From Medakamo hakoo (lineage: Eukaryota; Chlorophyta; Trebouxiophyceae; Coccomyxaceae), in the NCBI GenBank assembly GCA_026636295.1, contig CP089452.1, forward strand, positions 372,001 to 436,000: 64,000 bases of DNA, given 5' to 3'. The notes beneath the pieces are model-generated. The model did no database searches, was not told the DNA's origin, and saw only the letters and a list, made by a program, of their open reading frames with translations. The position numbers and the translations under genes are program-made. Positions 1 through 64,000 of this stretch are shown in pieces (within the stretch, counting starts at the first letter, position 1; the number at the start of each line of letters is the position of its first letter).

Positions 1-1385
1 TTTTCGTCGCTGGCACGGCGACGGCCGCCGCCGTGGGCGTCCTGGCCGGCGGGCGCGCCGCGCTCGCGGGCGGCGGCTGGCTCGCCCTCCTCGCCGCCCT
101 CTCCGTCCTCCCGCTGCGCGAACCGGGCCGCCTGGCCGCCGCCTTCACCCGTTTTTCGATGATTGCCGCCGGCCGCTACTTCTCGCTCTCCGTCGTGTAC
201 GAGGACGAGGCGGCCCTGCTGCGGAACGCGGGCCGCCCGCACGTCCTGGCGTACGCGCCGCACTCGGCCATGCCCGTCGGCCTCCCCGTCGCCCTGTGCG
301 AGTTCTCGCCGCTGTGCCACCCGGTGTGGGGGCGGGTGCGCACCCTGGCGTCCAGCACGGTGAGGCGGGAGGGAGGGAGGGAGGGAGGGAGGGAGGGGTG
401 AGACGGGGGGCGGAGAGCGGCTAGAGAGCGGGGATGGTGAGGAGGGAGGGAGGGCGGTGGGGGAGAGCGGCACGTGCGCTCCAGCCCCGCGGGGGCGGGC
501 AGGCACGGGGCCCAACAGAGTGCCGGCACCACTCGGCCGTGCGCCAGGGCAGGGAGCGCGACGTGTGCCACTCCACGGGGGCCCGTGCCTGGCCCAGGAC
601 TCTCCTGGCCGGCGCCGGCCGGCTCTGCACGGGCCCTGTCCTTTTTTTGCGGGGCCGTCCCTGCCCCCGTGCGGGCGCGCCAGAAGGGTTGGGGCAAAAC
701 CACACTCACGCCCACCCCACCACCCCACCACCCTCGGCAGTGTTTCTCCATCCCCATCGTCCGCCACCTCTGGTTTTGGCTGGGCTCCCGCCCCGCCACC
801 GCCAGCGGCGCCGCCCGCCTCTTGCGCGCCGGCCACACCGTCGCCCTGACCCCGGGCGGCGTGCGCGAGTGCGGCCTCCTCAAAAAAGGGCGAGAGACCG
901 TCTACCTCAAACGCCGCACGGGCTTCATCCGCCTGGCCCTGGCGGCCGGCGCCCCCATCGTCCCCGTCTTTTGCTTTGGCCAGACGGAAGCGTACTCCTT
1001 TGCGCTGGCGGGCCCCCCCCTCATGCCGCGGAAGTGGGCGGCCCGCCTGGCAAAGGCCCTGCGGTTCTGGCCCATGCTGATGTGGGGCGTCGCCGGCTCG
1101 CCCCTGCCCCACCGCGTGAAGCTGACGGTCGTCGTGGGCAAGCCCATCGAGGTGCCGGCCGAGTTTGTGGGCGGCGAGCGGGAGGCGTCGCCGCGGCGGG
1201 GTGGCGGCGGCCCGCGGTGGCGTGGCGGCGGCGGCGCCCAGCCGCCGTCGTCGCCCACCAAACAGCAGCCGTCCCGGGACGCCATTGCCGCCGTGCACGC
1301 GGCGTACCTGGAAGCCGTGGAACGCATGTATGCGCGGCACGCGGCCGCGTGTGGCGCGGGCGACGTGCCGTTGGTCGTGATGTGA
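1..1385 (+). CDS. DGAT2-family diacylglycerol acyltransferase (5' partial)
   Basis: This is the 3' part of a DAGAT/DGAT2-family acyltransferase, which makes triacylglycerol from diacylglycerol and acyl-CoA at the ER. Frame is open from position 3 and runs off the left edge. Exon A ends at 359 (donor GTGAGG) and exon B is 741-1385, both phase 0. A hydrophobic stretch at about 50-125 is probably the membrane hairpin. The active-site block reads YAPHSAMPVG, where animal enzymes have HPHG and plant enzymes EPHS. Exon B carries the family blocks TPGGVREC, RRTGFIRLAL and PIVPVFCFGQTE. A Gly/Ser/Arg-rich insert near 1180-1275 interrupts the C-terminal part before the final helix. The family call is firm. 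DGAT2 versus a monoacylglycerol or wax-ester acyltransferase of the same fold is not decided by sequence. Confidence 0.88.
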
Positions 1386-1699
1386 GGGAGGCGGGGGTGG
1401 GGTTTGGTCAGTCGTCTGCCCCCACCGCGAGCGCCTCTGTGCCCCTTTTCGCCCCCTTCCCTTTTCTGAAGTGTGTGTGTTTCTTATGTGCGGCCGTAGG
1501 CGCCCACCTCTTCTCTTTTAGAACTGCTCTGCTTGCGCGTGTTTTCTAGGCGGATGCGTGTGTTTGTGTGTGTTTGTGTGAGCGTTTCCTGTTAGGCTAG
1601 CCCCGTGTTCTTGCCTCCTCTGTTTCTCTCTCCCGCTCTTCACACCACCGTACTGCCAAAAAAAGCTCCCCGGTCAACCTCCACACGCTCAAAGCCGCC
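1386..1699. other. intergenic spacer, 3' end of DGAT2 and upstream of the 69-aa gene
   Basis: A T- and GT-rich stretch holding the probable 3' UTR of the acyltransferase gene, including TGTGTTTGTGTGTGTTTGTG near 1557-1580, and the promoter or 5' UTR of the next gene. I see no coding signal in it. Confidence 0.5.
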
Positions 1700-2100
1700 A
1701 TGGCATTGATCCCCATCGCCAAAGCCGCCCCGCCGGTGCTCTCAGCCGTCTTCTTCTCCGCGCTTGCGTACAAATTCACCCCGACGTGGACCAGGCCCAT
1801 CAGCGAACAGACAGAGGGCTGGGCGACCGCGGACGCTCGTTACCGGATGGCCTGCCCGCGCCAAGCCTCGTCCAAGCCAGGTGCGTGTTCTTTTTTGCTT
1901 TGACAGAGAGTCTGAGATCGCAGAGCCCCATTTCCGAAGACGGGATGGCGGAGACGACGCCCGGGTGCGGGTCCGCGCCGGCCGAGGCACTTGCTCTTGG
2001 CATGGGGGCCGAGTTGTTTTTTCCCGGTACCGACTGTGCTCACGTTTTCGCCCTCCCCACACACCCTGCAGTCGAGCTCAACCCGCTGTCCCACTGGTAG
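1700..2100 (+). CDS. small single-pass membrane protein, 69 aa, two exons
   Basis: Exon 1 is 1700-1880 and ends in phase 1 before GTGCGT. Exon 2 is 2072-2100 after CCTGCAG and restores frame, ending VELNPLSHW then TAG. The product is 69 aa: MALIPIAKAAPPVLSAVFF begins a short N-terminus with one hydrophobic segment (about residues 10-24), followed by a polar tail with PTWTRPISEQTEGW and ADARYRM. Size and layout resemble accessory subunits of mitochondrial respiratory complexes, but I do not recognise the family, so that is only an inference. The exact frame restoration across the intron and the ATG in a clean context are the reasons to call it a gene. Confidence 0.6.
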
Positions 2101-2409
2101 AACGGCAGACAAGGTGGCGGACCGTGTCTGCCAACGAAGGCGGCAGAAAGGTGGGAGGTGGCCGGGTAAGGGTGCCGCGCATAGGCACCAATGCATAGAC
2201 TCTGCGAGTCGCGCGTGCGCGCGTCGCACCTGGCGGGCGATGCGGCCCCGGGGCCCCTTCCAGCCACCATCCCCTTCGCCCCCCATCAATTTTCTCCTGT
2301 GTGTAACGTTACTCAGACAAACCCAACAAATCGCGACGGCTCACAAATGACACGGCCACAACTCTCTCCCCGCAATGCCCCGCCCCCTCCCCACTCTTAT
2401 CGTCAACAC
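2101..2409. other. tail-to-tail spacer
   Basis: Between two converging genes. It holds both 3' UTRs; no further open frame with coding character is visible. Confidence 0.5.
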
Positions 2410-4870
2410 TCACTCGACCCGCGCCCCCTCCGCCGCCGGCAGGGCGCGTTCCAGGCTCTTCTTCCGCCAGGCAGACACCCACTCCCGCGCCTCGCGCACG
2501 TTCTCCGGCGCCTCCGGCGCGACGACAGCCCCGCGCCCGTCGTCAGGCGCGGGCGCCCGGGCGGCGCCCTTACCCAGCTTCTCAGCTTCGGCCGCGCTGC
2601 GCACCGTGCCGCCCCTCTCTGCCGCGCGCGCGGCCGCCACCCGCGGGTCGGCCAGCACCTGGGCCGCCTCCTCCTCCGACGGCGGAGCCGGCGGCGGGGC
2701 CGGCGCCGGCAGGGGCGGCAGCCCAGCCAGCGGCCGGGCCCGGTCCGTGACGGTCCCCAGCCACAGGGAGGCCAGGGGCGGCGACGGCAGGCTCGCGTTC
2801 GCGGCCGGCGGGCCGCGCAGGATTTCGACCGTTTTCCCGGCCGCGGCCGGCGACGCCAGCGCCGACACCGCCACCTTGGCCGCGTCGGCGCGGGTGAGCA
2901 CGCCCGACACCGTGTCGCCCTGGCGCAGCTCCAGCGGGCCCAGGGGTGGCAGGGGAGGCGGTTTGGGCGGGCCGCCGCCGCCAGCGGGCGGCCCCGCCGC
3001 CTCAGACACCAGGGCGGCGTCGCCGTCCCCTTTGGGCGCGTCCAAATCATCCCGGAAGCCCGTGCACCGCAGGACGGCGTACGGCAGCCCGCACGCCCGC
3101 ACGGACGCTTCGCCCACGTACTTCCAGTTGAGGGCGCCGCCCGGGTTGAGGCGGACGATGGGCACGTCGGCCGACCGGGCGGACGCGTCGTCGCCCAGCC
3201 GCGCGTTGCGCTCCGTGGCCGCGGACGTCAGGAGGACGATGGACGGGCGGGGGGAGGTGAAGGCTTTGATGCCGCCGGCCAGCTCCAGCGTGAATTTGCC
3301 CGGGACGGCGCGCGGGTTGGGGGCGCCTGCGGTGTGTGTGGGGGTGAGAGAGGGAGGGAAGGGAGAGGAGGACGGGCGTGAGATTGGATTCCCCGGACAG
3401 GGGAGGGGCAAAACACGCCTCTCTCACCAGCCCCCCCCCCCCCCCCCCAAAACAAAAGGCGCACCATCGTACTCGAACCGGGACAGGACCAGGCCAAAGG
3501 ACCGGATGCCGCGCCCGTCCAGCGGCGGCGCGGCCGGGTCGTACCGGGCCCGCTTGGTCGGCACGAACGCGTGCCAGGGCAGGTAGACGGTGCTCCACCC
3601 GCCGCCCGGGTCGGTGTCGACCAGGGCTTGGTACGTCGACTCCGGCACGTCTTCCTGGTCTGCCGTCTTGATGTTGAGTTTGAAGGTCTGGCCGCCGCCG
3701 GACGCGCACCGCAGCGTCAGCGCGATGCCGGCCGCGCCCGACAGGTCCAGCGTGCCGAGGGCGCCCTTGCGCGTGCGCGCCCCGCAAAAGCCGCCGCCCT
3801 CGTACACGAGGTCGCCCGCCCACACAGCGCCGGCCCCGCCGGGGAAGGACGCGGCCGCGGCGTCGGGCTCGGCGGGTTGGAGGGAGGACGACGACGACCC
3901 GCCCATGATGACGTCGTCCAGCGGTTCCCAGGTGGCCACGTCGGACGGCGTGCCCATGGGCAGGACGAGCGAGGTCGGCGGCGGGGACGTGGGCGGGGGC
4001 GGGGGCGGGAGGGCCGACGCCGCGGCCGCCGCGACCGCCGCCACGCCCTTGGCGTCCACGGCCTCCGGCGTCATGCCGTCTGGGTAGCCCATGCCACCCC
4101 CCTGCGCGCTGGGCAGGCGAGCAAAGACGGGGCCGACGGCCAGGACGGCCTGGGACACGGACGCCCAGAGGGCGGGCGCGGTCAGGGTCGCGGTGTCGGT
4201 CACGTCCAGGCCGCCCTCCACCACGAGCGTGGGCTGCCCGGGCGCGCCCGCCTGCACGCCTTCGCTCAACCCCTGCGTTTTCAGGGCGTCGCGGACGCGG
4301 TCGGCGTCCCGCCCCGCCGCGACGACGGACCGGCCGGCCGCCAGGGCCGCGGCCACGACGGCCCGGCCGAGCTTGCCCGACGCGCCCACCACCAGCACGG
4401 AGTCCGGGCCGCGCGGGGGCGGGCCCGCGGGCTGTGCGGGCGTGTTGGGCGCAAAGGACAGCGCCGGCGCGGCGTCGCCGTCGGCGGACGCGCCGCGCAG
4501 GGCCGCGACGACGGTGGCGGCCAGGCCGGCGAGGACTGACGCGGATGGGAGTGGGTGGGAGAGAGGAGGTTGGGAGGGTGAGTGCAGAGGCGATTGCGCG
4601 CGCTTTGCGTCCGTTTACCGCACGCATTCCGCACACACACTCACACACACCTGCGACCAGGGCGCCCACAGCCTCAGGAGGCGCGGCCGACAGGGAGGAA
4701 GCCAGGCCGGTCGGGTCGCCCGCGGACGGAAGGGTGGGAGAACGACGCGACGGCGCGGCGCGGCGCGCAGCGGCCGCGGTCGGACGCAGCGGGGTGGTGG
4801 CGGCGCACCGGGTCGGGCGGGAGGCCAGAACGGCTCTCTGGGAGCCGCACGCGGCCAGGGTCACGCGCAT
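2410..4870 (-). CDS. HCF173: HCF173-like plastid protein (SDR + CIA30 domain), psbA translation factor
   Basis: Exons on the minus strand are 4870-4651, 4535-3465 and 3326-2410, phases 1 and 1, giving 735 aa. The N-terminus (MRVTLAACGSQRAVLASRP) is basic, hydroxylated and plastid transit-like. An atypical SDR Rossmann core begins with VVGASGKLGRAVVAA (about 121-135, GxxGxxG). A CIA30 domain follows from about 270, recognisable by DDVIMGGSSSS, FKLNIKT and WSTVYLPWHAFVPTKRARY. The SDR fold resumes after it (IVLLTSAATERNARL, LNWKYVGEASVRACGLPY, VLRCTGF). That CIA30-inside-SDR arrangement is the hallmark of HCF173, which binds the psbA mRNA 5' UTR and activates D1 translation. The second intron contains an 18-base C run on the plus strand. 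The gene diverges from the carbonic anhydrase gene across 139 bp. Confidence 0.86.
3431..3448. repeat. homopolymer C18 tract inside HCF173 intron 2
   Basis: Eighteen consecutive C on the plus strand (a G run in the transcript) lie 16 bases inside the donor of the minus-strand HCF173 intron. Length in the assembly may be unreliable. Confidence 0.85.
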
Positions 4871-5009
4871 TGTGAGGGATGTTATTCGGAGGGGACGCGG
4901 CGGGGGGACGGAGCACCGGGCCGTGAGGAAACAAAACACGCGTGTGGTCGCCTAGCCTCCAGACGCCTTTTGCGACGAGGCGTAGGTTCTCTTCGCCTGT
5001 CGCAACACA
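4871..5009. promoter_or_regulatory. divergent promoter, HCF173 / beta-carbonic anhydrase
   Basis: Only 139 bp separate the two start codons, so the sequence must contain both 5' UTRs and promoters. No TATA box was recognised. The inference of shared regulation rests on geometry alone. Confidence 0.5.
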
Positions 5010-6752
5010 ATGCCCGAGTCCAAGGTGTGTGTGAGCGCGGCGGCCCCTCAACTCGCCACCCATTCTAGTCTCTGAATGACCGGCTCTTCAGCCGGCGCGA
5101 CGGAATGGACCGGAGTGCTTCTGCCCGGCCCACACAGCGCCGCCTTTCCTTTCTCGCGCTCACGTTTTTTTTTCAATTGCACTCGCCGACCCACACACGC
5201 CGCCCCACACCCACACAGGATGACGACCGCTCCAACCGGGGCGTCCGCTTCGCGGACCCGGCGTCGACCCCTACACCGGCGCCGCCGACGCAGCAGGGCC
5301 CACGCGGTTCCATCGACGGCGGGTCGCGCCCGTCTGCGAGTGGCGGACCGCCGCACTCGGCCTCGCGCACTGATGACGCCGTCCTGCGGGCGCGGGCGCG
5401 GGAAGCCCTGGCCCAGCTGATGGAAGGGCATGAGAGATTCCAACAGGTGAGGGTGGAACGAGAGCAGGGTGGGGGCGGTGCTTGTCCGCGGCCGCCCCCC
5501 CTTTTTTTCCATCGTCCCCGCTCATCCCCATCCCGCCCTCGACCCACGCACACAGGGCGCCCTCCTCCGGTGCCGGGCCGACCCCGCCACGCTCGCCGAC
5601 TTGCGCGACGCGCCGTGCGACCCCGTTGCCGTCGTCCTGGCCTGCTCCGACGCCCGCGTCCCGCCCGAACTCATTTTCGATGCGGGGCTGGGAGACCTGC
5701 ACGTCGTGCGCGTCGCGGGGCCCGTGCTCACCGCGCCCTCCGCCTCGTCCTCCTCCGCCGCGTTGACCGGCTCGTCGTCCTCGGGCCGCCCGCCGGCCGA
5801 CATCGTGGCCGCGTCCGTGGTGGAACCCCTGCGCTCGGGAGGCACGCGCCTGGTCCTGGTCCTGGGCCACACGCGCTGCCCGGCCGTCGCGCGCGCGATC
5901 GAAGCGTGGAGCGCCGCGCGCGCCGCGTCCTCGTCCTCCCCCGCCGCCGGCGCGCCGCCGTCCTTCTCGCGCCGGTCGCCGTCGCCGGGCGTGGACGCGG
6001 CCCGGGCGGCGGCGGCGTGTCCTCCGCCCGGCACGACCGCGTTCGCGGCGGCGGCAGCCGCCGTCGCGACGCGCAAACCCCCACCGCCGGCCGAGCGTGG
6101 GTTTTCGGGCTGGCTGCGCCGCACCTTCTCCCCACGGAACGCCAGCAGCGGGCGCAAAGCCGTGAGTGCCGGCGGCGGGGCTGCCACACCGCCGTCTGAC
6201 GGCCCCCCACCCCTGTACCGGCCGTCCGCCAACCCGCTGGCCGCCCTGACGGATGGGCTGGCGGCCGCGGTCGACGCCGTCGCGCGCGGCGTGCGCGGCC
6301 ACAGCACGCCCAGCGGAGGCGGTGGCAAAGCCGGGTCGGATTCCGAGGATGGCGCGGCGGCGGCGCGTGCTGCTCGCGCCTCCCGCCTGCGCACGCAGGA
6401 CTCGCTGGCGATCGCGCACGCTCGCTTGGACAAAGCGAAGGCAAAGGCCGCGGCGCCCAAGGGAGGCGGCTCTCTCACCAGCAGCAAGGAAAAGGCTGGA
6501 GCCGTGCCTCCTCCGCCTGCCCAACCTGCCTCTTCATCCGCCTGTGTCGACGACGTGGTGGCCGCCCACGTGAAACTGACCGTGTCGGCCGTGCTGCGCG
6601 CCGTCGCGCGCGCGCTGCCGCCCGCGTCCGCGCGCGAGGTTTTAGTCGCCGGCGCTGTGTACGACCTAGACGCGGGCACGGCGCGTTTGTTGAGGGTTGG
6701 GTGGACGAGTGGCCGCGATTTTTACTACGACCGGCTGGAGAGCGCGGACTGA
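5010..6752 (+). CDS. beta-class carbonic anhydrase with large low-complexity insert
   Basis: Exons 5010-5024, 5219-5446 and 5556-6752, all phase 0, encode 479 aa. The enzyme would interconvert CO2 and bicarbonate. Zinc ligands are visible: Cys111 in ACSDARVPPELIFDAGLGD (with the Asp113-Arg115 dyad), His186 and Cys189 in LVLGHTRCPAV. The C-terminal part, VVAAHVKLTVSAVLRAV to GAVYDLDAGTARLLRVG, matches the family's last helix and strand. Between Cys189 and that part lies an insert of roughly 200 residues rich in Ala, Ser, Pro and Lys, and a shorter Ser/Ala insert sits after VVRVAGPVLT. Typical enzymes are 200-330 aa. There is no obvious transit peptide, so a cytosolic location is possible. The first exon codes only MPESK. 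Confidence 0.87.
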
Positions 6753-7279
6753 GGGCGTGCGCGCCCGGAAAAGGGATGCGCGGACGGAATGGGGTGGGAT
6801 GGGGGGAGGGCGTGGGGTTGGCATGGGGACAGGGAGCGGGGAGAGGGTGCTGTGTGAGGTCAACCAGGCCGTCTCGCCTTGTCTTTGCAAGGATCACACA
6901 CGCCGGGGATGCGCTGGGCTGGGGCGGCCGCGCGACCGGCCGAACCGGCGAGGCGGACGGCCCCGGGGAAGGCAAAACCTCCCATCCAGCCGCTGCTGGA
7001 GTCCGGGGGAGTGGGGCCAGGGAGTGGTTGGGGCCGGCGTAGGAGCACCAGAGCGTCAGGTTGCAACATGCTATCTTTTTCATTGGGTTTGGGGATGGCC
7101 GGCGGGCTCGGCGGGGTGGGCGCGCGCCCCAAAACATGCCGCGAAGCAGGCAACACGGGGTTTTTGGTACCGACGGCACCGCAGACGGCGTCTGCCCCTT
7201 CTTCACAGCTCTCTTCCCTTTGTTTCGCTGAGGACAGGGCCCTGGCCGCCCGCCCTCGCACACCCTTTTTCTCGCGTTC
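6753..7279. other. spacer between carbonic anhydrase and RR-TZF genes
   Basis: Tandem spacer of about 0.5 kb with G-rich runs at its left end. It must hold the 3' UTR of one gene and the promoter of the next. Overlapping open frames on both strands show no family resemblance. Confidence 0.45.
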
Positions 7280-9701
7280 ATGCTGCCAGAAGTCTCAAGC
7301 TCCAGCCTGGGCGCCGGCGGCGGCGCCAGCACGGCCTGGTGGGGCGGGCTGGAAGTCGAGGCCCACGCATGCGCGGCGCCCCCGCCCGCGCCCGCGCCGC
7401 TTCCCACCGGTCCCGCCACCCTGGATCCCCGCTGGCCGCAGGCGCCGCATGACGATTCGGCGCCCCTGTACGCCACAGACGACTTTCGGATCTATGGGTT
7501 CAAGGTGCGGGCGGTGGTGCGGGCCGTGTCGCGGCGCGGAGAAAATCCCAGAGAGCACGAGCATGGCACACTCGCACCGACGTTCACCAACACCCGCCGA
7601 AAATCCACACAGGTCGCCGCCTGCGCCAAGACGTACGCCCACGATTTCACGACCTGCCCGTTTGCGCACCCAGGTGAGGTCGTTGAGGGGGGGTGGCCCG
7701 GGTGTCTGCCCGCCGGAACCAGCCCGGAATCCGTGGCGGACGGGGGAACAGGGGCGAGCGGCCGGCCCCCGCGCGCGGCTTCCTCACGGCCGGTCCCTCC
7801 CTCCCCAAAATCCCTCCCCAAATCCACGACAGGCGAGAAAGCCCTGCGCCGTGACCCTCGTTCCGGAGTTTACACGGGCATCGCGTGCCCGGACATGAAA
7901 AAGGTGGGGGTGGGCAGTGTTTTGGGGGCGGCGGGCGAGGCGACGGGAGAGGAGGATGTGTGGGGGACCGGCTTCCGAGCGGACAACCACGGCCGACAAA
8001 CCTCTCCCACACCTCCCCCACACGCCCATCCCCGTTACGTAACACTCTCACAAACACACACACACATGAACACACACACACAGACCGGCCTGTGCCACCG
8101 GGGCGAGCGGTGCTACGCGTGCCACTCCGTGTTCGAGTACTGGCTGCACCCGACCCGGTGCGTCGTCGTGGCCGGGCGCGCGGCGGTGTTTTTCTCCATG
8201 CCGCCTCACCCCCCACCGCTCACAAATCCTTTTTCCATCCGACCCCCTCCACTCCTCCAGGTACCGCACCCAGGTGTGCAATGACGGCCCGCGCTGCACG
8301 CGGCGCATCTGCTTCTTTGCGCACTCGCCCGCCGAGCTGCGGTCCGGCGCGCCGAAACCGGCGCTGCCGCCCGAAGCGGCGGCTGGGCTGGCGGCGGAAG
8401 CGGCCGCGCGCGCGACTGCCACCTCCACGGCCCTGGCCGCGGCCGCGGCTGCTGCCGTCCGCGCGGGCGGCAGCCTGCCGGCTGGGCTAGGGACGGGTCT
8501 GCCGCCCGCGCCGCACCTGCCGGCAGCGCCGCTGGCCCACCGCCCGGCGTCGGACGACGGGTCCGGCTCCAGCGGCAGCGGCGGGTGCGCCCACCACCCG
8601 GGGCCCCCACTCGCCGACGCGTCCGCGTCCGCGCCGCGGCCGCGGGCCCGCGGTGCGCGCGGTGGCGCGCGCGCGCGTGCGGCCGCTGCTCGGGCGGCCG
8701 CTGCGGCCGCGGCCGCCGCCGCCGCCGCCGGCGCGGCCCTGGCGGGAACGTCTCCTCCGTCGCACGCCGGCTGGGGCGGGGGCCGGCCGTGGGGCGCCGC
8801 CCCGCCCTCCTCCGCCGGCTGGTTGTCGGCCGGCTCGCCCCGCTCCCCGTCGGGCGCGTCCCTGGGCTCGCTGGGCGGCGGGTTCGACTCCCTGGCCTCG
8901 GCGGCCGACCTGGCGGCCGCCCTGCGGAGCGCGTCCCTGGGCCCGGGCGACGCGTGGGCCGGGGGCGCCCGCGCGCCTGCCCCGGCCGCGACGCCGCCCC
9001 GCCGGTCCGCGTTTGAGTCGTCCCGCGCTGTGGGGGGCCTGCCACCTCAGTCTCCCACCAGCTGGGTGCCGCCGTACCCGCACGCGGCGCCGTGGCAGCC
9101 CCAACAACAACCGCCGTGGCCAGGCGCGCACCTCCCCCACCCCCTCCCCGGCCGCGCGTCTGCCGACTTCCCGGCGGCCGCCGAAGACCGGGCGGCGGAC
9201 ATGGGCGGGGCGGCGGCCCTGGACGCGGAAGCCCGGCGCCGGCGGTCGGCCAGCATGGCCGTGCCGGCGGGCGGCGGCGGCGGCGGTCCGTCGGGTGCGG
9301 CGCCTCACCACCACCAACACCACCCGCCGGTCGGCGGGTCGTGGCACGGCGGCGGCGGCGCGCCTGACGACGACGACGACGACGCGCCCGTCTCCTTACG
9401 CCTGGCGTCCTTGCGCTTGCAAGTCGCCATGGCCGAAGAGGAAGAAGCCCGGGCGGCCCTGGCCAAAGCGTGCGGGCGTGGCGTGGCGGTCCCAGCCGCC
9501 GCCTCCCCGCCCCTGTCCCGCCCGTCCCTGTCCCTCGGCCTGTCGTCGTCGCCTGTGTGGGGCCCGTCCTCGCCGCCCGAGTCGGCGGGCTGGCCGGACA
9601 CGGCGCCGGCTTTGGCTTCGACATCGCTGGAAGACGCCCGGCGCGTGCGCGCGTTCCTCGCCGGCGGCGCGGCGGCCGCGCCGCCACCGCCGTCTTCGTA
9701 A
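7280..9701 (+). CDS. plant-type RR-TZF CCCH zinc finger protein
   Basis: Five exons: 7280-7504, 7613-7673, 7833-7903, 8084-8157 and 8261-9701. Phases 0, 1, 0 and 2 join cleanly to 623 aa. The spliced zinc region starts DDFRIYGFK, then gives the plant RR motif C-x5-H-x4-C-x3-H ([16 protein letters not shown]). It continues with [16 protein letters not shown], a first CCCH finger C-x8-C-x5-C-x3-H ([16 protein letters not shown]...H), [16 protein letters not shown], and a second finger C-x5-C-x4-C-x3-H ending [15 protein letters not shown] proteins bind mRNA and act in stress granules and P-bodies in plants. The C-terminal 450 residues are Ala/Gly/Pro/Ser-rich and probably disordered, with short acidic and His runs. 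The zinc region is split over five exons while the tail is a single exon. Confidence 0.88.
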
Positions 9702-11249
9702 GCCTTTTTTCCTTCCTTTCCATTTCGACGACGACGATGATTCTTCGACGACGATTGAACAATTTCTTTCCCTGAATGCCCTCCGCATCAAATTTTCTTT
9801 CGAATGAAGACATGGATTTTTCCATTCATCTTGCTGCTGGCGCAAAAATTTTCCATGGCGACCTCAACCTCAACAACAAAAAATCAAGATGGGCCGTTTT
9901 TTCATTGCTGCTGCTGCGATAAGAGAGAGAGAGAGAGAGAGAAAATCCTTTTTTTTCCCGCGGCGCGCGCGCGTGTGCCAGTGGGCGCGCTGCATACGCG
10001 CGCGGCGCGCGGTCGAGAGACCGGCTGGTATGAGATTTTTCATATCCTTCATGTTCCCCAGACGATCCTTTTTTTTCCCTGTTCCATCCTTCGCCACCCG
10101 GGGTTTGCGACGCGCGGACAAAAAAAACCATTCCCGCCGACCGCGAGTGAGAGAGCGCCAAGAAAAAAATGAGAGCGGCCGCACCTCCTCGCCATGCTGT
10201 CCGTCGCGCGTACGCATCCTGCGCCCCCCGTGTGCTTTTCCGTCCTGATTAATGTGCGTGTTTTCCACCCCGTCTGCTTATTAACCTTTTTCCCTTTTGC
10301 TTTGCCTTTTTTCCTTCCTTCCTTACCAAAAACGACGATAAAATGCGGACGCCTGCGCGTGTTCTGAGCTCCGATTTACACACAAAAAGAGAGAGAGAGA
10401 GAGAGAGAAAGAGACAGAGACCCCTAGAGAAGAGAAAGCCCCCCCCCCTTCCCGTGACGCCCGCTTGGCGTCGACGGACATTTTTGGTTTGATGCGAAAA
10501 AAACAACCGCGATTCTTGGAGAAAAGAGAGCGGTGGCCGTAGTGTCGGGACGCCACACCCGCGTTCACTGACACGCACACACATGCGCGTGTGCGTGTGT
10601 GCGTGAGGGAGGGCGACACGCCGCCGCCACCGTTGTTCTTCTTCTTCCCGTCCCCGTTCCCCCCGTGTTACCCTCGCCGCTGCTCGGCAGGGGATGTGTG
10701 GGGGACGGGGCCGCGGCTCTTTTCCCTTTGTAACACCACAACCGTGCCGTCTTGACGACGTTCGAAACCTGATATCAGTGCTCAAATTCTTGGGTAGGTT
10801 CACTCACACAAAGCTCACGCGGCGGTGGCGGGCGGGCCCCCCTTGGATCTCTCTCGGCGCGAGGGGGGTCTGGTTGGGTGGAGGAGGGAAAGCTCTCTCA
10901 ACCCACCCCCCACCTCCCTCTCTCTCATGTCTCTCTCTCTCACTTTTTCGCGCACAAGACGCCCCACAAGGAGCGCGTGCTGCGATGGAGGGGCGTGTGC
11001 GACGCAATGGCGCCTCACACACGCACGCTCACTCTCTCACTCTCTCACAGTCTCTTCAAGGAGCGCGCGCCGTCTCCTTGTTTCGTTTCCACTCGCTCTC
11101 TCATTTTTCTCTCTCGGGTAAATAAAGTTTTTTGTTTTTTCTCGCGTTCAATAAAGCAGGAGGATCTTGGAACACGGCAGAGCAGCTGGCGAAAGAATAA
11201 AGGTACAAGAAAGGAAGGGAGGAAGAGGTTTTTTCTTTTCCGCGTCGCC
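9702..11249. other. 1.5-kb lower-GC tail-to-tail interval, no supported gene
   Basis: This interval between two converging genes is visibly richer in A and T than the rest of the window. It holds (GA)n tracts at about 9921-9942 and 10387-10412, several T7-T9 runs, CT-rich stretches around 10915-10950 and 11025-11055, and two AATAAA motifs near 11122 and 11150. Several open frames exist on both strands but are dominated by simple sequence. A short plus-strand stretch around 10960-11030 has somewhat more protein-like codons; I could not build a convincing gene from it. Confidence 0.5.
9921..9942. repeat. (GA)n microsatellite
   Basis: About ten GA units in the lower-GC interval. A similar tract occurs at about 10387-10412. 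Confidence 0.85.
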
Positions 11250-14114
11250 TCAGGCCTGGACCCTCAACCACGCCGCGCCCGCGCGCCGCCGCCGCCACGG
11301 CGACGGCGCCGGCACGGGCAGCGGCGGCGCGGCCTCCTCAACCGGCTCGGCGGCAGCCTCAGTAGCACCCTCAGGCGCTAGCGCGACCGCGGGCGCGACG
11401 GGCAAGTGCCCGGCCGCGGCCGCTGCCGCCGCCGTGCCGGGCGCCAGGGCGCCGCCGCCGGCCGCGTCGGCGACCGCGTCCGCCACGTCGGCCGCGGCGG
11501 CGGCAGCGGACGCGGCCAGGACGGCGGCGCCGTCAGACAGGGTCTTCCACAAGGCGCGCGGCGTGGGCAGGGGCGGCGGCGTCGACGACGACAGGGAGGG
11601 ACCCGCCCGGATGAGGAAGGACGGGCGGGCGGCGCGCGCGGCGCTGGCGCTGGCGCCCCCGCCGCCGCCGCTGCCCTTCAACCCCAGCCGCGCCAGCCCC
11701 GCCGCCGCGGCTTTGGAGCCGCGCGGGATGAGGCTGCCCATGACCAGGCCCTTTGGCCGGCTGCGAGGCGCGGGCGTGTCGTCGCCGTCGTCGGCGCCGC
11801 CGTCCGCGGTGGACCGGCCGCTCGCGGCGGCGGCGGCGGCAGCCGCGGCGGCCGCGGCCGCCGACGCGGCGCGCGCGGCCAGGCGCAGCGCGGCCAGCCG
11901 CCGCGTCGCGTCGCCCTCGAGCATGGCCGCCCGGGTGGCGGAGCGCAAGGAGGAGAGGAGGGACCGCCGGGCTTTCGGTGGTTTCAGGGGCGTGGACGCG
12001 CCGCCGCCGCCGCCGTCTGCGGCGGGCGCGGCCGTCGCCGCGAGCGCGGCCGTCGTGCGGCGCCACCGCCCGCCCGGCGAGATGGGCAGCGCGGGCGGGG
12101 CGGCCCTGCGCCGAGGCCCGCCGGCCGGACCGCAGCCCTTGCGCGCAAACGCAGCCTCGTCAGCCGCTTCCTCGTCGTCGTCCGAGGAAGAAGCGGACGC
12201 GGTGGAGCAGGCGCCGTCGTCGTCGTCGTCGAAGGCGGGGTGCGAGCCTCCGCCCGCGCCCGCGGCGCCTGCCCGGCTCTCAAACGCCGACAGCGCCGTC
12301 ACCATGGTCCCGCCCCCCTCCGACGCGGGCGGGGACGCACCAGGGACGGCGACTGACACAGGCACCGGCGCCGCAGGTCCGGAAGTCGACGGGCCGGCGG
12401 CGCCGCCGGCCGCCGCCGCCGCCGCCGGCCGCGGCCCCGCCCCGACCAGCGGCGGCACGGCACTGGGGCCGTACGGCACGGGCGCCGGCCACCCGGCGAC
12501 CGCCGCCATGCCGCCCGCGCGGACGGCGGCCGCACGGGCCGCCGCTTCAGCGCGCAGGGCGGCGACCGTCTCCGGCGTCACGTCCCCGCTGCCGTCCAGC
12601 GCCCAGCCGGCGCGGTCGGACAGCTCCCCGAGCATGGCGGCCGCCTTTTTGGCGAGCGCCGCGCGGAACATGCCCTTCAACGGGCCCGGCGGCGGCAGCG
12701 CCGTCTTGAACCACTGTTCCGCGCACACGATGGCGGCGGCGGCCGGGTCGTCGGGACAGGGCGCGACGTCCCAGGCGCCCTCAAAGACGCGCATCATTTG
12801 GGGCCCGCTGCACAGCGCGGGCGACAGCGCAAAGCCCGTGCGGCGGGTCGACCGGTCGACCGCCAGGCGCAGGGTGGCTTTGAACGTCTTGAACGCCAGG
12901 CGCGTCGCGTGCTCGATCTCGGAGACGCGGGTCACGCCGTCGTCGTGGTGGACTTCCAGGCGGGAGCAGGACTGTGTGTGAATGGGTGGATGGGCGGGGG
13001 GGGGGGGGGGGGAGCATGAGTCGAGGGCGGCGGCCGCGAGCAGCTGAGCTGGACGGAGCGAAAAAAAAGCGCGAAGCTTCGCGAGCGAGGGCAGGGTTTT
13101 TTTGAGCACGACTTCGATGCCTCCACCTCCTTGCCAGGCATGTGTGGGCCTCGGACATCGCACCGAGCAAGGTGGACAGCGGGCGGAGGCCGGCGGTCGG
13201 CGGGCGTTCGCAGCCAATCTTGTGGCCGGAGAGCGGAGCACTAGGCCGTGCACACTTTTTTTTCCCAAACTCACCCCTTCGAACGCGGACACCACCAGCT
13301 CGTGCGCGACGTCGGCGTGGACGGTGATACGGATCTGTGCGCGCGCGCGTGTGTGTATGGGAGGGGACGGCAGGGCGTGAGTGGACGGGCTTTGACGCGA
13401 CGGGAAAAGCTTTTTTTTCGTTGGACGTCGAGACACCGGAACCTTGCGGCCGGCCGGGCGCGCGAGTTTTTTTTGTTCCGCGGAACGCGAGGCTCAGACA
13501 CAGCGGCCGGTCGGCGCTTCCCACCCCACGGCCATCTGTGGCACGTCCACATGGCAAGTGAGGGCGCAGGACAGTGCACGGCGCCGGGGGACAGGTCCAA
13601 ACGACGTGTCCGCGGCTCGCGTCGGTTTGGCCTCGTGGCCCTCGGCTGCCGCCGGCTCCCGCTGGCTGGATCGGCCGCCCGGCGATCGCGCCCATCTCAA
13701 AAACACAAGGCACGCAATTGAAGCACGCTGCGGACTGGAGTTTGACCCACCGCAACCCGCAACACGGCCGCAGCTTCGCAAAGGTTCCCTTGCGGACGCC
13801 GCGAGAGCACGCATGCCGCGCCGCACACGCACCCTCGACACGACGCGGCACAGGAAGCCCGGGTACTGCGTCACTTCCAGGGCCCAGCCCTCGCCGGAGA
13901 GAGCAGACGTGCCAGGCGCCGCGGGCTCGGCAGGGTCGCCGAGGCCGGCGGCGGCGGCAGCCGCGTCGCCGAGCTCGGGCGTCGCGGTGCGCGAAGAAGC
14001 CGCCGCCCGGCCTCCTCCTGCCGCGCCATACTCGTCGTCGGACAGGTCGCAGTCGATGGCGTAGGGTGCTGGGGAGGCGGCCCGCCTAGGGTGGGGGGGC
14101 GGGGCGGTCGCCAT
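11250..14114 (-). CDS. SRPBCC/START-like lipid-binding protein with long disordered tail
   Basis: Exons 14114-13833, 13334-13275 and 12971-11250 (minus) join in phase 0 to 687 aa. After an acidic N-terminus come LEVTQYPGFLCRVVSR, IRITVHADVAHELVVSAFEG and SRLEVHHDDGVTRVSEIEH. The conserved core is then FKATLRLAVDRSTRRTGFAL, MMRVFEGAWDV, AEQWFKTALPP and LKGMFRAALAKKAAAMLGEL. This order matches plant polyketide-cyclase/START-like (COQ10-type) plastid proteins. These fold into a hydrophobic pocket and are thought to bind lipids or hydrophobic cofactors. About ten residues of the usual loop after the first helix (LTDYExLADFIPxL) are missing, so a small exon may have been overlooked in the intron 12972-13274. 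The last 400 residues are Ala/Ser/Pro-rich with acidic Ser/Asp runs and have no recognisable domain. Confidence 0.72.
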
Positions 14115-14418
14115 GGGCCGCCAGCGGTTTGGAGAGACGGCCCCAGGCAGCGGAACAAGGGAACAAGAGTGTGAGAGCGAAGGCCCGCCGTTCGCAAGGC
14201 AAACTGTATTTTCCGCCGTCGGCTCTCTCGCGCCGCGGCCTCTCCGCATCCCGCGCGTGCGCCCTCTCTCCCCGCTTCCACCCGAATTCTCTCTGCCCGG
14301 CCAGAGCTACTCTAACTGCGGTGGACGGCGTGCGATAGCCTCCGACGCGAGTTCGTGAACCCCTTCCCTTGGAGAGCGAGACAGGGACGCGAGAGAGAGC
14401 GCGCTTTTGCCGACGCGA
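14115..14418. promoter_or_regulatory. divergent promoter, SRPBCC protein / ABCG transporter
   Basis: 304 bp between two outward-facing start codons. It must contain both promoters; I recognised no specific element. Confidence 0.45.
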
Positions 14419-17400
14419 ATGGTCGACACGAACGCGGACCGCCGGTCCTCCCACCCGGGCGGTCCCCGGCCAAAGGTACGGAGAGTGCGCTTGGATGCTC
14501 AGGATTTGCTGATTTTGGGCGTGCTTGATGGCGCGTGGCGGGCGCAATGGGCTTCCCTTGCTTCGACAGACGAACGCGGCCAGGCGCGACCGCGCACATG
14601 CGGGGGCCACCGCGTCCACTCCCAGCCTTGCACCCCCCTCTCTCCGCACGGAGGGGCAAGTCCACAACCTCAAGCCTCCTGTCCAGGCGGCTTGAGACGC
14701 GTGCGCCCGCATGGACGCGGGAATGGACCATGGCGAAATGAGGCCGGACTGGCGGCGCGGCTGTGGCGCCGCAAAAAAGGGGAGGCGTCGTCCGCGCCTC
14801 GCCCGCCCATCCCATGCCGCTCAAACACGCCCTCATCAAGAGCCGAGCTTTTTTACAACCGTGGAGGGGGTTGGATGTCGGCGGCGCGGGTGGCGCCCTC
14901 GCCAATTCGGCTCCATCTTGCCAGCGCCGCCGCGACGCTCTCTCACGTCCACCTCTCCCTGCCACCGAAAACCACTGCAACAGGCCGACGGCGCCGCCGC
15001 CGCACCGCCCGCCGGCGGCATCCCCGCCGCTCGCCCAGACGGCGGCGCCACCGTCCCGGGCTCCCACCCGCTCGCCTCCTCGGGCGGGTCCGCCGCCTGG
15101 GGTGGCGGCGGCGGCGGCCGCACCTCTGCGTCTGGCAGCGTGCCGCCCCCGCCCGCCGGGCCGGCCGTCGTCGCCATCCCGGCCCTGCTCCCCAAAGTCC
15201 GGCTGGCCAACGCCAGCGGGCCTGGGCTAGCTGAGGAAGGAGGCGTGGCCGCCGGCGCGGCCGCCGCGGCCTCTGCCCGCGGCCGCACGCCCGTCGCTGC
15301 GGCCGCCGCCGCCCTCGCCGCCGCCATGGCCGGCCTGCGCACGCCGACCGCCGCCACCGCCGGCCGCCGCGCCTCCAACGGCGGCGGTGGCGGCACCTGG
15401 GCCCCACGCGGCACCGAACGCCGGGCGGCGCCGCACACCAGCCTGTCCGTCTGCGCCGACCCGGTGTGCCTGGGCTTCCGCGACCTGACCTTCACGGTGC
15501 CGACGCCGCTGGGCGGCGGCCACCACGCCGGCGCCGGCGGGTCGGGCGGCGCCACGCTCATGACGGGCCTGCGCAACCGGACACGGGCGGCGAGCGGTGG
15601 GGAGGCCGGGCCCGGGACGGCGGCGGCGGCGGCGGCGCCCCACACACACCACCACCCGGCCGGCCAGACCGTCATCCTGGACGGCGTGACGGGCCGGTGC
15701 CGCCCGGCCCGCCTGACCGCGTGCATGGGCCCCTCTGGCGCGGGCAAGTCCACGCTGCTCAAAATCCTGGCGGGTCACTGCGCGGGCGGGACGGTGAGCG
15801 GGGACCTGACCGTCAACGGCGCGCCGCTCGACCCGGTCGCCTTCCGGCGCCGGTCGTCCGTCGTCTGGCAGTCCGACGTCCTGCTGCCGTGCGCCACGGT
15901 GCGCGAATCCCTGATGACGTCCGCCCTCCTGAAACTGCCGGCGTCCATGCCCCGGGCGGCCAAAGCCGCGCGCGTGGACCAGATCTTGGCGGAGTTGAGG
16001 CTGACGGGCGTCGCGGACTCCCGGGTCGGCCAGGACATCGACGGCGCCGCGTCCGGCATTTCGGGCGGCGAGCGCCGGCGTGTGAGCGTGGGCATTGGCC
16101 TGGTCACGGACGCGGCGGTGCTGTTCCTGGACGAGCCGACGACGGGCCTGGACTCGGAAAGCGCGGCGACGCTGGTGCACTTGCTGTCTCACCTGGCGGG
16201 CGCGAAACGGCGCACCGTAGTGTGCACGATTCACCAGCCGTCGTCCGACATTTGCGAGATGTTTGACGACCTGCTGCTGCTGGCGGGCGGGCGCCTGGCT
16301 TACTGCGGGCGGTGGCGGGGCGTGGACGCCTTTTTATCTGCGGCCCGGTTCCCGTGCGTTTTTTTTGTGGATGGGGTGGGGTGGGGTGGACACTTTTTTT
16401 CTTCACGCACTCACACCACCACTCCTCCCCCCACCCACAAAAACACCACGCAACCCCAACAGCCGCCCCGCCCACCGGTCCACGGCCGAGCACGTCCTGG
16501 TCGTCTGCAAAGACCCGGACGCGGTGGCGGTCCTGTCGGCGCTGTCGGCCGAAGACGCGGCGGCGGCGGAGGCCGGGCACGGCGGCGGCGGTGGGAAGGG
16601 CGGCGCCGCGCCGGGCACGCTGTCGCTCACCGCCAAGGCCGGCGGCGGCATCGGCGGCGCCCTGCCGCCCGCCCCCTCCTCCGCCCGGTCCGGCGTCACG
16701 CCCTGGTCCGCGCGTCCGGGCCGGTCGGACGAGGGCGGCCCCGGCGGCGGCGGCCTCCCCCCGCCGGCCGAGCTCGCGACGAGCGGCCCGCACCAGGTCG
16801 CCGTCCTCTCGGTCCGCTTCCTGCGCTCCTGGGCGCGGACGCCGGCGCTGGCGGGCATCCAGGTCGCCCAGTACACGTTCTTCGCCGTCCTGCTGGGCAT
16901 GACCTACTGGAACCTGGGCGGCCCGGAGACGGCCAAGGAGGGCGGGCCGGCGGCGGGCGTCTTCGACCGCGTCGCGTCGCTCTGGTTTGTCGTGCTCGTG
17001 ACCGTGCTGCAACCCGGCGCCAACGCGTGCACGATCATGTACGGCCAGAAGGCCCTGCTGCGCCGGGAGTCGACCAACGGCCTGTACCGGCCGTCCGCCT
17101 TCTTCATCGCCAAGTCCCTGACCAGCCTGCCGTTCCAGGTCGGGTTCGCGACCGCGTTCAACACCATCATCTACTTTGCGGTCGGGTACCAGCGGTCGCC
17201 CGCCAAGTTTGCGGTCTTTTTCGGCGTCAACCTGCTGGCCATGCTGGTGTCGGAGAGCCTGGGCGTCCTGGCCGCCGCCCTGCACCGGTCCGAGCTGGTG
17301 GGCCAAATCCTGCTGAGCGCCGCGTTCGTGCCGCTCCTCATGTACACGGGCTTCATCCAGACCCGGACGCCGCCCTACCTGGCCTGGCTCAAGCGCGCGT

Positions 17401-17633
17401 CGTTTGCCGCGTACGCGTACGCCGCGCTCGTCGCCAACGAGTTCGACGGCCTGCGCCTGCCGTCCCCGTCGCCCGCCCTGCCGCCCGTCAAGGCCGAGCC
17501 GCTCATCCCCAAAAACGTGCGCAACGGCCTGTCCATCGGCGCGGACGTGGGCATCCTGCTGGGCTTCCTCGTCCTGTTCCGGGTGGGCGCGTTCCTGCTG
17601 TTTGCGCGGGCCATCCGGCTGCGGCGGCTGTAG
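14419..17633 (+). CDS. ABCG (WBC) half-size ABC transporter
   Basis: Exons 14419-14475, 14984-16353 and 16463-17633 (phases 0 and 2) give 865 aa. An Ala/Pro/Gly-rich N-terminal extension precedes the nucleotide-binding domain. Walker A is GPSGAGKST (268-276), the signature is SGGERRRVS (from 379), and Walker B is AVLFLDEPTTGLDSE with the Asp at about 402. The H-loop region is VVCTIHQPSSDICEMFDDLL. After splicing, the ABCG family motif FPxRPAHRSTAEHVL follows. The C-terminal half has about six hydrophobic segments, starting near TPALAGIQVAQYTFFAVLLG and ending near FLVLFRVGAFLLFARAI. NBD-before-TMD order defines the ABCG subfamily, which exports lipids, sterols or hydrophobic compounds as dimers. 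The substrate is not predictable here. A Gly/Ala-rich insert separates the two halves. Confidence 0.93.
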
Positions 17634-18361
17634 AGGCGCAGTGGCGCGCGGGAGGTGTGTTCGCGCGGACGATGTGGGCTAGGCAGCAGAGAGGCGCAGG
17701 CGCTTGTTGGGGTGGGGGAGCGGCCGCGGCGGCGGCGGAAACAAGGAAACAAATGAGAGCCGGGATGGGGATGGAGAGGGAGAGAGAGAAGCGCGAGAGA
17801 GGAGGGGATGGGTGGTCGCATTTTTGTGTGTGTGTGTGGGCACGGGTGTGGAGGCCGCGGCGACTCGCCCGACCTTTCCGCCCTGTCCCCGTGAGTGAGA
17901 GTGAGAGTGTGCGCGTGCGTGTGCGTGTGCGTGTGCGTGCGTGATGATTAAAAACAACAATACGGGCGTGTGTGTGGTGTGTTTTTGGGCGTGAGGGGTG
18001 CCTGGGTGGAACGGAAAACATCCTTTCGTTTTTGATTGGGGCGCGGCGAGCCGCCGCGAGGATGGGAGCCCGCGCCACGTTCTCGAGCGCTCTGTCCTGA
18101 GGGCGGTGAGCTGTGAGTGCGTGCGCGTGTCCAACCTCCGTGCGCGCGCGCGCTGTGTGTGGGGGCGTGTCGGAAGAGAGTGCCTGTGTGTGTTGAGAGA
18201 GGGCCGCATGGTTGAAAGAAAACACACGCCCACGCCTCACTTCGCTGTTGCTAATTGCACACGAAACAGCAGACCCCGGGCAGGCGCGATCCCCCGCTTT
18301 TCTACCGCGCGTACCAGGGGGCTCGGATCGGACCCGCGCACACAGCCAGAGAAGCAAAACC
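17634..18361. other. spacer with GT-rich repeats
   Basis: Tandem intergenic region of about 0.7 kb. It holds GA-rich runs near 17770-17800, a GTGTGCGTGTGCGTGTGCGTG-like repeat (about 17910-17942), and a GC-rich 5' flank of the next gene. No coding signal recognised. Confidence 0.5.
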
Positions 18362-20251
18362 ATGTCTCCGTCCGCCGCCGCCGAAGCGACGGCGGCTGCG
18401 GCCGCCGCGGCCGCGGCCGCGGGCCTGCCCTCGCCGGTCGTCGCGCTGCCGCCCGGCCTCGTCAACTCCAACACGGGCGTGTTCCTGTGTGACGTGGCTG
18501 CTTTGGCGACCATGGCGGCCTGCTTGCCGACCCTGGGGCTGTACTGGCGGAAACGGCGGTTCGCCGACGTGGTACGTTTGATGAAAACTGGGAAGGCTGG
18601 GGTAGGCGGTTGGAAACGCGTGGGCAGTGGGTGGGTGGGGGGTTAAGAACCCTCTCGTGCGACTACCTGGCGCTGCCGCGCACTCGATGCCGCGCCCTCT
18701 GCAAGCGCACGTGCTCTCTTCAGGGCCGTGGGTGGGTGTCGTGTGCTGGGTGAAGGCGCGGTGCCCTGCCGGCGCCGCGTTTTCTTGGCGAGTGCCAATT
18801 TCGCTCCCACGCGACCGCTGCGGCGGCCTTTCTCTATCGTCGCCCGGCACCTCCTGCCCTCCTTTGACCCACTTTCCGCGAGGCTTGGCTTGGCCGAGCA
18901 GCCGGCAAGCCGCCCGTGGCGGGTGAGCTCTTGTCGGATGCACGCAAGTCCGCGTGCGGCCGCGTCGAAATCGGGCCCTGCTTCTCGCCGAGACCGCGAC
19001 GAGCGACCAACCCCTCCACGCACCGCCCCTCTTTTTTCCTCTTCCTTTTTCAACAGGCGACGTTCGGCTTAGGCTTCATCCTCGCCTGCGTCTACCACAT
19101 CTGCCAGATGGATGCGGACGGTCTGGCCGCTGCGAGCGTGGCGGGCGTGCCCGGGCCCGTGTGGCGGTGCGTTTTTTGAGGAGAGCACGCATGTGCGCTC
19201 GCCGCCGCGCCTCTCAGCCCCGCGGGCTGTCGGGGCCGCCAGCACCGGCCGCACCCCAACGACTCGCCACCAACCCTCCACTCTCTGTCTTTTCTCACGC
19301 GTGTTCCCTCCCCCCTCCCCCCCCCCCCTCTCTCCTCCCCCCCCTCTCTCTCCTCCTCCAACAAACAGCACGTGGGACATCCTGTGCGCCCAATGGCTGC
19401 TGGGCCGGGCGTTTGGCCACTTTGTCGGCGCGCGCCACCCTGTGACCGTCACGCTGACAAACGCCGCCTTCCCGGCCGCGGTGCTGGCCATCTCCCGCAC
19501 GGCGGCCGCCCGGTCGGCCGCCCTGTCCCTGCTGACGTGCGCGAAAGCGCTGGTCGGCGTCCTCGTCGCCGCCGGCACGGCCAAGCTGGGGTTGGAGGGC
19601 GCGCACACGCTGCCGCCGCTGTGCCCCTCCCGCGTCAAAAAGGCCGCGCTGTGCATCGCCACCGGCGTGACGGTCTTCCCCCTCCCCGAGGTCTGGCCGG
19701 GCGCGTACTGGGCGTGCCACTCCGCCTGGCACTGCCTCATGGCGGCGGGCCTGCACGAGCTGTACCTGGCGCTGGAGGGTGAGCCGCCCGCCGCGGTCGG
19801 GCGCGCGGCGCTGGCCGCGGCCGCGTCGATCGCGGCCGCGCCCGCCCGGGCCGCGGCCGCCCTGGGCCTGGCCAGCCCCTCGCTGCTGCCGGACGGGCTG
19901 AAGGGCGCCGTGCCCGCCGCCGTCTCCGGCGGCGCGGTCAAGACGGCGGCCCGCCACTTGCGCGCCTGGGCGGCCGGCGGCGCGGCGGCCGCGCACTCGC
20001 GCCTGGCCGGCGGCATGGGCGGGGGCGGCGGCGGCATCCTGCCGTCCGCGGCCCAGGTGGACGAGTGGGCCGCGTCTGCCGCCTCGTCGCTGCGCGCGGT
20101 GGCCGCCGCGGCGGGCCTGGCGGCGTGGAGCGGGGACGGCGGCGGCGGCGGCGTGTCGGGCGACGGCGGCGGCTGGACGATTCGCGCGTCCTCGCGCGCC
20201 GCGCCCGCCCGCCGGCGTTCCGTGCGCCAGGCGGCGGCTGCCCGCGGTTGA
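18362..20251 (+). CDS. CREST-superfamily, TMEM8/myomaker-like seven-TM protein
   Basis: Exons 18362-18571, 19057-19166 and 19369-20251 (phases 0 and 2) give 400 aa. The first hydrophobic helix is CDVAALATMAACLPTLGLYW. The second exon gives FGLGFILACVYHICQM and WRTWDILCAQWLL spans the junction. Further helices follow, ending with PGAYWACHSAWHCLMAAGL. The conserved HICQM near the start of the core and the H-x3-H motif (HSAWH) near its end fit the CREST membrane hydrolase superfamily. Within that superfamily (alkaline ceramidase, PAQR, PER1, TMEM8) the spacing is closest to TMEM8/PGAP6/DUF3522. Family members are lipid hydrolases or GPI-anchor remodellers. The last 140 residues are Ala/Gly-rich and probably cytosolic and disordered. 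Specific activity is unassigned. Confidence 0.68.
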
Positions 20252-20639
20252 GAGGTGAGATGGACAGAGATAAAAAGCCAGGCCAAAAACAGGAAAACGA
20301 CAGCAACAACAAAAAAGCACTGCAGCGTTCCCCGGGCCCCCGCCTGGGTTGAGAGGTGTGGGAGGGGGGGCGGACGTCATTGTTCGCCGCCTCCTCCCTC
20401 ATTTTCCAGACCCCGCGCGCCAGCGGGACCGGACACATTCACCCCACCCCCTTTTTTCGGATTCTTTAGAGTTGGCGTGACGATTGGAGAAGGAAAAATT
20501 GGGCCGGCCGCGCGCCGCTTGTAAAGTTTTTCGGCGACGGTTGGTTTACTCCGCTTTCTCTGTCCGCTCGCTCCCCCCCAAAAAAACGCCCGCCACGCCG
20601 CCGCCCTCCGCCGCCCAAACTGATGCTCATAGGCGCCAG
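20252..20639. other. spacer and probable unfound 5' exon of the histidine phosphatase
   Basis: This stretch separates two same-strand genes. The downstream gene lacks an in-frame ATG, so a short first exon may lie here. The candidates I examined (ATG near 20260, ATG at 20623) do not splice or read into the correct frame. Confidence 0.4.
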
Positions 20640-21547
20640 AAACTGGCGCACCGAGCGCACGCCGAGATCTGGTTGTGTCGCCATGGAGAAACGCCGTGGG
20701 TATGGACGCATTCGTTTTTTGCGGCCCTCCCCCCCCGCGCTCCCCGCCCACTCTCACCCCACCCACCCACCCATCCAAAACACAAGAACCTGGACGCCCG
20801 CCTGCAAGGCCAGGACCCGGCCGCGCCAGGCCTGACTGCACGCGGCCGGGAGCAAGCGGTCGCTTTGGGGAGGGAGCTATCGAGGAGGTGGGGCGGGCGG
20901 TCGCCGCCGCCGCCCATCTTTTCCTCAGACCTGGCGCGCGCGGCCGAGACCGCGGCCCTGGTGGCGGTCGCCTTTGGCGGGTGCGGGTCCGCCACCGGTG
21001 TCACCCTGGACCCGGCGTTCAGGGAACGGCACTTGGGCGTGCTCCAGGGCTTGAAGCGCGCCGACGCGCCGGCCGCAGCGCCCGCGGGCGCGTGGCCCGC
21101 GCTTGCGGGCGGGGGCGCCATCCCGGGCGGCGGGGAGGCGAGCACCACGCTGCGCGCGCGCGTGGCGGCCGGGCTGGCCCGGGCGGCGGCGGCGGCGGGC
21201 CCGGGCGGCACGGCCATTGTCGTCTCGCACGGTGGAGCCATGGCCCAGGCGCACTGGTGAGAGGCGAGGGGGGGCGGGGCGGCCGCGTTTTTTTTTCCGT
21301 GTGGTCCGGCCTCCCCACCCGCCCCTCACCTCCCCGCCCCCCACACTCCAGGCACGCCACCGGCCGCCCCCCACCCGGCCGCACCCCCAACGCCGCCATC
21401 TGCCGGCTGTTGGTCGCGATTGGGGCGAGCCCGCCGCTGGCCGCCCTGGCGGCGGACGATGGCGACGGGCAACCAGCTTGGGCAGACACCCGCCACACGG
21501 CGGCGACGCCCGCCGGCACGGAAGGCGGCGGGGCCGGCGGAGGATGA
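20640..21547 (+). CDS. histidine phosphatase (phosphoglycerate mutase-like), start unresolved
   Basis: Three exons fit: about 20640-20699, 20787-21256 and 21352-21547, with phases 0 and 2. The first ends AEIWLCRHGETPW and joins NLDARLQGQ, giving the family's RHGET...W-N...R-Q-G pattern. Further motifs are FSSDLARAAETAALVA (phosphate pocket), RERHLGVLQGL and IVVSHGGAM with the second catalytic His. The tail has the usual N-A-A-I (GRTPNAAICRLL). Histidine phosphatases act on small phosphoesters; the substrate is unknown. The reading frame stays open upstream to about 20484 without an ATG, so the true start is either in an upstream exon or non-AUG. The given start is the first residue after a possible acceptor (GCGCCAG). 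The gene ends 61 bp from a converging gene. Confidence 0.8.
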
Positions 21548-21608
21548 GTGGTTTTTATTTTGTGACGCGCCAGGCGCATAGGACAAGCTAACAGACCCCC
21601 ACCCCGCC

Positions 21609-22487
21609 TCACACGTCCTCCTCCTCCCCGCCCTCCCACCGCACCCGGCGCGGCGGCCGACCTTTCGCCGCGCTTTTTTTCCTGTCGCCGCCGGGCGCGG
21701 GCACCACGCCACTCATCGCCGCCGCCACGCCCGCAAAGGCTTTCGCGCCCGGGCGAGGGCCGGTGTACACGCGAGGGATGGGGCGCAGCCGCCAGATGGG
21801 CAGCGTCTGTGTGTGGGGAGGCTGGTCCCCCCCGCCGCCGCCGTCGCACCCCCCGCCGCCGCCGCCGTCCTCCAGCGCGTCCCGCAGCGCGGCCTCGCCC
21901 AAGTACGTCCACGGCAGGGCGTCGTTCGCTTCGGGCGACCCGGGCGGGAGCAGGACCAGGCCGGCCTCCGCCGCGGCCGCGTCCAGGGCGGCGGCCAGGG
22001 CGGGGGGGAAGGCGCCCGCCCCGCCGCCGGGCGACAGGCGGAGCGGCGACGCGTCGGCCACCACGACATCCTGTCCGCTCGCGCGCTTGAGCAGGACGAC
22101 GCACCCCGTCCCACGCGCGTCCGCCAGCAGGCGCCACGCATTGGCGGCGGGCGACCCCTTGCGCTCGCGGCGGCTGCCGGTGCCGTGCAGGGCGAGGAAG
22201 CCCGTCCGGACCAGGGCGGTCTCCCACGCGTCCCGCTCGGCCGCGTCCAGGCGGTGCGGGACGGCCCTGGACCCCGTGCCGCGGGCCTTGGCCGGGCGGC
22301 CGGCCGCGATGCGGTGGACGTCGTCCAGGGACGGGCGGGCCCGTGGGGCGGGGGACGGAGGGGCGAGGAGGGGCGGCGGGGCGGTGGTGGGTTGAGAGGC
22401 GGCCACGGCGGCGCGCGCAGGCGTGCGCGCGCCGCGCGCGCCGCGGACAGCGCCCAGCCGGCGGGCCGCCTGGAGCCGGGCGTGCAT
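21609..22487 (-). CDS. conserved plant/algal protein of unknown function, plastid-like
   Basis: A single-exon gene of 292 aa starting at ATG 22487. The N-terminus (MHARLQAARRLGAVRGARGA) is Arg/Ala-rich like a plastid or mitochondrial transit peptide. The core contains PHRLDAAERDAWETALVRTG, FLALHGTGSRRERKGSPAAN, WRLLADARGTGCVVLLKR and VVVADASPLRLSPG. From memory this resembles an uncharacterised family in land plants and algae with the pattern RxRKGSPLxN and CDARGxP; I cannot name it or verify it here. A poly-Gly/Asp insert follows the core, and the tail is basic. It converges with the histidine phosphatase gene. Confidence 0.65.
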   Translation of the reverse strand: MHARLQAARRLGAVRGARGARTPARAAVAASQPTTAPPPLLAPPSPAPRARPSLDDVHRIAAGRPAKARGTGSRAVPHRLDAAERDAWETALVRTGFLALHGTGSRRERKGSPAANAWRLLADARGTGCVVLLKRASGQDVVVADASPLRLSPGGGAGAFPPALAAALDAAAAEAGLVLLPPGSPEANDALPWTYLGEAALRDALEDGGGGGGCDGGGGGDQPPHTQTLPIWRLRPIPRVYTGPRPGAKAFAGVAAAMSGVVPAPGGDRKKSAAKGRPPRRVRWEGGEEEDV

Positions 22488-22725
22488 TTTTCCTGTGTGC
22501 CTAGGTCCGTCTGCACTAGGCTCCTGTGCACAAGGCTTTTGCACAGGAGCGTTCCGTGGCGGTGCCTTTGAAGCGTGGGAGTCGCAAGTCGAGCCAGCGC
22601 GCCGCCGTAGCAGGAAATGCGCACGTGTGTAGTCTGGCCAGGCCGCCGCGCAGAAACACTGCCAAAGAGAGACGCGGAGAGAGAGAGAGAGAGAAACACG
22701 GGCGCGGCACCACGCCCCAGCAAGC

Positions 22726-23637
22726 ATGCTGCGCCCTCGCCCTCGCCTTGCGCCAGGGCCGCCTCCGCTGAGACACCCAGCCCGCGGCCTGGCGCGGCCG
22801 GAGCGCGGGAGGCTGGCGGCCGCGGCGCCCAATTCGGAGACGGGCGCCGACCCTCGCGCCCAACCCACTGCCTCGACGACGCCCGCCCCCACTCCCACGG
22901 TCGGCCCGTCCACCCCGCGCCCGGATTACACGGCCCTCGACGCCCGCCCCTTGTCCAGGCTGATCACAGCCCTGTTTCGCGCGCGCATGGTCGCCGTCCT
23001 GGGCGCGGACGTGGCCGAGGGCGGGTACGACGGCATCGTCGCCCTGACCCGCGCGCTCAACGCCCGCCCGCCGTCGGCCACGCGGGCCGCCACGCGCACG
23101 ATCCTGGCCTCGCTCTTCCCGCCCGGCCTGCCCGGTGCCTTTGGCGCGCTCATCGCCAAGCCGTTCCCGGTGGCGGCGGCGCGCCTGAACGCGGCCGCGA
23201 CGGCGGCGGCGTGCGAGTGGCTGATGGGCGAGTGCACTGTGAACGACGGCGGGCCCGCGGCGCACGCTGCCGGGCTCGCGTACCCCGGCACGGGCGTCCT
23301 GGTCAGCCGGTGCCGGTACTTGGAGTCTGTCGGGTCGGGGGCGCCCGGCTCCGGCTGCGTGTCGGCGTGCCTCAACTCCTGCCGCCGCCCCACCCAAGAC
23401 TTTTTCGCGGCCGACATGGGGCTGCCACTGACGATGACGCCCGACTTCGCGACGTTCGAGTGCCAGTTTTCGTTTGGCGTGGCGCCGCCGGTCGAGGAGG
23501 ACGACCCGGTGCTGGCGGGGCGGCCGGCCTGTTTTGCCGACTGCCCGTCCGAGTTGAGGTGCGGCGGCGGCGGCGGCGGCTGCCCGGGCGCGGCCCCACA
23601 ACCGTGCGCGGCGGAGTTTTGCGGGAAGCAGGGGTGA
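22726..23637 (+). CDS. D27-like beta-carotene isomerase domain protein
   Basis: A single exon of 303 aa. The N-terminal 70 residues are Pro/Arg-rich (MLRPRPRLAPGPPPLRHPAR) and look like a plastid transit peptide. The DUF4033/D27 core is clear: FRARMVAVLGADVAEGGYDG, then VSRCRYLESVGSGAPGSGC, CLNSCRRPTQDFF, DMGLPLTMTPDFATFECQF and APPVEEDDP. Land-plant D27 is an iron-containing plastid enzyme that isomerises all-trans to 9-cis beta-carotene for strigolactone synthesis. Algae have several D27-like paralogues with less defined roles, so carotenoid isomerase is inference at substrate level. The short Cys-rich tail (CFADCPSELRCGG) is typical of the family. Confidence 0.87.
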   Translation: MLRPRPRLAPGPPPLRHPARGLARPERGRLAAAAPNSETGADPRAQPTASTTPAPTPTVGPSTPRPDYTALDARPLSRLITALFRARMVAVLGADVAEGGYDGIVALTRALNARPPSATRAATRTILASLFPPGLPGAFGALIAKPFPVAAARLNAAATAAACEWLMGECTVNDGGPAAHAAGLAYPGTGVLVSRCRYLESVGSGAPGSGCVSACLNSCRRPTQDFFAADMGLPLTMTPDFATFECQFSFGVAPPVEEDDPVLAGRPACFADCPSELRCGGGGGGCPGAAPQPCAAEFCGKQG

Positions 23638-23836
23638 GGGGGGTGTGAGGGGAGGCAGGGGGACTGTAGACAAGAGGGCAGTGTGTGTCGTGCGTGCGAG
23701 TCAGTGCAGCACTGTGTCGTGCGTGCGAGTGTGTGCGTGTGTGTGTGTGTGTGTGTCCATCCACTTCGGGCGAGGTAGTTTCTTTTTCGTTGGCACTTTC
23801 TTTGCAAAGAAAGACGGCCTCCCCTCTCCTCTCTCT

Positions 23837-23901
<65 letters not shown>

Positions 23902-24022
23902 CGCGCGCGCGCGCGCGCGCGCGCCCCACACGCACACGCCCAAACAGGGGCGCGGTGCCAAAAGCAGCACACATCGAACGCGCAGGCAAAACACACAAAC
24001 GCGACGAGAGTCTTTTTTGTTC
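23638..24022. other. tail-to-tail spacer with CT/CG repeat
   Basis: The 3' ends of the D27 gene and of the converging unknown gene meet here. The middle is simple sequence, described separately. Confidence 0.6.
23841..23924. repeat. (CT)n directly followed by (CG)n
   Basis: About 46 bases of CT repeat run straight into about 19 CG dinucleotides. Alternating CG is Z-DNA-prone and the CT tract is triplex-prone. Repeat length may vary between individuals or be misassembled. Confidence 0.9.
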
Positions 24023-24887
24023 TCACTTGTCCGCGTCCGCGCCCGCGCCCGCCGCCGTCACGTCGCCCACGCTCGGCAGGCGCGCACTCAACAGCGACGC
24101 CCGGTGGCCGTGGTGGACGTACGTGGGCAGCGCGCCCTTCCGCGCGGCGTGGACCTCGGGCGGCGGCGAGCCCGCGGCGGAGGCGGGCACCCAGTCAGCG
24201 CCGCCCGGCGGGCCGCGCGGCACGGCGGCGGGCGGGGGCGTGCCGCCGGCGGCGCGGCCGGAGGGCGCGGGCGCGCCGCCGGCGGCCGACGTGCCGGCGA
24301 CGGCGCCAGGGTGGGGCGGCGTGTCCGGCCGTTTGCCGTAGGTGTACGTCGGGTTGAGGGCGGCTGTGTTTTTTTTTGTTGTTGTGGGGTGCGTGTGTGG
24401 GTTTGGTGGGGCGGGGGGCAGGGGCAGTGGGGGTTGGAGGCGGCCCGGGCGTGTGGGCTGTGTTGTGTGCGAGCGTTTTTTTTGTTTCGTTTTGTTTTGC
24501 GTCCGTCCGGAGGCTCTTCCTGGCCTCGGCTCGCGGCGTCCTCTCGGTCTGAGCAAAGAGAGCGCGGGCCGCGCTCCTCCCGGCGCGAGGCCAAAAGTCA
24601 CGGCCCCGGCGGGCGAGGCCGTGCCGCCCGGCCGCCCAAAGGCACGCTCCGAGGAAGGTGCCCCCCCTGCTGACGCGGGGCCGAATGGAAAAAAAAAGCC
24701 ATTCCACCCGCCTTCACACACCTTCGAACCGCTTCATCGCCAGGATCATGCGGGCCACAATCTTGAACCGCCCGGGCCGCTGGGAGTGCTGGGACGCGGG
24801 GGCAGGGCCGGCTTTGGCGGCGGTCGCCGTGGACGCGGGCCCGCCGGCCTCGGCCGCGGACAAGGCAGCGTCCGGTCCGCCGGACAT
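24023..24887 (-). CDS. unknown protein, 168 aa, two exons
   Basis: Exon 1 is 24887-24722 (phase 1) and exon 2 is 24363-24023 (minus). They join as MILAMKRFE-AALNPTYTYG, giving 168 aa. I do not recognise the family. The most protein-like part is GRFKIVARMILAMKRFE in exon 1; the rest is Ala/Pro/Gly-rich, with RKGALPTYVHHGHRA near the end. The intron is T-run and G-rich on the plus strand. It faces the NDUFB3 gene across 290 bp. Support is the clean frame-restoring splice and the ATG; a role cannot be suggested. Confidence 0.5.
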
Positions 24888-25177
24888 GGGTGGAGCGTTT
24901 CTTTCGGTGCGGAGGCCCCCTGGGCGCTGCTCTGGGCTGTGAGACCTACACGGTCAAGGGGGGTGTTGGGAGAGCGGAGAGGAGGGGCGGGGTGTGGCAG
25001 GCCCGGCGGATTGAGGGAGAAGGAGACTGGACAGCGAAAATTTCGGAGTGGGCAGGGGGAGGCGCCCGTCGCGTCCTCAGTCGCGCGATCGGGAGAGCAA
25101 AGAAAAACTCCAGCGCCGGGCGCGCGCATCCCCCGCACGCCCCTAGAGACCCGCGGCTCGGACACAACCCCACACCA

Positions 25178-25342
25178 ATGATCAACTGGCGCAAGCTGGA
25201 CGCCTGGCGGGCCCACCCGCTGCTGACGCACACCATGCGCGCGTCCGCGCCGGGCCTCCTCCTCGGCGGGGCCGCCTTTGCGGTGTACGTCGCGTACGAC
25301 AAAACGGTCGGGGCGGGCGCGCAGGGCGGTGGCCACCACTGA
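25178..25342 (+). CDS. NDUFB3: mitochondrial complex I subunit NDUFB3/B12
   Basis: A 54-aa single-exon protein. MINWRKLDAWRAHPLLTHTM is followed by RASAPGLLLGGAAFAVYVAY and DKTVGAG, ending in Gly/His. Plant B12 subunits share this plan: W-R-K-x-P-x-L, then M-R-x-A-x-P-G, then one membrane helix. The protein is a single-pass accessory subunit of the membrane arm of NADH:ubiquinone oxidoreductase. It is a little shorter than land-plant forms (about 70 aa) because both ends are trimmed. Identification is by motif memory, not by search. Confidence 0.78.
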   Translation: MINWRKLDAWRAHPLLTHTMRASAPGLLLGGAAFAVYVAYDKTVGAGAQGGGHH

Positions 25343-25596
25343 AGGCGGTGGGGGTGGTCGTGAGCCCGGGGCGGCGTGAGGGGGGCGCGCTGAGGGGAAG
25401 CGCGTGCCGAGGCGGTCGGGGGCGCACCCACCACCCCCCTCCTTGCTCTCGTTTGCCTTCCGACGCCCCGCCCCGCCCCCCGCTGCCTTTTCGTTTTTTT
25501 TCTGTAGAAGAGAGGTGACAACACACAGAGTGAACCAAGAAAAAATAAAAATAAAAAAATGAGGAAGGAAGCAGTTCACAAAAGCACTACACACCC
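25343..25596. other. tail-to-tail spacer
   Basis: Holds the NDUFB3 3' UTR and the 3' UTR of the converging large gene, with an A-rich stretch (AAAAAATAAAAATAAAAAAAT) near 25538-25560. Confidence 0.5.
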
Positions 25597-27387
25597 TCAC
25601 GCCGCGCCGGCGCGTGCGGCGTGCCCGGCCCACGCCCCGCCCGCCTGCGGCGGCGGGGACGGAGGCGCCACGCCCGGCCCGTCCGCCGCCGTGGGCGGCG
25701 GCGGCCGACCCGGCCGCCCCCGCTTGGCCCACCGCGGCGTCAGCCCGTCCCGCACGCCCGCCGCCACCCAGCCCAGGGCCCGGCCGAGGACGCAGCTCAG
25801 CAGCCACGCGGCCCCCGCCGCGAGTGCGCGCCCGGCCGCCGCCAGCCACGGCGTCGCCGCGTCCAGCGCTTCGACGGCGCCGGCCAGCCCCGCCCGCCAG
25901 CCCGTCAGCGCTGCCGCCTCCTGCGACCGCGGCGCGGCCAGGGAGGCGGACGCCAGAGCCCCGCCCGGGCCGGGCAGGAGCAGCGGGACGCGGCCCTCCA
26001 ACACCGCGAGCACGGCCGGGGGGCCCGCCTCGGCCAGCCAGGACGCCAGGGCCGCCCGGTTGCGGAAGCGCTCCAGCCCGCGCGGGGTGGACAGGGCCGG
26101 CGACGCCAGGTGCCGGGGCGGCCAGGCCGGGTGGCTCGTCGCGCCCGGGCCGTCGTCGCGCCCGTCGGCCCGCCCGGCCGCGCTGCCCGCGGCCGCAGCT
26201 AGGTAGAGCCCGGCCGCGGCGTCGGCTGCGCGCGCGGCCGCGTCCAAGACAAGCCACGGCGCGCCGTCCGCCGCGACGGCGTCCCGCGGGTCGGCGTCCG
26301 CACCCGCTGCGTCGTCTGCATCTAGCCTAAAAGCGGGAGGGGGAGGGCCCCCACCGCCGGCGGACGCGGCGTCCAGGAGGGCGGCCGCCGCGGCCCGCGC
26401 AGAAAAGGGGGTGGGCGCGGGCGCGGACGTCGTCGTCGTCGGCGGCGCCCCTTCCGCCCGCTCCTCGACCTCGCTGCCCATCGCCAGGGCCCACAGCGCC
26501 CGGGCGTGCAGGTCGGCCAGGCCGGCGGGGGCGGCGGGCGGCGGGATGGGCGCGTCCGCCGGCCGCCCCGCCACCAGTGCGTCCACGGCCGCGTCCGCGG
26601 CCGCGCCGGCCGCCGCCGCCTCCTCAGCCGCGGCCGCCGCCGCGGCGCGCTCCCCCGCCGCCACCAGCCAGGCGTGGCGGCCTTCAGCCGCGGCCGCTGC
26701 CAGCGCAGCGTCCGCCGCGGCGCGCCAGGCGGGGGAGGAGGGCGGCGGCGCGGCCGGCGCGGCCGCGGCGGCCGCGAGCGCGCTGCCACCGCCCGCCCGC
26801 CGCTCCAACGCCGCCAGGCACGCGCCCACGAGGGCGGCCCGCGCGCCCGGCGCCAGGCCCAGCAGCGCCCGGCCGTCCGGTGGCAGAGGGGCGGTGGGAG
26901 GGGCCGGGGGACGACGCCCGGTCCCGCCCCCCGCCTCCAACACCTCCCAGGCGGCGGGCCACCCGCCGGGCCGGGGCGGCAGCGGCGCCAGGGCGGGCGG
27001 CGCGGCCGCCGGGCGCAGGAACAGGGGCAGGCCGGTGGCGGCGCCGTCTTCGGTGCTGGCCAGGCCTTCAGGCGGCGGCGGCGGCGGTGCGGGCGCCGGC
27101 GCCGGCGGCGGCGGCGCGGACGCGGCGGCCCGGTGCCCGCTGCCGCCCCCTCCAGCCGCAGCCAGCGCCGCCCCAACGCCCGCGGCCACGGCCAGCGGCA
27201 CCGCCGCGCCGACGGCCCCCAACCAGGTGGCGGGCGAGGACGCGCCAGCAGCTAAAGCACCAGGGGACAGGGAGGCGCCCGCGGCCAGGGCGGCGGACGC
27301 GGCGGTGGCCAGGCCTGAGCGTGCGTTGTTAAGGTGGCGCGGGCGGGGGTGGGGTGGTGGTGGTGAGAGTCGCAGGGGTGCGGCCAT
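25597..27387 (-). CDS. large Ala-rich protein with hydrophobic C-terminal region, unknown
   Basis: A single open frame of 596 aa from ATG 27387. I do not recognise it. After a Pro/His-rich start there are two hydrophobic Ala/Gly stretches (around residues 25-85). The middle is strongly Ala-rich, probably helical, with GRHAWLVAAGERAAAAA. Better conserved-looking blocks are APWLVLDAAARAADAAAGLY, RNRAALASWLAEAGPPAVLA and EGRVPLLLPGPGG. The C-terminal 110 residues have a hydrophobic segment (AAGAAWLLSCVLGRALGWVA) then a basic Pro-rich tail. A plastid membrane protein is one possibility. Both the start and the absence of introns are uncertain. Confidence 0.5.
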   Translation of the reverse strand: MAAPLRLSPPPPHPRPRHLNNARSGLATAASAALAAGASLSPGALAAGASSPATWLGAVGAAVPLAVAAGVGAALAAAGGGGSGHRAAASAPPPPAPAPAPPPPPPEGLASTEDGAATGLPLFLRPAAAPPALAPLPPRPGGWPAAWEVLEAGGGTGRRPPAPPTAPLPPDGRALLGLAPGARAALVGACLAALERRAGGGSALAAAAAAPAAPPPSSPAWRAAADAALAAAAAEGRHAWLVAAGERAAAAAAAEEAAAAGAAADAAVDALVAGRPADAPIPPPAAPAGLADLHARALWALAMGSEVEERAEGAPPTTTTSAPAPTPFSARAAAAALLDAASAGGGGPPPPAFRLDADDAAGADADPRDAVAADGAPWLVLDAAARAADAAAGLYLAAAAGSAAGRADGRDDGPGATSHPAWPPRHLASPALSTPRGLERFRNRAALASWLAEAGPPAVLAVLEGRVPLLLPGPGGALASASLAAPRSQEAAALTGWRAGLAGAVEALDAATPWLAAAGRALAAGAAWLLSCVLGRALGWVAAGVRDGLTPRWAKRGRPGRPPPPTAADGPGVAPPSPPPQAGGAWAGHAARAGAA

Positions 27388-27945
27388 GCGGCGGGGGCCG
27401 TTGGGGGGGAGCCGCGCGGCACCGCCTTTTCCAACAAGACGCGCACGGGCAGCCGACTGCCTTCTCCACCCACACACGCGGCGGCGCGAACCCCCTCACC
27501 TTCCACTGCGGCCGCGTCGGGCGGGAGGGACGACGGCGGCGCGCGGCGGCGGCGGCGCGCGGCCGCCGCCGGCGGTGGTGCCGCCTGCCGCGCGGGCAGG
27601 CAGGGCCGGGTCGATGCGCGGGCGAGGGGTGTGGGTGCCCTGGGTCGTAACCGCGTCGGCGCCATGTGTAACTGGGCGGCGCCCGGCCTGGCGGCGGGCG
27701 TCCGCATTTTTTCTGGTGTCGCGTGGCGCCGGAGTGCACTCCCGCGCCACGAGCCCGAAGCGCAGGCTGGCCGTCGACCGGTGCGCTCCTCGCCACTCTC
27801 TTTCCTGTGTCTTTTTCGTGCGCGCCCACAACGCACCAAAAACCCTTCCCTTCCTCCGTCGCGCCGCGTCGCACGGGAGAGCCACACTCTCTCCCGTGCG
27901 CACCCAGGGTTCCTCTGGGTAGGAGCGCCGCCTGACGCGAAAATC
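27388..27945. promoter_or_regulatory. divergent promoter region, unknown protein / starch synthase III
   Basis: 558 bp between outward-facing start codons, GC-rich near 27530-27600 and more mixed toward the starch synthase. It carries no recognisable gene; an open frame crossing it upstream of the starch synthase ATG lacks protein character. Confidence 0.4.
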
Positions 27946-30900
27946 ATGCTGTCGCGAGCCATTTGTGGCAACGCCTCGCCCGTTGGCGGTGGAGCCGAGC
28001 TCGGCGTCGCGCCGCCCGCTGTGGCTGCCACAAAGCTCGCCCGCCGCCTGGGTGGGCCGACTCGCCTCGAGCGCCAGGTGAGGAGGCACGGCGAGGGAAG
28101 GAACCGCACCACCGCCCCGCATTCCAGCCTGTCTCGCGGGTGGGGCCGGCCACCCATTTCCCTTTCCTGCGCGCGCGCGCGCGCGACCCTCACCCACGGC
28201 CACCCATCCACCCCCCCTCCCCCCACACAGCCGGCCCGCGCCGTCCCTCCCGGCGGCGAGAACGCTCGGTCTCCGCGCGGCTTTGGCGACGCCGCACCCG
28301 CCGTGACGACGGCCGCCGCGCCCAAAAAGAGCGGTGGCGGCGCGCGTCGCAAAGCTGCGCCCGTGCCACCCCCCCCCTCGCCACCGGCACCAGCCGGCCC
28401 GGGCGCGGCCGCCGCGGCCGTGGCCGCCGCCGCTTTAGCCGCCGGCCCAGGCGCCGACCTGTCCGCCTTTGAGGCCGCCGCGTCGGACGTCCTGGCCTCC
28501 GACGACGACGCCGCCGCCGGCGCGCTGGTCGCCGCCCTGCGGGCGGTCGGCTCGGACCCGCCCCCGCCCGTCCCGGCCGGCCGGGCGGAGTGGGTGTGGT
28601 TCGCGTGGCCGCCCCGCCCGGCCGCCGGCGGCACGCTGCACCTGTACTACAACACGGCCGCGCCCGCATCGGCCGTGCGGCGGGCGGAGCGCGCGGCCGT
28701 CCTGGCCCGGGTGAATGCCTGGTCCGCGCCGCTGGGCCGCGTGCCGCCGGGCGCGCTGGGCCCCGCCGCGGCCGCGGGCGCGCCCGGTTCCGACCCCGCG
28801 CCCGGCACCGTCGTCCCTGCCGTGCCTGCCCCATCCGAAGACGGGGCGGGCGCGTGGGTAGTGGCGAGCCTACCCCTTCCCGCGGATGCGTGGGAGCTCA
28901 ACTGGGTGGTGACCGAGGAGGGCGGCGACGCGCGCGACGACGCCCCGCCGGCCGTGGACAACAACGGCGGCGCCGACTTTGCCCTGGCCGTCCTGGGCTC
29001 GGCCTACGACCCTGTGTCCTGGGCGGAGGCAGGCTTGGAGGTCGCCGCTGCAAGCGCGGCGGCCGCGGCGGCCGCGGCCGCGAAAGCGGAAGCGGCGGAG
29101 CGGGCGGCGGCCGACGCGGCCGCCGCCCAGGCCGCCGCCGACGCGGCCGCGGCAGACGCGGCCGGCATCATCGCTGACGCCCTGGCCCTGGCCAAGGCCA
29201 AAGGCGCACGGGCGGTGGCGACGACGGCGGGCGGGGCGGTGCACTGGGCGCTCGCCTCGCCCCTGGTCGCGGGCGGGCCGCCGGCGCTGCTCGTGGTCAA
29301 CGCCGCTGCCGGGCCCCTCGGCGCGTCGCCGCCCGCCGCCCCGCCCACCCTGCACTGGGGCCACAATGCGTGGGAGGGCGCGACCTCCGTCCCCATGCGT
29401 GCCGCCACGCCGGCCGAGGTCAAAGCAGCCGGCGGGGGCGACGGGCGGAGTGGGTCGTGGTGGGCGGCCGAGCTGGCCGCGGGCCTGGCCGACGGCGCGC
29501 TGCCCTTTGCCCTCGTCTCGTCCGACGGCGGCGGCGGCGGCGCCTCGGACAACGCGGGCGGGGCCGACCACTGGCTGGCGGTGAGCCCGCCTGGCGGGTG
29601 CGGGAGCGAGGCCGAGTGGGTGGGCGCGTTGGCGGACGTGCGGGCGGCGGCCGCGCGCGCCGCGCGCGCGGAAGCGGCCGCGGCGGCCGCGGCCGCTGCC
29701 GCCGCCCGGTCCGCCCGCGCGGCGGCCGCGACGGCCGCGGCCCGCGCCCTGCGCCGCCGCCAGGCCCGCCACGTCCTGTTCACGTCGCCGCCCGAACCGG
29801 TCGCGGGCCAGCCCCTCACGCTGCACTACCGCCCGGACGAGGGCCCCCTGGGGCCGGCCCCGCCGCGCGGCGTGTGGCTGTCCGCGGGCTTCAACGGCTG
29901 GGCCCACCCGCGCACGGTCGGCCCGGCGCCGCTGGCCCCGCCGCCGGCGGGCGGCTCGCACTGGAGCCTCACGCTCGACGTCCCGCCCACCGCCTGGTGC
30001 GTCGACGCCGTCTTTGGCGACGGCCCGCCCGGCGCGCCCGGGTCTGGGCCCGTCGACAACGCCGGCGGCTTTGACTGGTCCCTGCCCGTGGCGGGGTCGG
30101 CCCTGTCCCCGCCCGCCCTGCACATCGTCCACGTGGCCGTCGAGATGGCACCCATTGCCAAGGTCGGCGGCCTGGCCGACGTCGTGACGGCCCTGGGCCG
30201 CGCGTCGGCGGCCCAGGGCCACCGCGTGGAGGTCGTCCTGCCACGGTACGCTTTCTTCTCGCACTCGCCCCTGCTCGGCGGCATGCGCCTGGCCCACGAG
30301 TTCGACCACGCTGGCACGCACGTCTGGGCGTGTGTCTGCGAGGTGGAGGGCCTGCCCGTCTACTTCCTGGAACCGGCCAACGGCCTGTTTTCCAACGACG
30401 GGTCCGTCTACACGAGCCCGGCGTCCGACCGTGGCCGGTTTGAATGGTTTTGCGGGGCGGCGGCGGCCTTCCTCGCCTCCCGGCCGGGCCCACCGCCGGA
30501 CATCGTCCACGCGCACGACTGGTCGACCGCGCCCGTGGCGGGCATCCTCGCCAACTCGGGCGGGTGGGGGTGGGGGACGGCCGGACGCGACGGCAGCGCG
30601 CACGCCCCCCGCCCGTCCCGCCCGCCGCCAGTTGTCTTCACCATCCACAACGCCGAGTTCGGGGTGCCGGCCCTGGGCGACGCGGCCCACTGGTCGGCCC
30701 GGGTGACGACCGTGTCGCCGTCGTACGCGGCCGACCTGCGGTCCACGCCCGCGTTCGCGCCGCACGCGGGCAAGCTGGCGGGCATCCTCAACGGCATCGA
30801 CCCGGAGATCTGGGACCCGGCGACCGACGCCTTCCTGCCCGTCCCCTACGACGCCGAGACCGCACAGGCCGGCAAGGCGGCCGCCCGGGCGGCGTTGAGG

Positions 30901-31956
30901 GAGCGCCTGGGCCTGACGGGCTGGGACGACAAGCCCATCGCCGCCGTCATCTCCCGGCTGACGGCGCAGAAGGGCATCGCGCTCATCGAGCACGCCGCGC
31001 ACAGCGCGCTGGCCCGGGGCGGCCAGTTTGTGCTGCTGGGCTCCGCGCCCGACCCGCGCGTCGCCGGCCACTTTGCCGGCCTGGCCGGGCGCCTGTCGGG
31101 CCCGGACGCGTGCTTTTACTTTGGCTTTGATGAAGGCCTGTCCCGCCTGTGCGTTGTTTTTTTTTGGGGTGTCAGTGGCGGGTGGGTGGTGGGGGTGGGG
31201 GTGGGGGTGGGGGTGGGGTGGGGGTGGGGGCTGGGAGACGCCCTTCCCCCCCTCCCCCCCCCCCCCCCACCCCCCCCCACCCCACCCCCACCCACCCACC
31301 CACCCGCCCCCGTCCGCGGCCCCCTCCCCCCCTCTTTTTTCCCTCGCTCGCCCCCCTCTCACCTCACCTCTCCCCGCTCTCTCTCTCTCTCTCTCTCTCC
31401 CCTCCCACACACACAGCATCTACGCCGCCGCCGACTTTGTGCTCGTCCCCTCCCTCTTCGAGCCGTGCGGGCTGACCCAGCTGATCGCGATGCGGTACGG
31501 CGCGGTCCCCGTCGTCCGGTCGACGGGGGGGCTGGCCGACTCCGTGTACGACGTCGACTACGGCAAGGGGCGGGCGGCCTGGGAAGTGCTGGGCTCCGCG
31601 GACCCGGAGAAGGACGGGCCGGCCTGCACCAACGGCTTTGCCTTTGACGGGACGGACGGCGGCGCGCTCGACTCCGCCCTCCACCGCGCGTTCGACTATT
31701 TCTACGGCCCGGACGGCGACCGGTCGGCGTTCCGGGCGCTGCAGGCGCGCGTCATGCGCCAGGACTGGTCGTGGTGCGTTTCTTTTGGTTGGGAGGGGGA
31801 GGGGCGGGGGGAGGCCGGTGTGGTGGGGTGGGGGTGGCGAGGCCGTGCCTCTCACACTCGCGCTTGCGCCCCTCCCCCTTTCCTCCCATCAAAACCAACA
31901 GGGCCCGCCCCGCCCTGGACTACGAGAAGCTGTACCGGCACGCGGCCCGGCACTGA
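27946..31956 (+). CDS. SS3: soluble starch synthase III (three CBM53 + GT5/GT1)
   Basis: Exons 27946-28077, 28231-31148, 31417-31773 and 31902-31956 (phases 0, 2, 2) encode 1153 aa. Exon 1 is a plastid-type leader ([16 protein letters not shown]). Three starch-binding CBM53-like modules follow: [20 protein letters not shown] near 163, [11 protein letters not shown] then [11 protein letters not shown] near 378, and [20 protein letters not shown] then [13 protein letters not shown] near 556. Ala-rich helical linkers separate them. The GT5 domain begins [20 protein letters not shown]; the ADP-glucose-binding K-x-G-G-L Lys is about residue 688. Other motifs are [51 protein letters not shown] and, after the spliced intron, [20 protein letters not shown] plus [11 protein letters not shown]. 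Domain order is diagnostic for SSIII, which elongates amylopectin chains and helps granule initiation. Confidence 0.95.
31160..31416 (+). repeat. G-rich/C-rich self-complementary intron of starch synthase III
   Basis: Within the intron, repeated GGGGGT units (about 31180-31230) are followed by C runs with CCCCCA/CCCA units (about 31247-31315), then a CT tract to the acceptor. The two arms can pair in the transcript. The G-rich arm could also form a quadruplex. Confidence 0.8.
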
Positions 31957-32519
31957 TGTGGTGTGGAGTGTGTGCGTGAGTGTGTGTGTGGGGGGTGTGG
32001 GGGTGGGTGGGTGGGTGGGGGGGTGGCTTGTGGGGCGCCGGATTCTTTTTTTCCATCCCATTCATTCTTGGTTTTGCAGTGGGGGGTTGAGAGCGCGCGC
32101 AGGGAGTGTTTCTGTCGATTTTTTTTCCATGTTCAACGGGAGGACACCATCTCTCTTTACACACGTGTGCGCCCATCACATTCCCGCGACAACAACAAAC
32201 AAAAGGGGGGGAGGGGGACGACTCTCTCTGTGTTTTTTTCGTATCTTCAGCCGCGGCTTTTTTGGGTTCTCAGCCCACCCCCGCCACCACTCACACCCCC
32301 GTTCCACCTCGCGGCCGCACCACGCCCAACTCAAAAAGAAAAGATAAAAAGGGAAAGAATCCCGCCTGCCCGGATGCAGGCAGGGGGTGTAAAAATCGGA
32401 GGGAAGGAAGAAAAAGGACAAGTGCCGTGTGGAGCCTATAAAAGCACAAGGAGGGGGCGGTGGATGGGTCACGCGGCTCGCGACCACCACCACCACCCGC
32501 GCCGCCGCCCGCCGCCGCC
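31957..32519. other. tail-to-tail spacer, starch synthase III / P450
   Basis: 563 bp with GT/GGGTGGGT-rich sequence at the left end, T- and A-rich stretches in the middle, and a short inverted repeat (GCCTGC...GCAGGC) near 32365-32386. No coding signal recognised. Confidence 0.5.
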
Positions 32520-35503
32520 TCACGCGGCGGCCTTGCCGACCACAACGCCCGGGCGCGGCTCCGGCACCATCATCATGCCGTCCCGGATGCCGGTCACGAG
32601 CGTGTACTGTTCCCGGCCCTCCACGCCGGGGCGGCCGCCCATGGAGTCGGCCAGCCGGAAGTGGAAGCGGGACAGGAGCAAGGCGAGCGTGGTCGGCAGG
32701 GTGACCATCGCCAGGGACTGGCCGACGCAGTTGCGGGGGCCCTCCGCGAAAGGGAAGTAGCGCTTGGGGCGGTCGGCGCCCGCGCCGGCCTCGCCCGCGC
32801 CGGCCAGGCCGGCCAGGTCCGGGTCGGTGGACGACCCGCCGGCGCCACCGCCCAGTGCCGTCTCGTCCGCCCAGCCTTCGTACCAGTCCTTGGGCATGGT
32901 CAGCCGGTCCGCAAACTCGGCGCCGCCCGCCAGCCAGCGCTCCGGCTTGAAGGCGTCCGGCTCGTCCCAGTTGTGGGCGGCATTGTGCATGGCGTGGTGG
33001 GGGACCCACACGATCGTGCCGCGCGGCACGAACAGGCGGCCGCCGGCCAGGGACAGGTCGTGCGTGTGGCAGATGCGCATCTGGCCAATGCCGACGGGCG
33101 GGTACAGGCGCAGCACTTCTTTGATGAAGGCCTGCAGGTAGACCAGGCGGGCCAGGTCGGCCCACTCGATCGGGCGCGGGTCCGGGCGGTCGGGCGTGAC
33201 CAGCAGCTCCGCCGCGTCCAGCTCCGTCAGGATCTTGGCCTCCACGTCCGGGTGCTGGGACAGGAGGTACAGCGCCCACGTCCCCGTGTGGCCGGTCGTG
33301 TCGATGCCCGCGAAGAAGAGGGCCGCGATCTCCGGCGTCATCTGGCCGTCGGTCAGCCCGGCCCCCGTCTTGGGGTCTTTGACCTTGAGCAGCAGGTTGC
33401 AGAAGGAGCCGGGCGCGGAGTGGACGGCCTTGATGTGCTTGAGCAGGCCGGCGACGACGGCCTGCCAGTGCGCCATGAGCGCGTGGCCGTGGCGGACTTT
33501 AGGGGTCCACGCTTTGAAGACGGTGTCAAAGGGCCGCTCGATGCGTTCCACCACCTCCTGCGTCGCGTCAATCATGACCTGGACGTCCTTGCCCGGCCCG
33601 GACAGGCCGTCGCCCTCCTTGCCGAAGGCGTCCAGGGCGCCCATGTCGCGCTCGAAGCCGACGCGGCCGATGACGTCCATGGACTCGCGCAGCAGCAGGT
33701 TGTCGACGTTGATGGCGCCCTCGCCGTCCGCGCCCGGGGCGGACGCGCCGCCGGCCGCCAGGCCGTCCAGGATGGTGACCAGCTTGTCGCACCGGCCCCG
33801 GATGACGTCGAACGCGTACTTCATGTTGGCCACGGAGAAGGCGGGCGCGACGCCCTTGCGCAGGGCTTTCCAGTGGCCGTCCGTGTGGCCGGTCAGCAGG
33901 TTGGCCCCGCCCAAGAACTCGTCCAGGAAAGAATAAATGAACCGGAACTTGTCCAGGTATTTGGACCGCAGGACGTAGCGGGCCAGGGTGGGGTCGGTGA
34001 TGACGATGCCGTGGTAGTGCAGGAAACTGTGACACGTGACACACAGGGGGTGGGTGGGGTGGGGTGGGTGGGGCGTTTTGTTGTGTCAGAGGGGAGAGGT
34101 GGATGGATGGGTGGGAGGGGGCGCGCGCGGCGGGGTTGTTGATGGGGGAGGCCGCCCCCCCCCTCCTCTCCCCCCTCTCCAGAGCTCCCCCGCCACACGC
34201 CAACGCACCGGAACCGGTACACCGGCCCGTACTCGTTCGCCCACCGCGTCAGGTCGCGGTGGATGGTCTTGTCACGCATCGCGTCGGCGAGGCCCAGGAA
34301 GCCGTAGGCGGGGCCCGGCAGGTGGGCCAGCGCCCGGGAGCGGCGGCCGACCTCGGCAAAGAACCTGGGGTGTGTGTGTGTGTGGAGGTGGAGGAGGGGG
34401 GAAGGGGGCGTGTGAGTGTGGGGGTGGAGGCGGCGTGGGACCGAGGGCGGCGCCTCCCAGGGCGGGTGGAGAGAGGGCGGCGGGCGGGGGCGAGGCCACG
34501 GCCCGGCGGGCTGAGAGGCGGCTGCCTCCGCCGTCCGTCCGTCCGCCCAATTTTCGGGCGGGTGCGCGAGGGCGACCAATGCGGCGCCCGCCCTCATCTG
34601 CATGCGCGCACGACGGACATCAAGATGGAGGGGGCGCGGCGGCCAGGCCGGCCGGCACGGCGGTGTGAAAGCGCGGCCAAAGGGCGGCGTGCGCGCGCGC
34701 GTGCGTCGGGGGGGGCCCCGCTGCACGTCCGCTTCTCGCCGCAGCGCGGGGCCGGGGCGCCGGCCCCTGCCTGCCCCGCGCGCGCGCGCGCGCCCACCCG
34801 CGACCAAAAGGCGCTGCACCATCTGGACAAGCCATCGCGGCGGCCGCGGGACGTGGCGGGAACCGGTGCGGGGCGGCGCCCCGCCCCCGCAAACCGGGCA
34901 AGGGGCGAGTTGCCCGGCGCTCGAGTGTGCGCTCCCCTCCCCCGGCCGCGCGCGCAGCAAGGGCGCTAACGCGCGCCCGCCAGACGCATCGGCCGCGCCC
35001 CCGCCTCCCCATCCGCTCTCGAATCGCGGTCCAAGGAGCGGAGATGCGTCCTTGCTTGGGTGGGAGGGCTGGCTCGCCGCAGCGTGCGCGGGAGGCTCGC
35101 CCCCCGTGCACGCCGCTCGCGGCGTGACGCACGCATGCGTGGGCAGGGGCAACCTTCCGACGCCGGCGCCCGGGGCGCCGCCCCCTCAATTGCGCTTTCG
35201 ACACCGCCACAGCGCAGTTCCGTCCATGGGCCGTCCATCCAGGGGGACGGCGCCGACCGGGCACGCGGGTGACCGGGTGCGGGAGCCGCGCCAACGCCGC
35301 GGCAGGGAAGTGCGCGGTCGCCGCGCCACGGCCAGGCCGCGCCGTGCGTGCCGACGGCTCGCCACCGCCCGCGCCCGCGCGCCCCACTCCAAGCCCTCCC
35401 CTCCACCACGCGAGACGCACCGCAGGGACCTCCGAATCCGGTAGGCAATGTACAGGGTGACGGCGAGCCACGCGTACAGCGCGGCGTACGGCGGGAGTGC
35501 CAT
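32520..35503 (-). CDS. cytochrome P450 monooxygenase
   Basis: Exons 35503-35421, 34364-34209 and 34026-32520 (minus; phase 2 at both junctions) give 581 aa. MALPPYAALYAWLAVTLYIA is an N-terminal membrane anchor. Then come LPGPAYGFLGLADAM, EYGPVYRFRFLHYHGIVITD and LLTGHTDGHWKALRKGVAPA (C helix). The I-helix is ALFFAGIDTTGHTGTWALY, ExxR is FIKEVLRLYPPVGIGQMRIC, PERF-like is FKPERWLAGG, and the heme loop is YFPFAEGPRNCVGQSLAM with the Cys ligand. These make an active P450 very likely. The clan is not certain; the heme loop and general layout recall the CYP4/CYP711/CYP97 side of the tree rather than CYP51 or plant A-type. Intron 1 (34365-35420) is over 1 kb, the longest in the window. Confidence 0.92.
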
Positions 35504-36021
35504 TTTTGATGCGAGGGGGAGTAAGACGCAGCGCAGGAACGCAATCAGGCAGAGGGGCCGCGGCGGTGTTGACCGGGGGCTCTCCTCTCTCTCTCTGCTC
35601 ACACGGCCGAGCCCACGGGTGTGGCGCTCACAGACGCGACGGTGGGGTGGGGGGTGGGGCGGCTCGCCACGCGGGGTGTGCGGCGAGCAAAAATGAAATG
35701 AGGGACGGGGGGGGGGCGCCGACAAAAGTTACGCTTGTGAGGCAGGGAAGGCCGCGACAGACCTCTGTGTCTGTGTGCCTCTCCCCGTCTCTCTTCTCGC
35801 TCTTTTCGCCCCTGCTGCTCTCCAGCCGCTCCCACGCCCCAGCGCAGCGCGACGGCCGGGCCGCGCGCGCGCGCCCCACAAACAACAGTCAAGCAACACT
35901 GTGAGACAACAACAACAACAAAAACGAGGCGGGGACTGTCCCCCTCTTCCCATCTGACCACCACGCCGCCTCTCTCCCCCACGCCCCCCCCCCCTCCCCC
36001 CGTGGCTCCCCCCCCCCTCAC
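35504..36021. other. spacer between CGLD27 3' end and P450 start
   Basis: Both flanking genes are on the minus strand, so this holds the P450 promoter/5' UTR and the CGLD27 3' UTR. Sequence is CT- and CAA-rich in places (35895-35925). No gene recognised. Confidence 0.45.
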
Positions 36022-37487
36022 TCACTCGTCGTCCAGGGCGGCGACACCACCGCTGTGGAAGGCTTCCATGGCCGCCGCGGCGTCAGGGTCGGCCGCCACC
36101 GCCCGGCCCGGTGCAGGCCGCCCCGTCAGGGACGCCGCGTCCGCGGCGGCTGCCGCGCGCGCGGCCGCGCCCGCCGGCCCGGGCGCGAGCAGCCGGTCGC
36201 ACGCGGCCCGGGCGACCCCGCCCGCGGCGGCCGCCGCCACCCGGTCCCCGCAAAAGCCCGGGATGCCGGCCTGGGCGGCGGCCTCGGCCGCGGCGGCGGC
36301 GTCGTCGGACGCGAGGACGGCCGGGTCGGAGACGGACGGGGAGTAGAGGACCGTCCCGCCGGGCGCCATCCTCGCCGTCGGCGCGGGCGCCTCGGGCGGG
36401 GACGCGGCCGTGAGCGCGGCCAGGCCGAGGGCGCAGGCGGCGGTAGCGGTGCCGCAGGCGACCAGGGCGCCTTTCAGCCGGGCGAGGGCGGGGCGGACCT
36501 GCTCGGGTTTTGTGGTGTGCGGGTGTGCGGGTGGGCGGGTGCGTGTTGTCGTCTGCTGCTGCCTGCGTGTTCACACGCACACGAAAAAAAAAATCACCTC
36601 GTACGTCCCCAACAGGCGGTCCCGGGCCAGCACCTCGGGCGGCTTCACAAAGGTCTGGCCGTCGTACCAGCCCGTCTCCTCGTACGGGATGGCCGCGGAC
36701 AGGAGGCGCTTGCCGACGTAGCTCCAACCGCCCGCGACGCGCGCGGCGAGCGCGGTCGCGACGGCGCCCGCGCCCACGCCGGACGCCAGCGCCCACTCGA
36801 GCGGCTGGGTCGCCGGGTCGAAGGACCCGGCGGCGATGGGCCCGGCCAGCAGGGCGGCCGCCGCGGCGGCGGACAGCGCGAGGCGGGCGGCGAGCGCGGT
36901 GGTGGGCAGCGTCGCCTGTGTTTTTCAAGTGGTGGTGGTGGTGGTGGTGGTGGGGGAGTCGGTCAGCGGAGCGCCGACGCGGGCGGGTGGGCAACCAAAA
37001 AGCGCGCGTCGCCGGACAGTCTGCCGCACATCGGCATCCGCTCACGCGCCTCAGGGCGTGACCAAGCGACCAGGCTTCTGCTCTGCCTCCCTCGCACCCG
37101 GCCAACACTGGCTGCCAGGCGCTCTCCGGCACGCGAGCCAAAAAAGGCGCAATTCCGCTCTCGAGCGCGCCACACGCGCCCTCCCATCAAGGCACGCCGC
37201 GCCCCAGGAGCCCTCACACTCACCCACGAGTACAGCGGTCCCGTGCGCAGGGCAGCCAGCTCGTTGACGGGGCGCTGGTCCACAGGCACCGCGAATTCCA
37301 GGGCGGGGTCCAGGCCGCCGGGCGCGGGGGAGGACGTCGACGTGCGGGCCGAGTTCGGGCCGCGGCGCGGCCCGTCGTCGGCGGGCGCGGCGCGCGGCAC
37401 GGCGAGCCGGCGCCGTGGGCTCGTCGCCAGCGGCACGCGACCAGACGTGCAAGCCGCCGGGCCTGGCAGGGACAGGGGCGGGCGCAT
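36022..37487 (-). CDS. CGLD27: CGLD27-like plastid membrane protein (DUF1230/Ycf36)
   Basis: Exons 37487-37224, 36915-36598 and 36498-36022 (minus), all phase 0, give 352 aa. A transit-like N-terminus is followed by FAVPVDQRPVNELAALRTG and PLYSW, matching the family's conserved entry block. Exon 2 has two hydrophobic stretches then WSYVGKRLLSAAIPYEETGW, YDGQTFVKPPEVLARDRLLG and TYE, the strongest family signature. Exon 3 begins VRPALARLKGALVACGTA with another membrane segment, and ends in an Ala-rich tail about 100 residues longer than usual. CGLD27 is conserved in the green lineage, diatoms and cyanobacteria; plant data link it to photosynthesis and iron responses, with biochemical role unknown. 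It diverges from ACLB across 145 bp. Confidence 0.87.
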
Positions 37488-37632
37488 GAGAGGGGGGCTT
37501 TCCGCTGTGGGAGGGTAAAAAACGAAAACGCGGGAGTGAGTGGGGCGCGTGCAGCGACCCCACTCCCACCAACGCACCCCGCAGCCCGAGCGAGCGCGCA
37601 CGCGAGCGGGCACCCGCAGCACCAAAAAGGCC
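37488..37632. promoter_or_regulatory. divergent promoter, CGLD27 / ACLB
   Basis: 145 bp between start codons, short enough that the two transcription units probably share promoter DNA. No element recognised. Confidence 0.45.
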
Positions 37633-40487
37633 ATGGCGCCGTCGACCAACGGGGGCGCGCCGCGCCCCCTGTTCTCCAAGGACACTCAGGTGAGGCGCCA
37701 AGCCATCGGCCAGGACGAGGCAGGCATGAAAGGAGGGCGGGCGAGCCCGCACGCGGCGCCGCGCGTGAAGAAGCCATTCGCCTGCGCGCACCCCGCCCTG
37801 CGCCCCCGTCTCCCAACCTCCCACCCCTTTCCCTCTCCCCCCCCCCCCCCCCTCCCCCTCACACTGCGCGCCCGCGCACGCAGGCCATCATGTTCAACTG
37901 GAAGCCCAGCCCCACGCAGCGCATGCTGGACTTTGACTACCTGTGCGGTGCGTGACATGGGTGGGGTGGGGAGTGGTGGTGGGGTGCGGCCGCCGGAAGG
38001 TTCTGTGGGGGTGCGGAGCGCGCGCGCTGCGGGGACAGGCACACCCCACCCACCCCCCTCTCCCACCCTCAACCCCCCCTTCTCCCCAGGCCGGGACACG
38101 CCCTCCGTCGCCGCCATCGTCCAACCCGGCGCCCCGCCCGGCTTCCACAAAGTCTTTTTCGGCGGGGAGGAGGTGGCCATCCCCGTGTACGGGTCGACGG
38201 CCGCGGCGGCGGCGGCGCACCCGGGCGCCGACGTGTTCATTACGCTCGCCTCCTTCCGGTCCGCGGCCGCGTCGGCGGCGGACGCCCTGGGGCTGCCCTC
38301 CATCCGCACGGTGGCCATCATTGCTGAAGGCGTGCCGGAAGCGGACACCAAGGTGAGGGAAAGAGGGGCGAGGGGGGCGGGCGGCGGCTTTTTTTTTCCA
38401 CCCCCACCCACCGCACACCCAAACCCATCCACAAAAAAATCCACCCCATAAAAAAAAAACAGAAACTCATCGCCGCCGCTGACGCGGCCGGCAAAACCAT
38501 CATCGGCCCCGCCACCGTGGGCGCCGTCGCCGCGGGCCGCTTCCGCATCGGCGACGCGGGCGGGACGACCGACCACCTGGTGTCGTGCGGCATGCACCGC
38601 CCCGGCTCCGTCGGCTGCGTCGCCAAGTCCGGGGGCATGTCCAACGAGTTGTACGCCGTCCTGGCCCGGGCCACGGACGGCCTGGCGGAGGGCGTGGCCA
38701 TCGGCGGCGACGCGTTCCCGGGGTCCACCCTGTCCTCGCACGCGCTGCGGTATGAAGCCGACCCCCAGATCCAGGTGTGAGGGGCGGGGGCCGACACACA
38801 GTGCGGGGCGGGGCGCGCGCCTGGGAGGTTGAAAAAAGGGCGGGCGGGGCCGTCCCTTTTTTTTTTTCTACCCAATCCCCGCGCCCTGCGCCTCCCGCGC
38901 CTCACCTCCCTTCCCTCCCCGTCCCTCCTCCCCAACCAGATGATCGTCGTCCTGGGCGAACTGGGCGGCGAGGACGAGTACAGCCTGTGCGCCGCCATGG
39001 CGGACGGCCGCATCACCAAGCCCGTCGTCGCCTGGGTGTCGGGCACGTGCGCGCCCCTGTTCGGCGGGGAGGTTCAGTTTGGGCACGCGGGCGCCCGCTC
39101 CGGCGGCGGCGACCGCGAGTCCGCGGCCGCCAAGAACAAGGCCCTGAGGGAAGCGGGCGCGACCGTGCCGACCAGCTTCGAGGGGCTGGAAGCGGCGATC
39201 AAGGGCGTGTGGGATGCGGGCGTGGCCGCTGGCACCATCAGGCCGTGCCCGCCCGCGCGTCCGGCCCGGCCCCTGCCCACGGACCTGGCCCCCGCCCTGA
39301 AGGCGGGGCTGGTCCGCGTCCCCACCAACGTCGTCTGCACCATTTCGGATGACCGGGGCGAGGAGCCGAGCTACGCGGGCGTGTCCATGAGCTCGCTGCT
39401 CAACTCCGGCGCGGGCGTCGCGGACGTCGTGTCGCTGCTGTGGTTCAAGCGGTCGCTGCCGGCCTACGCCACGCGCTTCATCGAGCTGTGCATCATTCTC
39501 TGTGCAGACCACGGTGAGTGGTGGGCGGGCCGGGGGCCGGGGGCGGGGGGAGTCGTGTGGGAGGGGGGGCGGCGGCTCGTTCCATCCACCCGACTCGCCT
39601 CACGCCCTCGACACACACACAACCAGGCCCGTGCGTCTCGGGCGCCCACGTCGCCATCGTCACGGCCCGCGCCGGCAAGGACCTGGTCTCCTGCTTGGCG
39701 GCGGGCCTGCTGACCGTGGGCCCGCGCTTCGGCGGAGCCATCGACGACGCGGCCCGCCGGTTTGGCGCCGCGCTCGCGGCCGGCCAGTCGCCCGTCGAGT
39801 ATGTGGAGTCCATGAAAGCGGCGGGCGCGCGCGTGCCGGGCATTGGACACCGCATCAAGAGCAAGGACAACCGGGACGCGCGCGTGGCGCTGTTGCAGGT
39901 GCGGCGCACGGGGGGACGTGGGTGGGCGGGGGCGTTCCCCATCTTTTTTTTCCGTGCGGCTTCCATCCATCCATCCACCCACCCATCCATCCCACCTCAC
40001 CCCACCCCAGGCGTACGCCAAGGAACACTTCCCGTCCACGCCCCACCTGGATTACGCGGAAGCGGTGGAGGCGTACACGCTGACCAAGGCGCCCAACCTG
40101 GTGCTGAACGTGGACGGCTGCATCGGCGCGGCCTGGCAAGACTTGCTGGCGGGCTGCGGCGCGTTCACCCGGGCCGAGGTGTGTGAGGGGCGCGCGCGGA
40201 CACTGGCGCCTTTTTTTTCCGTGGCCCCGCACACACCCCTTCCATTCTCAACACGCACGCAAGGCCGGTGCTCACGTCACACTCCCACACACCTCAAAAC
40301 ACACACACACACAAAAAACCCGTGCCCCCAGGCCGCCCAAGTCGTCGAGTGCGGGACGCTCAACGCCCTGTTCGTCCTCGCCCGGTCCATCGGGCTCATC
40401 GGCCACGCCCTTGACCAGAAGCGGCTGGGCGAGCCGCTGTACCGCCACCCCTGGGAAGCCACGCTGTATGGCGATGGGCGCAAGTGA
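37633..40487 (+). CDS. ACLB: ATP-citrate lyase subunit B (ACLB)
   Basis: Eight exons: 37633-37689, 37884-37947, 38090-38352, 38463-38774, 38940-39513, 39627-39898, 40011-40178 and 40332-40487. All junctions keep frame, giving 621 aa against about 608 in plants. Motifs include RMLDFDYLCG, PSVAAIVQPG, ADVFITLASFRSAAASAADA, VAIIAEGVPEADTK, and IIGPATVGA. Next are GSVGCVAKSGGMSNELY (phosphohistidine loop), VLGELGGEDEYSL, VQFGHAGARSGG, and CTISDDRGEEPSYAGV. Last come LLWFKRSLP, CADHGPCVSGAH, RVPGIGHRIKSKDNRD (citrate-synthase part) and GLIGHALDQKRLGEPLYRHP. Together with an ACLA subunit it cleaves citrate to cytosolic acetyl-CoA and oxaloacetate. The separate-subunit form is the plant and green algal arrangement. 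Several introns have a G-rich front, a T run and a C-rich back. Confidence 0.96.
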
Positions 40488-40760
40488 GTGCGCACACGTC
40501 GTCGCGCGCGGTGTGGGGAGGGGTGGGGCGGCAGCCTTTGCTGGTGCGTGGGGCAGGGGTGGGGTGGGGGGTGGGTGGGATGGGGATGGGACGAGGAGGT
40601 AAAACAAAAGAGGGGTGGGGGGGGGAGGGCATGCGTCCTCACTCCCTCGGTCCCGCGCGCTGGTCCCACATAAGCGCCGCCCTCCTCCACGTCTGACAGG
40701 ACCTGCTGGCGTCGCTAGGGCCTCCTACCCGAGTCCCGCACAGCGTCAGCGTGTCGGGCG

Positions 40761-41651
40761 ATGGCAGGCGCGGCCTTTCCAGCGCGTGCAGCGCCGCCGC
40801 CAGCGCCGCGAAAGCTGGCCACAAATGCGTCCGCACCACGGGGCCGCCCCCCGCCCGCCAGCGGTCCGCCCACGCCCAAGCCCGGCCGTGGGCGTGACCC
40901 ACCCGGCAGAGGCGGTGGGAGTGCCGGACGAGGCGCTGGACGCACGCGGGCCCCTCAACAGCCGGCGCGCCCGCCCCGCCCACGCCTGGCCGCGCTCGTC
41001 ATCGTCGAAGGCCCCTCCGACGCGGCCGCCGTCTCGGCCGCCGTGGACGCGCCGATCCACGCCCTGGGCGGCGCGACGAGGACGCGGAATGACGACAGTC
41101 TGGCCGCCCTGAGGGCGCGGCTGGCCAAAGCCCCGGCCGCCGTCGTGCTCACCGACCCGGACGCGGCCGGGCGCGCGGCGCGGGGCGACCTCGCCCGCGC
41201 GCTGGCCGCCGCGGCGCCGGCCCTGCCCGTCTACCACGCTTTTGTCCCACTGGACGCCGCGACGGCCAAGACAGCGGTCCGTGCCAAGAGCGTGGGCGAC
41301 GTGGGCATTGAGCACGTGCCGCCGGCCGTGTTGGCGGCGGCCTTGGCCGCCGCGCGCCGCGCGCGGCCGCAGCCGCTCGCGGGCCAGGCGGCGCCCTCGC
41401 CCGCGCACGGGCCTTTCACGCCCGCCGACTTGGAGGCGCGCGGGCTGACCGCGCCCTTCAATGCTCGGCAACCGGGCGGCGGCCGGTCGGCGTCCACGAC
41501 CACAGCAGGCCGGCGGGCGGCGCTGTGTGCCGCGCTCGGCCTGGGCCCCTGCTCCGGCGCCCAACTGCTGACCGCGCTCAACGGGTGGGGTTTTGAGGTG
41601 GTGGACGTGGACGCGGCGCTGGCGCGGCTGGACAGTGAGGAGGGGGTGTAG
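40761..41651 (+). CDS. RNase M5-like TOPRIM nuclease
   Basis: A single exon of 296 aa. A basic Pro/Arg/Gly-rich N-terminus of about 75 residues looks like an organelle transit peptide. The TOPRIM fold follows: LAALVIVEGPSDAAAVSAAV (catalytic Glu in VEGPSD), then AAVVLTDPDAAGRAARGDLA (DPD motif). YHAFVPLD, KSVGDVGIEHVPPAVLAAAL, FTPADLEARGL and GRRAALCAALGLGPCSGAQL then match the bacterial RNase M5 (RnmV) plan up to the C-terminal LTALNGWGFEV. RNase M5 matures 5S rRNA; a plastid version is a reasonable inference. The gene ends 56 bp from the converging SYF1 gene. Confidence 0.82.
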   Translation: MAGAAFPARAAPPPAPRKLATNASAPRGRPPPASGPPTPKPGRGRDPPGRGGGSAGRGAGRTRAPQQPARPPRPRLAALVIVEGPSDAAAVSAAVDAPIHALGGATRTRNDDSLAALRARLAKAPAAVVLTDPDAAGRAARGDLARALAAAAPALPVYHAFVPLDAATAKTAVRAKSVGDVGIEHVPPAVLAAALAAARRARPQPLAGQAAPSPAHGPFTPADLEARGLTAPFNARQPGGGRSASTTTAGRRAALCAALGLGPCSGAQLLTALNGWGFEVVDVDAALARLDSEEGV

Positions 41652-41707
41652 ACCCGTGGCCGTGGCTGTTAGACAAACAAGAGTGGGTGTCTCGTTTTTT
41701 GAGTGTG

Positions 41708-44700
41708 TCATCCGTCTGCCCGCGCCCGCTTTGCCGGCGGCGGCTCCTCCCCTCCTCCGCCCGCCTCCAGCCCGCCAAACACGGCCGCCGGCACGGCTTT
41801 CGTCTGTGGAGCAGCATTGGACGCCCCGGGCGCGCCGCCGTCGTCGTCGCCCAAGTCGATGTCCTCCGGGCCGACGGCGGCGGCTCCAGCGCCGGGGCCG
41901 AGCCCGCCAGCGGCGGGCGCGGCACTCCCCGGCGCGACCGTCCCGCCCGACACAAAGCCGGGGAGCCGCGTGCCAGAGGGCAGGGCCGGCGCCGCGACGG
42001 GCGGCAAGGCCGCCAGGGCCTCCGCTTCCAGGGCTTCCATGGTGCCGCCCGACGCAGGTGGCGGCGGCGGAGCGGCAGGCGCGGCGGCAGGTGCGGCGGC
42101 GGGTGCCACCCCGGCCGCGGCTGCGCCCGCGACCGTCGGCGCGTGTGTGCCCGAATACGACGCCGCCACGCCACGCCGCGCGCGCAGCATGTCCCGGAAG
42201 GCGGCTTCATCGCCCGCCGACACCTCAAACGCGTGCCAGGCTGCCCAGAAGGACGCGCCGGAGATGGCGCCCGGGCCGCCCGTCTCTTCGGGCGCGCTGC
42301 CGCCGGCGCCGTCGTCGCGCGGGTCGGCCAGCGGGGACGCGTGCGCGTAAATCCCACGCGCCCGCGCGTGCTCGCCCAGGCGAGCTTCCAGCGAAGCGTA
42401 CTTGACGGCGACAGCGCGCGCGGCGGAGGGCGGGAGCGCGCCCGCCTCCTCGTCCGTCGCTTCCAGTGCGGCCTCGTACACCTCACGCACTTTGCCCACG
42501 CCGTACGCGGCCGCCGCCCGCGCCGCCGCGGCGTCCACGATGGCCAGCCGGTCCTTTGGCGGGACGGCGGTGCGGGCCGATTCAAGCACGTCTAGCGCAG
42601 CACGGGCGGTGGGCGCGTGCTCGCCCTCATAGGCCGCCCACTTCAAGTACAGCGCGGCCCTGCCCGCGGGCGGCGCAGCGCGCACAGCGTGCTTGAACAG
42701 GTCGCGCCCGCGGGCCAGGCCCTCCCGCCCGTGGCGGGCGTCGAACGCCGTCAAGTAAGCCGCCCACAGGTCTCCCGCCGCCGGCCAGGCCGGGAAGGCC
42801 GCCAACCCCGCTTCGTACGCCCGGAACGCGGCTTCAAACGCCTTGTTCTCGGTGAGGAGCGACGCAAAGTTGAGCACCATCTGCGGCGTCGCGGCCTTGG
42901 CGGCCAGGGCGCCTTCATACGCGTCGCGCGCCTCGTCGATGGGCGCCAGGCTTTCCTCCAAGTCGACGCGTAAAGACCAGAGGCGTGGGGACCGGGCCAG
43001 CCGGCCCAGGGCGGCGCCCGGCGTGCCGGCCTTCTTCGCGGTGGAGGCGGACCGCACGGCGGCCGCGGTCGCGTCCCGCGCCAGCGCCAGCGCCGCCCGG
43101 TACGCTTTGGCCCGCAGCTCCAGCTCGATGCGGGCGCACCACAGGGCGGCCAGGTCGTCGGCGTAGGCCAGCGACCCCGCGTGCGTGCCCGGGGGCGGCG
43201 GGCCGGCGTCCGGGTCGGGCGGCGTGACCGCGGCCGCCAACACGCGCCGCGCGTTTTCGACGTCGCCCGCCTTTTCGTACACGCCCGCCAGGCCCGTCCA
43301 CAGCGTGTGCGGGGACCCGGTCGCCCTGCCCGGGTCGACGGCGCGGACCGCTTCCGTATACGCGCGCACTTGGCGCGCCGGGTCGCCCTCAAACAGGCGG
43401 GCCCGCTTGTGCCACTCCGCCACGTTGTGGGGGTCCTGGCGCAGGCGGACGGCGGACAGCAGCGCCGGGCGGCGGGACGCCAGGGCTTCCAGGCGGGCGA
43501 GGCGCAGGTCGACGTCGTCGGTGGGCGGTGGGGGACGGAGGAGGTAGGTGTCCGGATCGGACGCGTCGTCGGCGTCGGCGTCGGCGCCGGCGCCTCCACC
43601 CGCTCCCCCTTTTTCCAGCGCGGCCAGGCGGTGGGCGACCAGGCTTTCCTCAAACTGCGCCAGCGTGTCGTACACGAGGCCGAAATCCCGGACGGTCGAC
43701 ACCGCGCCCAGCCCGGCCTCGTAGACGTCCCGCGCCCGCTCATACCGCCCGCGCCGGATGTGGAAGTCGGCGCGGGCGGCCCACAGGCGGCCCGCCTCGG
43801 CGGGGGAGGCGCGCGCGCCCGCCGCCAAAATCGCGTCCACGGGCAACGCCGCGCCGACGGAGGCCGCGTGCGTGACGGCCAGGTCGCACAGGCGCAGCCA
43901 CAGGGCGTGGCGGGACGCGCCGGAGACGGGGACGAAGGACGGGTCGTCCAGGGAGGACGCCAGGACCGACGCGGCTTCGGCCGGGCGGCCCCGGCCGGCC
44001 AGCAGCGCGACAAACTCCTCCGCGTGGCCCGGCTCCAGGCGCACGTACCGGCGGTACACCCGGACGGCCGTCTCCGTGGGGACGCGTGGGCTCGCGGCCC
44101 AGGCCAGGTAGTCCGGCCACACCCACTTGGCGTGCTGGGTGATGGGCAGGGCGGCCAGGGCGCGGTCGAACGCGCGGCGGATGCGCGTCAGGCCGGCGGG
44201 GTGGTGCGTGGTCAGCGCCCGCAGGAACGCCCTCCAGAGGACGGGCGCCTTGTGTTGGGTGACGAGCGCGCGTTCATAGACGGAAAGGAGGGCAGTGGCG
44301 GCGGGGGAGCCCGGGCGGATGGGACCCGCGGCCGCCGCCGCGTCCAGTTCGGACAGGTAGGCGTGCCAGAGCTGGGGAGGTGGGGGATGGGTGGGGGGAT
44401 GGGGCGGGTGGTGGGAGGCCCGTGGAGAGACGGGGAGCGCAGCCGGCGGCGGAGCAATGCCCCTCCCTCCCCCCCAGTCCCTCGCCCTCGTCGGCCCGCC
44501 CGTCCCTCCCCACAGCGCCTGCTCCTTCTCCACTCCTCTCATACCTTGTACGACCCGGGCAGCGCCTTCAACGCGCGCTCGTACAGGACCCGGCGGCGCG
44601 GGTCGACAGCAGCGGCAGCATTTTTTCCGTCCTCGTCGCTCTTCGTCGCGGCCAGGTACTGCCACCACGTCTTCAACGCGTATGGATTCCGGGCCAGCTC

Positions 44701-44805
44701 CTCCTCGTACGCCAGGTCGGCGTCTGAGGGGAGGAGGGACGAGATGGAGGGTGCGAGGGGGGCTGGCGCCGCGGTGGACGGCGGCGCCGGCGCGGCCGAC
44801 GCCAT
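41708..44805 (-). CDS. SYF1: pre-mRNA splicing factor SYF1/XAB2 (HAT repeats)
   Basis: Exons 44805-44545 and 44371-41708 (minus, phase 0) give 974 aa. The start region has YEEELARNPYALKTWWQYLA and YERALKALPGSYK, joined to LWHAYLSEL. HAT (half-a-TPR) repeats continue through most of the protein: SVYERALVTQHKAPVLWRAF, RIRRAFDRALAALPITQH and RVYRRYVRLEPGHAEEFVAL are the N-terminal family signature. The C-terminal ASFWAAWHAFEVSAGDEAAF and RDMLRARRGVAASYSG match the SYF1 end. SYF1 is a scaffold of the NineTeen complex in the activated spliceosome. The last 130 residues are Ala/Pro/Gly-rich, extending the usual length (about 850 aa). Confidence 0.92.
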
Positions 44806-45097
44806 CTGCGCTCCGCCTGCCTTTTCCCTCAGACAGCGCGCGCGCGAGGTGCTGCTTGCAGGAGGTCGCAAGGTTGCACACGCACGGCGATCGTACGCCC
44901 CAGTAGGAGGGGTGTGCCTTGAATCAAGAGGGGACTCGGCCCCGCCTTTTTTTGGGCTGTTGTGTGGGGCGGGCGGCTGCACTCTCACACTCTGCGTTTC
45001 TTCCGCGCCTAGGCATTGGCGGGGCGTGAGCGCGCCCGCCCTCGGCGCCGCGCGGGCCCACACCAACCCGCACCCACCCAGCACACTACTGGGAGGA
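44806..45097. promoter_or_regulatory. divergent promoter, SYF1 / tyrosine phosphatase
   Basis: 292 bp between outward-facing start codons. No specific element recognised. Confidence 0.4.
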
Positions 45098-46105
45098 ATG
45101 GCCCAATCGCCCGGCGGCCTCCCGCGCCGGGTGCCCTCGCCCGTCGGCCGCGTCGCGGTCCAACCTCCGCCCCCGCCCGCCTCTTCGCACCTGAAAAACT
45201 TTAGAGACCTGGCGACGGCCGCACCCATTGCTCCCGGCCGCCTGTACCGCGGAGCCTGCCCCGCTGGAGCGTCGGAAGATGATGTGGCGTACTTGATGCA
45301 GGCGTGCGGCGTGCGCGCGCTGGTCGACCTGCGCTCGCCGGCCGAGCGCGCGGCCGACCCGCCCGGCTGCCTGCTCATGCCCCCGCCCCCGCCGGTTGCC
45401 GGCGACGGGGTGGACCGCCCGTCCCTGCCTCCGCACCCGCATGGCGGACCGCCGCTCTTGATTCCAGCTCCCATCCTGGACGGGCGGGCTTTCCACAGGG
45501 CGCTCGTCAAGTCGCTGCCGCTCCCCACGGCCGCGCGCGTCGTCGCGCTGTCCTCCCTCCCTTTCCCGCCCGCCAAACGGGCGGGCCGGGCGGCCGCCCT
45601 GCGCGGCCTGAATGCGGCGGGCTTGCCGGGCTTGTACCGGGTGATGCTGGATTCGGGGGCGCACGCCTTTGGGACGGCGATGAGAGCGGTGACGGCGGGC
45701 TTGGAGGAAGCCACGCCCGCGCCCTCCCCGCCGCCCGCCACGCTCTTTTTCTGCCGCCTGGGCAAGGACCGCACGGGCCTGTTGGCCGCGCTCATCCTGT
45801 CCGTGGCTGGAGCTGACAGAGATGCCATCATCGCCGACTACGCTGCGTCCGAAGCCGACCCGGCGGCCCTTGGCCTCGCCCTCGGCGGCTTGGAAGCCAA
45901 GGGCGAAGACTTGAGTGGGCTGGACCCGGCCGTCTTTGCGCACGCGCCGCCGGCCGCGATCGCGGCCGCGCTGGACTACTTGGACGCAGCGTACGGTGGT
46001 GTGGAGGCTTATCTTACGACGCGGTGCGAGTTTGGACGGGAGTGGCAGGCCCGGCTGCGAGGGTCGCTGAGTGGGGACGGCGGCGGCGGGCGGGCCCGGT
46101 TGTAG
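45098..46105 (+). CDS. tyrosine phosphatase-like protein (Y_phosphatase3 type)
   Basis: A single exon of 335 aa. The opening KNFRDLATAAPIAPGRLYRG is the family's N-F-R-D-L...G-x-L-Y-R-S/G signature, followed by CGVRALVDLRSPAERA. The C-x5-R loop is FFCRLGKDRTGLLAALIL. Canonical members have H-C-x-x-G-K-D-R-T-G; here the residue before Cys is Phe rather than His. The C-terminal helices (AIAAALDYLDAAYGGVEAYL) are typical. Bacterial and fungal relatives act on tyrosine phosphates or phosphoinositides; the substrate here is unknown. The gene converges with the GH31 gene, with about 64 bp between stop codons. Confidence 0.82.
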   Translation: MAQSPGGLPRRVPSPVGRVAVQPPPPPASSHLKNFRDLATAAPIAPGRLYRGACPAGASEDDVAYLMQACGVRALVDLRSPAERAADPPGCLLMPPPPPVAGDGVDRPSLPPHPHGGPPLLIPAPILDGRAFHRALVKSLPLPTAARVVALSSLPFPPAKRAGRAAALRGLNAAGLPGLYRVMLDSGAHAFGTAMRAVTAGLEEATPAPSPPPATLFFCRLGKDRTGLLAALILSVAGADRDAIIADYAASEADPAALGLALGGLEAKGEDLSGLDPAVFAHAPPAAIAAALDYLDAAYGGVEAYLTTRCEFGREWQARLRGSLSGDGGGGRARL

Positions 46106-46169
46106 AAATGAGAAGAATGAAATGCAAGTTTTTTTTTGGCACGCACTCCCAACCCACAAAAAGAAGAAT

Positions 46170-49100
46170 TCAGGGCGCAGCCGTCGGCGCCGGCGGCGCC
46201 TGCGTGGCTGGTGGCGCCGCGGCAGCTGCTGGTGCAGCCGCAGGCGCCGCCGCCGTCGCCGCTGGCGCTGGCGCGGCCGTCCCTCCACCACCACCGCCAC
46301 CCCCGCCACCGACCTGTCCACCTCCCACCGCACCTCCACCCCGCTCCCGCACTTCAGCTCGACCCCGCCCTCCCCAAAGCTGACTTCCAGGGCGCCGGTT
46401 GCTGGATCCAGGACGGCCTTGCCGCCGTCTTTCGGCGTGTCGGCGCCTTTGCTCGCCTTCACGCGCGCCTTCCCACCCGACCCGGCGCCAGGGTGCGCGC
46501 CCAACACCACGACCTTTTCCAGCCTCGGCCACTCCACGCCTTTGTCGCACTTGCCACCGCCCGGCCAGGCCAGGTTCAGCCCGTAGTCGTCCGCCGCGTC
46601 CACGGCCAGGAGCCGGCCCTTTCCAGCGGCGGGGCCCCACTCCCTTTCGTCGCCGCGGTCAAGGTACACGTCCCCGCAGGCGGGCACGCCCTGCGGGCAC
46701 GGCCGCCCGCACTTCAGTGCGGGCGCCTCGCCGGGCCGGGGCATGGCCAGGACCAGGGTCAGGGGCGCGGTGCGTGCGGCCTCAGTCGAATTCCCGCCCC
46801 CGCCGACCGGCGTGACGCTGCCGCCGATGGCGAAGAGGGACGGCCCGCCGACCGCGGGCGGCGGGCGGGGGGCCGGCCCGCCGCCCTCCACCCGCCCGCG
46901 GCCCCACAGCTCGTACAGCGTGGCGCCCGGCGGGGCTGGGATGGACGGCGGGTCGGACCCGGGGGCGGCCAGGACAGGGACGACGAGCAGCGAGTCGCCG
47001 ACCGTCCAGGCGCCGGACGCGGCCCGCGCGACGCCGTCCCCCGGCCACGCAAACCAGGCGGGGCGGGCGATGGGGCAGCCGCCGGCCGCGCCCGCGGCGC
47101 CCGCCGAGTACAGCGCCGGCAGGAGCTTGTACCGCACGCCCACCGCTTTGCGCGTGGCCTCAGCGACGGCCGGCCACCGGTACGGTTCCTGGAAGCCTTG
47201 GGCGTGGTGGAAGCGCATGAGCGGGTGCATGGCCGCCGCGTCGACCCAGGCGGCGCACAGGTCGGGCGTCGCCAAGTTCATGAACCCGCACACGTCGCCG
47301 CCCGTGAACGGGTTGCCGGCCAGCCCCGCTGACAGGACGGCCGGGACCAGCCGCCTCAGGTCCCGCCACCCGGACGACGTGTCGCCCGTCCAGTGGCCCG
47401 CGACGCGGCCCGTCCCCAAGAACGTCGACCGCCCAAACGCGAAGGGCCGCACGCCCCGGTTGAGGTTTTTCAGGGCTTCCACAGTGACGAGCGTCATGTA
47501 GTGGCCGTACAGGTTGTGGGCGTCGTACTCCAGGGCGCCCGTCGCCGGGTGGGTCGCCGTCACGGGCAGCGTCTTTTCCGACAAGTTGCGCTGGGCGCCC
47601 GCGTTGTTGAGCTTGAACGGCGGCGCAAAGATGCCGGGCGGCGGCTGCTTGGGCGCGCCCTTGCCGTCCGCCGGCCCCCACGCACACTCCAGCTTGCACT
47701 GGAAGTTGTTGTTGGCGGGCACAGACGCTTCGGTGTCGCGCGGCGAGCCGCCGCCGGGGGGCCGGCATACGTCGCCCGAACAGAAGTTGGAGACTTCATT
47801 CATGTCCAGCCAAATGCCGTCGATGCCGCCCACGTCGCCCGCCATGCGCCGCAGCGCGGACCCCCACCAGCCCGCGGTGGAGGGATTGTCCAAGAAATCG
47901 GGCCAGTGGACGGCGCCGGGCCACATCTGGCCCAGGTAGGGGCCGCCCGTGACGTCCCGGATGAAGATGTCGCCCGTCGCGAGCGCGTCTTCATAGGGGC
48001 GGTAGCCCCTGTGCGCGGCGACGACGGGGTCGATGATGGGGATCCACTTGCGCCCGGAGTCGTGCAGGAACGACACAAACTCCTTCATGGCCGGCCGCTC
48101 AAAGTCGCGGCCCCACGTGAAAATGCGGTCTTCGTCCATGTACTGGGAGTCGGAGACGAACGTTTCGAGCGGGATGCCCGCGGCCGCGTACGAGTCGACG
48201 ATGCGCCGGCTCATGGCCGCGCTGCCCAGGCCGTACTTGGAGTTCATGAGGCCCAGCGCCCAGTAGGGTTGCAGGGCAGGAAAGCCGATGACGGAGGCGG
48301 CCTGGCGCGCCGCGTCGGCGGGCGTCGGCCCTGCCACGACGATCAGGTCGATGGACCCGCCCGTGACGCGCCAGGTCAGGCGGTCGGGCGTGGCCGACAC
48401 TTCCAGGCCGTTGGACGACAGCAGGATCAGGGCGTGCGTCGACCCGTCCTCGCGGACCTCCCACACAATGGGCCAGGAGCCGTACGTGTTGGTGCCCGCG
48501 TCCGCGGCCGCGCTGTCCCGGGCCCACAGGGTGATGGCCAGGCCGTCGCGCGGGATGGGCAGGCCGGCGGAGGGCGTGCGCTCGCCCGCACCGTACAGCG
48601 TGGCGTTGGGCGACAGCGGGCTGGAAAACTCCAGGTACTGGTCCTTGAAGATGAAGCGGGAGCCGGCCGTGGAGAACAGGGGGGTGGCCGAGCAGGGCGG
48701 GCCGGCCGGCGGCGACGCCGCGGACAGGCCGCGCGCGCCGCTCGCGCCCCCACACCCGAACTTGGTGCGGGCGACCGTGATGGAAAAGGGGGAGGCCGCC
48801 GCTTCTAGTGAGAGCAGGGGGTCGCGGTTGTCGTGGCGGTCCTTGGCGTGGTGGGCCGCACCCCCCGGGCCGGGCAGCGTGGACGCGGGCAGGGCCCATC
48901 GCCCGGGCGCGGAGATGTGGACGCGCGCGACGTCGGGCGCGAGCAGGGACGCCTCAAAGTCGAGCGCCCGCACGTCCGGGCCCAGTTCGGGCGCCGTGCC
49001 GTCGCCTTCCAGTTCAAGCGACGCCTTCAGGGACCCGTCGGAGTCGGGGACGACGCGGCCGCCGCCGACGCCGTTGCCGCCGCCCGGGCCGGACGCGCGC

Positions 49101-49810
49101 CGCCCGGACAGGCGCGCGTTGTACGACGACGGGCGGGCGTTGGGGTGAAAACAGGACGGCAGCCACAGGCGGGTGTCGCCCTGGTAGGTGGGGGGAGGGG
49201 AGGAGCAGCAACCGCGGGACGCGCACTGGTCAGCCGAGATGCCGTACCACCCTGTGTGTGGGATGGATGGATGGGAGGGAGGGGGGTGTGGGAGTGGGGA
49301 GGGGGGGCGGAGCGCGAGTGAGGGCGGTGGGGCGCGAGCGACGTCGGCGCGGCGGCCCATGCGGCCATTTTTCGCGACGCCCACAGCCCCCAGCTCCGCC
49401 CCTCGCCCGCCCAGGCTCCAATCCTGCATGACACTAACAACACTCAAGTGTCAGCCTGGGTATCGACCGGACGCACATTGGGCGTGCAGGCGCCCAGCGG
49501 CGCCCCCGGCATTGACGCCTCTTCCCATCAAAAACAACGCACCGCACTCTTTCCGCGGCCCGGACGCTAGGCAATCCCCCGCCGCCGGTGGGGGCTTGGG
49601 CTTTTGGTACACGTACGAGTCTGGCAGGCTGTACGCTTCATCTCCTGGCGCAGGAGGCGGTGGTGGAGGTGAAGGCACGGCCTGGGCGGCCGGCTGTGCA
49701 GGGGCCGCGGCCGCGGGCGGAGGCTCCGCGACCGACGGCGACTCGGGCGTCTGGCCCACCGCGCTCCCGCCCGCTGCTGCCAGCAGCAGGGCCGCCAGCA
49801 GAAGGCGCAT
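46170..49810 (-). CDS. secreted alpha-glucosidase (trefoil + GH31)
   Basis: Exon 1 is 49810-49543 and exon 2 starts at 49251 (minus, phase 1). MRLLLAALLLAAAGGSAVG is a signal peptide, followed by a Pro-rich linker. The P-type trefoil spans the splice: DCLASGPRKECG-WYGISAD, then QCASRGCC. The GH31 part has the nucleophile in GIWLDMNEVSNFC (Asp about 572) and the acid/base in GHWTGDTSSGW (Asp about 713), with YMDEDRIFTWGRDF and GGDVCGFMNLATPDLC. It resembles lysosomal or secreted acid alpha-glucosidases. The C-terminal beta domain ends GSGVEVRWEVDRSVAG. In the window that frame then runs on far antisense into the phosphatase gene. An Ala/Pro-rich frame ending at 46170 (PATQAPPAPTAAP) looks like the natural tail, so an indel in the GGT repeat near 46290-46320 or an unseen intron is likely. 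Confidence 0.88.
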
Positions 49811-50098
49811 CACAGGAGCGCGTGTTTTTGTGGTGTGGCGTGGGCGTCGTGTGGCGAGGCGACGGTCGGTGGGGGGAGGGCGAGATGCCAGCACAGCCCT
49901 TTTTTCGGAAGGACGAAAGCGTGCTGTGTGTGGGGAAAAGCGCTTGGTCAGACAAAAAGTGCTCTCGACCACCACTTTGCAAGCGTGGTGTGGCGCGCGG
50001 ACCTGCGTTTTTTCACACCCCCCGCGCGCCGCCTCGCCGCCCCCGTCCACCCCTGGTTTCACGCAAACAGGGCGCCTGGCGTGTGACCAGATCGAACC
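49811..50098. promoter_or_regulatory. divergent promoter, GH31 / secreted GIN-like protein
   Basis: 288 bp between start codons of two secreted proteins. No element recognised. Confidence 0.4.
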
Positions 50099-51259
50099 AT
50101 GGCGCGCGATGCATCCCGCGGCCGCCGCGTGGGCCTGTGCGCGGCGGCGCTGCTGTTGTGCCTTGTCGGCCCGGCGCCGGCCGCCACGGCGACCGGGCCG
50201 CCCCCCGCCGACGCCCAGGGCGGCGCGGGCGCGCCTCCGGCTGCCGACGCCACGCCCGCCGCTCCCGCCCCTCCCTCCGCCGCCGCGCGCGGCCCCGTCT
50301 TCAAGTCCGTGCCGCTGTCCGGCTTCCGGGCCGTCGCCATCTGCGCGCCCGTCTCGGTGCTCATCTCCGACTCGCCCGACGGGAAATCGTTTTACGCCGC
50401 GCTGTCCGGCCCCGCGGACGCGGTGGACGCCCTGGCCTTCAACCCGACGCGCCACTCCCTGCAAATTGAGGCGGCCGGCGGCGGCGGGTTCGCCGTCCCC
50501 GGCGACGGCCCGCCCCTCACCGTCGAGCTGCGCCTGCCGCCGGGCATCCTCTCGTACGTGGAACGCATCCACGCGCCCGGGGACACGGTCATCACGTCGA
50601 CCTGGAACCCCTGGCAGGCTGAGGTGTCGAGCTCGGCGCAGAGCGGTGTGATACTGTCGAGTGGCATGGGGATGAACGGCGGCGCGTCCGCCAAGGTGTC
50701 GCTCGCGGGGCCGGGCCCCGCCGTCGTGTCCGGCCCCGCCCAGCGGTGGGAGGTGTTCGCGGCGGGTCCGGGCTCGGCCGTCCACGTGTCCGGCCCGTCC
50801 AAGTACGTGTACGTCAAGGTGGACGGCGGCGCGGGCGTGACGGTGTCGCCGGCGGGGGGGAACGTGACGGTCGCGGGCTGGGTCGGGTCCGCGCCCGGCA
50901 CGCGCCTGGACTTGGGCGGCGGCGTCGGCGACTGCGCCGCCCACGCGGACGACTGGGTGCCGCCCCCCGGGTCCCCGCCGGGCGCCATGCCCCCGCCCGC
51001 GTGTGGCGTGGGGTCGGCGGGCCCGCCCGCGCTCTCGCCCACGTGGACGTGTGGCGTGGAGGTGAAGGGACAGTGGACGTGTGCGGGGGGTGGGGCGGGG
51101 GCGGTGCCGACCGTCGCCCAGGGCGCCTGTGGGGAGAGGAGAGGCATGCCGACCGTTGCGGAGGAGAAGGCGGCGGTGGTGGAGCCGGCGGTGGCGGGGC
51201 CGGCGGCGACGCCAAAGCCCGCGCAGGTTGCAGTGCAGACAGCCGCGGGTGGAGGCTGA
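50099..51259 (+). CDS. secreted GIN/adhesin-head-like beta protein, copy 1
   Basis: A single exon of 386 aa. A hydrophobic signal peptide (GLCAAALLLCLVGPAPAATA) precedes an Ala/Pro-rich linker. The core begins FKSVPLSGFRAVAICAPVSV and contains AALSGPADAVDAL, YVERIHAPGDTVI, SLAGPGPAVVSGPAQ, AVHVSGPSKYVYVKVDGG and NVTVAGWVG. This alternating pattern recalls the DUF2807/GIN (putative adhesin head) beta-helix family, an inference from pattern only. A Cys/Trp segment (LSPTWTCGVEVKGQWTC) follows, then a disordered tail. The neighbouring gene is a clear paralogue in the same order of motifs. Function is unknown; an extracellular or cell-wall location is likely. Confidence 0.7.
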   Translation: MARDASRGRRVGLCAAALLLCLVGPAPAATATGPPPADAQGGAGAPPAADATPAAPAPPSAAARGPVFKSVPLSGFRAVAICAPVSVLISDSPDGKSFYAALSGPADAVDALAFNPTRHSLQIEAAGGGGFAVPGDGPPLTVELRLPPGILSYVERIHAPGDTVITSTWNPWQAEVSSSAQSGVILSSGMGMNGGASAKVSLAGPGPAVVSGPAQRWEVFAAGPGSAVHVSGPSKYVYVKVDGGAGVTVSPAGGNVTVAGWVGSAPGTRLDLGGGVGDCAAHADDWVPPPGSPPGAMPPPACGVGSAGPPALSPTWTCGVEVKGQWTCAGGGAGAVPTVAQGACGERRGMPTVAEEKAAVVEPAVAGPAATPKPAQVAVQTAAGGG

Positions 51260-51545
51260 GGGGGAGAGACAGGAGGGGCGGGAGGGAGGCGGGAGGGGTG
51301 GGGGGCGTGTGGTGCGTGCTGCTGTGCGGGAGTGGGTGTCATTATTATTCATTGAAATTTTTTTTCCACCACCGGCGTGCGCGGGCGGAGGGTGGGGGGA
51401 TGGAGGACGGCGGATGGGTGGGCGTGCAGCACAGCACTCGCGCGTCACGGCCCCCCGCACGGGCTTCCACCGCTCGTCTTTCGGCCCGCCGCGCCCACGC
51501 GCGGACCCCAGCCGACGCCGACTGTCCTGTTGAATAACTGTGACA

Positions 51546-52520
51546 ATGTTCCCTTCCATGTTTACGCATGCGCGCGCCCACAGTGCCCGGGTCCTGGCCG
51601 CGGTCGCGACAATTGCGTTGCTCGCGGCGGTCGACGCGGCGGGCGCTGCTCCCCCGCCCGCGACGGCGACCCGCACCCTCTCCTTTGCGGATGCGCCCTT
51701 CACCGGCATCAGCGTGTGCGCACCCGTCTCCGTGCTCGTGGTGCCTGCATCTGCGGACGACGACGCCTGGACCGTCACGCTCTCCGGCCCTACCGCGGCG
51801 TTGGAGGCCCTGGACGTGCACCGCACCGCGCCCGGGACCGGCTCCCTGGCCATCGAGTCGGTGCGCGGTTTCGACACGGGCCCGTCCACGCCCTTGCGCG
51901 TGCAGGTCACCGTCCCGCAGGGCGCCCTCCAGTACATTGAACGCGTGCACGCGCCGGGCGACACGTGGATTGCCGCCGAGTTTGCGTCCGAAAAGGCCGA
52001 GATCGCCGTGGCGGGGGAGGGCGCCGTCCTGGCGCCGTCCATGGGCGCCGGCATGGCCAAGCTGTCCCTGGCCGGGCCTGGGCCGGCTGTCTTGGGCGGG
52101 GCCGGCTGGCCGTGGGGCGAGGTGTTTGTGACGGGCGGCGGGCGGGCGCACGTCTCGGGCGCGGCCGGCACCGTCCGGGTCAAAGTAGACGAGGGCGGCC
52201 GTGTCGACCTCGCGCCGGCCTACCCCAACGTGACGGTGGACGGCTGGGTCGGGGGAGGCGGGTCCAGCGTGTCCATCACGCAAGGCGAGTGCCTCGTCTT
52301 TGACGAGAGCGGCGGCGTGGATGGCGGCGCGCCCGGCAAAGCGCCGGCGTGCGGGCGGGGCGCGTCGGACAAGGCGCCCGAGCTCAGCCCGCGGTGGGCG
52401 TGCGGCGTGGTGACGACGGGCGCGTGGCGGTGTGGTGGGGGTGGAGTGGATGGGGCGCCGGCGGTGGAGGTGGGCAAGTGCGAGGCGGGGAAGAAGGACG
52501 TGGCGATGGAGCGGTTCTGA
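51546..52520 (+). CDS. secreted GIN/adhesin-head-like beta protein, copy 2
   Basis: A single exon of 324 aa from ATG 51546, with an alternative ATG 6 nt upstream region not supported. The signal peptide is around VLAAVATIALLAAVDAAGAA. The core repeats the copy 1 motifs: FTGISVCAPVSVLVV, TLSGPTAALEAL, YIERVHAPGDTWIAAEF, KLSLAGPGPAVLGGAGW, AHVSGAAGTVRVKVDEGG and NVTVDGWVG. The Cys/Trp end is LSPRWACGVVTTGAWRCGGG, followed by a short tail (CEAGKKDVAMERF) rather than the long one of copy 1. The two genes are 286 bp apart in tandem and clearly arose by duplication followed by considerable divergence. Confidence 0.7.
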   Translation: MFPSMFTHARAHSARVLAAVATIALLAAVDAAGAAPPPATATRTLSFADAPFTGISVCAPVSVLVVPASADDDAWTVTLSGPTAALEALDVHRTAPGTGSLAIESVRGFDTGPSTPLRVQVTVPQGALQYIERVHAPGDTWIAAEFASEKAEIAVAGEGAVLAPSMGAGMAKLSLAGPGPAVLGGAGWPWGEVFVTGGGRAHVSGAAGTVRVKVDEGGRVDLAPAYPNVTVDGWVGGGGSSVSITQGECLVFDESGGVDGGAPGKAPACGRGASDKAPELSPRWACGVVTTGAWRCGGGGVDGAPAVEVGKCEAGKKDVAMERF

Positions 52521-52714
52521 GAGAGAGGGGGCGGGGCGGGGCGGGTGGGGCGGGGCGGGTGGGGGGTCGCCCCCCCCACCCACCCACCCACACTCGTCCC
52601 TTCCAACCTTGCCGCGCCGCTGCTGTAAAAAAAAAGTGAAAAACATTTGATCCGCGCCCCGGATTGCCTCTCTGCGTCACACGCCGGCCGCCCCTCCCCC
52701 CTGCCCCCCCTCCC
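52521..52714. terminator. G-rich/C-rich inverted repeat between convergent genes
   Basis: Immediately after the copy 2 stop codon, a run of GGGGCGGG/GGGTGGGG units (about 52528-52566) is followed by CCCCCCCCACCCACCC (about 52570-52590). The arms can pair into a hairpin within the shared 3' region of two converging genes, which could slow or stop transcription in both directions. The function is inferred. Confidence 0.45.
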
Positions 52715-54555
52715 TCACCGCGGCGGGTCCGCCCGCTCCTCCTCCTCGTCCTTGGACCCATCCCACAGCCGGCCCGCGCCCTTGCCGCCGTCGTCGTCGC
52801 CGTCCCCCCAATCGCCCGCCCGCTCGGTGAACGCGACGCCCGGCGGCCCGCCCAACCGGCTGACGTGCTCCAGGAGCGCGGCCCGCAGGCGGTCGATGTA
52901 CTCGGGCGGGTTGGCGTTGGCCAGCCCGGGCCGCGGCGGCACGGCCAGGCGGAAGGACGGGCCGTACGCTTCGCTGTACTCGTGGTCGGGCAGCGCGTCG
53001 CCCATGCCGCCCGGGTCGTCCGGGCCGACGCCCAGCAGGGCGCCCGTCTCCGCGGCCCAGCACCGGGCCACGTTGGCGATCTTGTAGCCGCCGCCGCCCA
53101 GGACGAGGGTGGGCAGGCCGAAGGACCGGACGTGCGCGACGGCCGCGCGGTGGCCCGCCGACGTCAGGTTGAAGACGCCCAGGCGGTCGCCGGCCAGCGA
53201 GTCGGCGCCGCACTGCAGCACGACCGCTTCCGGCCTGAATTTCTCCATGACGGCGCTGATGACCGGGTTGAACAGGGACGCGTACGACTCGTCGTCGATG
53301 CCGGCGCGCAGCGGGGCGTTGAGGCTGTAGTGCGTGCCGCGCCCGGCGCCGACGTTGTGGAGGGAGCCGGTGCCGGGGAAGAAGCCGCCGCCGAATTTAT
53401 GGAAGGAGACGGTCATGACGCTGCGGTGGGGTGGGGGGCGGGGGTGTGGGTGAGGTGGGGGTGGGGTGGCGGGGGTAGGGGTGGGACGTGCGCGCACGTC
53501 TCGGGCGCTCCCATCCCCCCCTTCCCCTGCCCCGCAGCACAACACCAAAAAAGCCCCCCGCTCTCACCGGTCCGTCGTCAGGAACGCTTCCTCCACGCCG
53601 TCGCCGTGGTGAATGTCAATGTCCACGTACAGGACGCGGGCGTGGTACTTCAGCAGCTCCAGGATGGCCAGGACGATGTCGTTGACGTAGCAAAACCCGG
53701 ACGCCTCGCCCTTTTTCGCGTGGTGCAGGCCGCCCGCCCAGTTGATGGCGACGTCACTCAGCCCGTGGTTGAGCTTGACGGCGCCGCCGATGGAGCCGCC
53801 GGCCACGATGGAGGAGTAGGTGGCCAGCCCCTCAAAGGCGGGGCAGTCCTCGCCGACGGCGTAGCGCGAGAGTTCTGCGGCCGTGACGGGCGGGGGGAGG
53901 CCCGCGTCCGCCGCCGCCGCCGCCGCCGCCGCCGCGGCGGCCGCCCCGCCCGCGCTGGCCGCCTTGACGCCCGCCGGACTGACCCGGGCCAGGAAGTCCA
54001 GGTACGCCGGGTCGTGGAAGGCCGCCATGTCGGACGGCGTCGCGGGGACGGGCGTGTACACTTCCATCAGGTTGTGCAGGCCGTACCGCAGCAGCAGGGC
54101 GTGCGCCATGCGGACGCGGTGCGGTTTCATGGGGTGGCCCGGGCCGTAGTAGTACCCGCCGACGGCCGGGTCGTAAAAGTAGGAGACCTGGTGGGGCGGC
54201 GTGGGGGGGCGGGCGGAGGGTTTTGAGAAGAGAGAGAGGGAAGGCGGCCGCGCACGGCGAGCGGCACCGGCGCGCCGTCGAAAGGAAAGAGAAACGCGCC
54301 GCCCGCGGGGGGGTTGCGAGCATCCAACCGCGCGCGCGCCCTGCTCGCCGAGGGCCTGGGCGTCTGAGCTATGCCAGGGTGTGGGCAGGGAGCGGCACGG
54401 CCGTGGCCTGGCGCCGCGCCGTGCGGCGGGCGGTGCGGCGGCGGGCGACCAGGTATTCGGCCGGGGGAGCAGAGCGATGCATGCGGCCCGCCCGCCCGGC
54501 CCCCTCCCGCCCGGCCGCCCCCACCCGCCGGACGCACTTTCGTCTTGCGCTCCAT
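52715..54555 (-). CDS. class I histone deacetylase (RPD3/HDA6-like)
   Basis: Exons 54555-54538 (MERKTK only), 54187-53568 and 53420-52715 (minus, phases 0 and 2) give 447 aa. [20 protein letters not shown] and [12 protein letters not shown] open the fold. Catalytic motifs are [20 protein letters not shown] (His-His about 161-162) and [17 protein letters not shown] (zinc-binding Asp and His, about 195-203). After the last splice come [33 protein letters not shown] and [20 protein letters not shown] with the active-site Tyr region. A poly-Ala insert of about 15 residues sits before the first His pair, where other HDACs have a short loop. The tail is acidic. It should deacetylate histone lysines within a corepressor complex. 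It diverges from the nucleoporin gene across 272 bp. Confidence 0.95.
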
Positions 54556-54827
54556 GGTTTTGTGAAGGCGCGCGCGGTCGGCCTATCTCTCTTCTCTCAG
54601 GAGCGCTGACGCGGCCCCGCGGGACTGGGGCCCGCAGAGGACGGACAAGACGAAGAGGGGGGCGGCGCCCCGCCGAGCGTTTCGCGAGTGACGCGAGGCA
54701 GGCGCAAGCGAAAAAGAAGTCGATGCCTACGCAGACCAGTTTTTTCTCTCGCGGAGGCCCCCGGCGGGCACCCCTCAGGGAATCACTCAGAGGGGGGGGC
54801 TCGAGCGCCCACCCCCTCCCTCCCGCC

Positions 54828-57800
54828 ATGCCGCCCATCACCCCGGCGCCCGTCGAGCCCGTGGTGGAGACGGAACCCGCCTACTGGTTTCGCCGCGTCG
54901 GCGAGCTGAGCTTTGTGAAGAGTGGGAGAGGGGCGGCGACGCGCCCTCCTCCCTCGTCGCGCCGGGTGTCGGCCGCGCCGACCGCGGGCGTCGTCGCCTT
55001 TTCGGACGGGAGCGGTGAGTGGGTGGGTGGGGGTGGGCGGTGTGGGCGTGGCGGCCGTCTCTCTGCTTCGCGTCGCAGCGCGCGCCGACCGATGCCTGCC
55101 CCCCGCTTGCGTTTCTCTCTCGCCTCACGTCCTCCCCGCCATCCAACAGCCGTCTACCTGGCCCGCACGGCCGCCCTGCTGGCTGCGGCTGTCCGAGTGG
55201 AGGAGGGCAGGTGAGTGGTTGGGAGAGGAATGTGCGCCCTCACTCTGTTCTCTCTCCTTGTTTTGGCCGCTCGCTCTCAACCACGCCCCCCCATCCCTGC
55301 CATCACCTCGGCGCACCCCCCCCCCTCCCCCAGCGAGCCCGACCTGGCCGACGCGTCGGCCGTCTGCCTCGCCACGCTCCCCGCGCCGGAGGCAGATGTG
55401 GAATTGACGCCCTGCGGTGGGCTGTTGGCCGTCGTCACGGCGGACCGCGTGGCCGTGTACGGCGTGGCGGCGCTGGCTGCCTCGCCCGCCGGCGCGGCCG
55501 CGCCGCCCCTCGCGACCGCGACTCCCCCGGCCGGACAGGCCGTGCGCCAGTGGGCGTGGGCGCCGCCCGCGCGCCCGGGCGGCCCACCCCGCTTCTCCCT
55601 GGTGACGACCGCCGGTCGGCTCCTGGAGGGCGACGTGGGGAGCGGCGGCGCTCTGGCGCTGGCGCCGGCAGAGCCCGGCGCTGCGCCAGACGGCGGCGGC
55701 GGGGGCGCGCAGCCCTCTTCGCCCCCCGTCACCGCCGTCGCCTGGGCGCCCGCCTCTTCCGCCTTTCCTGCGGGCCGCCGGGCCGTCGCGGCGGGCGACA
55801 CCATCACCATCGACGCCGGCGGCGGCGACGGCGCGTCCTCCCCCCACCCTCCGTCGTCGTCCTTTGCCCTGGCCTGGGCGCCCGCCGACGCGGCGCCGGG
55901 CGACGCCCTCACCGTCGACGGCCTGGCCTGGGCCGGCGACCGGGCCGTCTTGGTGGGTGGAGCGCTCGTCGATGCGGCCGGGTCGGCCCGGGACGTCGCC
56001 CCCCTGGCCCTGCTGCGGTGGGGGGAGGGCCCGGCCGGCGGCAGCGGCGGCGGCGGGTCCGACGCCCCGCTCGCCTGGGCGCAGGCGTGCGACTTTTTCG
56101 GCGCCATCATCCAGCCGCCGGATGGGGCGGGCGGGGGGCCGCCCCGCCCGGGCGTGGCGGTCGCCCGCGTCCCCGCCTGGGGCGCCCTCGTCGCGGCCCA
56201 CCCGGGCTCGCCCGACGACCACGTCCGGCTGATGGAGTATGCAGAGCCGACCGGCCCGCCCCCTCCCTCCCCCGCCGGCGGCGGCGGCGGTCCGCCGTGC
56301 CCGCCCGGCCGCCCGCCGCCGCCGGTGGAAGAGGAAATGAGCGATGAGTGGGCGGCGCTGCGCATCCCGTCCGCGCCCGACGGGGACGACAACTTCGTGA
56401 CGGGCCTGGCCGTGGACCTGACGGCGGCCGACCTGGACGCGCCGCACCCGGACCCGGAGCACGCGCCCCACCCGCCCGCCCAGCCGCTGCTGCTGGTCGG
56501 GACGTCGGACGGCGCGTTGCGGCTGGTCACCCTGGGCCGCGTGGTGCGTGGGCGGGCCGAAGACTGCATTGTGCGGCGCGCGCCGGCGGGCCTGCCGCCG
56601 CTGCCCGCGGGGGTGAGCGGCGCCGCGCCTGCTGCCGCGCCCGCCGAGAGCGCGGCCTCGCCGCCGACGGCAGCGGCCGCCGCGGCCGTGTCCTTGCCCA
56701 CGGAAGACGACGACGACGAGGAAGAGGAGGAGGCGCGCAGCAAGCCAGCCGACGACGGCGCCGCCGTGCGGGCCGCCGCGGCCGCCCCCCTGTCGTCCTC
56801 GTCCGACGAGGCGGAGGGGGAGGAGGCGGGCAGCGACGCCGAGTCGGTCGGCAGCCGGGTGCCGCCCGCCGCACCGCCGGCTGCTGCCCAGCCGCCCGCG
56901 CCGGCGCCTGTTCCCGCTCCTGCCGCGCCCTTGTTTGGCGCGGCGGCGCCCGTGGCGGCGCCCGCGGCGGCGCCCGCGGGCGGCGGGGCGTTTGCGTTTG
57001 GCGGCGCGCCTACCCCGCTGGCTGCGCCTCCGCCTCCGCCTCCGCCGCCTCCACCGCCGCCGCCTCCGCCGCCTCCTCCGCCGCCGCCGCCGCCGCCTCC
57101 ACCGGAACCCAAGCCATCCATCCCAGCGCCCGTCCCTGTCCTGGCGGACCTGCGGGGCGGCGCCGCCGAAACGGAGGCCGCGTTCTTGGCGGCGCTCGCC
57201 GCCACGCGCGCGGCCGAAGCGGCTGTTCTGGGCAGCGGCGGCCCCGGCGGCCCCGACCCGGCCGCGGCGGCCGCGGCGTTGCAGTCGTCCGTCAAGTCCG
57301 CGACAGACGCGGTGGACGCCGCCACCGCGGCAGTCGACGCCCAGGAAGCGTCGTTCGCGGGCCTGGCGGCGGATGTGCGGGCCGCGACGCGCGCGGCGGC
57401 CGGGCTCGCCGCGTTTGGGGGGGCGGCGGCGGGGAGGCCGGGCGCGGCCCGCCCGCGCCGGTCGGCCTGGAACCGGCCCTGGAGGACGCGCGGGCCCGGG
57501 CCCTGGCCGCCCGGGACGCCCTGGCCGCCCGTGTCGCGTCCGTCCGGTCCGCCCTGGACGCGGCGGACGAGGCGGCCGCGGCGGCCGCGGCCGGCGCGGC
57601 GTGGGCGGGCGCCGCCCCCGGCGCGCCCCTATCCGCCCGCCTGGCGTCCGCCGTCTCGGACGCGGGCGAAGCGACGGCCGCTGCCCTGGGTCGCGTCGGC
57701 CGCCTGCGCGAAGCCGCGGAAGCCGCGGGCCTGGCGGTCGAGTTTGGTGCGCCGCGTCCGCCGCCGTCGGCGGGCGGGAAGAAGGGCCGCCGGCGGGGCG

Positions 57801-60613
57801 CAGCGGCGGCCGTCGCGGCGCTCGCGCCCGAGCCGCGGCGCGGCGACGACCGCGCCTGGTGGGCGGGCGGGCCGCACCGCCGCGCCGCCGCCCTGCAGTG
57901 GGTGCCCGCCCGCCAGTCGCCCGCGGTGGCGGCGGCGGCAGGGCGGGCGGCCCACGCACGGCCGGGCAGCAGCAGGGCGGCCGCGCGCGCGCCGCCGGCC
58001 GACCCCTGGGCGGGCCGCCCCGGCGCGGCCGCGGCCGAGGCGGTGCTCCTGGCCGCGGCCACGGTCGGCGGGCCGCGGCTCACGGTCGTCGGGGCGGACG
58101 GGCGCGTGCAGGCGCCCGCCCCTCGGCCCACCCCGCCCCCGCCCCCGCCCCGGGCGCCGCCGCCGCCGCCGCCGGCTGCCGTCGCGTCGCCCACGCGCGG
58201 GCTGGTCGGCCTGCCGGCCGCTGCGGGGGCTGCCGCCGCCGCCGCCGCTCCACCCGCGCTCGCGCCCGCGCCCTTTTCCTTTGCCGCTCCGCCCGCGGCG
58301 ACGGGGGCGCCCGCGTTCGCATTCGGCGGGCCCGGCGCCGCTGCGACGCCGCCGCCTCCGCCGCCCGCCCGGCCCGGCTCGTCCGAAGACGGCGGGCGCG
58401 GCGGCGGCGGCGAGCGGGCGCTCGCCACCCGCCTCGCCTTCGACTCGCCGTCCGTCGCGGCGGCCACGGCCACGGTGGCCCGGGCCAAGGCTCCGACCAG
58501 CGCTGCGCCGCCGCCTCCCATCCCGTCGGCCGCGGCCGTGAAAGCGGCCGCGTCCGCCAGCCTGCCGGGCGCGGAGGTGCGGGCGCCGCCGCCGGCCGCG
58601 CCGCCCCTCCCGCCCGTGCCGTCGGCGTCGGCCGTGGCAGCCGCCCAAAAGCTGGTCGTGCCCGGTGCTGCCGGCCCGTCCAAGCCCAAACCAGCCGGCG
58701 GCGGCGGCGGCATGCCCCCCATCCCGTCCGCGGCGGCGGTGGCCGCCGCCCAAAAGCTGACGGTGCCAGGCACGGCCAAGCCAAAAGCGCCAGCTGGTGG
58801 AGGCGGGATGCCGCCCGTCCCGTCCGCGGCCGCGGTCGCCGCGGCCGCGAAACTGACCGTGCCTGCGGCGGCGCCGGGCGCTCCGAAGCCCAAGCCGGCG
58901 GCAGGCGGTGGCATGCCGCCCATTCCGTCGGCGGCGGCCGTCGCGGCTGCGCAGCGGGTGGTCGTGCCGGGAGGTGCGGCCACGTCCAAGCCCAGCGCCG
59001 CCGCCGCCGCGGCCATGCCGCCCATCCCGTCCGCCGCCGCTGTGGCGGCGGCTCAAAAGGTTACCCTGCCCGGTGCGGGTGCGGCCACGGCCAAGCCCAA
59101 ACCGGCGGCGGCGGGCGGGCTGCCGCCCGTCCCGTCTGCGGCCGCGGTCGCGGCGGCGCAGGCGGTGCGCGCGCCCGGTGCGAGCGCGCCGGCCGCGACG
59201 CCTCCACCACCACCACCACCACCACCCAAGAAGGAGGAGGAAGAGGCGGAGCCGGCCACCTCTTCCTCAGCGGGCGGCGGCTTTCGCATCCCGACCGCGG
59301 AGGAGGCGGTGGAGGCGGTGCGCGTGCTCGCGTCTCCGAGCCCCAGCCCGCCGGGCAGCGGCCCGGCCGGGCGTGGGACGGCGGCCGCCGGGGCGCCCAG
59401 CCCGGCGCCTCCTCCTCCTCCTCCGCCGCCGCCGCCGCCTCCCGCTGCCCAGCCCACCGCGTCGGCGACGTCCACGGGCGACGCGGCGTCCGACGCCGCC
59501 TCCCCCTCCGCGCCCGGCCTGTTCGGCGGCCTGTCCCTCGGCGGCGCGACGGCCGAATCCAAACCGCCCGCGGCCGCCAAGCCCTTTGGCAGCTTTGCGT
59601 TTGGGGCGCCGCCTGCGGCGGCGGGTGGTGGGGCGTCCGCGTTTGGGGCACCGCCGCCCGCTGCCGCGTCCGCACCACCGCCCGCGGCGCCCGCGTTTGG
59701 AGCGCCGCCGCCCGCGTCGGGCGCTCCACCGGCCGCGCCCGCCTTTCCTTCGGCCTTTGGCGCGTCGACAGCCGCGCCCGCCCCAGCCTTTAACTTTCCG
59801 GCGGCGGCGGCGACGGCGGCGGCCACGCCCTCGGCCAAGCCCGCCGCCGGCAGCGTGTTTGGCGGCGCTGCTTTCGGCGCGCCGCCGGCGCTCGGCGCGG
59901 CGGTGGGGCCCTCGCCCTTTGGCACGCCCGCCGCCGCGGCAGCCAGCCCGGCTTTCCCTGCTGCGTCTGCGGCGTCGCCGTCCACGCCCGCGAGTGGCGG
60001 CGGCTTTGCGAAATTCGGCGCGTCCGGCGGCGGTTTTGGTGCCATCGCGGCCGCGGCGGGGGGCGGGGGTGGTGGCGGCGGCTTTGCCGGCTTTGGCACG
60101 CCCCAGCAGCAAGCACCGCCCCCGCAACAGCCGTCCGTCTTTGGCGCGCCGTCCTCCGCCACGCCCTCCGTCTTTGGTGGGGGCGGGGCGACGACGGCGT
60201 TCGGCGGCGCGGCACCCGCGTTTGGTGCGGGGCCCTTTGGCGGCGGGCCGTTCGGCGCGCCGGCCGCGCCGGCCGCCGCGCCGCCCACGGGCTTTGGAGG
60301 CTTTGGGCAGCAGCAGCAACAAGCGCCGAGCGCGTTTGGGCAGCCACAGCCAGCGGCGCCGCCCGCGTTCGGCGCGGCGCCGCCCGCGTTCGGCGCGGCG
60401 CCGTCCGTGTTCGGCGCGCCCGGGCAACAGCAGCAGCAGCAACCCCCGTCCGCGTTTGGCGGCGGCGCCGGGTTTGGCGCGCCCGCGCTGATGGGCTTTG
60501 GGTCCGGCGCCGCGGCGGCGCCGCCAGGCCCAGGCTTGTCGGGCTTTGGCACGCCGGGCGGGTCCGCGCCGTCGGCGTCGGCGTCGCCCGGCATGTTCCA
60601 GATGCGCAAGTGA
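54828..60613 (+). CDS. NUP214/NUP159-like FG nucleoporin, with one apparent frame change
   Basis: Exons 54828-55014, 55150-55210 and 55334-60613 (phases 1 and 2) give about 1840 aa. The N-terminal third resembles a beta-propeller: [38 protein letters not shown] and further blade-like segments to [20 protein letters not shown]. Acidic linkers, poly-Pro (about 57010-57110) and a heptad Ala-rich region follow. The C-terminal third has many FG and FGAP/FGxP dipeptides, ending GMFQMRK, typical of nuclear pore FG domains. Between 57410 and 57470, close to a G7 run, the protein-like frame shifts by one base, best explained by a missing base in the sequence, though a real shift cannot be excluded. 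Seven copies of a [13 protein letters not shown] repeat lie at about 58510-59190. NUP214 is favoured over other FG proteins by layout only. Confidence 0.75.
58510..59190 (+). repeat. seven-copy [11 protein letters not shown] protein repeat in the nucleoporin
   Basis: Seven tandem units of about 25-40 residues share PP(I/V)[11 protein letters not shown] followed by (L/V)(V/T)VPG. Copies are diverged at the ends but nearly invariant in the PSAAAVAAA core. Confidence 0.85.
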
Positions 60614-61277
60614 GGGGGGGGGGGGCGGAGTGCAAAAAGATTTTGAAGGATGAGGAGTCGGGGGTCGCTTTTTTTCATAAATACGGTTTTTTCTCCTCCC
60701 CACGGCGGGGCGCTTACACTCACGCCCCGGCGTGCACGTATGGGAAGGCAAAAAACTAAGCGCGGGTATAATGGTTTTTTTTTCTTAGAGCGGGCAAAGC
60801 CGCGCGCGCGGCCGGCCCCGGTGGGTGAAAGGGCGTGGGCCGAAATACACGGCCCAGCCGCCCTCCCCTGTCCAGGCGGGGCACGGCGCGCGCGCGCGTC
60901 GGGGCGGAGGTGGCGGGGCGGCGCGGTGGCCTGAAGCCACGGCGCGCCCGGGCGCCCACACCGCTCCCCGCCACACCGCCCCCGGCACCGCCACCGCATG
61001 TCAAAGACGCTCGCAAGGTCGCTCTCTCTCATTCACTCAAGCCGCGCCCCCTCCTTTTGAATTCGCCACAACGTAGGTGTAAGGTTTTGGGTTGGCCTCT
61101 CTCCTTGTTTAGTAAAGCACGCACGCACGCATTCGCCGCCGCTTCGGTGCCGCACACCCGCACACCCTCCCTTTCCCGCCTCGCAGGCATAGTAGCACAC
61201 ACAAACAGAAAAGAAAAGAAGGAAGAGAGGGCGGCACAGGCCCGTCTCTCCTTTCGCCTCTCGGCACGCGCGCGCGC
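60614..61277. other. tail-to-tail spacer, 664 bp
   Basis: 3' regions of the nucleoporin and of the micro-exon gene. Left end has a G10 run and T runs; the middle (60880-61010) is GC-rich; the right end holds CACGCACGCACGCA. No coding signal recognised. Confidence 0.5.
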
Positions 61278-63717
61278 TCACGGCACGGTCGCCGTGTCGC
61301 CGACGACAGACGTGCCGCCCTCGGTCTGCCCAAACTCGCCCGCGACGTCCAGGGCGGCCAGGTCCTGGCCGACGGGCGCGTAGACGGGGCCCTTGCGCGG
61401 GTTGTACAGGACCTTGGCGGGCGCGTAGACGAGCTTGGCGGGCGCGACGACCTTGCCTGTTTTTTTTTTGAGGGGGTGGGGGGTGGGGGGGTGAAGGGGA
61501 TGTGTGGGCGGCGCGCGCGCAGGGCGTGAGCAGCAGGTGATGGGAGCGCGCGCTTCGGCGACGTCGCGCCCCGCGCCCTCCTCCTCCTCTCGCCTGCGCA
61601 CCTTGCGGCTGGATGTTCTTGCCGACGGGCGAGACGTTGATCTGGCGTGGGGAGGGGGGAGGGGCGGGGGGTGCGGGGGGAGGCATTGAGTGCGGAGTGT
61701 GTGGGTTGGGAGGGAGAGAGCCGAGCACCGCCGTGCTTTTGGGCGCGCGCGGCGACGACACCAAAGGCGCGGCTGCGGGCGGGGCGGACGCGCGGGGAGC
61801 GGCACCAACAATGACACCGCGGGTCCGGTACCTTGATGGGTTGGACGTTGAGGCCTGGACGCGTGTTGTGTGGCGGGGGAGTGGTGGGGCGGCGGGTGGG
61901 TGAGGGATGGGGGATGGGGGTGGGATGGAAAAAAAAAACAAAGGCGCGTGGGACGGTGGCAGCCGCGCAGACTCTTCCACCACCGCCCCCTCAGCATCGC
62001 AAAGCCACACCGTACCCTGGGGTTGCACGTTGAGACCAATGGGGCCTGGTGGAGTTGTTTTGGGGGGAGGCGTGCGGGCGTGTGAGAGCGGTCGGCGGGG
62101 AGAGTGGGGTGGGGAGGTGGGTGCGCGGGCGGGCGGGTGAGGGGGGGGGGGCAGCAGGCGCGGCGGTGTGTCGGACGCTGCTTTGAGCCCTGGCGCACGC
62201 GCACACGGGTGGGGAGGCATGCCGGCTGGTGCACCCCGCCCGCTCACCGAGGTACACCAGGACTGGCTGCACATTGAGGCCTGGGAGAAGAGGGGAGAGC
62301 GGGCGGGAGGAGGAGCGGGGAGAAGGGGGGGGGGGGTGAGAGGCGCGCCGACGAAGGACGGACGGGACGGGACGACGGCGAATCCAGCAGCAGCGCCCAC
62401 TCTCTCCCCCCTCCCTCCCATCCCTCAGCAAACACGCACCCTGCGCCTGGACGCGAGCGCCGATCTGTGGGTGGTGGGGAGAGCGAGTGGGGGAACGGTG
62501 GGAGTGAGGGGGGTGGGTGGGGGAGCGCCCTTCATTTCCAGGGGTCGGGCACCGCCGCGCGGGTGGCCCGACCCCCTCCCCCCTCCCCCCACGCCAACGC
62601 ACGGGGTCAATCCAGATCAGCTGGGGGAAGATGTTGACGCCCTGGAAGGCGGCGGCAGCTTTGTTTGCGGGTGTCGACGGGTGGGTGGGTGGGTGGGGAG
62701 TGACGGCCCGTGAGTGCCGTCCGTCCGTCCTGTCTCAGCGGCCCGCCCCACGCCCGGCCCGCACGGTGAGCTCGACACCCCCCCCCAAAAAAAAACGCAC
62801 CGCCCGTCGGGAAGAAGGACAGCAGGGACGGCGCAAAGTTGAGGGCGGTCAGGGACGCGCCCACGCCGGTCTGAGAGTGAGGTGTGGGGCGGGGTGGTGG
62901 TGGGGGGTGGGCGGGAGTGAGCGGGTGTGGGGGGCGGGGGAGATCCCATCCGTCCCATCCCCCCCCCACCCCAAAAAAAGAACGTACGTGCGTCTCCTGC
63001 AACACGCACGGCGCAAAGTTGGCAAACGTCTTGGACGCCGCAAACTTGGTGGCCTTGACCTTGTGCCCCCCGCCCAGCTTGCCCTTGACGGCGCCGGCGA
63101 CCTTGCCGACGAGCGCTTCCAGTTCGTGCGGCAGGTCGGCCACGTCGGCCGCAAAGACCGGGTCGGCCAGGTGCAGGCGGGGGAACAGGTCCTCGCCGTT
63201 GGCGACCTTGGCCAGGTGGCCGTGCGCGGACAGCATGACGCGGCCCAGCGCGGACACGGCCGCGTCTTCCGACCCCTCCTTCTTCAGGAGGACCTGGGAC
63301 AGGACGGACGCCCAGTTGCGGTAGTCGTCGGGCATGTCGCCGGCGAACGGGTCGGCGGGGACCTCGAACTTTTCCGCGGCGGTCGCGACGGGCGCGGTGG
63401 CCAGCGCGAGCGCGGCGGCGGCGCTGAGTGTGTGTGTTTTTTTAGGGCAGGGTGTGGTGGGGTGGCGTGAGGAAGCGATGCGTTTTTCTGCCGCACCCAG
63501 GCGTGCGTGAGGGAGTGGAATGTCTGACATGGAGGGCGGGAGGGCGGTGGCGGCGCGTCACTGCCCGACGCTGCGGCGCCGTTGACTAGGACGGGTGTGC
63601 GAATTCGCAACGACGCGCCGACAGAGGCGGCCAGGGCCGACAGTTTCCTGTCTCACCGGCGCCGCTCCCCTCCCTCCCGCACGCGCTCCCCACGCACCCG
63701 ACCAGGAAACGAAGCAT
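61278..63717 (-). CDS. secreted ten-exon protein with NxQPxG micro-exon repeats
   Basis: Ten exons on the minus strand: 63717-63698, 63423-62988, 62870-62801, 62658-62603, 62464-62440, 62280-62248, 62045-62016, 61854-61832, 61641-61602 and 61456-61278. Every junction restores frame, giving 303 aa. The first junction builds the signal peptide MLRFLVG-AAAALALATAPVATA. Exon 2 encodes a globular part (FEVPADPFAGDMPDDYRNWA, VMLSAHGHLAKVANGEDLFP, KFAASKTFANFAPCVLQETH). Exons 4-9 mostly add one short repeat each: FQGVNIFPQLIWIDP, IGARVQAQ, GLNVQPVLVYL, GPIGLNVQPQ, GLNVQPIK, INVSPVGKNIQPQ. The last exon continues KVVAPAKLVYAPAKVLYNP. Proteins with NVQPxLIxIxPxG repeats occur in various protists and are thought secreted; function is unknown. 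All acceptors end AG, one being AAAG. Confidence 0.72.
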
Positions 63718-64000
63718 GGCTGTGCGCGACGTGAACGGAGCGCACGAGAGGTGGCGGACGGCGCTCCCTGTGGGGTGTGGCAAGGGGGAGTCGGCGGCGC
63801 GTCTTTGGTGAGAGAGCCATAGCAGCGGCGCGGACGAGCGATGCCGTTTCCGAGGCAGGCACGCGCGGGCGTGGGGACGACAGCCCGTCCTTTTGCCTGA
63901 GGATGAAGAACAACGGGCATCTCCTCAGGGAGAGCCGTAAAGGAGGCGCGGAACGGCCGTGGAACGGCGGGAATGCGGCGCGTCGGCGCACCTTTTGTGT
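63718..64000. other. upstream flank of the micro-exon gene
   Basis: Promoter and 5' UTR of the minus-strand gene. The sequence is mixed GC with no recognised coding region up to the window edge. Confidence 0.4.

Follow-up and report, generated by a model that had tools for sequence, protein, structure and literature searches.

From comparison of sequences, it appears probable that the gene described here carries an old array of heptad repeats, that this array belongs to an undescribed, secreted-looking family of green-algal proteins, and that introns were inserted into it repeatedly afterwards, differing from copy to copy. The gene (W) lies on the minus strand of the window, i.e., the whole analysed stretch of 64,000 nucleotides (C15:372001-436000 of an assembly of 15.6 Mb in 16 contigs; GC content of 66-83% per 2 kb). 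It runs from 63717 to 61278, and its 10 exons (Table 1) join into a 912-nt frame of 303 codons plus stop. Eight of the nine introns (I2-I9) fall between residues 152 and 244, seven (I3-I9) flank or interrupt the 207 nt that make up exons 4-9, and intron density over the whole of W is 9.9 per kb of coding sequence. Exon phases vary: only exons E6 and E7 are of phase 1-1. As regards the proposed change of repeat number by exon skipping, which may or may not occur, each of these two is frame-neutral, whereas E8 or E9 alone is not. The original prediction that eight introns cut a stretch of about 90 residues was thus borne out, with coordinates, strand, exon sizes, product length (303 aa) and restoration of the frame all as described.

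Table 1. Exons and introns of the window gene W (positions in the window), other family copies in the same genome (positions on contigs) and tail introns per gene (offsets in nt, counted from the tail's first glycine; E and G in their own registers)
Feature	Position or offsets	Strand	Description
W exon 1, 20 nt	63698..63717	-	start codon and first part of the putative signal peptide (MLRFLVG); donor CGG/GTGCGT
W exon 2, 436 nt	62988..63423	-	remainder of the putative signal peptide and conserved N-terminal domain; donor recovered by relatives
W exon 3, 70 nt	62801..62870	-	repeat tail begins
W exon 4, 56 nt	62603..62658	-	unusual AAAG acceptor, the sole frame-keeping one found by eye
W micro-exon 5, 25 nt	62440..62464	-	IGARVQAQG
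W micro-exon 6, 33 nt	62248..62280	-	LNVQPVLVYLG; one 63-nt unit with exon 7
W micro-exon 7, 30 nt	62016..62045	-	PIGLNVQPQG
W micro-exon 8, 23 nt	61832..61854	-	LNVQPIK; one 63-nt unit with exon 9
W micro-exon 9, 40 nt	61602..61641	-	INVSPVGKNIQPQG
W exon 10, 179 nt	61278..61456	-	end of repeat tail, C-terminus, stop
W introns 1-9	within 61457..63697	-	274, 117, 142, 138, 159, 202, 161, 190, 145 nt; all GT-AG
Family copies (three)	C15:198.9-206.7 kb
Family copy	C15:208.5-209.8 kb
Family copies (two)	C2:58-62 kb
Family copies (two)	C11:658 and 664 kb		weak
W tail introns	-87, -17, 39, 64, 97, 127, 150, 190		8 introns
B tail introns	-87, -15, 39, 64, 97, 154, 190		7 introns
C tail introns	-87, 97, 127, 142, 261		5 introns
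D tail introns	1, 89, 97, 126		4 introns
F tail introns	56, 119		2 introns
G tail introns	31, 94		2 introns, own register
E tail intron	72		1 intron, own register

The structure of W, tail introns included, holds up on homology. Junctions were tested with a local spliced aligner (protein against DNA), the canonical splice-site scoring of which was common to all runs. Alignment of P0002, a metagenome ORF of 276 aa that could derive from a transcript, recovers every border from the exon 2 donor to the exon 10 acceptor, including both ends of exons 3-9, and also yields one spurious gap-like intron inside exon 2; its score is 718, compared with at most 77.5 for 20 residue-shuffled copies. Parts of P0004, P0006, P0060 and Elliptochloris P0048 lead to identical tail junctions over the stretch that each covers (P0006 to the exon 8 acceptor), with spurious upstream pieces in the alignments of P0004, P0006 and P0048. 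The products of two paralogs, B and F, do so as well within their reach, that of F from the exon 3 donor onward, but this support is not independent, since both models were found with the W product as query. The acceptor of exon 2 was set by the frame and by signal-peptide logic, and exon 1, outside the reach of the relatives' alignments, was placed from the frame only. The modelled segments might conceivably not be exons of one mRNA, given that the AAAG acceptor of exon 4 is weak and that many open frames are expected in GC-rich DNA. However, identical junctions from five outside relatives, together with a dN well below dS (0.13 and 0.55 between the tails of W and B), make such a modelling artefact extremely unlikely.

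The product of W gave no match up to E 1 in Pfam and NCBIfam scans, in agreement with the original view, which put no domain name to the globular part. Among seven relatives scanned with Pfam, nothing was obtained for five, and P0003 and P0018 gave weak matches below the cut-off in low-complexity parts. Protein searches, which covered 5.8 billion proteins and each scored their best 7,995-7,998 candidates, returned 30, 73 and 82 relatives at the thresholds used. Most proteins in the database carry no species name; the species-named relatives are 14 proteins from Coccomyxa and Elliptochloris, found in profile searches (P0048, P0067, P0068, P0072, P0074-P0077, P0079-P0083 and P0085), and the others are without one. 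W belongs to this Coccomyxa/Elliptochloris repeat family, as it has a homologous N-terminal domain and a heptad array, and its tail junctions are recovered by P0048. Thus, for example, COCSUDRAFT_32478, CVIRNUC_004129 (annotated as 'Extracellular protein') and WJX81_002996 share the N-terminal part and an Ala-Pro-Cys region, followed by an array of NVQPQG/NIQPQG heptads, although these Coccomyxa/Elliptochloris proteins are distant from the W product (local identities of about 25-40%). In the literature that could be searched, no paper mentions the locus tags of four Coccomyxa relatives. Judged from these searches, the family is undescribed; it is seen mostly in metagenome ORFs, and the Pfam and NCBIfam scans gave no match above the curated cut-off.

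The N-terminus (MLRFLVGAAAALALATAPVATA) is signal-peptide-like by eye. Because of this start, the clustering of the paralogs and the 'Extracellular protein' label of P0074 and P0083 (Coccomyxa viridis), one may guess at a secreted, surface or wall protein. AlphaFold models of two relatives (mean pLDDT of 46.9 and 50.5) contain helices in the N-terminal domain. In the model with the latter value, that of Coccomyxa P0067, strands start at 142, 163, 184, 205 and 226, i.e., 21 residues apart, with others between. A beta-solenoid tail, for which structure prediction was the proposed test, is weakly suggested by this spacing; confidence in both models is low. Foldseek with the P0067 model gave 44 matches, none with E <= 0.001 (best E 0.77), and a profile compared with solved structures gave seven, none convincing (best E 0.51). 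Two further features were noted among the relatives. P0016, P0018, P0027, P0045, P0063, P0064 and paralog F (G000:C2:61957-62179) contain His/Asp- or Met/His-rich stretches (DGHDHDH, GHDMASM, GGHGGSMDGMAGMDGMAGM), which look metal-binding and of which W has none. In P0016, P0018, P0044 and P0086-P0088, a copy of the N-terminal domain follows the repeat tail in the same ORF, which suggests tandem or polyprotein forms.

The tail of W is an array of 13 heptads of the type G-L-N-V-Q-P-x, with a periodicity of 21 residues; proline occupies position 6 in 11 of the 13, and position 4 is hydrophobic in all of them. The heptad, rather than the exon, is the unit. It had been proposed that each micro-exon supplies one NxQPxG repeat, but the full motif is present only in E7 and E9. 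E6+E7 and E8+E9 each total 63 nt (21 residues), split 33/30 and 23/40, respectively. Six tails of 93 residues, picked as full and alignable (those of W, paralogs B, C, D and F, and P0004), align without a gap. In these six, heptads at the same position of different proteins are 59% identical, compared with 29% at other positions, and heptads at unlike positions are no more alike within a gene (0.288) than between genes (0.289). Within W, units E6+E7 and E8+E9 are alike at 12 of 21 residues, whereas they share 17 and 18, respectively, with their counterparts in B. To judge from two metagenome relatives, the array can vary in length within the family: the tail of P0002 has a one-residue gap, and P0010, which shows the one whole-unit change seen, is without one 21-residue unit that P0003 and P0008 have, in an otherwise near-identical tail and an ORF uninterrupted there. 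The missing unit of P0010 may reflect repeat deletion or assembly collapse.

These comparisons do not favour the idea that the repeats multiplied by exon duplication. Gap-free positional alignment with intron-poorer paralogs and P0004, and the absence of extra likeness within genes, go against it, and a recent duplication in W is disfavoured because neighbouring units would then be alike, yet they are not. One version of it would be the copying of a 63-nt phase 1-1 exon together with its intron, in which case the Gln-Gly introns at offsets 1, 64, 127 and 190 would be relics of unit borders, lost piecemeal in other copies. Such a history could account for I5, I7 and I9 lying exactly 63 nt apart and all in phase 1, for the intron of D at offset 1 and for a spacing above uniform chance. 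However, the four units of W are pairwise at most 0.60 identical in nucleotides, with no shared run above 8 nt, and units within a gene show no excess similarity. Moreover, the 63-nt-spaced introns of F (56, 119) and G (31, 94) sit at other points of the unit, the array of F still aligns 1:1 with that of W, and Gln-Gly introns are absent from the scorable outgroup rows. Exon duplication as the source of the W array is thus not supported by sequence and seems improbable. The notion that introns stabilise the array was also dropped, as nucleotide identity among the units of W, B, C and F does not exceed 0.71, nor do shared runs exceed 11 nt.

The tail introns differ between copies. W has about eight further family copies in its genome. 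Their models come from the same spliced aligner; those of the two C11 copies are poor, as are those of E, F and G in their 5' parts. W and paralogs B, C and D together have 13 distinct tail-intron sites when sites within 2 nt are merged. I4 and I9 are at the identical nucleotide in W and B, and their I3 sites are 2 nt apart; C is without I3-I5 and I8-I9. For metagenome relatives, intron states were taken from ORF read-through, partly scored by eye. P0004 has no tail introns: its ORF carries the whole tail in one piece and elsewhere enters intron-like sequence in two places (by eye), and therefore it looks genomic. P0005, the C-terminus of which is very close to that of W apart from its last units (MKKVIAPAG), has I2, I5 and I6, whereas at I3, I4, I7, I8 and I9 its frame continues uninterrupted and is no longer or shorter than that of W (by eye). 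In the genomic-looking Coccomyxa-like ORFs P0078, P0094, P0096 and P0097, an apparent intron follows NIQPV (by eye), at a site unused in W. Among the paralog models, C may have a 15-nt exon (202098-202084 of G000:C15) and D one of 8 nt (G000:C15:199411-199404), both smaller than any in the W tail, and the seventh modelled intron of B (G000:C15:204996-204820) is apparently GC-AG, with a strong GCAAGT donor.

A maximum-likelihood tree was built from 18 rows chosen from 111 proteins and the copies of the window genome; E, G, both C11 copies and P0023 were left out, and D and F form long branches. In this tree, W groups with P0007, P0005 and P0009 (support 96/95), and W and B as a single clade are rejected (p-AU 4.6e-7). 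The minimum number of changes at the nine intron sites is 4, 2, 2, 3, 2, 2, 1, 2 and 2, 20 in all, with two changes each for I3, I4 and I9, which are common to W and B. None of I2-I9 was found in those outgroup rows (F, P0004, P0011, P0032 and P0037) in which a given site could be read; the scoring, by eye, covered just I2-I4 or I5 in P0011 and just I2 and I3 in P0037. Because the rows readable at each site are without these introns, the eight tail introns of W are best read as gains that postdate the array. For I3, I4 and I9, parallel gain, repeated loss and gene conversion are possible. The gene thus looks like a hotspot of intron turnover rather than the outcome of exon copying.

One may also imagine an intron-rich ancestor of the W/B/C/D clade and repeated loss, for example by cDNA recombination, the intron-poor copies being derived. 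Absent introns are often adjacent (I3-I4 and I7-I9 in P0005, I3-I5 and I8-I9 in C), as block loss predicts, and I4 and I9 occupy the same nucleotide in W and B though these are not sisters. However, the distributions of I7, I8 and the B-type I8 differ, and, as the outgroup rows are without the eight introns where readable, each would still require a gain after the array had formed. Loss on this scale is therefore conceivable but the less likely course.

The sites of the presumed gains recur in the repeat unit. I5, I7 and I9 of W lie inside Gln-Gly codons (CAGG^GC twice and CAAG^GC once), and sites of this type are also used by the first intron of D, I5 and I9 of B, and I7 of C. I2 and I4 of W are 126 nt apart, and F and G each have one pair of introns 63 nt apart, located elsewhere in the unit. 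Among the 13 sites of W, B, C and D, seven pairs are a multiple of 63 nt apart, compared with 1.04 expected (P 3.8e-4, uniform). W alone has four such pairs, with a P of 0.001 against uniform placement, 0.005 against G-preceded sites and 0.10 against NG^R sites; in a like-for-like test, the corresponding values for its site recurrence are 0.0095 (G-preceded) and 0.049 (NG^R). Since the excess fades with base-matched chance sites, most of the recurrence may be due to a preference for certain flanking bases. As a tentative extension, the array could have acted as a landing strip, its recurrent Gln-Gly codons offering the same splice-compatible site every 63 nt, with two paralogs of different clades in one genome gaining I4 and I9 independently at identical nucleotides; we regard this as rather doubtful. 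If it were true, micro-exons would have arisen without loss of protein, in a series of zero to eight introns over one unchanged array.

As for the source of the introns, entry of introner-type transposons has some precedent. Introners are reported to be commoner in aquatic species (PMC9860276), and a recent, massive intron invasion is reported in the green alga Micromonas (PMC3879977). However, introns 6 and 8 of W, two of nine tried in a search that skips simple repeats, are single-copy genome-wide, so that introner copies were rejected for these two, and matching-site intron pairs are no more alike than others. The AG/G at intron borders does not help in this respect, as a target-site duplication is indistinguishable there from the splice consensus. 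Introner entry therefore has a low probability.

Alternatively, an intron may have spread from repeat to repeat within the gene by recombination between units, which would fit the reuse of the same unit point in W, F and G. Against this, similarity is not raised in the nine intron pairs of the same class (mean z 0.25, compared with 1.05 for 440 other pairs), and the DNA of the units is now much diverged. Intron pairs from the same site in different paralogs (n=16) resemble each other no better (mean z 0.77), and events of this kind in the distant past are therefore possible; nonetheless, spread between repeats is hardly the favoured source. Some pairs from unlike sites score above dinucleotide shuffles (top score 47, compared with 38), which may reflect pyrimidine-rich tracts. 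An Rfam scan of the W introns gave one sub-threshold match only, to mir-185 inside intron 5 (E 0.33); this was taken as chance, and an intronic RNA gene was rejected.

The original expectation that other genes have fewer introns fits what was seen of domain pieces. In the window, GH31 and Syf1 domains lie in single frames, and histone deacetylase and starch synthase domains were only partly matched within frames. Among the other genes checked, 11 of 23 LHC matches cover at least 150 of 162 positions in one piece, and CCT and HSP70 (profiles of 490 and 599 positions) were found as 24 pieces in 11 genes and 13 pieces in seven genes, i.e., one to three pieces per gene, where not every gap between pieces is an intron. 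The best solved relatives of the chlorophyll a/b-binding proteins are named Lhca4 and LHCI/LHCII proteins, and we infer that the genome is that of a green-lineage alga. Chloropicon primus was rejected as its source, since the mean GC content of that species, 57.5% (PMC6731263), does not agree with the 66-83% per 2 kb of the window. Elsewhere in the window, a 1421-aa open frame (56348-60613, plus strand) without a Pfam match has many GF/FG-type repeats towards its end and is nucleoporin-like by eye.

The favoured history, that of an old array with later introns, would run as follows. The protein consists of a conserved helical N-terminal domain and 13 heptads, most with a proline corner. The array, which seems old and has the same length in all six members whose tails were aligned in full, may be a beta-solenoid-like element of the cell surface. 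Spliceosomal introns would have been inserted into it repeatedly, leaving each copy with a different set; in W, eight introns across 93 residues would have produced seven internal exons, which measure 23-70 nt. As the tail introns are short (117-202 nt), splicing by intron definition would tolerate exons of this size without a special regulator. Insertion would have hit corresponding positions of the 63-nt unit more than once, notably at Gln-Gly codons, and could thus create the look of one repeat per exon without any copying of exons. Such a look, therefore, is no proof of exon duplication. The coding array provides a scale on which introns can be compared, in that six residue-aligned tails range from zero introns (P0004) to eight (W), and gains, losses and parallel insertions can be counted on it among close relatives. 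It bears on the origin of introns and on why certain sites gain them again and again.

Two known systems invite comparison. With introner-derived introns (PMC9860276), W shares an apparent gain of introns in a eukaryote of aquatic type (its habitat being inferred), but it differs in that two of its introns are single-copy and matching sites are without shared sequence. With plant micro-exon genes (PMC8831610, PMC12409088), it shares the small size of its exons, five consecutive internal ones measuring 23-40 nt; those of W, however, all belong to a single repeat array, and paralogs disagree on many of the exon borders.
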